Source: Clytia hemisphaerica
Lineage: Eukaryota; Cnidaria; Hydrozoa; Leptothecata; Clytiidae
Length of the DNA: 64,000 nt
NCBI GenBank assembly: GCA_902728285.1
Contig: CACVBU010000726.1
Coordinates: 2,187,248-2,251,247, forward strand
Reading direction: 5' to 3'
Below are positions 1 to 64,000 of the stretch, one piece after another; position 1 is the first letter of the stretch; the number at the start of each line of letters is the position of its first letter. The notes under the pieces are model-generated. The model was not told where the DNA came from. It made no database searches and saw nothing but the letters and a program-made list of their open reading frames with translations. The position numbers and the translations under genes are program-made.

Positions 1-26
1 ATATCTATTTCACTTTTCTTATCCAG

Positions 27-3000
27 AGTTTCGTGGACTGGGATGGATTGGAAGTATTGATTAAAGGTAAAATCTTGATTGTTGAGTAGAGATTTGAATT
101 AGCAGACACCCTTTCCCCCAAATGATATGGGTTTCTTTCAAATAACCTCCCGCCATATTCTAATAAACATCTTTAATCGCAGATTCTGCTTTCTTTTGCG
201 AAGCAGCCTTTCTTGTAAAGAAAATTCATCGTATCCTAATCTCTATGCTAGTCTAGCTTACTACACCAGACTTAACGACTAAATAAAAGCACAAATATAA
301 GCTCGTTAAAACTATAGTATTATTATTATATAACACCCATATTACTATACTACACGGATTATAAACAACTGCAGTCCATCTCGAAGCTCGATCTATCAAA
401 GATCTATCATTTATCCCATGTAGCTCAATCCTATAAACGCCTGGACTGAGAGTTTCTTCTTTTCTTTCCAATGTCAAAGGTGTGAATTTGACGGTCAAGA
501 AAGATGAATCCGTAGCGGATGTTGAAGACCTGAGAGTAAGCATCTTTCATTTTTACAATGTAGAAATAGTCAAATGAGTCAAACCTTTGATATAATCTTA
601 ATCATTTCAAAAGAAAATTCAATTGTTTTTAAGATTATCAGGTTCAACTATGACTTGAGCTTGAGAATAAATGATTAATCTTTTTCTGTAGATTTGCGTC
701 TCAATTTCCACTTCGGCTAAAAATAGTTAGCTAAATAATACTAGCGTAGTTTGATCCGAAGGATGAAGGTCATCACTGGTAATAATCTCTTTTTCAGTCA
801 TTGCTACACACTTGTACTCGTGTTATGATCGGAGATTTCAGCACTCAACTGGACCCATCAGCACCGACCTCGTCCACGGCAGACATTCCTGACGGCCTTA
901 GGTCGCCCTCATCCCCTGGCTTCAATACTATGGTCATCAAGCTTGCTGCTAAGTTACTGTAAGCATCTTTAATGTAGATTCCCTAATGTATGATCTTTAA
1001 GCAAGCCTGTAAAAGTTTGGTACTTTTCTTCGCTGAAAATCCGAGGTATGGTATTCTTTTCCAAAAAGAAAAAAATGGCTATTTTTGTTTTTTTTCTTGA
1101 TAAAATTTTTTATAAAGTTTATTTCATTTTGCAAGGTTATTTTGTTAACGATTACTTGTGCAAATCGAATGTTTCTTCCATAATAGTGGAAACTGTGTAA
1201 ACTAGCAAACCTGAAAAAATCTATACGGAAACACTATTGTTGCACAAGATTGAAAATTGTTGTTGAACTCCTGGCTTTTACGATGATTCTAAAGTCCATC
1301 AGTTTGTTATGCAAAATCTTCTACTTCTCATCCATCACAGGTACATACGAAACGATCAATTTGGCCTCGAATCAAACATGATGATGTATTTACAAGACCC
1401 TGACGCCACAAAAGTCGAACGATTCTTGATCCATTGGTTGTTACCTCTATGTATTCGCATGGGTACTGGCCGTTATGGTGAGTTTTACATGGAGGAGACC
1501 CTCTAATCAATACCAGGCGTTTTAAACACGTCCATTCTTGCCTAAATGCAAATATTCTTCCAATGACAACACTTAGGCTCTCTGAGTTTTTTAATATCGC
1601 ATATTATCTTATTCGACTGACTTTTGTCATTATCTTGAACATTTAAAATCTAAATGACTCGTAATGACTCTACTCAATCCTTTTTACTTTTTCGATCTAG
1701 ACATGCCGACATTATCAACGGACGACGTCACGTTTGTCAGTAACGTCTTGATGAATCTTTTGCAACTGAAGAATGCTGATGGTTCCACGCACGTTGCAAA
1801 TCAAGCATTCTCCATGTTGACCAGTTTTACTTTCAATTTCGGTCGACAACATCAAACGATCAGTCCGGCCATGTCACAGATCTGCTTCCTGGGTACGAAT
1901 TAAATACATTTGTCATATAAGTCTTAAAATTCAAAATGGTTAATACATTAAATCGATGAGACTTCAAATAGGGCTAAAATAAATAACTTAGTTGGTTTAA
2001 GAGGTTCACACAGGGTCACATCCTCTTTAATTCTATCTTCAAGTGACCAAAATGTTCTTTAAACTGGTGAAAGATTCAAAATTCCGAAGGGTATGGGGAC
2101 ACGAGAAGTTTTCTTCGTGTTAGTGCAGTGCTACATGCTCCATCCCACCAACACACGAAAAAAAGTGCGTGTCTCATGGTTTCTCTTTTTGTTTCATGGG
2201 ACAAAAAGTGAGAGAAATACCCAAAAGACACGCTGATTTTGTCCCTGGGACAAAAAGTGAGAAGAAGCACAAATATTATTGAAAGAAAAATGAGGTGGAG
2301 ACACGAGAAAGCGTTTCAGGTTGGTGGGATGGAGTATGTTGCAGCGTTTCAGGTTGGTGGGATGGAGCATGTTGCATTGCACCAACGCGAAAAAAACATC
2401 TCGTGTCCCCAAGCTTTTAGGATCAAATTTTTAGTTTGAAGTATATAATGTTCGAATAACAGAGAATTGGCGTGTTCTGAACGTCTAACAAACAGGGTTC
2501 GGTATTTTAACAATTCAAAAACATAATCAAAAACTCGATTTTGATACAGGTTTGAAAATCCTATTGAATGTTTTCAACGAAGCTTTTGGAAAGTTATGGA
2601 AGTCGCTGCGTTCAGCTCTCATCCATTACATTGACTTCAATGAAAGTAGGTGTTCTTCATGTTCCATTCTCCTCAACTCTTGACATCCCTTGTGATAGCT
2701 ATTCTTTATTAAATACATGTCGATTTCTATGTCAATTCTTCGCGGTGAGACAAGGTGGAATCTATGTATCGAGTACTATGTATTTTTAGATGTCAGTGGA
2801 AAGAATGCGAAATGTCTTGATTTTAAGACGAAAACATCATGTATTATATTTGTAAAAGGTCTACCCTATAAGTACCTACATCAGGGGGGTATCGAGTCAG
2901 TGTACTGGCCCATAGCTGGTGGAGTGGTGTATTTTTTAGGTTAAATTGAGTTAGTACAGTGTACTAAAAGGGTGGTCCTCTGAGAAAAATACAATGAAAA

Positions 3001-6000
3001 AGTTAGTACAGTTTACTAAAAAGGGTGGTGTTCTGAATTGATACACACTGAGAAGTTAGTACATTGTACTAATTTCAGTGGTAAAAACACACAAACCCAG
3101 TGAATTCCCATGTATATTTGCCCTAATTTGCCAGGTCCAAGCTGGTCCGAGACCTTCAAGTCAAGGCTGGTTAAGCTATACAAATTGGTACACTGATTTT
3201 CTCCCAATGTTTCCTGTTTACTTGATTGGATTTGTTTCAGAGTGGCAACATGCGCAAGTGGAGACCGGCCTTAGTCCAATCTTGTTTACGTTTTCTTTAA
3301 GGCCCTATCTACATTATGGCAACAACAAGAATTTGAATGTGTAAACGTTCAAATCGAAGCTTACAAGTTTTATAAAAACAAATCCGCTCTATTGTTTTAT
3401 GTTTTTTAGTAACCTTGTTGGATTGTTAATTGAAAAAAATCTGTATATAAGTGAAATCACCGGGGGAGGGGGTGAAAGCGACCGTACGTTCGGCCAAAAA
3501 TCAGGTCTCTAAAATCGATCCCTTACAGTGCAGGAAAAATTGGGCTGAAAATCGACCCTTATAGTGTAATTTTTCGAAATTTTTTGCCCTTTTCAGGGCA
3601 AATTTTTTTGAAATTTCTCAAATTTTACCTCAAAATTTGGTATTTTATAAAATTTTACACCCTTACAGTGGACTTTTTCCCACTTACTCACAAATCAACC
3701 CTTACAGTGCACTTTCCAAAGTCCAAAAAACCTACCCTTAAGGGCCGCACGTCCGGTAGACCTCATTAATATCCAAATCTTTCCTTTTATATAATTTGGT
3801 GCTTTTCTTAGCAAAATGCTTCAAAACCTTTGTATATGGTGGCAATTAAACTTATCTGGCCAAGAAGAAATTAGAACAGTGCACTATAAGGGGTGGTTTC
3901 TAAACTTATCTGATCGAAAAAACAGCTAGTACAGTGTACTAAAAGGGTGGTATCAAAAATCCGGTCATGGAGAAGTCAGTACAGTGTACTGAAAGGGTGG
4001 TAATAAAAATCTAGTTGTGGAAAAACGTCAGTACAGTGTACTAAAAGGGTGGTATCAAAGCTCCGGCTGTGGAAGAAAGTTAGTATAGTGTACTAAATGG
4101 GTGGTGTCAAAGCCCCGGCCGTGAAAAAAAGTTAGTACAGTGGTGGTCTAATTTTTTGGAAAAAAAACCAAAAATCAAGTTAGTACCCTATGGTCCAGTA
4201 CACTGACTTGGTACCCCCCCCCTGCCTACATATATATTTTTTAAATTGCATTTAGCATCACAAAGCAGTTTTTATTGATTGAAAAGCCAAAGATTTGTAG
4301 ATTTTTACTCTCCTTGATGTTCATAGGTGATTACACAGTATGGCTTTTTATCTCACACATCGTCAGCAATCGTTCGCCGGTACTAATGCACCTCATCCCC
4401 GTCATCAGGAAAAAGGTAATCGTCATCTGCAATACACAGGTTTCAAAATTATAGCAGTGCAGTCAAAACATGCGATTACTCGAAAAAGTTCACCTGATTT
4501 TATTCCTATGTTACTTGCTTTACAACTTTTAATTACAACAGTTAATTAGCTTATTAGTATTAATAAATTCGAACCAATCAGAAATAAAGGTCATGTAACA
4601 AGCACATAAAATTTTCGAGTAAAAGCGTGATTTGACTTCAAACTTTATTTTTGCAAGCTGTGTATTAGCGGTCATTTCCAACGCATTTTAAGAGCAAGCC
4701 ATTTTCAAGGCCTTCTCTCAGTTTTTGGTAATTTACAACGCGACAAATACGATTGTTTAGTTAAAGCTTAAAGAACAGTTCAATTTTAGTAGCAGATATC
4801 TTGCTTGCTCTGTTAATATATGAATGAGACCTGCTGTTGATTTGTACAACCTGGAGCTTAGAAATAAAAAACAAAAAGATTTCTTTATGAATCCAGCTTT
4901 ATCGAAAAATAGTTTCCGTGTAATTTCTTTAATTCTTTCCATGACAGCTTGCCGACATTTCACGCTATCCATTCCGGATTCAACAACTATGTCAGCGTAT
5001 CAAAAAAGATTTCGCTAACCCGCCAGTTATGGGAAGCCGTTCTCAAGTCTTGGATCATCTCCTGGTAGAGCTCAGCTCCTTAGCTAAAGGTGAAGTAAGA
5101 ACGCTGGATGACAATACCGTAAAAGAGGGAGAAATTGATGAGACGGATTTCAAGCTATCTAACACTCCAGTACGCCGTGTTTCCCAAGAAGAAGACGATG
5201 AATCGTACATCAAACGCGTCAAAACGGAAAGAGAGCGCGCGTGGAAAAGTGGACGCCGTGACACTAAGAAGTCACGTGTCTCTCCTAAAGGTATGAGTAA
5301 TGTTTTGCATACTTCTGGAACTCGACTTGTTTCAATTTTATAAATAAATTGTGCAGATTGGTTTCTGTAACAAACACAAGACTTATTTCTTTTATTTTAT
5401 GATTGGGCACCTTTTCGAGCGAAACGACAGATAATTTTCATCTTTTTCTTTAGTTTTACGGCATTTTGGATGCGATTCGAAAATTTCTCGGTCATTTTTA
5501 CATCTCTTTCTCTCAATAATAACGCAAATGAGGACCGGTGAGATTGATTGTTTTGATTTTGTTCAATTGCAGGTTCAATCATGAAACGACGTCAAACGAA
5601 GACGTCTGACGCTTCACCGAAAGAAAAAGAACGTCTACGCAAAACGGTCAGTTTCAAGCCGTCAAAAACAAGTCTCGACGAAGATGACACCGACATTACC
5701 ATGGAGGAGACGACGCAAGAAGTACCGACGAATTTCCAATCTTCACCGACAAGAAATTTGTCGTCACCGCGTCGGAAAATCGGTAAACTATCGAAACGTA
5801 CCAAACACATGAAAATGTTTCGGCGTCAAGATTCAACAGACTGTAGCGATGATGACGAAAAAAGTATTATACCGAATGATGATGACCGCGCGGCCCGCTC
5901 AAGCCCGCCTCGCCACCTTCACGATGATCACGAATTGTCAGATGATAGTCAAGGGAAACTGGTGAAGAGCTCCAGTTCGTCCACGGCGTCTTCAGAAAAT

Positions 6001-7661
6001 AATGACGACAAGAAAGATGGTGGAGGTGGTGGGAGGTTTTGTGAAGAGGGAATTTTTAACGAATCCATCACATCACCGAAGAATGGTGAAAGGTATACCT
6101 CACTCTCAGCCTTTTTTTCTGACTGATCTTCGTGTTTTTTTTTTGATAAGATACATTTTTGTCTTTTAAAATCTCTCTCTTTTATTGTTCAGTGGGCTGG
6201 ATACAGAACTATACATCCTATCTTTTAAATCCACAATGGGCAAAGACTCTCACAACGAGAGTGACGCCCCTCAAATAACATCACATCTACTAGATACATT
6301 TTGAAGAGAACTCACATCGTGGTAGCTATTATGGAGGGGGTCTATGTAACAATCCTGCTTTGCTAAAAATAGACAAAAAGAACGACAATTTTTGCCGTCC
6401 ACAACCCCAACCGAAAGTGACTGTACCACCCCTCATTCTTTTATGTTTATCACGGAGATTAACTACATGTGGTTTAGAAGAACGACAAATTACGCATGCG
6501 TGTTACAATGGCAGGATTTGCAAGACGAACCTACTGTTTGATAAACTCTAGAACACCAGAAGGCACCATAATAGATCTCATTGACCCTTTGCATCGTCTT
6601 ACTGCGCTACACACTTTTTATTCACTTTCTTGATAATGCCCAATTGAGCAACAAATTTTAAGTTTGTCTTGCGAAATATTCCTAAACAAAAACTCCACAA
6701 ATATCAAATAAATACGTTTAGAATTTTTACTGGCATCAAAGAGGCACTAATAATACGTATTTCAACAACCAACATGCATGATTTGACAGTAAAATACACA
6801 AAATCGTGAGAATATTGTCAACCATCATTGAAATTAAGCTTCCGCGAAATCTTAAAATTTCGCCGATGAACCCAGCCGCTAAATTTGATAATCCCATTAA
6901 AGTACTCTTACGTTATCTTTTTCAGGTATACCCTGTCGGTGAGTTCCAGTATTGATTCCAATGATGGTTTCAAAGAACGTCCAAGATGTTTCAGCCACAA
7001 TCCTTCGCTCTCACGTTCACCGGCCGTCAAACGCCGTAATGAACGTCCGTCGCTCAAAATCGCTGGTCTAGCAACAATGTCGACACAGCGTTTATCTAGT
7101 TTGTCGCGCGACCGATTCTCGTCCGCTAAAGGAGACGAACGCCAAAGCATCGATGAAGGAGATGAAAACTCCACCCGCCAAGGTAACTCCTTATCACCGC
7201 CCGCTTTATCTCCTGAAAGCGCCCTTCCACCTGCTCTTGATTTGAGTGCTGTAACTACAGAATTCCCAGAAGAAAGGAACAATACATTATCACCAACTTC
7301 AATCCATAGTTCATCCTCTGGTCTTTCATCACCGCAATCACCAAGAAGAAAACTTTCTCCCTCACTACAACCTTTCGTTAATTTCTTTGACGATCCGAAT
7401 GGACAAAAACCGGCTGTTGCTCTTCCCGAAGATGATGCCACGCCCTCGACCGCCCTATCACCACCATTAATCGAGCGAGACCCTTTACCATCAGTGATGC
7501 CCTTAGAACCAGTTGTCGTCCCTGTTACGCTTCCGCCCACCAAAATGAAATCACCGTCCCAGCAGAAACGTTCGCTCCCGAAACCGCCCGCCTTTGACGA
7601 AGAATCTATCGCGAAAATTCATAAGAAGCTGTCGTTGGAAATGCAGAAACCTCAACCGTAA
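27..7661 (+). CDS. UNC80: UNC80-like protein, C-terminal part (5' end outside window)
   Basis: UNC80 is a very large cytoplasmic protein that bridges UNC79 to the NALCN sodium-leak channel. I read ten exons: 27-66, 480-535, 798-958, 1341-1477, 1701-1892, 2550-2645, 4327-4415, 4948-5290, 5573-6092, 6926-7661 (stop TAA 7659-7661). All have GT-AG borders and consistent phases, giving 789 codons in frame. Recognition rests on the helical segment containing LLPLCIRMGTGRY, then DVTFVSNVLMNLL, CFLGLKILLNVF, and WLFISHIVSNRSPVLMHLI followed by LADISRYPF. It continues into a long basic, Ser/Thr-rich tail with RLRKTVSFKPSK, like the disordered tail of animal UNC80. The tail is rich in SP and acidic runs, so it is probably phosphorylated. 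The 1.7-kb intron 2646-4326 holds a transposon. The exon structure is solid; the family name is recalled, not searched. Confidence 0.85.
2094..2411. mobile_element. Palindromic MITE in UNC80 intron
   Basis: The ends are inverted copies of TGGGGACACGAGA, followed by a longer imperfect inverted repeat (CATGCTCCATCCCACCAAC against GTTGGTGGGATGGAGCATG). A 33-bp unit is tandemly duplicated inside it (2311-2343 and 2344-2376, one mismatch). No clear target duplication was seen. It is non-coding; the short ORFs over it follow from the palindrome. Confidence 0.65.
2882..4224. mobile_element. Non-autonomous hAT-like element with iterated motif, in UNC80 intron
   Basis: The ends are inverted: CAGGGGGGTATCGAGTCAGT on the left and the complement of CAGGGGGGGGGTACCAAGTC on the right, flanked by the 7-bp direct repeat CCTACAT (2875-2881 and 4225-4231). 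CAGGG ends and 7-8 bp duplications are typical of hAT. The subterminal zones repeat a motif built on TTAGTACAGTGTACTAAAAG followed by GGTGGT: three copies at 2950-3080 and six at 3870-4140. No transposase ORF is present. Confidence 0.75.
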
Positions 7662-8155
7662 CTGATGGAAAGAAAATGATTAGTGGTTCCAATTTGAGTC
7701 TAACTAAATATTCATTGGAAATTGGTATCTTCGTACTTAATCTTTTTGTTTGGTGGTAGTTTGGGACAAGCTGGGAGTTTTTACAAGCTCTTTCTTGATT
7801 TGGTTGGTCGTTAACCAGTAATACAACAATTTTATTGCGTCATTTTTATTACTTCAAATGACCAATTACTGAACTATCTTATAAAAACTCCAGAACATCC
7901 CGGTAGTTTAGGCATTTCACGAGTTTCCTCTGAATTTCACTTCGCTTTGTATTTTTTGCCAAAAGATTTTGATAGCTACAGAGGGCTCTAGATAAGTTAG
8001 TACACTATGTGGGACAAAGAGAATGCTCCACACCAAAAAAAGAGCATATCAATTTCATTGTATCCAGCTTATCTTGAGTACTCTGTACCAATGTCCAGAC
8101 CAATATCCAGCAATGGCAATTTGAACAATTGGGCTCTTCCAGAAAATATCCGTAC

Positions 8156-8379
8156 ATGGGGGGTGGAGGATATATTGTCCGGGGGTAGCGAAAAATCATC
8201 AAAATTTGCCTTCTCTGGGGGGGGGCAATTTTCTCTGTTTGAAGGTAATTTGGGTTGTACGAGGGGTCAACTGATGCTTGTTCAGGGTGAAAAACCTGTT
8301 GTCCGGGGGGGGGGGCAAAAGTCACTTTGTCCGGGGGGTAAATCACTGAAAATTGTTATATCCTCCACCCCCCCCTCAT
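8156..8379. mobile_element. G-rich palindromic MITE
   Basis: The inverted ends are ATGGGGGGTGGAGGATATA and its complement near 8357-8379. Inside are repeated TTGTCCGGGGG tracts. An ORF runs through it on each strand (8007-8411 and 8005-8346), an expected product of the palindrome and not a gene. Confidence 0.6.
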
Positions 8380-9367
8380 ATTCAAATTTTTTTTGGAAAA
8401 GCCCATTCTAGTAATAAATGAATTTCGGAGACCGTATGTATGGTACGTTTTGCATTGACAACCATTCGCGCGCACCGAATCATAGTCATTATAAAAATCC
8501 CCGGTTTTGAAGTCTTTTGTTTCTTTCTATTTTTAACCGTTACAGCTTGCGTACCTTAAATCGCAACTTGCCTTTTATTTACAACAAAGGAAAGGTTGAC
8601 AATAAAGCTAAAACAATACATTACCAGACCAGGGTTTTTATATAATGACTATGACCGAATCGTTTGCTTTTATTTGAGGTTCTCATCACATTGCACTTTC
8701 TTGAATTTCAACTGTTTTCGTACTTAACCGACGCAGTCTTCCTTTTTCTAAAGTTTTTTTCATAAAATTTTCTTCACGTTTTTGTAACATATGTAAAATT
8801 ATTTGGATTACATAGCATTTAGACAGGAGCTTTCTTTCTGATTATTTAATATTTAGATTTTATTTTTGCATTGATTTTATAATTTTGTAGCCTTTCTAAG
8901 ATCTAAGCAAGCGTGTTGGCGAGCAAGGAATGTTTGGATACTTTACTCGTTTTTTCTTAAAACATTGCTCTTTTTTATGTGAATAAGGAAAAGGGCGGCA
9001 AAGTTGGTGATCAATGGCGCCATTCTCGCGTCCCTCGATTCGATCTTGTGTACGATCTTATAGTATCCTCATTAGAGATTTCTCCTCGAACTTTATGCTC
9101 GACCATACTTATTCATATAGCAGCAGATTTACTGGTTTGGAGTTGTAGAGTATACCTCTTCGAAAAGATAATTCAAAATGGATAATTATGTGGAATACGA
9201 AAATCATAAATAATAAATCGATATTTTTTAATAGCTCAAAGTTCTCAACAAGCTTTTCGGTATTTCCATCTTCTTGTATTCAGGACTAATCCCTATAAAC
9301 GCTCTCTAATTCGACGTTCTATTCGATATGCTCCATTATTCGATAATATTGAAAGTCACCAATAACT

Positions 9368-9593
9368 ACCATTCAATACGCTCCTATTTGATAAAAATCC
9401 AATTAAATTAGAGGACAACCCTTAATTTTTTATAGTATATACTATTACCGGAGCCAGTCCCGGCACGGGTCTTTTGTGTTACAAAAGTTAATTGTCTTTA
9501 AATAAGGGCAAAAAACTCTCATGAACATCGCTCTACCATTCAATACGCTCCTATTTGATAGAAATCCAATTCATCTTGAAAATTAAATTAGAG
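9368..9593. repeat. Direct repeat pair
   Basis: The sequence ACCATTCAATACGCTCCTAT continuing TTGATA occurs at 9368-9393 and again at 9535-9560. Each copy is followed within about 35 bases by AATTAAATTAGAGG. The segment between the copies is unrelated. Confidence 0.6.
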
Positions 9594-9921
9594 GGCGTCG
9601 TTGTTTGTACATATGAAATTGACGCAAGGGAGTCGATATGCACAATCTTAGATATATCGTAGTATTTATTATGTTCAGTCATCAAGTTTTTATTTTTTAT
9701 TTATTTGTTGATCCATTATTATTATTTGGAGTATAGCATCGTTTGATTTTTCCTGGGACTTCTTTAGCTGAAATACTTTCCCCGAAGGCTGAATTTGAAA
9801 TGATTCGAAATAATTTAAAGTTTATCCCGCAGAATTCTTAATCAGCAATTTTTCTGATGGTTCGCATTACGTAGCCATTTCAAGAATCTCACAGTAGGAA
9901 AACTCTAGAGACCTTTTTGTA

Positions 9922-10077
9922 TTCATGATATGCACCATTGCGATGTCTTCCACGGACTCAACAGCTGATTGGTTGTAATTGACGTATTGTCTGATTTTAC
10001 GTCAAATTACAACCAATGATGAGCTGTTAGCTCCGTGATGTAATCTCCGGAGACATTGTAATGGTGCATATCATGAA
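9922..10077. mobile_element. MITE, TTCATGATATGCACC family, copy 1
   Basis: The terminal inverted repeats are TTCATGATATGCACCATT and its complement. Inside, GCTGATTGGTTGTAATTGACG faces its inverted counterpart, so the element folds nearly end to end. A related copy lies at 37931-38079 and a diverged one begins near 42787. Confidence 0.75.
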
Positions 10078-10338
10078 TTATCCGGGACTGCAAACCGACC
10101 ATTCCTTTTATATGCATGTTTGGGACCTTTTTTTGGGGGGAATCAGATATTATTTATTGCACGTTGTTTATTGTATCATTTTATTTTTCTATTTATTAAA
10201 TCAAAAATTAGCAATTTGGAATAATACTATTTTCATTCGAAAATAGAAAAGTGTTCTTTCTTTATTTTCTTTGCGTTTTTTTGTGGAAGCTTGAGGTGAA
10301 GGGATGCATCTTCTTGATTCTTTCCTTTTTGTTATATT

Positions 10339-10535
10339 GGGCCGTTCCATTAAATTTCCATACAGGGGGTGGACGAACTAAAATCAGTCTTTTAGCCCCT
10401 GGAAATTTTGAAATAATTTTTTACCTCCTGGAAAAATGCAAAAAACACTCTTTACAGACCCCCTGGAAATTTCGCTCAAATTACCCCCTGGAAATATTCG
10501 TAAAGCCCCTGTATGGATATAAAATGGAATGGCCC
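10339..10535. mobile_element. MITE with GGGCCRTTCCATT ends
   Basis: The left end is GGGCCGTTCCATTAAATTTC and the right end is the complement of GGGCCATTCCATTTTATATC. It is flanked by ATT on both sides, a possible 3-bp duplication as in Harbinger-type elements. Internal CCCCTGGAAAT motifs recur four times. A diverged relative lies near 57125-57376. Confidence 0.6.
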
Positions 10536-11204
10536 ATTACTATTGTGCAATTAATGATGCATTTTTTTGCTCACGGGACCGTGCCTGTTCACAAGAACAA
10601 ATTCCGAAGATTGGGTAACAATTCATTAAGTACCAACTCTCGGGTACCTTAATAAGCAGGGGGAGTTGGAAAAAAAATGTCGTGGGTGGACGATTTTTGA
10701 AAAGGAGGCTAATACAGCAGAATTAGGACAAAAGAGGAAACTTTTAAAAAACATTTTCCCAAAAACAGATGAGCGGATGGGGGGGGGGGTTGAATAAGAA
10801 TAAGAATGTCCTGGGTGGAAAATTTTTGAGAAATTAACTGTGTGGCGGCTATTAGGTAGGTACCCAAGAGTACGCCCCACCAAATACTATTTAGTATTAG
10901 AGGGTTGAAAGGTAAAGGTTTCTTTACTTAGTTAGATCGGGCAGAGGGGGAATTGGGTACGTACGAGAACGTGCCACTTGCCAGGGTCACTTTTTCTAGG
11001 CTATCTGAAGATATCTGACAGGGTCTCAATAATTTCCTAACTTTCAAGATGTGTATTTGACAGAGCCGACTTTTGATTATTTTGGAAAAATTTTAGGGTG
11101 AAAATTGCATTAGAAATTCTTTCATTTTTTTGCATACTTTTAGTCACCTTTGCACTCTCAGCGTATAAACCCGATAATTAGCCGCACGTATCCCCTCTGA
11201 TATT

Positions 11205-12239
11205 TATCAGGGGGGATCTGGGTCAGAATTCGACAGAAATTCAGCCGCTGAAATAGTTCCTCTGTCGGCGGAATAGTCGTCCGGCCGGCGGAATAGTTAT
11301 CCGACCGCCGAAAAAGTCATTCGGCCCGCGGAAAATTGGCCGTCGGAAAAGTTATTCGGTCTGCGGAAATTGAGGTCGAGTTGTTTTTTTTCGAGTTATT
11401 TTTTTTGAGTTATGAAAAACCGAGTTGTTGCGTCCTTTTTCGCAATTTTTGGCTTGATTATAATAACCTTATCAACAATCTGGTATTCGGGAACCGAGTT
11501 ATAGAATAGTTCAAAATAAGGGAATTTTAAATAGCTAATCTTAAATTTATTCAATTTAAAATAGCCGAGTAGTTAACAAACAGGAAATAACTCGAACAAT
11601 TGAATTAAGCGAAAAAAAAACGATAACGATATTGATGATGAATGACATCCTAATTAAACCAAAATTTACGAAAAATATTGTCATAACTCGTTTTTTCGTA
11701 GCTCAAAATAAAAACTCGAAAAAAATAACTCAACCTCACTTTCTGCGGACCGGATAACTTTTCCGACGGCCAATTTTCCGCCGGCCGGACGCCCGGCCGG
11801 CGCTTACAAGCGTGCAGTTCAATATGCCTGGAAAGGTACCTTATATATAGTGCACTATATTTCTCAGCTATAAAACTACGTGAAAGAAAAAGCTTGGGAA
11901 ATTTTCTGTTTCAAAGAAAAACTGAGAAAATTATTCTTGTCAGCTGTAATTATCAGACAATAGAAACTTTTTCAAACAAATGAGATGAATAAACCTTTCT
12001 TTTTAACAATTATTTTGAATTTGTTTTAAAATTCGGCCCTTGCAGTCAATCTCACAGAAACACACCCTTACAGTGCATTTTGGGATGCTGAAAAACCCCA
12101 CCCTTAAGCGCGGCACATGACGCAGGCCAGATCATATGAGTGTCCCCCCCCGGGGCCGGACGACTATTCCGCTGGCTGAGGAACTATTTCGACGGCCAAA
12201 TTTCCGGCGAATTCTGACCCTGACCCCCCCCCCCTGATA
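11205..12239. mobile_element. Foldback element with long GC-rich arms
   Basis: The arms are about 90 bp and inverted, starting TATCAGGGGGG and containing GGTCAGAATTCG and GGAATAGTCGTCCGGCC. A 6-bp direct repeat GATATT flanks the element (11199-11204 and 12240-12245). A second inner inverted pair, rich in GAGTTATTTTTTT and GCGGAAAATTGGCCG, runs from about 11330 to 11790. No ORF of note. Confidence 0.75.
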
Positions 12240-12362
12240 GATATTTTTTAGTAGGGGAAGCGTATCGTATGTAAAATTCCCGTCCAAGAGTTACCCCCCC
12301 CCTCCCTTACCCTGTGTATCAGAGAGGTCAAGTTTTCAAACAGAAAAATTATTAAATTAACT

Positions 12363-12665
12363 CCCAGGGGGGGGGTACTACCCTTGTCGACCGACGGGGG
12401 TGCTCCGCTGAGGTTCGAAAAATGGACCCTACGTGGGACTCGAAATTTGCGAAAAAAGTGACCCTGAATGGGACTGAAATTCCAAAATATTCTCAAATTT
12501 TCTAATTTTTCCCCAAATTTTCCAAAAATAGACACCCTACGAGGGACTGATTTTTCTATTTTGGTGTTTTTGCGACCCTACCTGGGACTTGTGGAGGATT
12601 AAAAAGGTACCCTGACCAGCGGAGTGTCCCCGTAACCCATCTTGCCCTAGTACCCCCCCCCCCGG
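12363..12665. mobile_element. Palindromic hAT-like MITE with 8-bp duplication
   Basis: The ends are CCCAGGGGGGGGGTACTA and the complement of CCGGGGGGGGGGTACTAGGG, flanked by the perfect 8-bp direct repeat AATTAACT (12355-12362 and 12666-12673). Interior GACCCTACGTGGGACT-like motifs recur. The flanks resemble 26085-26225, where the element is absent. Confidence 0.85.
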
Positions 12666-13196
12666 AATTAACTATATTCGAATTTATTCGCGCTGTGGTG
12701 ATAACTCACGGTACCCCTCCCTCACACGCGATAAAGACGTGTCCTCTGATTAGGAAACGTTTCCGACACGAACGACGGAGAGAAATGAATAGATGAAAAA
12801 AGAAACGAGGAGCAGTTGTATGGTGGCCGAGAGCTGCCATCCAAAAAATTATAATAATTAAAAATAAAAATGAATATAAAATGCACTTTAGATATAAAAA
12901 TACTTTTTTAATTCAAAATAAAATGCTTCTCTAGGCCTAGAACTGCCAAAAAAAAAATAATTTCTTTTTTCAAAACAAAATTGAAATAAAAATGAGAAAA
13001 AAATCCGTTGTGGCCGAGAGCCGCCAAAAATGTCTTTCTGCTGGATGACTGCCAACTGCTCTTTCAGGCAATGACTATTATTGACGATGGTTGTTAATGG
13101 GATTGTGAAGAAGAAAAATAAGCGCGGAATGAAAAGAAAATTTATTTTACACAAAACAAAATCAGTCAAAGACAAAAGAAAAGCTGTTGATTGAAA

Positions 13197-16100
13197 ATGT
13201 CTAAAAGGAAGCAAGAAACTTTTGATAAGAAAACAGATTGGAGAGAGCATGCAGGGAAAGTGAAGGTGAAGCGAACCTCGAGAAATGGCAAATCAAGCAA
13301 GGATAAAACAACACCAGCTGCAATTATTATTCCACTTGAAGAGACTATTTTAAAACATGGTGAATTTAAATGCATATTACATGCCACAGACCCAGCAGGT
13401 GCTCTCAAGAAATATCCAAGATTAACATCTCAAGAGTACGTCAACTTTGAATTCGATGAGATTACATTAGAAACCATCAAAGAGGCATGTAATAAACATT
13501 TCAGACACAAGTCTGAAAAAGTCTTGCCACCTGGTATGACATGTGATCTTTTAACATCTGATCTTGGTCCGTCGTGTGAAAAGTTGAGCCATTTAGAGGA
13601 AAAACTTGCCCATGTCAGGTTCATAAAAATCCAAGACCGATCCAATGCCAATGGAAATATAGTCAACTCAGGTAATCGTTACGCACTTTTCAGAGAAAGG
13701 TTGATTTCGCGGCTAATTCTTGCGATTAAAGGCTAGTTGAGCTCTTTTTAGATAGCTAATGCATTTTCCAACCTTTTTCATTCATATAAGCTATCTTCGA
13801 TAAGCCAAAATTCATTAAACAACATTTTTCAACTGCGTAATGATTAGGTGCCAAATCTGCAATTATTCCGCATTTTTCCCTATCGATTCCGCGCATGCGG
13901 AATGATTGCGGAAGCTGCGTAACGTTTGAGAACCCTGATTACGCATCCCTAATCTAATCGTTACGCAGGGTTATTGATCAAAGGGAAAACAAATAAATCA
14001 ACAAATAATTGAACATTGACATAATACTTTTCTTTTTTTCTTATGTTTTAGATGTACTCGGGAGCATTTCATTAAAAAAATCATTGAAAATACATTTGCG
14101 ATTCACTTTTTTTACGTTCAAGTAATGCTTGTGGACCCTTTGGTAATCGGGACAAATCCACTTGTGATTGGCTTGTGGTATCATTTCCAGCGGACCACAT
14201 ATGATATTATCCACTGGAAAGATATCTTCGTCAGACCGGGGCTTCTTTAGGATATTGTCAGATGTCCCGAGCTTTCTTTCGCAGCAATCCATTGCTAATG
14301 CGACAGTGATGCCTTCCTCGTCATGAATGAATCTCTTTTTCGCTTGTCCGATGTACAATGCATCGGACTTGTCGTGCGAAAAGATGACGCCAAACCAACT
14401 ACCAACAATTTCATCTTCAGACATATTAGGAGCAGAAAACTTCCTCCAAAGCTCCTCCATGACATAGAGCCTGGAAAAATCAGACCTGAATGGTAATGGC
14501 TTATCAATCACCGACTCGCTCTCCTGCTCTCCTTCCGACGACAATCCTTCTGATTCTTCTGTCTCCATTCCTTCTTCAAACACCTCTTCGTCCATCTCGT
14601 CGAAACTCTCCTCGCCATAATTGTATTCATCATCTAATTTTTTCTTCTTTCTGGCTTTAGCAGCCTTCTTCTTTCCAGTCGATTCCTTTTTGGCGGCCTC
14701 CGTCTCCTTCTTCTTTTCCTCTCGCAAACGCTTTCTTTCCGCTTTTTGTCTTTCCTTTTCCTCTTTTTCAGCTTCTTTAGCTTCTATGGCATCCAAAAAT
14801 TCCTTTTGAGTAACAACCTATAAAGCAACAGATGAAATTATATTAGAAACGTCTTTATCTTCGAAGAAAGGTTTTTGCATCGTCCGCCACAACTGCACAG
14901 TTACTATGATTATGTCTATGAGAAATATATCCCAGAACAATATTATCAATAAGATGAAATGTTATTTGAATTTTTCTTACCTGACCACGTAGATCCAACT
15001 TTTGTCTCTTTCTGTTGGCCTTCTTTTCGTTTTGAGGCTTTATCCGATTAAGGAAGAGCTCCTCAAAAGATGTGTTACTCGGTGTTGTGTTAGGTGTTGT
15101 GTTGGACGTTGTGCTAGGGTGTGTTTGTTGATGCTGTTGTTGTTTTTGATCAGGTACTAATTCCCATTTCGGGATCCAATGGAATCCTGGGGGCGTTGGT
15201 TGAAATGGGTAAGGTCCAATCAGCGTCAATAAGGTCTCCTGATTGGACTTTGACGAAATGTTACGTGCAGCGTTAGGTTCCGCCGATTTCGGGGTTGAAA
15301 CATTGCATGATCGAGGTTGAATATTTTCTTTATTGGCGGTAGAAATTGATGGCTGGTCCAGATCAGGTTGCGGTAATTTTGAGGGGTCGGTTGTTGTATC
15401 CGTCGAAGTAGCGACATCAAATTCAATTTCACTTTAGAAGAAAGAAAAGCAAGTGCAAGCAAGTATCAAGGTAAGGTTAGGTTTAGTTTCTGCTGTCATT
15501 TACGATTCTTATCAACTAATTTAGTCTTGCTAATTTACCCTGCTATTAGATAATCAATGTCACTTAAGTTGACAATTGTTAAACCCGTTGAAAAGTACCT
15601 TATGTTTCATTTTCAAAGAGTTCTTTAATAACCTTTTACGAGTAACAATCTTTATGAACTTACTCGTCAGCCAGCTTATCCCAGTCTAATGGTTCACCAG
15701 TTGCCTTCCATTCCACAAACTTTTTCAACAGTCTCGGGTCCAGTCGTCGTTCTGGATATTTGGAACGGTCTACAGGAAATATTCCTGAAAAAAGGAATTA
15801 TAAACCATACTAGACTGTAGTGTCATATCATTTCGACACCCCTGTATCAGTCTTTCGACCAGTTAGCACAAATCTTAATATCTTAGCTCACGGGGACTAA
15901 AATTTATTCTTCAAAAAATAGCAATCCCCTAGTAATTGAAAAATACCTGTTTTCTGAAATCCTGAGATGGCATTTTCTTTTGTCATTCCACGGGGCCAAA
16001 CTTTACACAATTCGTTGACAAATTCGCATTTAGTCAAGGGCTGTTTGATCCCCAAAACTGAAACCCGGTTATGTAGATTCTTGTCCCACGCACGTTTCAA

Positions 16101-19100
16101 TGGACCGAAACATGAAACGTCAAGCGGTTGTAGGACATCAGTCACATGAGGCGGAAATTTAATGATTATGATATCCTCTTCAATCGCCTTCTTGATGACA
16201 GCAATGGATATATGAGTCAAGTGCCCGTCAAATAGCAGCAACAACGGGCGTTCAGTGACCTTCTCGCAAAACAAGAAAAACCATTTAGTAAATGTTGATG
16301 TCTCCATCCAACCTAGTAAGAAAAAGAGTAGAAAGGTAAAGTATTTTAATATAATAATATTTAATAAAATTTTGAAACAATTTGAAATCCCTACTGAAAA
16401 GTAGCAATATACTAATTGCCATCTACAGTAAACCTGATTACGACAAGATTGTCAAAATAGTAGTAGGTAAAGTATTAAAGAAACATACCATTTTCAGACT
16501 TCCCATACCATGTATTGGGTAAGGCCTCATCTCCATACCAAGAGGTCAAAATGTTCTTCCCTTTGAAAACAATCAAGGGATCGAGCACTGTACCATCAGC
16601 ACAACTAACGCCCAAAACCGTGATGTTTTCTCGACCCGCGCCATAGCGCATTCTTAGCGCTTTTTCACCCTGATGAAGTTAAGAGAAAGGAATATATAGA
16701 AAATACAAGTTACGATTTGGTACTTTTCTATCTAATTATATGAAGATAAGCCCGTCCTCCATTGAGTGAATCAAATGCTAAAGATATAAAAATAATGCTG
16801 TACACATTAAGATCAGTACTAACCTTGATAGTGACAACTTTTCCTTTGCTAGGATCGGTAGGGAATCCACTTTCATCACAATTCCAAATCCTTGATTCGT
16901 CTATTTCTGGCCTCTCCTTTAAAACCTAGAATATAGAGATGGTGTTTCTTAAATTTAAATGAACGATTCAAAGCTAGAGAATTTGCCTGTCTGAAATTAG
17001 TTATTTCATCAAAGTAGAGAGTAAAAAATCTATATCTAGTATTCACCTGCTCGATTTTATCAAAAAAATCGTAAATGATGAAAGGGTTGGCTGTTGCGGA
17101 TTTTCGTGGGGCGCTTATCATTTCTGCTTTCTTGTTAGAGAGCTTATTTCGTGCCATAAAATTTCCCATCCAGTGCATTCCCGGGCGGTTATCATTCGAC
17201 TTGAATTCTGTCGGGAAGATCTTGTTCATAGTCAAATAGTCTTGCACAATATCCTGATTATAAAAGAAAGATAAAAACATGAGGAAAACACGTAATTGAC
17301 GAGCTCGATCCTACGAAAGTAAAGAATCTCAGAATTTACGTTTGACAAAAACTGACATAATTACCAGAATGTTGTCTTTTGTGGGGCAAAAGCCATGGTT
17401 GCAAACAACTCCTATGCACGTAGCCAATTCTTCCTCAGTCTCGTCACCCAAAGCATTCCTATGGTGTTAATAAGAAAAACTTGCATAAAAATTAAGCTAT
17501 ATACGCACCCTAACAAAAACATCAACCTTTATAAAAAGAAATTCGTTAGGAACGCTGGGCAAAAGTATTGTCACTCAAAGTAACCTTCCAGTGCAATAAC
17601 TAGATACCTTCTTCCACCTCTTCCAAGCTCCTTATTGTTGTTTTTCTTTTTGAGCCTAAACCTAAGGGTCGACTCATCTACCCCGTGTTTTTTTGCCACT
17701 CCACGGATACTAACACCTGGAACACTCTGGTATTCATGGATGGCGTTTGCCATATCTTCCTCTACCCATTGATTTTTTGCTTTAACTTTTACTTTTTGAA
17801 AGTTTTTTTTCTTTGCCATTATATACTTTTTTATTTTACTAAAAAATAGAAAACAATTATAATTCAATTGAAAATACAATATAATAAAAAAGATAGAAAT
17901 TTAGCTCGTAATCGTAGCACATGTTTACTTGAAGAAGGTCTTGAAAGGAAAGAAATCTTCATTGAAAAATCCCTCGTGAAAATATGAGAGAAAGCATTGT
18001 TTGAAAGTAGCCAATCAGTGGATCGGAAAACTGTTAAGAAAACCAATTGGCTATTAAACTGTGTTGAAAAGATATTACTTGAAACAATGTATTGGCGACT
18101 TTAAGCTTGAATGGTAACTTGAAAAGGTGCGTAATGATTGGGCTACCCTCGTTAATTTTACGCACCTAATTGATCCGCGGCTCTTGTTATTTATCACGGA
18201 ACATTCAAGAAAAAACATTTGGTGGGATAAAACGTACTTGAATAGGCTGTTTCTTAGCAACAACCATTTGCGCGCTATCTTGTACCCAGATCTCCTCAGT
18301 TCAAAAGTTACTTCATCCTTCTAAACTATCAAAATGGTATCGCCACAGCGCATTTTCTTTAAAGCGAATTTTGGCGAGCGGGAAGTCAAAACAGAAACAA
18401 ATTATTGGTACAAAAGGTAGGGAAATGTTTTGGCTTTCATAATAATTTTACTTCAAGGTTAGAAACCAAGTATATCATGAAATATTGGCGATTCAAAAAG
18501 TGCGTAAGAATTAGGAGTGCGTAACGATTACCCGAGTTGACTATAATGAATATGAAAGCACTCGCCATAGCACTACCACTACTACTCAATCTACTACTAA
18601 CAAGATGATTGGCCCCTCTCACAACTTCTCTACCAGCACTAAATTGCCGAAAATACTGAAAAGTGCACCACCACCTAAAATTTTAAAATCAAAAATGGTG
18701 GCACCACCCAAAAGTCTTGGGGTATCCTCCATGTTGAAATTAGGAAAGCCTATAATTAAAATAAATTCTTCATTCTTGAATGTTGAATTAAGTGACTTTG
18801 AAATAACAAACAGTGGATGGTCCAAGCCAACTGTAGTAAAATTTAAGGTAGGAGAGACACCATTTGCATCCGGAGGTTTTCGTCACGCATTCCGAGCCAA
18901 AACAGAACCATTTGACGGGAAAGAATATGTACTTAAGAAATACACTGCTGAATCGTTGAAAAATCTTTACAGACTGGAAGAAACTCCAAATGCCCATGCC
19001 CGAAAGTCTGTACAATTGAATGCACTTGCTTCAAATTTTGCAGCTCAGATGAAAAACGAATTGCCCAATGAGTATCTCTGTATGGAGTACAATAGTCTGA

Positions 19101-19486
19101 TGCTTGGTACAGTAATGGAAACAAAAGAGATAGTCACGGTGGAAAGATTTATTGAAGGTCAATTTCTTAAGTATGTAAACAATGATGGTAATGTTATTCC
19201 AACTAATGGGCTTATGCAAGACATGGCAGAAGCATTCAGTCACTTCACTTTTGCAAAATCAAACAGTCAACTTATGGTTTTAGATATTCAAGGGTCAAAT
19301 GAAATTATGTTTGATCCAGAGGTTGCTACAGTTGGGGATACCTATGATGAAAACGGATCTCTTAATTTTTGTATGGGGAATATGTCCAAGGAGGCTATAG
19401 TAACATTTTTTCGTATGCACAAGTGTGGGACATTGTGTCAACTATTGAAAATAGACAGTTTGAAAATAGTTGATGTTAATGAATAG
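13197..19486 (+). CDS. Transposon-borne alpha-kinase (MHCK/EF2K family), split by a pogo-like element
   Basis: The kinase domain lies at 18605-19486. It has the glycine-rich FASGGFRHAFRA, a putative ATP lysine in EYVLKKY, VERFIEGQFLKYVNN, AFSHFTF, the catalytic-type MVLDIQG and DPEVAT. It ends with HKCGTLC, which matches the HxCxxxC half of the zinc site of alpha-kinases. The N-terminal exon (13197-13671) contains EFDEITLETIKEACNKHF, MTCDLLTSDLGPSC and HVRFI, of unknown function. A pogo-like element separates the halves. Splicing CTCAG|GTAATC (donor after 13671) to CCCGAG|TTGAC (exon from 18537) gives 474 aa in frame. Without splicing, translation could start at ATG 18605. Substrates are unknown; family members phosphorylate Ser/Thr. 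It lies convergent to the integrase. Confidence 0.88.
13662..18541. mobile_element. Intact pogo-like transposon nested in the alpha-kinase gene
   Basis: The 25-bp terminal inverted repeats start GTCAACTCRGGTAATCGTTA (13662-13686 and 18517-18541, one mismatch), with a TA target duplication (13660-13661 and 18542-18543). Degenerate GTGCGTAA motifs recur near the right end (18127 and 18500). It encodes one spliced transposase on -, opposite in direction to the alpha-kinase gene it interrupts. TA duplication, pipsqueak-type HTH and DDD catalytic core place it in the Tc1/mariner superfamily, pogo branch. Confidence 0.93.
14041..17819 (-). CDS. Pogo-like transposase (HTH-psq plus DDE_1), nine exons
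   Basis: It catalyses cut-and-paste transposition of its own element. Exons on -: 17819-17608, 17458-17365, 17253-17047, 16925-16824, 16669-16489, 16312-15947, 15784-15664, 15431-14981, 14817-14041. All have GT-AG borders and agreeing phases, giving 836 aa. The N-terminus has a pipsqueak-type HTH (EYQSVPGVSIRGVAKKHGVD), then a second DNA-binding segment around RPGMHWMGNFMARN. The catalytic core has D in WNCDESGFPT (about 188), D in LLLFDGHLTH (about 294) and D in VLQPLDVSCFGP (about 330), matching the DDD of pogo/Tigger. A low-complexity linker and a Lys/Glu-rich coiled coil follow. A C-terminal segment with GSWFGVIF and ALYIGQAKKRF may be a small beta-barrel. No stop or frameshift is seen. 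Confidence 0.93.
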
Positions 19487-19836
19487 GTTGCAATATGACT
19501 GATAAAAAAAGTTGAGATTTTTTTACAAAAGTTGTCGAGATTTATTAATGACAATTGTTGAGATTTGTTTTAACTTACACAAGGACGATTGATGAAAGTT
19601 GTCTAAAAAAAATGTGCAATTTTAATCACACTGAAACGTTGCGTTATTCTTTGTTTTTAAATTCATCTACCCTACTTGTACTGTTTCTATTGATATCATA
19701 AGTTATGACCTTGCTTTTTCAAGCCCTAGGAGAAAGGCCTGTTTCTATGTTTAGAGTTTCAGTTTCTTAATTTTTTTTGCTATTTTTTAAAAACAATCTA
19801 TCTAAAGAATTTATTAGGATGATTTTATTCCCATAG

Positions 19837-20276
19837 GGACCATTCAAAAAGTATGTACGCTCGAGAGGGAGGAGGGGGGTACTCCCAAAAGCATATGAAA
19901 GCGTACATGGGGGAGGGGGTCCTTGAGGAGAAGTACGTACGCTCGTAATGTTTCCTAAATGTCTTTCTTGAGAGAAAACCGCAATATTTTCACATCAAAA
20001 AATTGTTTTTGCAATTGATATTTTTCATTTCTCTTTTGGTATTTTTGTTCATCTTGTAGATTCTTTTAATTTCTTGAGACTTTGTTATAAATATGATTGG
20101 ATACCTACTTATTCTAATGTTACAAGAGTTTCAAGTTTCGACTTTGGTTAGGGGGTTGTACTAAAAAGCGTACGTACGCTGAAGGGGGGGGGGGTACACA
20201 TAAAGCGTACGAAAGCGTACAATCGGTGAGGGGGAGTCAAAAATTTTTTCGAGCGTACATACTTTTTGAATGGTCC
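19837..20276. mobile_element. 440-bp MITE between the convergent alpha-kinase and integrase genes
   Basis: The 28-bp perfect terminal inverted repeats start GGACCATTCAAAAAGTATGT. Inside are GTACGTACGCT palindromes and G-runs. Each half repeats a GCGTAC...GGGGGAGGGGG pattern, so the element folds on itself. No target duplication could be assigned with certainty. It occupies the non-coding space between the stop codons at 19486 and 20348. Confidence 0.85.
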
Positions 20277-20347
20277 AATATAGAATATCCAAGTATTAGT
20301 TCTCTTATAGGTGTACTTTTTATTTTATTTCATTTAAAATTTTTTGT

Positions 20348-22180
20348 TTAAGACAAATATTTTACATCGAGGTAAGCCTTAACATATTCTTGTGAAGGTA
20401 TTTTTGATGGGTCTTCAATTATTTGTGTAAACTTCAATTTCGTATCCAAGTCCAAGTAGTCTTCTGGTGTTTCAAGAATCCCAGACAATTCAGCTACCTC
20501 TTGGAGTTGCTCTGGTTTGATTTGAAAGCCTATAAGAAAAATGAAAATGTGACTGTCTTTTACTTCTTTCTCTGTAAAATATTTTAAGCTATGTGATTCG
20601 AATTAGTCAATAAATCAGAGTCTGCCGGGAATTTGGTGGTCAATAAAGATCTATCTATATTTCGTCTTTGTTTACCATTATTGTTACACGTTATTGTTAT
20701 AATTTCTAGATAAATTTCCTATTTTTCAACAAAAAACTATACTTACCACATTTTTCCATATCATATTTCTCTGGGAATGAATAAATATGATTTGGTATAC
20801 CATCAGGTAAATAACATCCTCTTTGCTTTCTTATTCTATGCGTGTTCCAAACCAGATCTTTAAACTCATCAAGTTCTCGTTGGATTAGTGGAATCATAAC
20901 GTACTTCATTGCATCTCTATTAGAAATGATAGGACTTGATTTAAGAAATAAACTGATCAAAACATCCAGTCCAGTCTATTTTATTAATATTTCTCAACGA
21001 CCTTAAGAGAAGTCCATCATTTTGCTAAACAAAGCCTCATAATAACCTATTTTTATAGGTTTTTAAATAGTACATTTTACAACCCCGGGCAACTTATTTG
21101 ACCCCTCCTATGTTAATTAAGCATCAAAGAATGAGGTTGTACGTATTCCAGAAATAAAATGTACCTATCTTGTTCATTTTCTGGATCATAATGATGCTGA
21201 TCTTTAAGCCAAACGAGTCCCTCTTTGAAGAATTTTTCAAGTCGCTCATGTAACTCTCGCCACCAACGTTCAATCTGTTATTTAAAGTCGAGAAATTCGA
21301 AATATTAATTTTATATTTTGCCTAAACCCCTTCCCTTTAAATAAAATTTGCTTGACATCATCGCTAAAAATAAAAAACTTTATCCTTTGCTCATTTGACT
21401 CAGACCTCATTGTTTATAACTCAATACCTGGTTAGTTGTCGACGGACCATAAATAACAGAATCACTTGGCTCATCAATCACCTGGTCTTCGCTACAAGTC
21501 TTGTTTCGTAGATACGATTGCATTGTTGCCATTGTCCCAGTTTCTGAACCTTTATCAATTCGCATAAAATTAGGCATACAATTAGATTTGGATAGGTAGT
21601 CCCAATGCCACTTTCCAATCAGCTGTGGGTTGCTGTTTGTATCCCATACTTTTAACCAAAGAATTTTGCGACTGGCTGTATCAATGCAACCATAGATAGC
21701 AAGGGGAAAGGTCCAATTTTGATATCCCATTAATTTATCATGGCCGTCTAGCGACCACACCCAATTTGAACCGGCTGAATAAAAGTGACCTCTTGGTTTC
21801 TTTTTGTTTTGAAGTCTTCGCTCCTCTAGTAGGCCAGGGTTAGCATCATACATGACGTTATGGACTACATCTCGTGGCACATTCATGGAATATTTCTGCC
21901 GAATTTTCTGGTGCATAGCCCTGTATCCGAGCAAAGCACCAGGTCCAGCCATTTCTTTTGTCACGGCACTTTCTATGCGTTCAATTGGAATTGTGTAATC
22001 AGTGTATCGAATGCCAAAATGTGCTAATCGACGATCAAGAGATCTCAAACTCCATGGGTATTGAGAAAAATCTCTCTGCACAAAGTCCAATATTTCCTCT
22101 CTTTTGGTTCTTGAAGCCACATAGTTTTTTAACGCAGCTTTAAGTTCGTAGTTATTCTTCCAACTAAAAGAGTACGCCAT
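20348..22180 (-). CDS. IS3EU-like DDE integrase/transposase, four exons
   Basis: It probably cuts and joins the ends of the 12819-22617 element. Exons on -: 22180-21428, 21274-21165, 20916-20747, 20529-20348; phases agree and give 404 aa. The N-terminal region has HTH-like spacing (RTKREEILDFVQRDFSQYPW). An rve-type core follows: first Asp in WSLDGHDKL (D145), then AIYGCIDTASRKILWLKVW, second Asp in MRIDKGSETG (D209), and the catalytic Glu in NQIERWWREL (E253). An intron falls just before that Glu. The C-terminal 150 residues are conserved-looking but have no motif I recognise. The start is the ATG 417 bp from the right terminus. It resembles integrase-core proteins found in many invertebrate and fish genomes. 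The class is confident; the IS3EU label less so. Confidence 0.87.
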
Positions 22181-22967
22181 TTTGCATTCTCTCAGGCAGA
22201 TCTAAAAAGGTCAGAAAATTCAGGGTTTTTAAATCGAATGTTTTCTTTTTTGGCGCGAAATATTATTCACCATCCATTTGAATAATATATACAATCTAAA
22301 AGTCGTACCTCAAAACAACTAGCGGGAAAATTATTCCAACTTTCAATCTATTTGAAGTACGCAATCATTCTAAAGGTTATAACTCAAAACAACTATCTGT
22401 GGCAGTTCTCGGCCTGTCGTATTTTACATTTTTATTTCAAAAAGATTTTTATAAATGACAGTTGTCGGCCTAGCAAATATTTTTATTTTTATTTTTAAAA
22501 ATACATTTAATTTTGATTTGGCAGTTCTCGGCCAATGAGTTATTTAATTTTCAACTTTAATCTTTTATTTCTATTTTAAAATAATATTTTCTTATGTGGC
22601 AGCTCTCGGCCACCATACAGTTGGCCCTGTCAGCTTGTTAGTTGGGTGTTTAAGATAATAACGGCAATTATTTCTTTTTCGGCAACCTATTGCCGAAAAC
22701 AGCAGTTTTCCAACGATAACACGCTGAATCAGCAGAAAAGTCAAAGTAAATAAATCAAAATTACCGTTTGTATTATAAACACTCGACTGCTTGTATCATG
22801 TCATGTAAGTATTTTTACTGTTTTATACCATGCTTTTAAACTGTCATCATTAGAAACTGCACATGTAAGTTTTTCTTGTACAACTTTGTATGAATTTGTG
22901 ATACCTAAGCAAAAACAATCAGTGAAGAAAATGAATTCAAGAATGATTGACTTTTGCTTTTAGGATT

Positions 22968-22997
22968 AAAAAGCTAGCTACCGTAAGCTAGCTTTTT
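22968..22997. repeat. Perfect hairpin abutting a transposon end
   Basis: The 12-bp arms AAAAAGCTAGCT and AGCTAGCTTTTT flank a 6-base loop. The 3' arm overlaps the 8-bp target duplication GCTTTTTG of the neighbouring element, so the transposon inserted at the edge of a palindrome. Confidence 0.8.
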
Positions 22998-23773
22998 GAC
23001 GACCCTGCCGGTGCACCCGACAGTCGGGTGCTGTTGTCGGGTGCTCGAAGTTAGAAATTTTAACACCCGACAGTCGGGTGCACTTTGTCGGGTGCTATAC
23101 CTTAGGCGCTCTTGACAGCACCCGACATGCAACGGGCGGGCGGCGATTTCCTGAGGCGGAAAACGGGTTCTTTTTACTACCGCCCCGCCTGTAGTTGGCG
23201 CGCGGCGATTTCGACGAAATTACTCTGTGCTGTCAAACGAATCTCTTTGGTCAAACAATGTGATTTCCAATTCTTGGGTTTTGATCAAGTTTTGATGTTT
23301 CTTCTCTTGGAAGGAGTTCACAGATTAACCTTTTCCTTTTCTTTTTATTCATGGGGTGATGGAACGACGGTAAAACGACGAAACGACGAAGACAACAGAC
23401 AACATTTCATCAATTAATGTGTCACCATCAACGCAACCTTCACAAGTACTTAGGTAGGCTTTCAAAGTGAAAAAAAAAAAAACATTCCGGGTATTAAAAT
23501 CATATCTAGGTAGGTTTTCCTACTTTTACCTACCTGAAAGTTGAGTATCTTTAAATTTTTAAGTAACGTTCAATTTGTCTGAGCTGATTGAGTAACCTCG
23601 TCAACTGGACGCTATATATTACCTGGGTTTTCGTATTGTAACGACACACTACTTTGCCGAATTTTTTGTTTTATCTATTTAGCGTACCACCACCGTTCTT
23701 GTACAAGTAACCATTACGTACATGCAAACTGTTTGGATGGCTGGGACAATTTTTTTTCTCTTCTCTTTTATCA

Positions 23774-23890
23774 GGACAGGCTTGGAATAGATTGCCCAAT
23801 GAGACCAAAACATCTGAATCATTAGAATGCTTTAAAACAAAAATGAAAGCAAAAATATATTGTTCTTGCAAACTGTGCTCAATCTTTTAA
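23774..23890 (+). pseudogene. LINE reverse-transcriptase C-terminal fragment
   Basis: The + frame reads GQAWNRLPNETKTSESLECF then KTKMKAKIY and a stop at 23888-23890. This is the W-N-x-L-P ... FK-x-KLK pattern that ends many LINE ORF2 proteins. No RT catalytic motif is found upstream, so it is a remnant. Confidence 0.5.
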
Positions 23891-24731
23891 TGGTTTTAGA
23901 ATTTTTATCCTATATTATTTACTATTAAGTAAATATTAGATTGTCATGTTGGTTTGAATTAGTCTCTTGTACTATTTTGTTTTGTACCAACGTTAAACTA
24001 GTCATAGCTTTCACTAAATGCCCCCACTGAAAGGTCATGCCATGCATTTATAAAGCTTTTAATGCTTTAAAGATTTATAAAGCTTTTAATTCTTTAAAGA
24101 TTGAAACATAAAAAATAATCAGGAATAATTAATTGATTTGATTATTGATTGATTAATTGATTGATTCTCTATTGCTACTTTGCCTAATAAACAATAGTCA
24201 AGAGGATACTGCGGATAAAATTTATCAAAAAGTTCTGCGCCATCTTAAATAGGGCGAAATAGAAACCAATCCTAGCTAAGGGGCCCGGACTCCACTCGCC
24301 TACGCTGTGATTGCACTTCTCAAGCAAAATCTTTTATGTTATTGGTCAAAAGAAAAATAAAGGAATGCCATTGTGGTCCATTCAGACGTACAGTCGAGAA
24401 AAGTAGATATGCGCCTAATTTTTTTTTTAAGTGCATAGTACTTTTTCATGATGCAATCTTCTCTCCTTAAGCTAAAAGGATTAAATCCATTAAGATTATC
24501 ACAACGCAGACAATGAAGAGACGTGCCTTCAGGAAGCTATACTTTTTGAGTTTATAGCTATATACTTTCACTTCATGGTGTTTCTGTATGACTGTCTGTG
24601 TGCCTAGTCTAACCACCGTTAAATGCCTTCGGGAAGGTCCCTCCTAACTTGGAAGCCAGAATTGGAGCTATTTCACCAAACTACTGGAGCGCAAGTTATT
24701 ACGTAGGCTATCGCAACAACTGAAAAAGTTG

Positions 24732-24789
24732 AAATAGATTTACCACACTGAACAAACAGTGAAAACACTCTAATGAGGTAAATCTATTT
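24732..24789. repeat. Small inverted repeat
   Basis: AAATAGATTTACC and its complement GGTAAATCTATTT enclose about 32 bases containing CACTGAACAAACAGTG, itself an inverted repeat. It may be a short MITE or a fragment. Confidence 0.5.
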
Positions 24790-25660
24790 TGAAGAGGAAA
24801 AAAAAAGTTTGTTTTCATATGCATACATTCTACTTTTTTGTACTTTGCCGGTATCTTGTTTTACCAAGTTAAGAAAGACATTCCTGAGTTACGACCATAT
24901 AATGGTCTTTAAAGCTCAAGAAGTTCTATAAACAATAAAGGTAGTTATTAATAAAATAACAGACAAAGATAAATTACAGTTTGAACAAAATTATCAACAA
25001 ATGTACATTTGAAAACTTGAGCAAACTTCTTTAAAGATTCCAGAAAAAGAATGAAATCATTGCTGAAATGAACTTCTGACTAAATTACAGTATATATTCA
25101 GTTTTAAAGACAAGAAACAAAATTAGCCATACAAAACACTTTTTCCAGTCATAGACGAAAGAATCAGCTCATCATCATAACCAGTCTGCCATTTTGTTTG
25201 TTTTGATTTGCAAAAGTAATATTGTAATTCGTGCTATGGTGTAGTTATATACTTTTTCTATAATTTGCATTTATAACACTCGCTTCAGCTTTTCAATGCT
25301 AAATCAAAACTAATGAAATGTAATATATAATAATGGTAATAGCATATAACGTAATATGAAAATATGTATAACATTTACCCCTGTATAATTTACCGCCATA
25401 TTTTTGCGGAACACTTAATTGGCCGGAAATCAAATTACAAACAAAAACGCAAAGATTCGAGATTCCAGTCCAATATATATGCGTGAAGCTATGAGTGCCT
25501 CCTCGTCGCTGCGCTCCTGCGGGGGCAATAAAGAATAAATAAAATAAATAAAAAAATAAATCACCCAAAAGAAAAAAGTGGGTATATCGTTATGGTCAAT
25601 GTGTGATGCTGATCAAAAGAAGAAATTGGAACAACCTTTTTATTCTTTAACAATAATTTA

Positions 25661-25914
25661 GACCATGTTCAGACGTTACGGTTCCGTATCGTTCCGAAAC
25701 GAAACGGTTCCGAAACAAGTGTGAACGCCAAAATTTGAAACATCAAAAAAGAAGACGTTACAATTACTAAGCAAAACAGGTCAAAAGGGTTTCATTGGAA
25801 CGGAACCGCTCCATTTTCTTGCTCCAAAAGGTTCCGAAACCAAATATGAACACTATCGATCCGTAACGGAAATCGTACCGGGACGATATGAAACCGTAAC
25901 GTCTGAACAAGGTC
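25661..25914. mobile_element. Harbinger-like MITE
   Basis: The inverted ends are GACCATGTTCAGACGTTACG and the complement of GACCTTGTTCAGACGTTACG, flanked by TTA on both sides (25658-25660 and 25915-25917). The interior repeats GGTTCCGAAAC and GGAACGGAACC. It lies inside 22999-27432. The 3-bp TTA duplication suggests PIF/Harbinger mobilisation. Confidence 0.8.
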
Positions 25915-28029
25915 TTACAGACAATCTTTGAAATACATTATATATAATTAAAAATATGTAAGATATAAATTATGAGGCCATTTGAATTTGATCCATCGAT
26001 AGATCCAACAATCGTTTCTTTTGTTTTCTTCCTGAGGGAGATAGAAAGTAGAAAGATTTATTTATAGACTACCACTCTCTTCACTACCCTGAGTATCAGA
26101 GGCCAAGTTTTCAAAGAGAAAATATTAACCTCTAAGGACGAGGTAAGGTTTTCCAATCGGAAGGTGATGCATTGCAATTTATTCGAGCTGTGATACTCAC
26201 GCACGGTACCTCTTCACGATTTTAAATCTCTCTCCACTTACGTCGTTATTGAATTAAAACTATAGCTTATAATGCTGAATTACGCATTTACAGGCTATTT
26301 AGAACGCAATGGAAATTACGTCATTATGAAACTAAATATCAGATGAGATCGAGCTATTTATATCATGATATTAAAGGTAATATACGTTTTACCTTGATAA
26401 GCCAGAGCACGTCAGCGTGTTGTTTCACCATCAGAATGTAAGACTAAAACGAAGAAAAGAAGAGAAAAAAAGTGAACGGATTGTCATGCCTCAAACCATC
26501 GATGCTCAAACCTAAACACGGAGAACTAGATTGACCATCGAGTGCAGGCTGGAATTTAAGAATATCAAAACATTGATTTGATATTTGATCAAAATACAGA
26601 ATCGAAAGAAAGACACGGCAAATTTTTTACGACTAAAATGTAAATATCAAATTAAAAATGATCACCTGTTCCGCTAATTGATTCATTTTCTCTTATTTGC
26701 GACTCTGAAAATAGAATGATTGATATTGAGATTTAGTATGGGAGGTCGGCTTCCGGGGGTAAAGGTTAATGTCAGGCAGGGATATGTTATAGCGTATCCC
26801 TGTGTCAGGTATGGCCTTTCTATCGTATCGATCACTAATAACGTAAAAGAACCAAGGATACACGGGACGAGGTTGCGCGCCCAAATCGTACCCAGAGCCA
26901 CTTGCATCGCACTTTTTAATTTTACTGATGGATGCGATACAATCGTTTCACGGATAACAATAGATTGCTGTCAGAATATCATAAATCAAAAAAGCAAACT
27001 AAGGTTCGACTCGAGTTTGGGTGATAGATGCACCGGCCCTTATTACGCCAAAGCTTATTAGAATTTTCGTCACTTTCCTCTGCCCCCGAAATTGTTTTCA
27101 CCGATTAGGAATCGAAGCCCCAGGTAGTTCCGATATCTGATTCGATTTTACACGCCGGCCCTTTTATGCCCCAGTGACAATAGCGCCTTGACTGACGTCC
27201 ACGGCATCGGCAAAGATGGCAAAGATAGCGGGAAATAGTATAGGGCGTAAACCCGCAAAATGCCCATTAGGCGATGTCGGGTGTTGATCGTCGGGTGTTT
27301 TAACTAAGTTAGGAATTTAAGCACCCGACTGTCGGGTGCACTATTTGTCGGGTGTTTTCGCAAATTTAGAAATTTCAGCACCCGACAAAACACCCGACAA
27401 CACCCGACTGTCGGGTGCACCGGCAGGGTCGTGCTTTTTGTTCCTCAAAAGCTTTGTTTTCTTTCTTTTTCTTTATTTTCTGGATCTCTTGCTGTGGATG
27501 GAGGGAAAGTCCACCCTACAAAACACAGAGCAGAAAAGGGGTGAACTTTAACAGAGGGAGAGGGGATTTTAACAGAATTTTTTTTAAGTTTTTAGATCCT
27601 CCAAATATATATATACAATCGTGAAAAGTAATACCGTGATTGGTCCTAAATCCGACAGCCCTGCCTAATTCCGATAGGGTCTTTCAGAGATACAAACTAA
27701 AATTAAAACAAACCTTTCAGTCTGTCAGTTAGTCACACAACCCAGCAGAGTCAAGCTGACTGTCCAGTTATGTATCATGCTCCTCTTGTATGGCATCAAT
27801 TTGATTGCCATACTAAAGTCAAATTCTCTAGATATCTTTATATTTTTGATATACTTCTTCTCAAAACCATTTATATAAAAATAAAATACAACTAGTCATT
27901 TTATTATTTGTTGACCATTAAACTTGTGCTATATGGTATTTTTAGTCCCCTTATGCGTGTACATAATTTTTAGGATAGGCTGTTTCCCAGAAATTTTAAC
28001 GCTGTAAACTCTTCCCGCAAAATGTACTA

Positions 28030-28411
28030 CAGTCAGGCACATCCTGGCAAATGAACGGGGTGAGCATTTGCATGGGGTATTCGTCACCCAGTGTAAATGA
28101 GATAGGACGTCTCAGGCTAAAAGCGTGAAAATTAATAAAAATGAACTTCAAACTGAAAAAGGGAAAAAATGAAGAAAACTGGGAACTTTATTTTTTCGTT
28201 AAAAGTTTCTTCAATCTTCGTAGACAAAATTGACCCATGGAAAAAAAAATTCATCTATGCAGTTCTTTGAAATGAAGCAAAATATTTCCAACCCGGTTCA
28301 ATTAAACTGGGTATTCGGCGCCATTAGGTCGCTTTCGTTTTCGACCCCGTTCATTTGCCAATGGTCGCAAGTGAAAAATACCCCGTTCATTTGCCAGGAT
28401 GTGCCTGACTG
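28030..28411. mobile_element. MITE with 32-bp terminal inverted repeats
   Basis: The ends are CAGTCAGGCACATCCTGGCA continuing AATGAACGGGGT, and the exact complement, flanked by TACTA on both sides (28025-28029 and 28412-28416). A 5-bp duplication is unusual among common MITE families. Both ends repeat CGTTCATTTGCC. Confidence 0.8.
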
Positions 28412-28424
28412 TACTAAAAAGTAT

Positions 28425-28480
28425 TAGCTTGAGTACTGTATAAGCTTGAGTACTGTATAAGCTTCAGTACTATATTAGGG
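28425..28480. repeat. Tandem repeat, three units of ~18 bp
   Basis: AGCTTGAGTACTGTATA is repeated three times, the last copy diverged (AGCTTCAGTACTATATT). It lies just downstream of the MITE ending at 28411. Confidence 0.7.
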
Positions 28481-28861
28481 TTTTATTTCCATAATACAGA
28501 GCAGATAATTTCCGGCCCAAAGTGTTGAAGTAACTGGAAGTAATTAAAAATAAGGAACAGAGTCAATAGGTCGTCATGTACTCCCAAACGACTATTTCAA
28601 AATGTCCCCATTGTCGTTAGCTACTTGTTGTGATCTTTCTAGTTGAAATGTCGAAATTTATTTTTTGAAAACTTTAAAAAAATCTTGTATATATGTCGTA
28701 AGAATTAGAATCAGCTGGTTTGGTGTTTCTTGGACCCATAAGGAACCTTTGTGTCAGATTTAAGCCACGTATTATTATTTTCAACAAGGTAAAACCTAAT
28801 TCTATCAGACTATATTGATGGGCCAAGCAAATGTGGCACCCTGTGACAAATTAAAGAAAGT

Positions 28862-29212
28862 TTTACAGCAGTATTATGGGGTGGTGTCCAAATGTGGTCA
28901 ACTAAGTACTAAAAGGGTCGTGCAAAAACTCAACAGAGTTTTAAAAAGGACGGTACCAAAGCTCTGGTCATGGAAGAAAGTTAGTTCAGTTTACCAAAAA
29001 GGCTGGAAAAGTTACAAAATGGGCGGTGCCAAAACTCTTTGAAACTCGTTGAAATTCATTGAAATATGTAGGTACAGTGTACTAAAAGGGTGAAATCAAA
29101 GCTCTGGCTGCCAAAGAAAGTTAGTGATAAAAAGGGTTGTGGTCTAGTTTTTTGGAAACAAATCGAAAATTCAAGTAAGTATCTTATGGGTTAGAACACT
29201 GAGTTGGTACCT
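28862..29212. repeat. Decayed copy of the hAT-like repeat family
   Basis: The iterated TACTAAAAGGG(T)G motif and the end sequence GGTTAGAACACTGAGTTGGTACC followed by CCCCTG match the right part of the element at 2882-4224 with many substitutions. The left end was not found. Confidence 0.6.
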
Positions 29213-29667
29213 GCTCCCCTGTTATCATAAAAAAAATTTATGCTGTAGTAATTACAGTTATTCAATATACTCTTGCATTCTCCTAAACGACCTGAAACGA
29301 CTATTCTATTGTTTTATTCATTTCATTATTTTATGACTGCATGTAGTGGGTTATCAGTCTTGACTTTGGTATGTGAACTCAGGTTTCAGTTCCCACTCAG
29401 TGATGTGATTCACTTTGCAAGTGATTATAGCTTCGTCCAGGTACATCTATGCCATGTGAGGGGAATTGCATGCCAGGCTCTGATACAAGGGTGTTGGGAG
29501 ATATGCCCAACTCTGTGGTATGGTTGCTATTACTTGTCAGGCTCAACCATGCGGGGATACACTGTCCTCCATGTCACTCTCATTGAACAACATATTTTTT
29601 TGCTACCTTACAGTTAATGGAATAAAATGATTAGCCAACAGTAGAAAATCAATATACTAACTTAAAA

Positions 29668-30540
29668 ATGTATCGTTTGGTTTTAAATTGTTGGAGAAAA
29701 AACAAACCTTTGTTTCTTTGTGGTTTATTTTCTGTTGCTTTCTTTATCTTTTACACCTTGAATGTGCAAGGATGGCATTGGTACAAGATGGCAAAACAAG
29801 AGGTTTGTGAGACTCCTGATAACTACATGAATGAACTCAAGTCTTTATTTCGTGATGCTCATATTATCTTAACTAAATTTGGTTTGACACATGTTTTGAT
29901 ATATGGCAGGTAAGTTTAACATTTCCTTGATTGCAGTTTTGGAATTCGACCTTTTTAAAAAAAAATTTGATTTTGAAGAATCATTCCTTTTGAAATAAAA
30001 AAAGATCTTGGTTTAATGTCTTAGTTTGGATATTTCTCACTTTTTCCATAAAAGAGTTTCACTGCTCAAACCATTTTATACTCTTTAGCACAAGTTTCTT
30101 ATTTTAATAGTTTATTCGGTGCAATGCGCTTTGGTGGTCCTCTTCCTTGGGACAATGACTTTGATCTAGCAATATTGTCCGAAGAAGTTGCCCAAATTGA
30201 TGAATCAAAATTTCTCCAAGAGTTCTATGATCGAGGAATAAAAGTGATGTATAGGCATTGGAAAGGAGAGTATGTGATTTCAAGAAATAAAGCACACGGT
30301 GATTTGATGATATTTTCTGAGACATGGTTCGGTGATCGAGGAAGGACTGGAATTGAACCATGGGTGTTTTTCATACACTTTCGTAATTTTCATCAGGCGC
30401 CAGCAAGATTGTTTGAGAAGCCGTTACCAAAATTACCTTTTTTAGGAATGAATATTTCTGTACCTCGTGAGGGAATGGAAATTCAAAGGCATTTCTATCC
30501 CAATGATTGGTGGAAGGAAGTAAAGCCAAAAGGCTGCTAA
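29668..30540 (+). CDS. LicD/fukutin-type type II membrane protein, two exons
   Basis: LicD-family proteins are nucleotidyltransferase-fold enzymes; fukutin and FKRP transfer ribitol-phosphate to dystroglycan in the Golgi. Exons 29668-29909 and 30111-30540 join in frame (AG|T) to give 223 aa. A short cytoplasmic N-terminus precedes one membrane segment (about residues 15-32, FLCGLFSVAFFIFYTL). The LicD signature is IYGSLFGAMRFGGPLPWDND followed by FDLAI, with D95/D97 as the likely metal-binding pair. A downstream Trp/His/Arg-rich region (RGRTGIEPWVFF, RHFYPNDWW) is typical of small LicD proteins. The protein is much shorter than fukutin, so it is probably a stand-alone LicD-domain protein with unknown substrate. 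A GT31 enzyme gene follows about 4 kb downstream on the same strand. Confidence 0.87.
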
Positions 30541-31430
30541 AAGCGTTTTTGTCTTTAAATTTATAAAATAGTATATTTTGATAATTTTAAGTTCCAAACA
30601 TTGTCAAGATCTATTTGTTGCTAAATAGAAACTTCTTTAGGTTCCGGATAAAATTACTTTAAGAATTTTAGAAAAATCTTTTCATCCATTTTTCATACAA
30701 CCCTCACTATCGGGTCATTATTGTAGGACAGTGTTAATAGTGGAAGTAAATTATTATTTACATATTAATTATTTAGAATCTCTCAACAGAATTCTATAGA
30801 AACGATTATATTTTTGAATTTTTTATCAATATAAGTAAGTATTAGGATGTGGGTTTGTTTCACCAAAGACTGTGCTAGTGTAAAGGAGCAATATGATGAT
30901 AAATAAGTCAAAACTTTTTTTTAAATGTAGAACCTAAAGTTTCATGCTTACAATCATCAGCTACATACAAGTTTGAGCTGATTGAAAAAAATTCAAAATT
31001 CAGTCTCAAAAAATTAATGAGTAAATTAGAAAAATAAAATTATGAACCCCATTGTGTGAGCATGTCCAGTCTATTTTTTTTTAATTCTTAGTCTGTCTCA
31101 CTTTTACTCTTAATCTGTAGCTATTTTACTAAGGCACGTGATTAAATTATTTGTTAATTAAATAGAAATTCAGTTTTGTTTTTTATCTAAATTGCTAAAA
31201 TATAATTATTACTCTAGATCTTATTTTTAAAGCTTGCTTTTTTAAAGTCATTATTTTCTAAACATTTTAAACATCTTTATTAAATATATATTCCTATTGT
31301 TAGATTATAACTGATAGTTTCAAACTATGACAAAAGTATACATATTATATGCTCTTATTTTAGACGACAAAATTATTATTTTAAGCATATTTTAAATAAC
31401 TTTAGAGAACTTTTAGATTATACTTTGTAA

Positions 31431-31470
31431 TGATATGATATGATATGATATGATATGATATGATATGATA
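31431..31470. repeat. TGATA pentanucleotide microsatellite
   Basis: Eight uninterrupted TGATA units, followed by one degenerate unit. Confidence 0.95.
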
Positions 31471-31869
31471 TAATATCATACGAGCCCTCCCCGGTGGAAA
31501 ATGGGTCCTACTCCTTGCGAAGTAGGAATTCTTCTTCTTTCGAATTTGGAGCGCTTAGCGCTGTCCAGACACCGCTGGTTCTGTGCACTCAAGACACAGA
31601 TACCATGATGCAAGATATAGTTTGTAAAGTCTAAAGTATCTAATTAATTAGATAAGTACTATTTTATTTACTCTTAATTCTATAGTTTTTTAAAATAATG
31701 CGCCTTGTTTGAATTTTTAAAAACTAATTAGCACTACTAATGAACTATGATAGTTTACAGATAATGCTGTGAAAATCTTGCTTGAGCAGACTTCTAAAAT
31801 GTACAAGAAAAAATCTTTATTTTATTTTATTTTTGTCTTTTATAAAGTAGACATTTAAAATTTAAGGTC

Positions 31870-31992
31870 CAGGGGAGGGGGTACTAGGTTTGCAAGGTGA
31901 CAGGTATAACCAGGCCTAAAATAGAAACGCTTTCAGAGAAAGGTTGCCTTATGGCTAGCACATACCCGTCGCCTGTTTTGCCTAAGTGCCCC
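31870..31992. mobile_element. Short MITE of the GGGGGTACTAGG family
   Basis: The left end CCAGGGGAGGGGGTACTAGG and the right end TTTTGCCTAAGTGCCCC match the ends of 57481-57691. The flanks AATTTAAG and AAATTAAG may be a decayed 8-bp duplication. Confidence 0.55.
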
Positions 31993-32076
31993 TTAAATTA
32001 AGATATTTTTAAAGCTTTGTGTTGATGCTACAGATTATTAGATTTTCTTTTTCAAAATCTTAGTAATTATATTTTT

Positions 32077-32385
32077 ATTACAATGAGGTGAATACAGTTG
32101 CTCTCATATTGTTTTCTGACCAGCCACCAGAACCGTTGGAAAACCAACGGATCCGGCGAGACTCGAACTCACAACCATGCCATTCGCGGGCATTTGCTCT
32201 ACCATTGAGCTACGGGTCCATGTGGAACCCGATGACTCAATTGCTCAATGAGCTCAATGGTAGAGCAAATGCCCGCGAATGGCATGGTTGTGAGTTCGAG
32301 TCTCGCCGGATCCGTTGGTTTTCCAACGGTTCTGGTGGCTGGTCAGAAAACAATATGAGAGCGACTGTATTCACCTCATTGTAAT
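32077..32385. repeat. Near-perfect 135-bp inverted repeat with tRNA-like arms
   Basis: The arms 32077-32211 and 32251-32385 are inverted copies with very few mismatches (for example TTGCTCTC against the complement of TCGCTCTC). Each arm holds A-box-like TAGCTCAATGGTAGAGC (partial in the right arm) and B-box-like GAGTTCGAGTCTC. Transcription across it would yield a long hairpin. It looks like two head-to-head tRNA-derived SINEs or a SINE-based foldback. Confidence 0.85.
32149..32219 (-). tRNA. tRNA-like sequence (SINE head or pseudogene)
   Basis: Read on -, 71 bases fold as a cloverleaf. The acceptor pairs GGACCCG with CGGATCC (one mismatch). The D arm is GCTC/GAGC, the anticodon stem is ATGCC/GGCAT and the T arm is GTGAG/CTCGC with loop TTCGAGT. 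The anticodon loop CGCGAAT lacks the universal U33. It is therefore unlikely to be a working tRNA and more likely a pol III promoter head. Confidence 0.5.
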
Positions 32386-32607
32386 ACATAAGGGCAATAT
32401 TCATGATTAATATTTTTATTACTTTTTTGTACATCTTTTAATATTATATAACCTATGCTTTCTCAAGGTTTTGAAGGTTTTATCTTTACATAAGTGTTCT
32501 CGTTTCTTATCAGACACATATTTCATATCAGGACTGTGTCTGCCTATTGTTATATTATGCTGATATAAGCAAAAAAAAATTTCTTTTCCTCTTTCTGACC
32601 AATATTG

Positions 32608-33006
32608 TTCCACATCTGCCGATTCAATGGGTTGGCAAACGATATCATACTCCAGGATGCAAGTGAAATTTTTCAATCCGCGGACGTAGACGGGGGTTCG
32701 GTTATTATTAGTTAGGGTTAGGGTTGGAGCTCGAGAGTCACAACGCTTTCTGTCGTGTCTCGTTGGCACAAGCGGTTAGGCATTGGATTTTTAAACCAAA
32801 ATTGCTTGCATTTGGTGGTTCGAGCCAGGGTCGGTCACCTGTTTCACCGGTACGGGCAAATTTCAGAAAAATACTTAGAAAACAGTTAGAAACACTTGAG
32901 AAAGATAGAAAATCAGGATAGAAGATAGGAAAGTAGAAAATAGGGGGGAAAATAAGAGACGATGCATCCTGTAGTATGATATCGTTTGCCAACCGATTCA
33001 ATGTGG
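32608..33006. mobile_element. SINE-like insertion bounded by inverted repeats
   Basis: The inverted boundary sequences share GGTTGGCAAACGATATCATA followed by CTxCAGGATGCA (about 32625-32665 and 32965-33000). Between them, from about 32757, is a tRNA-like head with A box TGGCACAAGCGGTTAGG and B box GGTTCGAGCC. The sequence just outside (32470-32605, and 33025-33060 inverted) recurs at 47385-47620, so the whole belongs to a larger dispersed repeat. Confidence 0.5.
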
Positions 33007-33559
33007 AAAAGCTTGTGAATTAAAATTGATGAGTAAGCAAACGATATCACTCTTATTTAAAAACAAAGCCTTTAAATTTAATCGGATATTAATTATTCCT
33101 GAATTGTATTAAGCAGATAGATCAGGGTAGATAAGCGAGACTGAATAATTATGATATCCGATTTTTCACGTCGAATATATGGTTTATCGTTCACCAATTA
33201 GCAGAAAAGCATTTTAATTTTTCACTATTTCGCATTCAGTCTTTCTCGGCCTTTTCTCTCTTTTCATGACATTTTCGAACGTTTTACTATCTTATTTTAA
33301 TGATATCAATTTCATTGTTTTTTGTCTTTAATTACAAAACGTTCGAAGTGACATTTACATAATTATTTGATCAAAAAACTATTAAATTCTTTAAGCTCGC
33401 TGCTACAGAAGAGATATTTTGCTATCGGATGTCTAAAAATATTCGACAGTGCGTTTTGCCTAGAGGTGGACGATATACGTTATTAATACATGTGCTATAT
33501 TTGTTTTGATGGAAGTTTATTTTCTTACAAAGGAATCACCTGCCTCACTTTACATAATA

Positions 33560-33898
33560 CCTTAAAGGAAGAAATTTTGGCGGAAAGAAAATTTGGCAGA
33601 TTTGGCGGATTTGGCCAGAATCCGCCAAATTAAGTTCCCGCCAAAATTTCTTTTTTCCGCCATCCGCCAAATTAAATTCCCGCCAAATTAAACTTTTTGA
33701 AAATATGATCTCTTTTAAGGTGTTTTTGCATTTTTTTTGCTGTTTTTACGCCATTTTAAGGATAAAATTTTCAGCAAACGCCAAATTAAATTCCCGCCAA
33801 ATTTAGTTTTTTCGTCCATCCGCCAAATTAAATTCCATCTAAAAAACTTTTTTGGCCATCCGCCAAATTAAATTCCCGCCAAAATTCTTCCTTTAAGG
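33560..33898. mobile_element. TA-flanked MITE with iterated CCGCCAAATTAAATTCCCGCC
   Basis: The inverted ends are CCTTAAAGGAAGAA(A)TTTTGGCGG, flanked by TA on both sides (33558-33559 and 33899-33900). The interior repeats CCGCCAAATTAAATTCCCGC about five times, a period of iterated end motifs. Confidence 0.8.
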
Positions 33899-34484
33899 TA
33901 GAGCTCCATGTCTATATTCCTCTTTAACGCATAGATGATGCCTTGATAAATATACCCTTCTTAGGGCCCCTGGTTAAGAGGGCCTAATTGAGATGAGGGG
34001 GTCTAGTATAGGAAGATTTGCTGAAAGTGCAATATTTTACCATTTCATGTCAATCTGTAACTAAGATTTTCTAGAAATTAAGTTTTCAAATAGCTTTTCT
34101 TGGAAAATATTTTGGGTGTCATGGTCGTGACCAGTGGTTTTATTTCTGGCTTTAAAAAAAAGTTGAATTGGTTTGAACAAAAAAATTATCAACCAAGAAA
34201 TGTGGATTTGAAAAAAATATATCCTGCCAATATCGAATTAAATTCTTGACATATGTGCTTTTTTATCAATTAAAATGCATAACTACCAAGATAAAAATGG
34301 TGTAGGGATTTATTTTTAACAACCATCTGCTAAATCATTTGGTCTTAAGACTACTGATGTAATATTAGCAATTAAGTTCTAGGTTCTGATTTTACTTCAC
34401 ACATTTGATAAGCTCTGCAAATTACTTACTAATTAAATGAAATTTTAATTGATTTACTATTTGTTTATATTTTTCTCATTTCAG

Positions 34485-34575
34485 ATAATTTGCAAAATTA
34501 CAAAAAAATCGATCACTTTCCATTTGACATTGATGTTTTCACTTGTTGATGGTTGTAGTGTAAGAGTTTTGATAA
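34485..34575 (+). promoter_or_regulatory. Probable 5' UTR exon segment of the GT31 gene
   Basis: The tract TTATATTTTTCTCATTTCAG ending at 34484 is a strong 3' splice site 91 bases before the ATG. This suggests a non-coding upstream exon and a 5' UTR intron. The upstream exon was not identified. Confidence 0.45.
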
Positions 34576-35712
34576 ATGCCCTCTTTCAGTTTTGGCCTGA
34601 AAGATGGAGGATGGCGCTTACTTTACCGTCGTAAATACACCATTGGCCTTGTTCTAACATTATTAGTGTTTCTTCGGAGTATTTTCTATCATGTACCTGC
34701 TATTCAGTTCACTCTCCGCCAGAACACAAAGCGAGTACCTTTTGTTTACAAAGATGTTGTTATAAACCCGACTGTTGATCACGGTACAAATTTATTTGCA
34801 CTGATATTGGTTAGTTCAAGCCCTCATTCCGAGGCTCATCGTCAGAAACGAGATGCTATCCGTAAAACATGGGGTAATTGTGCCAATCTTCTTAATATGT
34901 ATCGTGAATCACATCACCTACCTAAAGATATAGCTTGTAAACTTGTCTTCTTCATAGCACGCTCAGATCATGATGAGGCTATCCGAAAAGAAGCTAACGA
35001 AAATAATGATGTCTTATTGGTTGACTATACTGATCGTTATTCAGCTATCACTTTAAAATTAATGGTTGCTTTCAAGTGGGCCAGCAGCTTGAACCCATCG
35101 TTCATACTCAAGACAGATGATGATGTTTATATCCACACACCCAAGTTATTTGGTGGTCTTTTACGTGAAACTGATGGTGATTTTTATGGTGGGATTGTCT
35201 TAGAAGGAAGCAAGGTGCAGCGCGAAGTTGGTCACCGGCATTATATATCTAGAGAACAGTACAAAGATGATTATTATCCACCGTACTGCAAAGGAGCAAT
35301 GTATGTGTTCAGTGGTAATCTATTACCAAGGATTTTATACGCAGCTGATTACGTCCCGTACATGCATGTAGACGATGCTTACGTAGGGCTTCTAATGTAC
35401 TACATAGGTGTTGAAGTGGAAAATCTACATTTTTTTGTTCACTTCAAAACAGTTTTTCTAGCATTTCCGTACACTCTTACTGATTGTGCTATTAACCGGA
35501 TCATTGCTATTAGTGATAGTTTCCAAGCAGACATGATTTATTCCATCCATGAGAGAATCAAAGCTTCAGAGAATATGTTGTTGACAAGATATTTATGTTA
35601 TACGGACAGTAGAGCAACAATTATTGTGGTTTGTTTGATCATTATCATTGTGGTCACTGTATATAATGTTTTGAAGAATGCAAGAATCATCGGTTTTCAT
35701 TACAAGCAATAA
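34576..35712 (+). CDS. Beta-1,3-galactosyltransferase-like GT31 enzyme
   Basis: A Golgi enzyme expected to transfer Gal or GlcNAc from a UDP-sugar in beta-1,3 linkage to a glycan. The 378-aa ORF has a type II signal anchor (about 21-40, YTIGLVLTLLVFLRSIFYHV). GT31 motifs follow in order: RDAIRKTWG (92-100), KLVFFIARS (122-130), metal-binding DDD in FILKTDDDVYIH (181-183), YPPYCKGAMYVFSG (234-247) and VDDAYVGLL (265-273) in place of the usual EDVYVG. The length is normal for the family. A second hydrophobic run near the C-terminus (347-366, ATIIVVCLIIIIVVTVYNVL) is unusual and could make it a double-pass protein. Donor and acceptor cannot be predicted. It is the second glycan-related gene in this stretch, after the LicD gene. 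Confidence 0.93.
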   Translation: MPSFSFGLKDGGWRLLYRRKYTIGLVLTLLVFLRSIFYHVPAIQFTLRQNTKRVPFVYKDVVINPTVDHGTNLFALILVSSSPHSEAHRQKRDAIRKTWGNCANLLNMYRESHHLPKDIACKLVFFIARSDHDEAIRKEANENNDVLLVDYTDRYSAITLKLMVAFKWASSLNPSFILKTDDDVYIHTPKLFGGLLRETDGDFYGGIVLEGSKVQREVGHRHYISREQYKDDYYPPYCKGAMYVFSGNLLPRILYAADYVPYMHVDDAYVGLLMYYIGVEVENLHFFVHFKTVFLAFPYTLTDCAINRIIAISDSFQADMIYSIHERIKASENMLLTRYLCYTDSRATIIVVCLIIIIVVTVYNVLKNARIIGFHYKQ

Positions 35713-37070
35713 ATTATTTTGGTTTTATTATTTTGGGACTTTCATTTTTTAATAGCTTTAGTCCTTTCATTTTGAGAGAATGTTAATATATAAAGGTATA
35801 CCCTGGTGTCCACAAAATACTTCAGATATTATCGACCCATATAAAAGGAAACGTGTCCAGTTTCATAACTGGCTAGCCAATTATCTTGTTTTCAATTCTG
35901 GTTGATAACGTTCGAAAATCTTAAAGTAAATTTAGAAAACAACATGTTGGACTATATAAAACTAAGCTCACTTCCATGAGAAATCTGTATTGTGATATCT
36001 GTGGTATCGATCTTTTCCAGCAAAACAAATGCTCAGATTGATTTGAGTTTCCTTGTTAACAAAAATTTACATTTTACGAAAAGCGAGATAAGAACACGTA
36101 AAAAGGGGTATTTGATATTTCCTCCTTGATGTACAATCTCCAAGACACTCTTTTTTTATAAGAACCAGTAAATTTTTGATGAGGCTAGGCTGTTCTCATT
36201 TTTGGCACTTTGAGCCAAAAATTTTTCTTATTCTGTTCTTATTTAAAATTGAGTGAAATTGAACTATTTTGACCCCTGAATTGCTTGAAATTGAGTAATT
36301 CCAGGCTCAGATTGTTCTTAAATTGTTTTTTTTTGTTTTATGGCGATTTTTAGCCTCATTGTTCTTATAGAATTGTTCTTACAAGTTATAGATGTATTCA
36401 CTGGGTGTCTGTTTATTGGTTGTTCAGTTGATCAGTTTAAAATATTATACGTGTTATTTCCTTGATTGAAGATATTATAATTTTAAAAAGACAAATTATA
36501 TATTATTGGAAATAGTTTCTTAATATTCTTATATGTAATAACAAATGCTCAAAAAGAACTAAAAAGTTTTGATTTAATGGCTGGATGCTTTATTCTTAAA
36601 TTATACTTGGATTGTGTTGAGCTGTTTGTCATTTTTTCATAACATTAGTTATCCCTATATTAGAATAATTATCATGCATGCAAGATTTTTGTAAATTAGT
36701 TAAGTTTTTTCTTTATTTGGAATTTTTATTAGCAAAAATAACAGTCAATCGTTCCATAATTTAATAAATTATTTTGTTATCAAAATTATTTTTTTCAATA
36801 TTTTAGAAATGCTTCTTTTGAGAGTGGTATTTTCCTCGGCAACTTTCTATAGAAGGGGGTGAGAATTTGTCTCTAGAGGATAGAAAAAAAGTTTTTTCCC
36901 CAATTTACTAGGTCCCTATTTTCTTTTTTCCTCAACCATCCTAATTATTGAGCGAATGCAATCCTCATTTTTAAATTGTGCTTTCGATTGTTCACTTTCA
37001 TCTTTTATTATTCAGGTAAAAAATAAATCAAAAGATTAGAAAAATAATTTTCTATAGAAAATAAAAGAAT
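35713..37070. other. Intergenic region between GT31 and ZNHIT3
   Basis: AT-rich. It contains a MITE-like segment at about 36145-36395 with CACTCTTTTTTTATAAGAAC at one end and GTTCTTAxAxxTTGTTCTTA at the other, related to the CACG(T)n family described in the ZNHIT3 intron. No gene is seen. Confidence 0.55.
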
Positions 37071-40000
37071 ATGCCAGGAAGAATCGAAGGCAAATGTTTG
37101 GTTTGCGATGAAACAGATGCAAAGTATAGATGCCCTAAATGTAAGATCGTATAGTAAGTATTTATCACAATTTCACTTTTCAATATTATAGGCATCTTAT
37201 CCAGCTGATTTTGATCTGTAGATGAAATGCAGAAAAGGTTCTCGTTTCCAATGTATTAAAGATTATTAATTCCAATGTTTATTGGCCCTACGTCAAGGTA
37301 GAGCGTCTAACTACGTTACGCAAGGGTGCGGGTTCAATTCCCGGCCGGGTTATTCTTAAGATTTACACAACGGTGCTTGATTCTTCTTAGCTTGATGCTC
37401 AGCAGTTAAGAGAAAGATTAACACTAAGTGGTGAAATACAGGGAGAGTGGCGCCCTCCCTTACCAGTGGGTACACATACAGCTAGAGAAAAGGGAGCCTT
37501 CGGGTCGGTCGCTAAGTGAATTACTAAATGTATTTTTGTATTGACTCATATTTAGTTCTCATTCTTAAAACTAACTCTATTTTAAGTAGATTTACAAGAG
37601 AAAACATCAACACCCTGATCTTATACATCTCTTTTTCATTTTAACTTAATCCTCCTCTCTTGCAGCCTTTCTATTTCTCAGGTCACTAATACTAAAACGG
37701 CATTTTGATTTTGTTTTTTCATTTTTCAGTTGTTCGCTGGTATGTTTCAAGCCACACAAAGGTAACTTGATTTTACTGTTTTTTTGTTAACTCAGATGTC
37801 ATTATTACTTAGGGTTATTAATGATTTTGAGACACAACCTTCTTACTTGATATCCCCCATAACCTTGTTTGAAAAATATTGGCCCTAAGGTTTTCCAGAT
37901 TTTATTTAATTGTTGATTGTTTTGTTTGTATTTATGATATGCACCATTGCAATGTCTTCCACGGACACGATAGCTGATTGGTTGAAAGTGACGTATTAAC
38001 TGACTTTACGTCACTCACAACCAATTAATTGGGTCCGTGATGTAATGTCAGAAGACATTGCAATGTTGCATACCATGAATACCGCTTTTTTGTTTGCGTA
38101 CAACACAAAATTTAAAGGAAAAGTACAAATGTATAAACTAACACAAATTATTCTCAATTCCGACCAGAGGAGAAGGCTCCATCTTGACCCCCTCCTCCCT
38201 TGAAAGACTCTATTTGTGGTCTACCTTTTATTTATTTTTTTTACCACTCTTAAGCTGCGAGGGCCAATGTTTTAGTTCGAATTGCAGAAAGATTCGAATT
38301 ATAGAGATTGGCGTTAGAGTGAGAGTTGAGTTATTAACATTAGGATAGCTAGTGAATGAGATATCAAGGCGCACGAATCGGAAATTTATTCCTGACTTCA
38401 ACATACCATGTTAATGTGTTTATACTTGTAGTACGGTCTCTTTTCAACTGGTCTTTTCTGTATTAAGCAAACATTTTTCACGACTCTTATATCAAAATAA
38501 TCTCCTTTTCTATAAATCAATGATCCATCAACGATAAATGGTCTACATCAAAATGACGCAGTTGACCCTCGCTAATTCGAATTCGAACGAAAAGTTTAAT
38601 TTATTCGAATCAGGTTCAGAATGGTAGAAAGTATTTTACGAAAGTTTAGCCTTGACAGAAACTAAAATTTAATTTGAATGATAGAAGTGCAAGAGTACTT
38701 TATTCTTTTTTATCAACCAATCCAGAGAGTTGTGCCAATACTGTTCAACAATCCATGACAAAGTTAGATGACAGAAATACAGAACCATCAAATGAAGCTA
38801 CCATAAATACACCATTCGTGGGAGATGGAGGGGAAAGGATGAGCAACAATCTAACGTCACCAGAGTCATCAGTACCACAACATCTGTTATTGACTGAGGA
38901 AAACGATCGCGTCCCAGAAGAACTACTTCGGAAACTTGGTAAGAATGACTCGAATGTCTCCTTGATTCTCCTCCAAATATCTCCTTAACTCAAGCAAGTT
39001 TTCTGACCCCTTTCAGGTAACAAACCCTTATAGACCAGTAATTCAGTTCTCAAATTTCTGTAACTCAATAAAACTTTTCCACTGTAATACCTATTGGCGG
39101 GGTCGTTGTAAAACATGGAGTAGCTCCATGGAGTACTCCAATGGAGTACCTATTGGAGTACTCTAAAAATATTGCAGACCAGATTTTAGATCGCCGCGAG
39201 AGGAAAATAAAGACCTGTATAATTTTGTATTTGCTCTAAAACCACTCTGTAGCAAGAATGTGGCTGTCATGTTGGTCTCTTTTTATATCCTTTCATGTCA
39301 TCTGCATCACATTGAGTATGAAATTCTCATATCAAAGAAATAATTCGGCTTACTCCATTTATTGTGATTGTCTTATTATTTTGTTAATTGAAGTGTATTT
39401 TGTCAATAAAATGACAATGAATAATTTAATAATCTAAAACCCCTCTGTAACCTCTCTCACAGACTGTCCCCAACTGCCATTTCATATCCACTCATACTAC
39501 CTGCATCATATTGAGTATGATAAAAATTCCTTTTGGAAATGGGTTGATAAGCTATGTATTCTATGATTGTCACAATATTTTCTTTATAAAAGTCAATCTG
39601 TTGACAAAAGGACAAAAGAAAAATATTGCTTAAGAAAGCTCTAGTGCCCTACTGGTGTTGCATAAATAATATAACACATAATACTATAATTACACTGATA
39701 TTATATGTATTCTCAACTTCAGTTGAGCTACAATCTGACAATGTCTGTCTGTCTGTCTGTGTGTGTGTGTGTCTGTCTGTCACAAAAACTTTAGGGCAGC
39801 CTGGAGACTTCAAAAATGCTTGGATTTGGCTGAAATTTGGCACACTTGTTCCTTGGGTGAATATCTGGGGGTGTTTTTTTCATTTTTTGAAAATTTTGAT
39901 TTTTGAGCCTGGGGACGAGTTTTTCGCCAAAACGAGGCTAAAACTTTGGGGCAGCCTGGAGACTTCAAAAATGGTCATATTTAGCTGAAATTTGGCACAC

Positions 40001-43000
40001 TTGTTCCTTGGGTAAATATCTGGGGGTGTTTTTTTCATTTTTTGAAAATTTTGATTTTTGGGGCCTGGGGACGAGTTTTTCGCCAAAACGAGGCTAAAAC
40101 TTTGGGGCAGCCTGGAGACTTCAAAAATAGTCATATTTAGCTGAAATTTGGCACACTTGTTCCTTGGGTGAATATCTGGGGGTGTTTTTTTCATTTTTCA
40201 AAAATCTTGATTTTTGGGGCCTGGGGACAAGTTTTTCATCAAAACGAGGCTAAAACTTTGGGGCAGCCTGGAAACTTCAAAAATTGTCGTATTTAGCTGA
40301 AATTTGGCACACTTCTTCCTTGGGTAAATATCTGGAAGTGTTTTTTTTCATTTTTCAGAAGTCTTGATTTTTGGGGCCTGGGGACGAGTTTTCCGCCAAA
40401 ACGAGGCTAAAACTTTAGAGCAGAGCCTACAGGCCTCAAAAATGGTTGGATTTGGCTGAAATTTGGCACACTTGTTCCTTGGGTGAATATCTGGGGGTCT
40501 ACAATTGGGCCTATGAATAATTTGAAGCCACTGAAGTTGAGCCCAGTGCGTTGCGCACGTTCGATTTTGAAAGTACTCCGGAAAATGCACACCTCCGAAT
40601 GTTTTCAGGAACGACCAAGGCTGGCCCCGTAATAAGTAATTTTTTCTTTCGGGCTTTTTATGAGGGGTCAGAGCTTTATTATGATTTTGCCAGCTTGACT
40701 TGACCGTGTGGCACCATCCGAATTTTTCTTACTTTAGCGTGCAATGATAATGCCCGATGATATTTAGTGTTTTTGATTTTCAATTGAACTTCCTCAAGAA
40801 TTGCCGGAAGAGCCGAAGATCACTAGGAAATCGATTATCCCCATAAACTCGAACTATTTTTCCGGTCTCTTCAGGAGATTGTTAGGCTATTCTGTCTCTC
40901 TATAACTCGAATTTCCGTTATTATAAAGTGTTTGATATATCAGAGCTATTCTGCAAGCTAAATCTGGTCTGTTAATTGTAGAATCAACAGTGATTTTTAA
41001 GCAGAGAGCGTGCGCTATATGAGCTTTAGTGCCAGAAATGATGGTAGCCATTTTTTCACAAACAAATACTTGAGAAATTCTTTTGATTGCTACAAATTGG
41101 AAGTTTACAGCTGGTGGAAAAGGTTGATTATCAAATTTGTGGTATTCATCGCTCTGACTGGTATTTTAGGGGGTACTCCATTAGGTACTCCATTGGAGTA
41201 CTCCATGGAGCTAATCCATTCTCAACTTCAGTTGAGCTACAATCTGACAATGTCTGTCTGTCTGTCTGTGTGTGTGTGTGTGTGTGTGTCTGTCTGTCAC
41301 AAAAACTTTAGGGCAGCCTGTAGACTTCAAAAATACTTGGATTTGGATGAAATTTTGCACACTTGTTCCTTGGGTGAATATCTGGGGGTGTTTTTTTCTT
41401 TTTTTGAAAATTTTGATTTTTGGGGCCTGGGGACGAGTTTTTCGCCAAAACGAGGCTAAAACTTTAGGGCAGCCTGGAGACTTCAAAAGTGCTTGGATTT
41501 GGCTGAATTTTTGCGCACTTGTTCCTTGGGTGAATATCTGGGGGTGTTTTTTTCTTTTTTGAAAATTTTGATTTTTGGGGTCTGGGGACGAGTTTTTCGC
41601 CAAAACGAGGCTAAAACTTTAGGGCAGCCTGGAGACTTCAAAAATGCTTGGATTTGGCTGAAATTTTGCACACTTGTTCCTTTGGTGAATATCTGGGGGT
41701 GTTTTTTTCTTTTTTTGAAAATTTTGATTTTTGGGGCCTAGGCACGAGTTTTTCGCCAAAACGAGGCTAAAACTTTAGGGCAGCCTGGAGACTTCAAAAA
41801 TGCTTGGATTTGGCTGAAATTTTGCACACTTGTTCCTTGGTTGAATATCTGGGGGTGTTTTTTTCTTTTTTTGAAAATTTTGATTTTTGGGGCTTAGGCA
41901 CGAGTTTTTCGCCAAAACGAGGCTAAAACTTTGGGGCAGCCTAGAGACTTCAAAAATTGTTTGATTTGGCTGAAATTTTGCACACTTGTTCCTTGGGTGA
42001 ATATCTGAGGGCTCTCTTCGCATTTTTCAAAAATTTTGATTTTTGGGGCCTGGGAACGAGTTTTTTGCCAAAACGAGGCTAAAGCTTTGGAGCAGTCTAC
42101 AGGCCTCCAAAATGATCGGGTTTGGTTGAAATTTGGCACACTTGTTCATTGGGTGAATATCTGGGGGTATACAATTGGGCCTATGAATGATTTGAAGCCA
42201 CTGAAGTTGAGCCCAGTGCGTTGCGCACGTTCGACTATGTTTTACAACGACCCATATTGGCGTTCTGATCTTATAAACATATCGTTGCGGAAGTTTTTTA
42301 TTTTTTTAATTTTTTTTTATGATAAAAGCATTTTCGTTGAGTTTCATTAATACCAATTACAATAAGGGCAATAAATTAGATTGAATAAGTTTGGTTGAAT
42401 AAATAAGTAATTAAAAAACAAAAACTGCCAGTGACACACTAGGACTGTTGCGAGTAAAAGTAGGCAAATGGCAATAAACAAATGGCCAAAAATATAAGCG
42501 AAACTGTTGTAGTTCTTGTAGTTCTCTCATTTTCACTTTGGACATTTACATATTTCTAATTTTCAGCTCAGGCATTTTCTCCTACTTGACTCATGTGTTT
42601 AATTTTTTTACCAATAAAAAAGAATTGACTTTGATTTCGTTTCTATTAGTCAGGGTTTCGTGTTCGGGCTTGTTAAGTTTTATTTTTTATGAGCTTAAAG
42701 CTTTGATCACCTAAAAAAACCTTACAACCTGCTTTAGTATTTCTTCCAAGTTGCTTTTTGTTAAAAGATGTTATAAAGTGTACTCATGATATGCACCACT
42801 GCAACGACTTCACGAAATATGCAACTTTTCTGTTTTTATTCCACCCGATACGTCACTTTTTCTATTGTTTAAGTGACGTATTGGGTGGAAAATTTTAAAA
42901 GTTCTCAGAGACTCTCCAGTCTTCATGAGTTTCTTTTGCTCCACACTAGCCTGTATGCGCATTTGAACGTCCCATAATCAGTTTAGTTAGGCCAACTTCC

Positions 43001-46000
43001 CATATCTTAGTTTTCCGTACCAGAAATATCTGTCCAAGCCCCCGCCTCTATATACGTCAGCAAAACTTTTTCTTGTTACTTTTTTTTTGAGTTCGGACAC
43101 GAGAGATTATTACGTTTAGCTTTTGCTACGTAAAAATAATCTTCAGTTTTTTAAAATCTATTTTGAGCATTCTTTTACGATGCCTACGTTAGATGTTTCA
43201 AAACTTCTATTTTTGGAGGTCCTTGCAATTTGGAGATGTGAGAAAAATATATAAAATAGAAAGTCTTAAACATGAAACTGCCAGTATTGAAACAATAATT
43301 TTCATTGCTTCAACAACGATAAAATAGAAAGTCCATAATTAGAACCTTTCTTACTCGTATGATAATTAAATCGGACCCCCGGTGGGGGGGGGTCCTTTGG
43401 GATTAGCAGTATTTTTGTAAGGTCAATAAAGCATTTATAGATTTTGTAGGTCAAAATCTCGAAATGGCATCTATTTTTGAACTAATTTACATGTAGTTGC
43501 GTGGTACGAAAGTAGTCACAGGTTGACATCTGTTCTGTGTAAGTTTTTCCGTTTCCAGTTTGCTGACGTGTAGGGATGAAAAAAAAAACGGAAAAAAGAA
43601 ATGATTTTCACCGAAGAAAAAAAATCTATTGCAAGTTTCATGCCCACGATTTGCACATAAGGCTTGAAGGAAAAGTACAACGACGAGGGGCTACCTACTA
43701 CAAACACCAACTGAGAGTCTATAGCTTGTTTTGTTCTTTGTTTTCAATGATACCTACCATCTTGTTTTTGTAAAATCATTCCTTCTTTTATACTGTATTT
43801 TTCGATTGCTCAAAGCTCTATAACTTATATTAGGAGTGGGCTATACAGGGTCATTGTCATTTTTTTCGTCAAATCATGTCAAACTAAATTTTCTTTAGCT
43901 CCGTATGGCATATCTAGGCAGGATCAAAAAGAATTTTTGAGATATTTTAAATATAAAAAATGTGGGAGCCCCTTTTCTGGCCCCCAATTTGACCTGGAAA
44001 CCTTAAAAATCATTCAATTTTGCTGCAATTTGGTACAACTTGAATAACAATAATAACATTTTGTCAGTATTATTTAAAAAATTTCATTATCGGACGTTTT
44101 AGGGCGTGACCAAACCCCCAAAAAGGGAAAAAGGATTGGGTAGCTCTAGAAAACTTTGGAATGATATTTTTGCCCTAAAGTTTTGCATACCTACCCTCAG
44201 TTATCTATCTTGACGAATCCTGAGAATATTTCCCAAAGTTAACTCGTTATTTCGTAAATAATTGTTTTGATGTCCGTAAAAAAGGGGAAATATAGACGGG
44301 CTAGGGCTCATTCATAAATTGTGTAATTCAATTGAAATTCCCTCTAGAAATTGGTATTCTTGATCCAAGAACAGTTTTGAAGCCTTTCAGAGTCGAAATT
44401 CATGTAAAAGTTTCAATTTTCCGCTTTCAGATCCCTTTTTACGTCTTCTGAACTTCACTGAGGTAGTGCTAAATTAAGGAAAGTGTTTTTATCACATAGA
44501 GCAAATTGTCGGCAGTTCTACGAGAATTTACATTATTTCAGATATAGAAGAAGTGCTTACAATTCACAAACATAAATTTTGATGGATTTTCTGTTGTTCA
44601 AGATCGTAGAAATAAAAGGTTGTCAAGTTTTCATATATTTAGGACGAGAAGTCACTCCCTCTAAGTAGGAAAAATAAAATTTTTAAGATTTCACAATTTA
44701 TTCATAGAATTATATTTCACAGGTCTATCGACCTCTACGAAATAATTTTAGATTTATAAATTGTCTAATTCTTCATCTGTCGTCCAGTCGTCAGAAGATA
44801 TGGACAGAAGAGAAGACGTTGTTTTGGTCTTTGTCCTAGGTTTTCGAACTAGGCGAAGGTTTGTTCTAGGGCTTCCTCTTACATGCCAAACGAAATCGTC
44901 ATTTTTTGAATTCATTTTTTGCGCCTTTTGGCACATATCTTTAATAATTTTTCTTTCGTTGATGGTGAAGTCGTCTGTGATGCTAAAGCCACCAATTTCA
45001 TTGAATCGTTTCAGCTTATGCAGATTTTGCATTATCCGTTCTTTTTCCTCTATACTTTTTAAGATCAACTTGATTGGACGCCAATGTAGCCCTTTTCTGT
45101 TTTGTCCAATGCGATGATGGTGGGACGGTTTGATATCTTGGACGCCAATGTTACCTAGTATACCTTCAATATCTATTCTGTCTTGTTCCTGTTGTTCCTC
45201 TTTGTTATCTACCTCTAATTCCACCATTCCATGTATAATAATATTTCGTTTTCTTGATTCGATGTCTCTGTCTTCATTCTTGTTTTCTTGTTGATGTTCT
45301 CTCACTGCTGATTTGATATTATCCTTGTGTTTCTTAGTTATTTCAGCGTATGTTTTTTCTGATGATTTTTCTATGTAATTCGTCGTTAGTTTTATTTCTT
45401 CTTTTATAATCTGCTTGGTTTTTATTTCAAAGTCAGCCATCTTATTGGTTAAGATGTTTTCGATATCGTTCTTAAGGCTGCGGTTCTTGGCTAGCTGGTT
45501 GTTGAGCTTTTTAATGACGTCGTCCTTCTTCTCAATCTCCCTCTGCATCATATGATACGAGTTCTCACCTATTTTACTCATTAGAGATCGTGTTATCCGC
45601 ACGCAATTCTGACATAGATATTGTTCGTTATAAGTGTTGGCAAAAATTTGCAGCTGATAAAGCGGTAATTGTGTGCACTCGTAGTGTACCATGCGGTGGC
45701 ATTTTCGGCATTTTAGACGGTTTTGGTCATCGTCATCTGAGCAGGAGGTGAGAGTGCATGTTTGGTTTTGTTTAGCTTCTTCAAATGGTTGTTTTTCTTG
45801 CTTTTTGTCGGTTTTTTCGTTCATGTTTTTGATTTTGCTAAATTTCAACCATTTTTGCACATTTACACTGACAAATCTTCACCTGAAGAGGTAATGTGCC
45901 AAATTTAAGCAGGAAAGAATGTTTTCTCGTCTTTATAGTCAAGCCTTCCTCTTTTTTGCCTTGGGTAGATGGAAAAAGATTGATTTGAGGGCACAAACCT

Positions 46001-49000
46001 TAGTCTACAAAAAGACTTCCCACATTTTTTTTCTTCATTTTTGTTCAAAAATTCTATTTGATCCTGTCTACACTTATAATTTAGACCTCAAAAAAATTTA
46101 GTTTGACATTTTTTGAAAAATCACCCTGTATAGCCCACTCCTACTTATATTACAAGCATAAAACGGTGAACATAGTTTACAAAATCAGGATACATTAATA
46201 TTCCAAACTAATCGGCATAATCTAAGAAAAAATTCGAAATTATGGAAAAATGAAGATGAAAAGTGAAGATGAAGAAAATCAAAACTTTAATGGATTGTTA
46301 ACAATTAGTAGGGGGAAATTTGTTCGATTTTTTTTTAGGTCGCACTTACATATACATTTTTTTGAAAGCTAAGGGGTAGGGGAATCAAAATAACATGGGT
46401 GCCAATTTTTTTTCGGACACTTTGGTGCGTTCTTCGGACAAATATGACGGTCTCAGGGAAAAATCATAAGGTCAAAATTTAATGGAAATTTTTGGCTTGA
46501 GAAAGAGAGTTGTTGTATACTAGTTGTATATTTTAGGAAAGCTCTCTGACCCTTAAAACTAGTGTTTTTAGCCAGAAATAGCTGTTTTGTCCACATCTTG
46601 CACTCAATGTCTTCAGTACAGAAATCACCTATAATCACCGAACATTCGAGTTATGAAGGTTCGAGTAGTAGAGCTTTTTTATAAGAGTTTGTTAGGTAAT
46701 TTTCACGATGCCAACATATTCATTCGAGTTAAGAGGACGTCGGAGTTAAGGAGACTCTATTGTAGATTTCTCTGACGTTCTATTCTCAGTCGAAGTTTAT
46801 TCTTTGAATATACTGTTTTCCTTGAAAATAACAAATCGCTCGTTTTATTTTCATCTATTATTTTCCAAAAAATCGGATGATTTCACGATAAAATGAATTT
46901 CAGGAAATGAGAATCTTTCGAAGATTTATCTCAAGACGCCTGAGCTCTGTAATCATTTCCTCAACTCTTTTTCAAAAAAGGTCTGGAGTAGATTAAAACA
47001 TTTGATAATTAACTAGTGTAGGTTACCGCCCCGTTTTGAAGATTAATAAACACAGGCTGGATCAGGCTTCTGCTCATCCTCTAGCGAAAAAAATTTCTTA
47101 CAGAAAGTATATCTATAGAGGTCTGCGATTCAGACTAAGGCCAAATGGAAATATTTCAGTTAATCTGTGCCATAACAGAGGCCCCCAACGATTCGAGCGT
47201 AATACTTCTGAAAGCCTGGAGCTGTATTGTGTAAACCGAACTTAAAATTTCGAAATATGAAGAAATACCCAGAATTGCCATTATATTTTGACCAGTTTGT
47301 AGGCTGTTTTAAAACATCTATCATAAAATAACGTTATGTATCATTTGAAATCCATTCGAAATCAAGGTGTTAAAGTAAAGGTTTTGTTTTTAAATAAGAG
47401 TGACATCGTTTGCTTACTCATCACATTTAATTTACAAGGTTTTTCATATTGGACTGACACGGATGTGGAGCAAGATGATCAGAAAGAGGGAAAGAAAAAC
47501 ATTTTTTGTTTATATCCAGCAAAATATAACAATAGCAAGACACTGTCCCGACATGAAATATGTGTCTGATATGAAATGGAAACACTTATGTAAAAATAAA
47601 ACCTTTAAACGGAAAGTAAAATCCATAACAAATTTGCATAATCATCAAAATTTGATCAGGTACACTTGTACCGAAATCTAGTTTGTTTTATCTGATTCCT
47701 ATCTGATTTTCATTTTGGATAGGATTAATAGGATTAATTCTTCATTTAATCTCAAGAGAGACGATTGAAAGAAAGAAGAACATCTTGTTATTCGCGTATT
47801 TTCATTTTTATCAAAAAAAGGGCAAAAAATATTGGAAGGCTTTTCACTAGAAACTTTCGGTAATAAAAGAAGTGAAATGACCTCACCCTCATCTTTCTGT
47901 TGATGAAAATACACGTTGTTTTTCTCTAAGAATATCCAAAAATTTTGAAGCCTTGGGATGCTCTTAACTTTTTGAGTTTTAAGGCTAAAAATGTTCTTAA
48001 CATGTTCTTATTTTCGTCACTTTTTTAATTATTTTTGTCCATTATCCTTTGAAATCGGGTGTTTTAAGGTCCGCAAAGCCTTAAAATGTTCTTAACTTGT
48101 TCTTAACAATTTGGCTATCGAAACCTCGTGTTCTTATATAGTTTGTCCTTATAAAAAAACGTGTACATTTTTTGAGTTAGTTCTTCATCTTCGTTTTCGT
48201 TTTAATTCGCTTAAAAAGATTTTCTATTTATTTTAACGAGAAAACGAAAGTGCGATGAACAAAGGGAAGTATCCCTCCTCTATTATTTGTTTTCACTCTC
48301 CACCTTACGGGATTTAACTTTGCAGTATAAGTTTAATGGTAAGATTTATACTTCCCCTGCGTAGGAGAGATTCTAGACATGTGTATCTTTTAAAAAAGAC
48401 GCAAAAACGCGTTTTGAGTTAGTCGTATCTATGCAAGGTTGCGTTCAACGACTTTCAGAACATTCTCTGACGTCTTCAAAATAAGAAAAAGAAAGAACGA
48501 AGAAGAAGAAGGACGTGAAAAGTGTGCTGTTTTTCTCATCAAACTTCAAAACTTAAAGACAAGACGAGAAATCAACGAGGTCAACGCAGAAGCAACAAAG
48601 CTTAAGGATTTAATACTGCGATTGAGGTTTTATTGTTTGTTTAAATACGATACAACTTTTCATCGCTCTGTTCATTGGTTGAAAGGTGTCAAATTATATT
48701 AAAAACTAACATTCAAGTTGAGCTTATTTTTGGGATATCATTACGAAAAATAAAAGTCCTTGTTATTGGATCATCTTTCGAGCACTTATTTGAACTTGAG
48801 TGGAACTTGATTTAAAAAAACATCACTTTGGTATCCCGATCTTGAATTTATTATAAGACTTTAGTTTAGCAATCGTTTAATCATTTGACCAGTAAAAAAC
48901 TGCAAGAAGACATTATTTGTAGAAAATTAATGGGCCTTGTAGACTTAATCATACCGACAGGTATTCTTACACCAACAACTATATAGCCTTCTTCAAGAGT

Positions 49001-52000
49001 TGATTTGATTGAAGTTGATTGACAGGTAATCTTCAAAGATCAGACAAGTTCTTTTTACAATAATCGCTGGCATCTCACCCACAATAAACAGTGTTGAAAG
49101 CGAGAATGTTGATTATGCCTTTCTTTACCAAGAAACAGAAACAAAATCAACAACACCAACAAGCAGTTGAAATCGAAATTGAAGATCCTAATCACAACAA
49201 CAAAATGGATGAAGATACGTTAAAGAAATTACATTTGTATCAAAAGAGAACGTACGCAAATCAAGAACAAAGTCGACGTCGCTCTATACAACGTCATGCT
49301 CCTAATACATCGCGCAACGGACATTCACCGTTTCTGCAACGTTCTAGAACGGTGTCGGCACCAACTTATCATTTATACGTTGCCAGGGATAACATGAACG
49401 AACCGAATCGGCACCGTGTGAATAGTGCTGACAATGCATCACGTTCTTCCGGTCGAATACCGGAAAACGTTGAAAATCCGTCCGCATCTGACTGTTCGAA
49501 TGACTCTCCGCAAAAGGCAATATGTGAAAAAGTCGGAAGTATTAAGCTTTCGAAATTACCGGTAACGAAATCGTTCAGCTCTGACGGTGCCGAGTTGAGT
49601 AGAACGGAAAGTTGTTCTTCACCGTCTTCTGTTAAGAAGAAAAACATCCTAACCTCTTGCGTACACGCCTACACGGATGATAAAACATCCTAACCTTTTG
49701 TGTATATCGGTGATAAAATATTCATTTATTCATTCTATGCATATATCACTTGTAATCAAAACTTGGGACGATATTGACTTCTTTATTGTTGGGTTTTTGT
49801 TTGAATCTTATGGAATAAAACAGTTCTAATGGATTGTTACATACAAAATACACGTTTTTTTAATAAGAACAAACTATATAAGAACATAAGGCTTCGATGG
49901 CCAACATGTTAAGAACAAGTGAAGAACATTTTAAGGCTTTGTGAACTCAAAAACACCCAATTTCTTAATAAAATGGGTAAAAATGGTGAAAATAAGAACA
50001 TTGGCTTCAAAAAATTTGGATGTTTTTATTAAAAAAACGTGTACATATATTAACTTCGAAAGAAAATTGTGACTTGAAGTAGCATGTTAGGTTAAGTGAC
50101 AAGGATCGTGTTGCAAGATTGACGTCATTTCTTATCGTGTGGTGTATATTGTAGTTTGATACAAAAATTGTATTTATTTTGTGGAGGGATGCCACACATC
50201 TTCTTTTAAAGTCATTTATCACATTTAAGTTCTAAATGTTGTAACGTTTCGATCCCTTTAAGTTTATTAGTCAGCCAACAGCTGATTATTCAAATAGGCT
50301 TTTTCCCCATCATCATCAGACCAAAATCGAAAAAAACATGTTACCCCGATATGCTCATTTCGTAAGCCGTGTTTCCCCGATTTCTAAAGTTTATATCCGA
50401 TCGGGTTAAGTTTTAGTGTACTTTTAGCGTGTGTTGTTTTTAGAAAACATAGATGTGGTGTTTCAATCAAGATGGCGGTTTAAACGGCTCAGTGTTTTCA
50501 GTGTAAATGCAGGAAGTAAAATGCATGTTGCAAGCTTCAATTTCTGTCATATCTTTTTTATAATGACTTTGAAACTTGGCAAATCAAACACATGATTTTC
50601 ATCAAGGGGATTCTTTTTTATATTTGTTGAAGGTTTAGCAATTTGCTCAAGTTTTTGTTATTTTTAAGAATTTCTGCTTTTTGTTTGCATAATAAATAAA
50701 CATATTTTTCCTGTTTGCCTCTAGCTGTAGGTGGAATTGATCATGTTATAATGTTATTGGAATATGATAAAGTATAAAAAAGTACAGCTACTGTCTAAAT
50801 TTGATAAAGACAGGATGCAATCATGTTTTTGGACTTGGACGTATTTGCCAGCATGGATTTCGTGTAAACTATAACGTGCAACTGAAACGTTTTTGACGCA
50901 TTGGTTTAAGGGTACTTACAAAGATTGTTTGATTTTCAGTTGGTGTAAAGTAATAATTCCAGCTCGGCGTGAATGACTCCATAATTCATTGATTTTTAGC
51001 TTTCATTTTGGCTAAATTTGCTTTTGCTCGCTTACGCTTGCGTCAATTTATTAATTATGTTGGCGCATGCGCCTCTTTTCCCATCTTGACCCTTATTAAA
51101 AATTGAATGTTGGTACAAAAGAAATTTTGCTTGGCGTGAGGCTTGCTGTACGGAAAAATATCTTCGACGCAAGATTTTGTGGAATCCATACTGTACTGGC
51201 GTGTTTGGCTACAACAACAGCAGAGGGAGACAATCAAAAATATGTTCTGTTCGCGCCGGCTGTTTGCGTCGGCCAACCAATCCAACCAACTTGGCAGACA
51301 AAAATGCTGGCGGATTCAGAAAATTGTCAGAATTTTTCATCAAGCGAGCGAATAAATATTAAAAACTAAACTTTGAAACCATTTTCCTAAAAACCTGACT
51401 AGATTTACTACCGACCGACTGACTGACTCTATTTTATGAAGATTTTTGACATGAACGAAACATATATTTGATTGCCGCCAGAACACTGGATAAAATGACG
51501 ACCATCACATATTATTTTTTTATTGTTCACACATCTGGACGCAGATTGTGTTTTGTGACCTTGGCGCATGTTTTGGGCTTTTTTGGTTGGAAACACCCAC
51601 CTGTTCATAATAGACCTTTTTTCAAAGAGGACGTCCTGTTGAATAATTATGTAGTCCAGCAGAAAAACAATGATAAAACCATGCATAATTATTACAATAT
51701 GAATGATACAGTAATTATGCATTTGTTTTTATGGCTGGACTACATAATTATTCAACAGGACGTCCTCTTTGAAAAAAAGGTCTAAGACCTTTTTTTAAAG
51801 AGGCAGCCATGTTGAATAATTATGTACTCCAGCATAAAAACAATGATACAGCCATGCATAATTACTGTATCATGCATATTTTAAAAATTATATTGTTTTG
51901 TTTTGCTTGGTTATTGTAAACATGCTACTGGCATAAATTTAATGAACTATTATTCAAAAAGAAAACTACTTGTATTTATAAATGTAAATGATTCGTCTAT

Positions 52001-55000
52001 TTGATTTTTTTGATAAAATCTTTGTACAGGTTTATAACAGGACATATCTAAAATTTTGTAATTTGTAATTTGTCCCTAGATTTTTACTTTATCTTCAAAA
52101 ATGTTAAAAGTTGAATTTAAATGCTTAACATACGGAATGTTCATTTTCTACTCAATCTAACTACTAGGAGTTTTGAGTAACCTGGACAAACATTTTTAAG
52201 CAAAATGTGGTTTTTAGCTCTTAAAATTTTCCAATTTCGCTTGATTCTTTGTGCATCTAGTCCTTCCTTCCATCGCAGCTACTTAACTTCTTTACAAGCT
52301 ATCCAACTAGCTATATTGGCTGACTTTCCAGCCTCGGCTGGTTTATTAAAGAGTTTGTATATATTGATCAAATAAAACAGATTAAATATTACAAATATAG
52401 GCATTTTCTTTTTCCCTTTGCAAGTAGGAAGTAAGGCTTGCTGCAAATTGGCAGAGTTTATCTTGGCGATTCCAATCTAAGACATGTTAAAATTTGCAAA
52501 TAGCCTGTCATTTGTTAATCTCCGGGCCGATTCTGATACTCCAGACTGGCACGTATTCACTCTAAAGGTCATGACTTCGAAAGGGAATCTGCTCTGGTTG
52601 GTGTATTGCTTTGATCTTTTTTATCCAGATTTGGGATTAATGTCAAATAAGCTTTTGAGCGCAGCGATTGGCTAAAGCAAAACAATCGCAGCAGAATTCA
52701 AAGCCAATCACAACAATGAACATTAGAACCCAGTCGCTTTCACTTTCGTTTTCAAGTAAAAGGTGTTTTTGATTGTTTTGGCTGAACAACCAGGTCAGAT
52801 CATCACATTCGACATACCCTTAAGAGAAAAGAGTGGATGTACAGACTCGGCGTATAACCAAGTTTCTTGGTATGACCTATAAAATTTTAAATACGGAGAG
52901 AAGAGAAATTTCTGGGAATTCGCACATATTTTAGGTTATTTGGCAAATCCACCAACCATCTTTTTCTCGAATAAGTTGAAAATTCAGAAATTTCCTTTTT
53001 CCTTATTTCTTCATAAGTATCCGTGAAAAGCACCTCAAACAATCGATGGAAATTAATATGAAATGAAAAAAGTTGTTTCTCTTTTGTTTGCGATCATTTA
53101 CCGATGGTGTTTGCCGAATGTTATTAACACAGTTGAGTAAATCTTTGTGACTTTATTTAGCGCATTGCCTAGATATTTCTAAGTCGACTCTTATCTCAAC
53201 GTCATACACGTTTTTTTTATATAAGGAACTCGAGGCTGAAAATGGTAAAAAAAATAAGGATTTGTTTAGGAACTGCTCAGGCTGAGAATAAGAAAACAAG
53301 TTTTAAGGAACAGTAAGAGATGGTTATCCAAACTTAGCAGCTATGTAAATAAGGAACTCGATAAGGAACTTTGAGGCTGAAATTGTCTGTAAAAATAAGG
53401 AACTCCAGGCTCAGAGCAAAGTTAAGGTTCCTTATAAAAAAAACTGTCATAGCTCCTTTATTTTAGCACAAGACCGTTAATTTCCCAAAAGCATGGATCT
53501 TTAGTCGACTCGACCTATAAATAACATCGCTGGCTCATTACCAGTTTTGGCAGTAGTCAGGATGTACGACAGATCCTTTTTACAGTGGAGTTTCCAAAAC
53601 CCAAACACACACGGTATAGACACAGGTTTAGAAGACATTTTTAACTGAAAAGACCAGCAAACTTCTTCGAATTAAAGAAAATGTAGAGTAAACTAATAAA
53701 TAAACTAGAGGATATCGTCATCTTGAATTTTTTGACTTTCGTTTTCAAAAATTATCTGAAAACAACAAAAGTATAAAACATATTCCAAAATCCCATTAAA
53801 CGATGTTATCGTTCGTTACTCTTAGGTTTCAAATAAACGCCCCCCCCCCGCTTGTTAATTTTTCAAAAAATTTTCCAACCCTCTCCCTCCCCCCGGACCT
53901 TATTAGGACCTCCCAGTTTATTATTTGTGAGAATATTTTCAGGTGTCAAAGAGAAGGTCCTTTTTGTGCTCTCTGATTTCAGCCTATATTTACCTTATTT
54001 TTGGGTTTTCAGAAGTACAATTTCCAACCGCCTCCGGCAATTACGACCCCTGTTTATTAAAATTCAACCCCCCGTTTATTTGGAACCTAAGAGTACAGTG
54101 ATAGTAAAGGCGGGAAAATATGGCAGTACATGTTTTTTTTATAAGCAAGTGTATGCCCCTTGGTCAGTCTCGTGTATGCTTAAGTTCTCAATGCATCCAG
54201 GCATAGTTTATGCTTATTACACGTTTTTTTTTTTAAGAAACTAGTTTTACCAAGCAGCCTCAATGTTTTTTAAGAAATCGGCCTTTTGAGCCTTAAATGT
54301 TTCTTACATGTTTCTAAACTTTGTCAAGCTTAAAGGACGCATGTCGATAATACAATAGTCTAATTGACTAATCTACGGTACTTTCCTATCTTCTTTATAG
54401 ATTTTCTGACTTTCTGAAGTGTTTCTAACTGGTATGTATGTATATTTCTGGAACCTTGATTTGAAAGTTCTTAAAAAAAACGAATTAAAAAATGCTATTT
54501 TCTCATTCTCAGCCTCAGCATGTTTCTTAGATGTTTCTTAGTTTTTAGGCATTCTGAGCCTCATGTTTCTTAAAAGTGTGTTTCTTAAAAAAAAAAAAAC
54601 GTGTATATGCTTAAGAATCATGCTTATGATTCACCCCGAGCCAAGTTTTTAATTAAATTTCAGAAATTTTGTAAAAATTTGTTCAGACTTTGGGAGCAGT
54701 GGAATGTTAGCGAGCCGTGGAATGTCTTATTTTTTACTTGACCTCTACCAAACCTTTTTAAACAGATAAAAATGATCTCTTGAAAAATATTTTAGGCTGA
54801 CATATATGCTCATGTTATGCTTAGGAATTTGGCAAATCTGAGCCTTCGTATGCTTATAAGCGTTATGCTTATAAAAAAATATGTATACGGAAAAAATCGG
54901 CGGGATCGTTTGCGAATCTTCTTCGGCTTTGGGCTTATTTCTTAAATAGTGATCTAAAATCCCATCAAAGACGATAATAAAAATAAGTAATCTTTAGAGC

Positions 55001-56038
55001 GCGTAATCTTTGCTTAAATTAGACCACTCAAAAAAGGGACTATATGAAACAAACTATTTGTTTAGATAGAACAAACAGCCAACATGAAGTGAAGGGAGGT
55101 GATTAGGCAAGAGAAGTCGAGAGTATGGTCTAAATCGTAAAGATGGCGTATAATTTTCCTTCAGTCAGGAGCGTAGAATATCTGTGCTGGTGGATTTTGT
55201 AATGACAATAATTATGTTTCCTGATACATGAATTAAGAAAAAAAATTCCCAAAAAGAAAAGACAAATCTTGTGAGCTTTAATAGTATCTAGAGGGAGAGG
55301 TCAAGACCCTTCCCCCCGTAGGTAGGAGCACGCCTCCCAAAATTTTATTAATCAAAATCGAAATTTTATACCTTACCGATATCTGAGGGAGGAGCCCCTT
55401 ACATCACAGCATCCTCTCTCGGAAAATAAGAAACCAAAAGAACAATAGGTTAAATTATACGAAGAGGTAGCAAAATATTTTCAAGATTTGCCTTTTCAGA
55501 GGGGATATAGGAGAAACGGCCGTTCAGATTTCCACGAAAATACTTAATCACCATGTGGTCACTTTTTCAGGACAAGCTGATAGGCCGATTTTAAGTTTTT
55601 CGGTCTTAAGGCCGCCATTATGAAAATTTTGGATTACAGATGGAATTCTTTTGTAGCCAATCACAATTCTTTAAACCACAGGGCAGATAGGGTTAATTTG
55701 ATATTCAGTGAAAAACTCTGTTTTGACTGAATAGTAAAGTAAATGAGGCTTAATGGATCGGCTTTTCAAAGGGTAAATTTCAGACTTCCTTCAACAAACG
55801 TTTTTATTCTTTCTTCAAAATTTCAGGTGATTCAAACCATTTGAAAGGTTTACTGAACAACAAACACCTTCGTGATATGTTACATGAAATCAACACATCA
55901 CAAAACCAATCCAAGACCATGGAAAAGGTGATGCAGATCCCAATTTTCACCGAATTTGTTGACGAATGTTTGAACGTTATCGAACCTGATGAGGAACAAC
56001 CACAACAAATCCTTGATCTATCTCTCACTTCAAGTTGA
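37071..56038 (+). CDS. ZNHIT3: Zinc finger HIT domain protein 3, four exons
   Basis: ZNHIT3 works with NUFIP1 and R2TP/HSP90 in box C/D snoRNP assembly. Exons: 37071-37153, 37730-37761, 38726-38938, 55827-56038. Phases join exactly to 179 aa. The zf-HIT domain occupies residues 9-42: CLVCDE, YRCPKC, YCSLVC, FKPHKESC, with the Cys/His ligands in place. A short acidic linker leads to LLRKLG. The C-terminal helical domain follows: NNKHLRDML, MEKVMQIPIFTEFVDECLNV and IEPDEE, closely like vertebrate ZNHIT3. Exons 1-3 lie within 1.9 kb, but the last intron is 16.9 kb and holds several transposons and a small ORF (49115-49693). Identification is confident because both terminal domains match. Confidence 0.94.
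37287..37530 (+). mobile_element. tRNA-derived SINE-like sequence in ZNHIT3 intron 1
   Basis: The segment GTAGAGCGTCTAACTACG followed by GCGGGTTCAATTCCCGG resembles tRNA D-arm/A-box and T-arm/B-box sequences, but the acceptor stem is degenerate. A non-tRNA body follows. No clear target duplication. Confidence 0.45.
37931..38079. mobile_element. MITE, TTCATGATATGCACC family, copy 2
   Basis: The ends TTTATGATATGCACCATTGC and the complement of TTCATGGTATGCAACATTGC match copy 1 at 9922-10077, as does the internal AGCTGATTGGTTGAAAGTGACG. It lies in ZNHIT3 intron 2. Confidence 0.75.
39787..40500 (+). repeat. Tandem array 1 of ~156-bp unit
   Basis: About four and a half copies of a unit containing GGGCAGCCTGGAGACTTCAA, GGCACACTTGTTCCTTGGGT and GACGAGTTTTTCGCCAAAAC. 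The unit length is a multiple of three, so ORFs stay open across units in several frames. These are not proteins. Confidence 0.93.
41294..42175 (+). repeat. Tandem array 2 of ~156-bp unit
   Basis: About five and a half copies of the same unit as array 1, in the same orientation. Neighbouring units are more alike in the middle and diverge at the last copy. Spacing between successive GGCAGCCT occurrences is 155-156 bases. Confidence 0.93.
43832..46142. mobile_element. 2.3-kb element with 9-bp duplication carrying an ORF1-type gene
   Basis: The terminal inverted repeats start AGGAGTGGGCTATACAGGGT, and an imperfect match continues to TGTCAAACTAAATTTT. A perfect 9-bp direct repeat ACTTATATT flanks the element (43823-43831 and 46143-46151). 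The only sizeable gene is on - at 44754-45836. A 9-bp duplication is typical of Mutator-like elements, but no MULE transposase is present, so it is probably non-autonomous or has captured the ORF. It sits in the 16.9-kb ZNHIT3 intron. Confidence 0.85.
44754..45836 (-). CDS. PHD-finger/coiled-coil protein of LINE ORF1 type
   Basis: The open frame begins at 45860 with a non-initiator Gln-Lys-Trp stretch; ATGs in frame lie close to the start (for example in NMNEKTDKKQE). A Cys/His zinc finger of PHD type comes first (CTLTSC, LKCRKCHRMVHYEC, YLCQNC). A long Lys/Glu/Asn-rich coiled coil follows, then an RRM-like region (RKRNIIIHGMVE, RPIKLILKSIEEKERIM), then a basic tail. This arrangement is that of ORF1 proteins of CR1/L2-like LINEs, which bind RNA. 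Here it lies alone inside terminal inverted repeats with no reverse transcriptase nearby. The frame is uninterrupted over about 360 codons. Function within the element is unknown. Confidence 0.75.
   Translation of the reverse strand, partial: KIKNMNEKTDKKQEKQPFEEAKQNQTCTLTSCSDDDDQNRLKCRKCHRMVHYECTQLPLYQLQIFANTYNEQYLCQNCVRITRSLMSKIGENSYHMMQREIEKKDDVIKKLNNQLAKNRSLKNDIENILTNKMADFEIKTKQIIKEEIKLTTNYIEKSSEKTYAEITKKHKDNIKSAVREHQQENKNEDRDIESRKRNIIIHGMVELEVDNKEEQQEQDRIDIEGILGNIGVQDIKPSHHHRIGQNRKGLHWRPIKLILKSIEEKERIMQNLHKLKRFNEIGGFSITDDFTINERKIIKDMCQKAQKMNSKNDDFVWHVRGSPRTNLRLVRKPRTKTKTTSSLLSISSDDWTTDEELDNL
47385..47640 (+). repeat. Dispersed repeat with eroded ORF, shared with 32470-33060
   Basis: The + frame reads NITIARHCPDMKYVSDMKW and HLCKNKTFK. 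The - strand at 32470-32605 reads NITIGRHSPDMKYVSDKKR and HLCKDKTFK. The preceding TTTAAATAAGAGTGACATCG also recurs inverted near 33050. Two copies of one repeat with a conserved reading frame; the protein is not recognised. Confidence 0.6.
47912..48163. mobile_element. MITE, CACG(T)n family, filled with GTTCTTA motifs
   Basis: The ends are CACGTTGTTTTTCTCTAAG and the complement of CACGTTTTTTTATAAGGAC, flanked by TA (47910-47911 and 48164-48165). TGTTCTTA/GCTCTTAA occurs about six times inside. Same family as 49851-50041. Confidence 0.75.
49115..49693 (+). CDS. Unrecognised small protein ORF inside the ZNHIT3 intron
   Basis: An uninterrupted 192-codon ORF starts at ATG 49115 (another in-frame ATG lies at 49106). 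I do not recognise the product. It is hydrophilic and probably disordered: a Gln/Asn-rich start (KKQKQNQQHQQ), a basic stretch RRRSIQRH, a possible 14-3-3 site RSRTVSAP, then Ser-rich segments (SSPSSVKKK). Coding character is suggested by its length, a base composition richer in CG than the flanks, and the lack of repeat sequence in it. It runs on the same strand as the host gene, so it could be an intronic gene or an alternative exon of ZNHIT3. No splice sites were needed. No signal peptide or membrane segment. Confidence 0.55.
   Translation: MPFFTKKQKQNQQHQQAVEIEIEDPNHNNKMDEDTLKKLHLYQKRTYANQEQSRRRSIQRHAPNTSRNGHSPFLQRSRTVSAPTYHLYVARDNMNEPNRHRVNSADNASRSSGRIPENVENPSASDCSNDSPQKAICEKVGSIKLSKLPVTKSFSSDGAELSRTESCSSPSSVKKKNILTSCVHAYTDDKTS
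49851..50041. mobile_element. MITE, CACG(T)n family, filled with AAGAACA motifs
   Basis: The ends are CACGTTTTTTTAATAAGAAC and the complement of CACGTTTTTTTAATAAAAAC, flanked by TA (49849-49850 and 50042-50043). AAGAACA recurs five times inside. Confidence 0.85.
51613..51782. mobile_element. Almost perfect palindromic MITE
   Basis: The terminal inverted repeats of about 49 bp start GACCTTTTTTCAAAGAGGAC and end at GTAGTCCAGC, with a one-base difference in the T run. They are flanked by TA (51611-51612 and 51783-51784). A diverged truncated copy follows directly (51785-51890), starting AGACCTTTTTTTAAAGAGGC. Confidence 0.88.
53207..53446. mobile_element. MITE, CACG(T)n family, filled with AAGGAACT motifs
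   Basis: The left end is CACGTTTTTTTTATATAAGG and the right end the complement of CAGTTTTTTTTATAAGG. TAAGGAACT or its complement occurs about seven times inside, together with AGGCTGA motifs. Confidence 0.7.
53818..54094. mobile_element. MITE with ACTCTTAGGTTYCAAATAAACG ends
   Basis: The inverted ends are ACTCTTAGGTTTCAAATAAA and the complement of ACTCTTAGGTTCCAAATAAA, each followed by a C/G run. The interior repeats ACCYC(C)xxTTTATTA. No target duplication was evident. Confidence 0.7.
54129..54883. mobile_element. MITE filled with TATGCTTA motifs (outer of a nested pair)
   Basis: The ends are CATGTTTTTTTTATAAGC and the complement of CATATTTTTTTATAAGC, flanked by TA (54127-54128 and 54884-54885). 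TATGCTTA occurs at least six times in the two halves. The element is interrupted by the MITE 54220-54603. Confidence 0.8.
54220..54603. mobile_element. MITE filled with GTTTCTTA motifs (inner of a nested pair)
   Basis: The ends are CACGTTTTTTTTTTTAAGAA and the complement of CACGTTTTTTTTTTTTTAAG, flanked by TA (54218-54219 and 54604-54605). ATGTTTCTTA and related motifs occur about seven times. It lies inside the MITE 54129-54883. Confidence 0.87.
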
Positions 56039-56449
56039 AAAAAATTGTACATACACTCCAAGATACCTTTGAAAGGTATTTTTATCTGGCTTTTGATTTA
56101 CCTGATAGTCACCCAGCTGGCACACAACGTTGTTTTAACGTTCAAGTAACGTTATTTGGACGTTATGAATGTCACATGGACGTTGTTTTGACGTCGTGTG
56201 ACGTGTAGTCAAAATCATAAGTTGTGGAACAACACTTTATCTCGTGTTCAATATATAAATCTTGAGTTTTGTGATGAATAGACGAACAATGAAAAGCAAA
56301 TGCGATTTCAATAATGGTTTGCTTTAAACAATTTACCGTCCGAGATTTACATAATCTTATACACTTATCAACCTTTTGCGGCGCTTTTAAGGAGACTGGG
56401 AACAAAAATACAGGGGAAATTCTTCTCGGCGATGGTATCAAGAACACAA

Positions 56450-56604
56450 TTCACGATATTCATGACGTAATGTTTTCTACGGAAAGATCCCGATTTTTGC
56501 CATTGGTGGCAGATTTTATACAAATTTTGTCTAGTTTAAATTTGTCACCACTGGCTAAAACCGGGGTATTTCCGTAGAAAACATTACGTTATGAATATCA
56601 TGAA
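56450..56604. mobile_element. MITE with ~36-bp inverted ends
   Basis: The ends TTCACGATATTCATGACGTA and the complement of TTCATGATATTCATAACGTA continue through ATGTTTTCTACGGAAA with two mismatches overall. The interior CCATTGGTGGCAGATTT faces an inverted counterpart. Confidence 0.75.
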
Positions 56605-57480
56605 GTGTAGGAATACTCTATTAGCTGTAGCCTAAAATGCCGTGCGCCGAGACTAGAAAATGGGATGTGCTGGTCACTTTCAAAGAAAAACCCACCACCT
56701 GGTAAAGAACAGCAGATATTTCGTACAAATGGCTCGCCGAATGCTTCTTTACCTACTCGTTACTTCTCGTTACTTCTTGTTCCTCGTTATAGTAACAACC
56801 TCTAATGGTGTATTGATAAACAAAGTGAAATGGAATTGATAACAGTATATCGACTTATTTCGATAAAGGCTCAGAGGTAACTTAGCTGCTGTCAATAACG
56901 TCTTGTTTATACAGTATGTTGAGAATGTTTCAGATACGATGGACAAATCGGAATAAAAAAAATTTATTGAGAAACAAACTTTGAATTATAACGAATTTAC
57001 AGTCATTTTCAAGATCGTACTAAAAAGAAGAAAATCATTTTGGTTTCAAAAACCTATGTTAAATCAGTCACATTTCAGTTAAAATGACTCCAATGAAAGG
57101 GAGGAAAGAAATCCTGGCAAATGGTTCCGTTCCATTTTCTATCGATACAGGGGATGGAAAAAAATTCCCAGGGGGTATAAAGGAGTATTTTTTTAAATAA
57201 TTTTCAGGAGCTACGTCAAAGGATATTCTGAAATTTTCAGGGGGTAAAAGACCAATTTTAAATCGTCCGCACTCATTTTTAAGGTATGAAAGAATTTTTC
57301 CAAGGGTTCTTTTGCAAATTTTCCCATTTTCCAAGAATCCTTTTCCCTTTCTATGGAAATTTAATGAAACAGCCCAAAGTTCTTCTATAACGTTTCGTAT
57401 ATCGTTGAATGAACGTTTAAACAATATTGCATGCTATCTCAATTCGGCAAACTGAATAGCTCCGTAGTGTTACAATACCT

Positions 57481-57691
57481 CGGGGGGGGGGTACTAGGGT
57501 TGCGAGCTGACAGGGGGTGCTGCCCGTCTATCAAATTAGACCAATATTGACCAAATCTCTATCTTTCCGGGAGTAAAAAGTTGAAATTTTCCTATTTCTC
57601 CGACCCTTAGCGGGACTTTGGAAATCCAAAAAGGTACCCTTAAGGGCGGTACATACCGTACCCTCCGTTTGCCTAAGTACTCCCCCGGGTG
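57481..57691. mobile_element. MITE of the GGGGGTACTAGG family
   Basis: The left end is CGGGGGGGGGGTACTAGGG and the right end GCCTAAGTACTCCCCCGGG. The flanks CAATACCT and CAATACTC (57473-57480 and 57692-57699) look like an 8-bp duplication with two changes, as in hAT elements. Confidence 0.7.
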
Positions 57692-58308
57692 CAATACTCT
57701 GCATTTCTTTCGCAATACTTCCACAATGGTGTGCTACGGTGGCCGAGGAGGGACACTCAAAATAAAAAAATAAATGCAAGATTATAAATTCCATTACAAA
57801 ACAAACAAAAACACAAACAAATACAAAATAAGAAATTCTAATACAAAAAAAAAAACATTACAAAAAAAAATTCAGAAACATAATGACGAATTTTCGAAAC
57901 AAAATAAACAATTTCAACAATACAAAGTACGATAAAATTTGTTAAGAAATTATAATGACAACTTCCAATTTACTAAAAACCTTTAAATCAATTTTTTCTA
58001 AAGTTCAAACTGTGGCTAGTAACACCCTCGATCCCAGAGCGAACACAGCTGATGTTTCTTTAAATATTATTTAAATGATGTTTGAATCAAAATATTTTGT
58101 CAGACAAAGGGCAGACAAAGTTCTATCATAATACATAAAATATTATGCATGTACGTAAAAAAAAGTGATTAACAATAATCAAAAGCACCAACTGAACTCC
58201 TTTTTTGGATGATAGTAAATTTTGATTTCATGGTTAACGTGATTTTGATAATTTCTGATAAATACAGTGGAGAGCCTGGGTGGAGAGTTATTTTGTCCAG
58301 ATTATAAT

Positions 58309-60289
58309 TCAAACATTTTGTACAAGAGGAGAAAGTTCGTTGTATTCATTTCTATTGTCTCTGACAAAAGAATCGTCAATATAAGCTGAAGGATTTTGCT
58401 TGATTTTGTTCAACATTTTTAACAACTTGTTCATATCTCTATCTGTCAGTTCTTCAAAGAAATTGATTCCATTCAACCAGAAATGCGGACATTGTTTTGA
58501 TTGGACGGCTTCAGTCACGTGTTTGAACAGCCAATAGAAACACTCCTCGATGTCATCTTCCCGCCAATAACTCGGTTCCGTTTTTTCTAACACATGCATG
58601 AAGATGCTTTTAAAATAATACGTACTTAGTTTGTTGCTGCATGGGATGAGAAAATCTTTGACAATAATTTTGAGACAAACAAAACATTTTCTAGCGGTTG
58701 GTTGGATTTCGTTTAGTAATGTGACTTCTGCTTTTGAGAATGAAAATCTCCAAGTTGTTTCCTTTTTATCTTTTGGATGTGACTTCGGAACCAAATGAAA
58801 CCCTTCTTGTACAATTTTCTCAACAAGATCGGAACAAGGCCATTTTCTTGTTCTTGTTAGCCAATCGGAATTTGTCGGCCATTTTTTAGCTTTAATGGAA
58901 AAAGTCATATCTACCAGGAAGCTTGAACCAGAAGTGTGTACTTTTATATTAATTGCTGGTCCTTTTCGACTAACTTTTAATACAGTAAAAAATACATGAA
59001 AAAATAACTTGCTTATTTGCGTACATGCACGTATTTTTTTTCCATTGTCAAGAAAAGGTAATCGATCTTCTGGCATATTCATGATAAATGTGTAAATCTT
59101 GCGTTTGATCTCTTTTGGTGAAACAATTGTGTTTGACATATTGCAATAAATTTTTGCAGAATCAGGCGGCGTATCTTCATTTCTAATTTCGTACTTTTCC
59201 CCACAACGGAAATCTGCTTGATTCATTTCATCGCAAATCATAAAGTCGTAATCAGTTAATAATGCATGTGTATTAGCCATTACACCCTCTTCCTGGCTCA
59301 TCTGGTAGTTTACGGTCAAAGGTATGTTGAGTCTTTCGCATGTGCTTCCAGTTAACATAAGGTCGAATGATTCAGCATATTCAAATTCTTTTGAAATTTC
59401 TTTAACGATCCATTCCATCGTATTCTTAGCGTGATATTTGATATTATTTAATTCAGCTAGAGTTGGAAAATCTTTATCAATTGTCAAAAGTTTTTGTTCT
59501 AATGAAACATTGTGCTTGAAATGAACATTGTAAAAGAGTTGGTATCGTTTGAATAAACGCCTATGCAATAAAGACCTGAAGCAAAACGAAATTAAAGTTT
59601 CTATGGCTAATATCAATGTCATTGAAATAATTATGAGCCATGTTTTGCTGTAATAAAACGGAACCAGTCCCAAAAAAACAATACAAATCACATAATATAC
59701 TATATATACAATTAAGGAGCCAGTCACACAACATACTAATACTGTTCTTGATCGGACAGTTCTGGCCACCACCCAGTAGAGAAAGCTTATCAATAAAGTG
59801 ATGCAAATGATTCCAAATACCTGTTAAAAAAAATTAAAAATCACATTTTCACTTTTAATAACAAAGGAGGCTCTCAAACATGTCAAAAAATATTAGTGGT
59901 TCAAGATCGAGTTTAACAATTACGAGCCTGGAACCCGGGGGAGGGGGCACTCGTAAGGACCGACCCACGGCATGTGCCGCCAAGGGTAGGTTTTTGAGAC
60001 CCTCGAAATGCACTATAAGATTGTACTTTTGATAGAGTCGTGAAAATATTGCAGCTCGTGAAAATATTGTCTCCCAATCCGCGAACGAATAAGCTTAACC
60101 TCGAAATTTAGTCCCCGCGAAAGTTTATCCCATAAGAATACCTATTACACAGCTTACCACGACGAGGCTGAATTTGAAAATAATCGAATAAACCGATGGT
60201 TCATCAATACCATCTGTTGTTGTTTCGTTGCCATTGGTGCTATTCCCCCAATTCGAACGGTTGGTATAAGTTGTCCTATTCATGTACAT
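58309..60289 (-). CDS. Multi-pass Mab-21/cGAS-like nucleotidyltransferase-fold protein
   Basis: Mab-21 proteins share the fold of cGAS; some (cGLRs) make cyclic dinucleotides as immune signals. Exons on - 60289-60158 and 59820-58309 join in phase 0 to 547 aa. The short N-terminus has four N-glycosylation sequons (NRT, NRS, NST, NET), suggesting it is lumenal or outside. Three hydrophobic segments follow (about 31-61, 70-100 and 104-125). The Mab-21 part has the activation-loop motif LMLTGSTCERLNIP (GS about 202-203), the acidic pair in TDYDFMI (234 and 236) and the third acid in FLVDMTFSI (348). These three positions correspond to the metal-binding triad of active cGAS. The C-terminal helical half has KKWPTNSDWL, TWRFSFSKAE and YWREDDIEECFYWLF. 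The cGAS zinc ribbon is not apparent. Ligand and product are unknown. Confidence 0.9.
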
Positions 60290-61980
60290 TTTTCTCGTAA
60301 TCTTTCTTTGATGCACCAAATTTAAATAAAAATTTTTTATTGATACTAAATATTAAAAGATGATAAAAATAAACGAGGAAAACGATAAAACTTCAATCGG
60401 ATTGGTTCTTGTGAGATAATATTTAGTGGATTTCGCGATTTTTTACCTCGCTAAAAAAAATGATTCAAAAAAAATTCAAAGTCATCTTTTGATAACCAAA
60501 ACCAAAACCATTTTGTACATAAAAACATTATATACGTAGAAAACTTGCTGGCAAAAGGGACTTTTTGTGTGTAGTTTCCCTCAGAAAATGAAAGTTAGAG
60601 ATTAATATAATGCACAGTGATGATGTTTTTTGTTTATCAACTTGCGATAAAAATCCAAGGATCAAATCGCACCAAAAATATGTCAATCAAAAGGCCTCGT
60701 ACGCATTTTTTTATAAGCAACCAGATTGATAAGGCTCAAGCCCTGATATCAGCTAATGACAATTATTATTATCTCATACAGGAAAAGCTTTTGGATAATT
60801 TTATTATTATATGGCATACGATAGCATTTGACCCAATTAGCATAGGATTGGTTATAACAGACCTCTCAGACATTGACCTAAAATACAAAGTTCTGGTTTT
60901 GCCTTTAAAAATATTTATTGGGAAATAATGACGATGTATCTTCAGTAGGTAATGATACGATCATGGATAAAGTTTCAAACCATGTCACTAGAATTGTTAT
61001 GTCGACAATCGATTTTATTGCGCTCTTTTGCCGCCATTTTTCTCGAACATGTCAGTATCAAGCTCAAACGGAAAGAGGTAAAGACCCTTGAAAAATGTAT
61101 GCTTTAATAATTTTGCTGTTTGTTGACATTTTTTGTTTACGTTCTTAAGATGAATAAATAAACGGGGCGAAACATGAAAGTGAGAGTTTCTTCCCGAATT
61201 GATTGATAGATAACTTTGGTATGACCTGGCCAATGATAGAATACTCTATCTTGTGCACCGTCGTGGAGTGTTAGAAATTTACGCTACAGCTCGTCTGCTG
61301 ATATAAAAGTGTATGTAGCTAGATTTCAAATAGCATGGCATGTTTTCGCACGTTAGATTATGACTGTTCCTACTGTCAGAAAAAGTTTTTGGTGTGGAAG
61401 AATTTTTTTTAGCTCATTGGGTAATAATCTCTTTCTAATATCTAGGTTTAATTTCGCGAGTCAGACCTTTGAAAAATACATGCTTTATTAATATTGCTGT
61501 TTGTTGACATTTTTTGTTTACGTTCACAAGAGGAATAGATAAACGGGGCGAAGCATGAAAGTGAGAGTACGTTAGATTATGACTGTTCCTACTGTCAAAA
61601 AAAGTTTTGGTGTGGAAGAACTTTTTTAGCTCATTGGGTAAAAATCTCTTCCTAATATCTAGGTTTAATAAATACAAGATTATATAATATACATACAGAT
61701 GAAAATTTACAATAAAAATCTTCCATAAAATGAAAGCCTAAATCTAATTGGTCTTTTTTTATTTCAGTGTGCTCGGAAAAATTTTAAATTCTTTTGACAA
61801 AATCTCCTTTAACATTCCCCTCCTCGCCTTGTTTCTATGGTACTTGGGGGAAATATTACCAAAGGTTTTTCAAAGGATTTCAAGAACAGAAGAATGTAAG
61901 ATTTTAACTGAAATTTCGGGAAAAATTGGCTCTAAACATTTAAAAATCTAATCTAAAGTTAATATACTGTAACACATTTA
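60290..61980. other. Intergenic region with a tandem duplication
   Basis: No convincing gene. It contains the duplicated segment at 61080-61670. The ORFs at 60617 and 61748 lack recognisable domains. Confidence 0.55.
61080..61670. repeat. Partial tandem duplication
   Basis: A segment with GAAAAATGTATGCTTTA, TTGCTGTTTGTTGACATTTT and AACGGGGCGAAACATGAAAG (61088-61188) recurs at 61467-61567. A second segment with TTAGATTATGACTGTTCCTA and TCTAATATCTAGGTTTAAT (61353-61452) recurs at 61571-61668. The second unit is shorter, having lost about 165 bp between the two blocks. Confidence 0.8.
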
Positions 61981-64000
61981 TCACACGGATGAATCGTCCC
62001 ATTTATTCGAAAAATAATGAGTTGTGGTTCCACTACCGACACCTCCACCGCTTCTTCTAGAAGTCACAAAGTTCATCGAGTCATCGTTAGTTTGTCTTTC
62101 AAAAGCACCCGACCTTTTGCTCATCGAGACTTTTTCATGCCGTCGTCGAGAAGGGCTTGAAGACTTGTGACGTCGACTATTGTTTGCGATAGTGTTAGTG
62201 GAGATGAAATTTCCAGTGTCTTCTTTATATCGTTTACTTTTTCTTGACGGTTTGATCAGTACCTTTCAGAAATATTGAAGTGAAGAGAATATTTCATTCA
62301 GAGATTTACTAAGTAGAAAAACTTGTAAAAAAGGATTGGGACTTCAAATATAGCAAGTGCTGCTGGGAGGCAGATTGCAAATCTTAGTATTCAGATTCAC
62401 AGAGAAATTTTCGCTTCAAGTTGTCAATCAAAAACGATTGATCAAACTTTATTATCTTTTCTTCCTACCTCCAAACATTGCTTCTCGTGACAAAGAGATG
62501 TTTGATTCAAAGTGACAAAGTTAACCGTTTCTAAGGCACTTTTTGAAAAAAAACCTTACATACTTAAAAACTTTAAAGACTTTCTACTATTATATACCTG
62601 GTCATAGATACCAGAATCATCGGTACTCCCGGACGCCCAACTCGCCATTTGTATTCGATCACGCCTCTCTTTAGACCGCCCTCGTGTTTCCACCAAAACA
62701 TCATCAAAATCATCCTCGTAAAAGCCATGATTATCTACCATGGTGGAGAAACGTTTCTCCTTTTTCGGTAACTTAAACTCAACAAAGTCTCTCTTTCGTG
62801 TTGGTCTTATAAAATGTTCATCCTCAACCAATGAGATGACCTTATCTCTTCTCCGTGGTGCTTTTATTTCAACAAATTCAGCTCCTCTACTCCTCCTTCG
62901 AGGCTCTTTGTATATTAGTTTTGCTTCTTTCTTAGTTCGCTTAGTTTTTGGTTTATCTTCCACTCGCAATGTGATAGGGAGTTCTTCGCCGACTCTTCGA
63001 ACAGATGATCTACTCTTTCGCCTAATTCCAAGACCATCGCTTTCACTATTCCTCCTTTCATGTCGAACACTGACTTTCGGGACTCGTCTGGTCTTGAAAA
63101 TGATCGGACTATCTACAAGTGCATCAGCGTATTGAAAATTGCGTTCTTTAGACCGCCCTCTTACCATCATTCTCTTTGGTCGACTGTAAGATGTGTTTCT
63201 CTCATCAATAGTTATTACTGAAGGTCTGTTGTCTCTGTACGTTTCAACTTTAACCTCCTCATCTAATGGGATATCCGCTAATGCTTGATGCGCAGCCGCT
63301 AGACTGTCCACGCGCTCTTCGGTATATGATTCTGTTTTGACAGATTTGTTGCCACTAAAATCGGATTGCATTTCGGGTGTTGCTTCATCGTTCTTTACAA
63401 AGCTTTCTTGGATGATTGACTCCGATATTTTTCTAGGGTCTGGTAAAGAGGTTGGTTTAAGATGAGAGGCGGTCCCTTGCAACGGTTGAGTGGGCCTATG
63501 AGGTGCCGCCAATACTCCTGTTTGTGGTACAGGGAGAGTGGCTTGTTGGTGAGGTGTCGGCAAAGTATCTTGGCTCTAAACAAGAAAATTGTGACGTTAA
63601 AATTCACTGATCTCTAATTAAGAAGTGACCCACTAAAATGAAAAAGTTTGTAACTTCGTAACATGACAATTATATAAGTAGCATCTTGTCTTGAGAAGTG
63701 GTCAAGAAGCAAAAGGACTTACCACATCGAGAATGCGTTTACAACACTTACACTTGCGTGACCTTGCTAATACGAAACACAAAACACAGCCTTAAAAAAT
63801 GAAATATTCTGACCTGTGGTAGAGCAGCTCCTTGAGGATAATCCTCAACATCGGAACCAAAGAACCCAGGGTCCATTTCACCTTCTTGTTGCTGGGCAAC
63901 GATCGGTCGTGCGTCTATTTCATCTACTGGTTGTAGTTGAGGAGCTGTTTCTGGTCCATCATTTGGCCGGTTGAAATTCATATCCGGTATTTCTGGTGGC
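61981..64000 (-). CDS. Unidentified charged low-complexity protein, C-terminal part (5' end outside window)
   Basis: Three exons on -: from beyond 64000 to 63814, 63575-62598, and 62262-61981 (stop TGA). All join in phase 0. I do not recognise the protein. The first part is acidic and Pro/Gln-rich (DPGFFGSDVEDYPQGA). The middle is strongly basic with Ser/Arg stretches, and RGRSKER occurs twice, about 170 residues apart. An acidic patch FYEDDFDDV separates basic blocks. The tail ends DDSSV, whose last three residues fit a class I PDZ-binding motif. This looks like the disordered cytoplasmic tail of a larger, possibly membrane-bound, scaffold or receptor, but no membrane segment lies inside the window. 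Splice sites are clear (CAG|GTCAGA, CAG|GTATAT). Confidence 0.75.

Follow-up and report, generated by a model that had tools for sequence, protein, structure and literature searches.

The window, the whole 64,000-nucleotide stretch of Clytia hemisphaerica DNA analysed here, contains a DNA transposon at positions 12819-22617. It is bounded by perfect 21-bp terminal inverted repeats (TATGG...CCATA) and flanked by a 6-bp target-site duplication, CAGTTG. Two convergent genes lie between these ends, an alpha-kinase gene on the forward strand and an integrase gene on the reverse strand (Table 1). The ends, duplication and convergent genes reported in the first-pass annotation of this DNA are therefore all present. 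Six sites in the window match the end motif, two of them the ends themselves and four internal, compared with a mean of 0.09 in shuffled sequences. Between the two genes, a perfect 28-nt inverted repeat bounds a 440-bp stretch (19837-20276, unstranded).

Table 1. Coordinates of the transposon and of the element nested in its kinase gene (positions in the window)
Feature	Position	Strand	Remarks
Target-site duplication, left copy CAGTTG	12813-12818	.	
Left terminal inverted repeat, 21 bp, TATGGTGGCCGAGAGCTGCCA	12819-12839	+	70 genomic matches with at most 3 mismatches
Left subterminal repeats of the end motif	12933-13026	+	12933-12948 with 3 mismatches, 13011-13026 with 1
Alpha-kinase open frame, 5' part (N-terminal region)	13197-13659	+	Frame continuous in L009, L010 and L036
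Nested pogo-like transposon within the kinase frame	13660-18543	-	28-nt ends with one mismatch; TA duplication 13658-13659 and 18544-18545
DDE_1 of the nested element	15897-16451		
HTH_psq of the nested element	17571-17822		
Alpha-kinase open frame, 3' part (catalytic domain, includes stop codon)	18546-19486	+	PF02816, E 9e-33
Integrase exon 4, includes stop	20348-20529	-	
Integrase exon 3	20747-20916	-	rva_4 match below curated cut-off, 19.1 bits vs 26
Integrase exon 2, with E253	21165-21274	-	
Integrase exon 1, with D145 and D209	21428-22180	-	
Right subterminal repeats of the end motif	22400-22534	-	22400-22415 with 2 mismatches, 22519-22534 with 1
Right terminal inverted repeat, 21 bp	22597-22617	-	
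Target-site duplication, right copy CAGTTG	22618-22623	.	

The alpha-kinase gene and its nested transposon

The window kinase matches the Alpha_kinase profile (PF02816) with 114.4 bits against a curated cut-off of 21.3, and contains both the D-x-Q-G motif (noted earlier as DIQG) and the HxCxxxC zinc motif. The gene had also been described as complete-looking and as having an N-terminal exon, but neither description holds: the kinase is one open frame, and it is broken because a 4.9-kb pogo-like transposon sits within it. The insertion site is empty in two other genomic copies, L009 and L010, whose uninterrupted kinase frames encode 469 and 467 aa, respectively. An intron-split kinase was considered and rejected, since the gap between the two parts of the frame is the nested transposon and the L009 and L010 frames are continuous. 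The pogo-like insertion came later than the IS3EU element (see below) itself. As in pogo-like/Tc1-mariner elements, the nested transposon is flanked by a TA duplication and encodes DDE_1 and HTH_psq domains; its length of 4.9 kb differs from the spacing of facing pairs of such ends elsewhere in the genome, which are mostly about 0.5-1 kb apart, with one at 2.1 kb.

All ten kinases scanned match PF02816. The kinase profile also matches solved alpha-kinases (E 2.1e-29 to 4.8e-12), namely the TRP-related protein 1ia9, which we take to be TRPM7, MHCK-A, eEF2K and ALPK1, with the catalytic and zinc residues in alignment. No Pfam match is shared by the ten members in the approximately 200 residues preceding the kinase domain, and five other Pfam families each match one of the ten, weakly. 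The sequence EFDEITLETIKEACNKHF, proposed earlier as a family marker, is usable in degenerate form because its N-terminal region aligns across kinase groups.

The integrase gene and family assignment

The integrase is encoded by four exons and comprises 404 aa with a DD63E43 arrangement of acidic residues (D145, D209 and E253); at the E253 position the L038 integrase aligns uncleanly. A match to the rva_4 core profile of Pfam (E 3.9e-7) bears out its earlier identification as a DDE integrase, while a comparison of exon 1 with solved structures gave no match of value. Residues 1-145 contain no Cys, and the protein therefore lacks an HHCC motif.

The integrase belongs to the retrovirus-like core families of Pfam, as would be expected if the element were a shortened Polinton or Ginger transposon. 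However, Polinton/Maverick elements carry several virus-like genes besides the integrase, whereas L009 and L010, uninterrupted copies of 4.9 kb, each have two genes and no third frame of at least 110 aa besides the kinase and the integrase. Polintons too have 6-bp duplications (PMC10045372), but the TA...TA ends, the absence of HHCC and the gene content led us to reject this identity as highly improbable. In the part of PMC10045372 describing the IS3EU/GingerRoot superfamily, its members have TA..TA termini, usually 6-bp duplications and no HHCC motif. The present element shares these features, having a 6-bp duplication, TA..TA termini and a DDE transposase without HHCC. Its ends, duplication and integrase thus fit a two-gene IS3EU DNA transposon.

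Copies elsewhere in the genome

A genome-wide search for the 21-bp ends, proposed as a check in the first-pass annotation, found 70 places with up to 3 mismatches in the 417-Mb assembly and none for a reversed-pattern control. Facing pairs of these matches less than 15 kb apart define 15 end-bounded copies, a set that leaves out unpaired ends and one facing pair (C27) 34 kb apart. All 15 have TATGG...CCATA termini, this being the motif by which they were found, with 3 mismatches allowed, and 13 of them have an exact 6-bp duplication (the exceptions are L015 and C664). Both genes are at least partly present in 12 of the 13 copies with an exact duplication, while L018 (2.3 kb) has neither kinase nor integrase. 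L009 and L010 are approximately 99% identical and uninterrupted, with two genes each. The element is a young transposon.

The genome contains 113 PF02816 matches and, among the matches listed (124 scored of 139), 122 matches to the kinase. Two outcomes named beforehand as refuting a kinase-bearing transposon, namely other copies without the kinase and a single-copy host kinase, were not found, and the reading as a host gene that the element merely surrounds is rejected because further copies exist, with duplications of their own. Searches outside the C. hemisphaerica genome found no relatives among viral contigs and genome contigs, a result that says little because neither is a collection of eukaryotes.

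Constraint on the kinase

Catalytic residues are kept in eight kinase sequence groups, and K287, E356, H389, D403, Q405, D413, H448, C450 and C454 are invariant in ten aligned kinases; we take their roles to be those of the catalytic Lys, D-x-Q-G, Asp-Pro, the zinc His and HxCxxxC. Because D-x-Q-G and HxCxxxC served as filters in picking the frames, their invariance is partly by choice, while K287, E356, H389 and D413 were unfiltered. Catalytic and zinc residues are kept in nearly all frames; in the L029 frame, which lies outside the alignment and is shortened by a stop, Y replaces D403.

The dN/dS comparison suggested earlier supports constraint in part. Three of five within-family kinase pairs have omega values of 0.19, 0.25 and 0.23, each rejecting 1; the other two do not differ from 1 (L012-C207, 0.61, and L009-L010, with four nonsynonymous changes and no synonymous ones). 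Between-family omega values were set aside as numerical estimates owing to saturation of dS. In five of six pairs of elements, the kinase coding DNA has diverged less than the remaining sequence (kinase versus outside both genes: 1.07% versus 3.45%, 1.43% versus 3.29%, 0.81% versus 2.10%, 0.90% versus 1.90% and 1.27% versus 2.75%; P from 1e-5 to 0.03), whereas the difference in the sixth (0.36% versus 0.78%) is not significant. In these comparisons columns in stretches of less than 80% local identity were dropped, introns were counted with the outside portion in the L012 and L016 pairs, and the kinase frames of L011, L014 and C207 are damaged. The lower coding divergence agrees with the earlier proposal that the kinase is under selection.

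Linkage and co-inheritance of the two genes

The kinase and the integrase recur together. Among the integrases listed (150 scored of 328 candidates), a kinase (124 scored of 139) lies within 15 kb in 52 of 63 clusters with at least 42% identity, compared with 1 of 75 clusters below 42%, a cut chosen after inspection of the table; at this distance, neighbours may belong to different elements. The remaining 11 close clusters lack a kinase within 15 kb, although one of them (C421) has a kinase remnant (L013), and 41 of 94 kinase clusters, including host kinases and decayed copies, lack an integrase within the same distance. The kinase is opposite to the integrase in the window copy, L009 and L010, and on the same strand in C25; the 53 linked pairs, some of them perhaps not single elements, comprise 22 convergent and 31 same-strand arrangements.

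Kinase and integrase trees of nine elements have the same topology, although the node placing C25 in the kinase tree has a support of only 0.22, and their distances are correlated (Mantel r 0.875, with 1 of 5000 permutations as high). These nine, two of which (L015 and C456) are 93-95% alike, were taken from 14 elements after exclusion of L033 (short integrase) and of the near copies L010, L014, L017 and C207. The joint recurrence that had been put forward as a check is thus seen both in the linkage and in the trees.

Host genes do get picked up by DNA transposons, and the genome has other, host-like alpha-kinases (L039-L041), so that the kinase could be passive cargo, captured from the host once or several times and carried unused. 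This reading is very improbable: the match between the host-like kinases and that of the element spans only 86-92 residues, the coding DNA is constrained, the unfiltered catalytic residues are invariant across the eight sequence groups, and the linkage contrast among the integrases listed is steep. Judged by linkage, matching trees, kept residues and low divergence, all read from sequence, the kinase is not stray cargo.

Possible role of the kinase

The element is probably a two-gene IS3EU transposon whose alpha-kinase would be a standing second gene of one clade, passed on jointly with the integrase and maintained by selection. The integrase (transposase) would cut and insert the element, leaving 6-bp duplications. 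The kinase, made from the element's own gene, would most likely be an accessory enzyme for the element, phosphorylating a protein that restricts transposition or expression, either a host factor or the integrase itself. The recurrence with the integrase and the constraint lend good support to the first-pass proposal that the kinase serves the element, albeit by inference.

Phosphorylation of the element's own integrase or transpososome could set the timing or rate of transposition. The co-inheritance, the shared tree topology and the comparable constraint on the two genes make this a possibility to be taken seriously, if not the favoured one: linked genes yield the same tree whatever the target, and related integrases without a nearby kinase exist in near-identical copies. 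One such kinase-free relative has two copies that are 99.6% alike with different left flanks, so the kinase does not appear to be needed for IS3EU-like spread in general. Because kinase-free relatives also appear to move, a host target is somewhat likelier than the integrase.

Alternatively, the kinase might mainly benefit the host, which would have kept kinase-bearing copies; 27 of the 113 PF02816 matches (picked by eye) have a near-complete domain in a stop-free frame of at least 380 aa. This is very unlikely, as the kinase diversifies along with the integrase and many kinase copies are decaying, with stop codons. The accessory role for the transposon remains the preferred reading. To our knowledge, few transposons have a signalling enzyme of their own. 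A kinase-bearing clade beside kinase-free relatives in one host genome, together with co-inheritance and constraint, makes the role of a transposon kinase directly testable.

Comparison with known IS3EU elements

The alpha-kinase had been regarded as an unusual transposon cargo, but fungal IS3EU transposons provide a precedent. As described in parts of PMC12730594, IS3EU families of rusts have 6-bp duplications and TAYGG..CCRTA ends, and in all TET+ families the transposase and alpha-kinase genes are in opposite orientations. The present element has duplications and ends of the same type and, in the window copy, L009 and L010, the same opposite orientation. It differs in that a TET/JBP gene separates transposase and kinase in the fungal TET+ elements, where L009 and L010 lack a third frame of at least 110 aa, and in its animal host; the likeness is drawn from the published description. 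In the portions of the IS3EU literature drawn on here, the kinase receives only passing mention (PMC12730594), and the word does not occur in the IS3EU/GingerRoot description (PMC10045372). New here are an IS3EU member of this kind in an animal and the evidence for selection on the kinase as a component of one clade. We suggest, tentatively and at somewhat less than even confidence, that the alpha-kinase is an ancient part of a major IS3EU clade common to fungi and animals, in which the kinase would assist propagation by phosphorylating a host protein involved in silencing or repair. Such an action would resemble the role in DNA methylation proposed for the TET genes of fungal IS3EU elements.

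Kinase-bearing element and its copies

By the features examined, the element is an IS3EU transposon, a superfamily with TA..TA termini and usually 6-bp duplications according to the relevant section of PMC10045372. The perfect inverted ends and flanking duplication claimed by the first-pass annotation are both seen in the window (see table), and the end motif recurs internally near both ends (six window matches, four of them internal; shuffled mean 0.09). The 21-bp end, for which the annotation had proposed a genome search, is present at 70 places in the 417-Mb assembly (G000, in which the window lies on contig C504) at up to three mismatches, versus none for a reversed control.

Features of the window
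Feature	Position	Description
Element	12819-22617	Perfect 21-bp inverted ends, CAGTTG 6-bp duplication
Integrase		Four exons, 404 residues; D145, D209, E253
Pogo-like element	13660-18543	Nested
Inverted-repeat stretch	19837-20276	440 bp between integrase and kinase genes
LicD	30052-30537	Host-type gene
Galactosyltransferase	34576-35709	Host-type gene
PHD-finger-like frame	44757-45878	374 aa
Mab-21 nucleotidyltransferase	58312-59823	Host-type gene

Among the 15 facing end pairs less than 15 kb apart that were inspected, 13 have an exact 6-bp duplication (absent in copies L015 and C664). At least part of both genes is present in 12 of these 13, in agreement with the proposed recurrence of kinase and integrase between matching ends; in one, L013, the kinase has an internal deletion and the duplication is still exact. 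The remaining copy, L018, is 2.3 kb long, has similar ends and a 6-bp duplication, and lacks both genes, which makes it a non-autonomous copy. L009 and L010 share 99.2% identity, and each is 98.9% identical to the window copy; therefore, the family moved recently. L013 and C207 (L021+L022) have different flanks and an identical duplicated hexamer, CTGGTG. Reverse-transcriptase-like frames, judged by eye, are inserted inside L011 and C456 (L025+L026). The stretch between the two window genes is bounded by a perfect 28-nt inverted repeat and contains G-rich GTACG repeats.

The kinase had been described as complete-looking, with a separate N-terminal exon. Neither description holds: the window kinase is a single-exon frame broken by a pogo-like element of 4,884 bp, which has a TA duplication and accounts for the supposed intron. 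L009 and L010 are uninterrupted at this spot and have complete kinase frames. The pogo-like ends occur at 60 genome places, most of which face a partner about 0.5-1 kb away and mark short copies; the 4.9-kb window copy is the longest among the facing pairs listed.

The galactosyltransferase, LicD and Mab-21 genes in the window suggest that the host is an animal. The PHD-finger match of the 374-aa frame falls under the Pfam cut-off (E 3.5e-4), and the frame looks like a retrotransposon ORF1.

Linkage and selection of the kinase

One IS3EU clade has the kinase as its second gene, under selection and inherited along with the integrase. Genome searches yielded 122 kinase matches in 94 clusters and, from 150 scored of 328 integrase candidates, 138 integrase clusters. 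A kinase lies within 15 kb of 52 of the 63 integrase clusters whose identity is at least 42% (a cut set after inspection of the table) and of 1 of the 75 below it, which bears out the annotated association; conversely, of the 94 kinase clusters, 53 lie within 15 kb of an integrase. These 53 linked pairs, some of which may be neighbours rather than single elements, comprise 22 convergent and 31 same-strand arrangements (integrase downstream in 15, upstream in 16).

Kinase-free relatives also exist. L047 (C334) and L048 (C419) share 99.6% identity along the 3.3 kb examined; their left flanks differ, and the left end begins TATGG. The integrase search gave six contigs with the same score in this family, and no kinase was found in the fetched 4.6 kb.

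Nine elements with both genes were compared (effectively eight, because L015 is nearly a copy of C456). The kinase tree branches in the same order as the integrase tree, with support of only 0.22 at the kinase-tree node for C25, and the two sets of pairwise distances correlate at r 0.875, a value reached in 1 of 5000 permutations.

The annotation's expectation of constraint stood for three within-family kinase pairs, with omega of 0.19 (L009-L036), 0.25 (L010-L036) and 0.23 (L016-L017), each rejecting 1, but not for L012-C207 (0.61; 1 not rejected). L009 and L010 differ by four nonsynonymous and no synonymous changes. Kinase coding DNA is less diverged than DNA outside both genes in five of six pairs (P <0.05), and the integrase behaves much like it; within-family pairs share branches and are not independent.

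Kinase residues and homologs

K287, E356, H389, D403, Q405, D413, H448, C450 and C454 are invariant in 12 frames (eight sequence groups) and in the 10-member alignment A1. The reported retention of D-x-Q-G and HxCxxxC thus stands in A1, partly by choice because both motifs were frame-picking filters; residues outside them were unfiltered. D-x-Q-G fails in L029, outside the alignment, where a stop shortens the frame and Y replaces D403, the catalytic D of this motif. The N-terminal region is alignable across groups, with invariant C98, C116, GPS 124-126 and RF 141-142 in A1; in a Pfam scan of 10 kinases it gained no family name, as each of five families besides Alpha_kinase matched a single member weakly. 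K+R exceeds D+E within the first 45 residues in 7/7 kinases compared. A nuclear role is a guess, and how the kinase works we can only infer.

Against solved structures, the kinase profile matches 1ia9 (a TRP-related protein, presumably the TRPM7 kinase domain; 2.1e-29), MHCK-A (2.5e-26), eEF2K (6.3e-24) and ALPK1 (4.8e-12). L039, L040 and L041 encode single-frame proteins of 688-731 aa with a C-terminal alpha-kinase and a VWA-like stretch at the N-terminus; these are apparently host genes.

PMC4469406 tabulates the alpha-kinase family PF02816 at 79 in one column and 39 in another, and the family also appears among the tabulated entries of a wheat-rust comparison (PMC5295586), as far as the excerpts of both extend. 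PMC6505742 has no bearing here. IS3EU and alpha-kinase both occur in the available part of PMC12730594, which describes fungal IS3EU whose transposase and alpha-kinase genes run in opposite orientations; among the 545 papers listed from the open-access literature without Repbase entries, it is the one with both. The kinase-IS3EU pairing itself is already known; the evidence on the kinase is new, and so, within the literature searched, are the probably animal members of kinase-bearing IS3EU.
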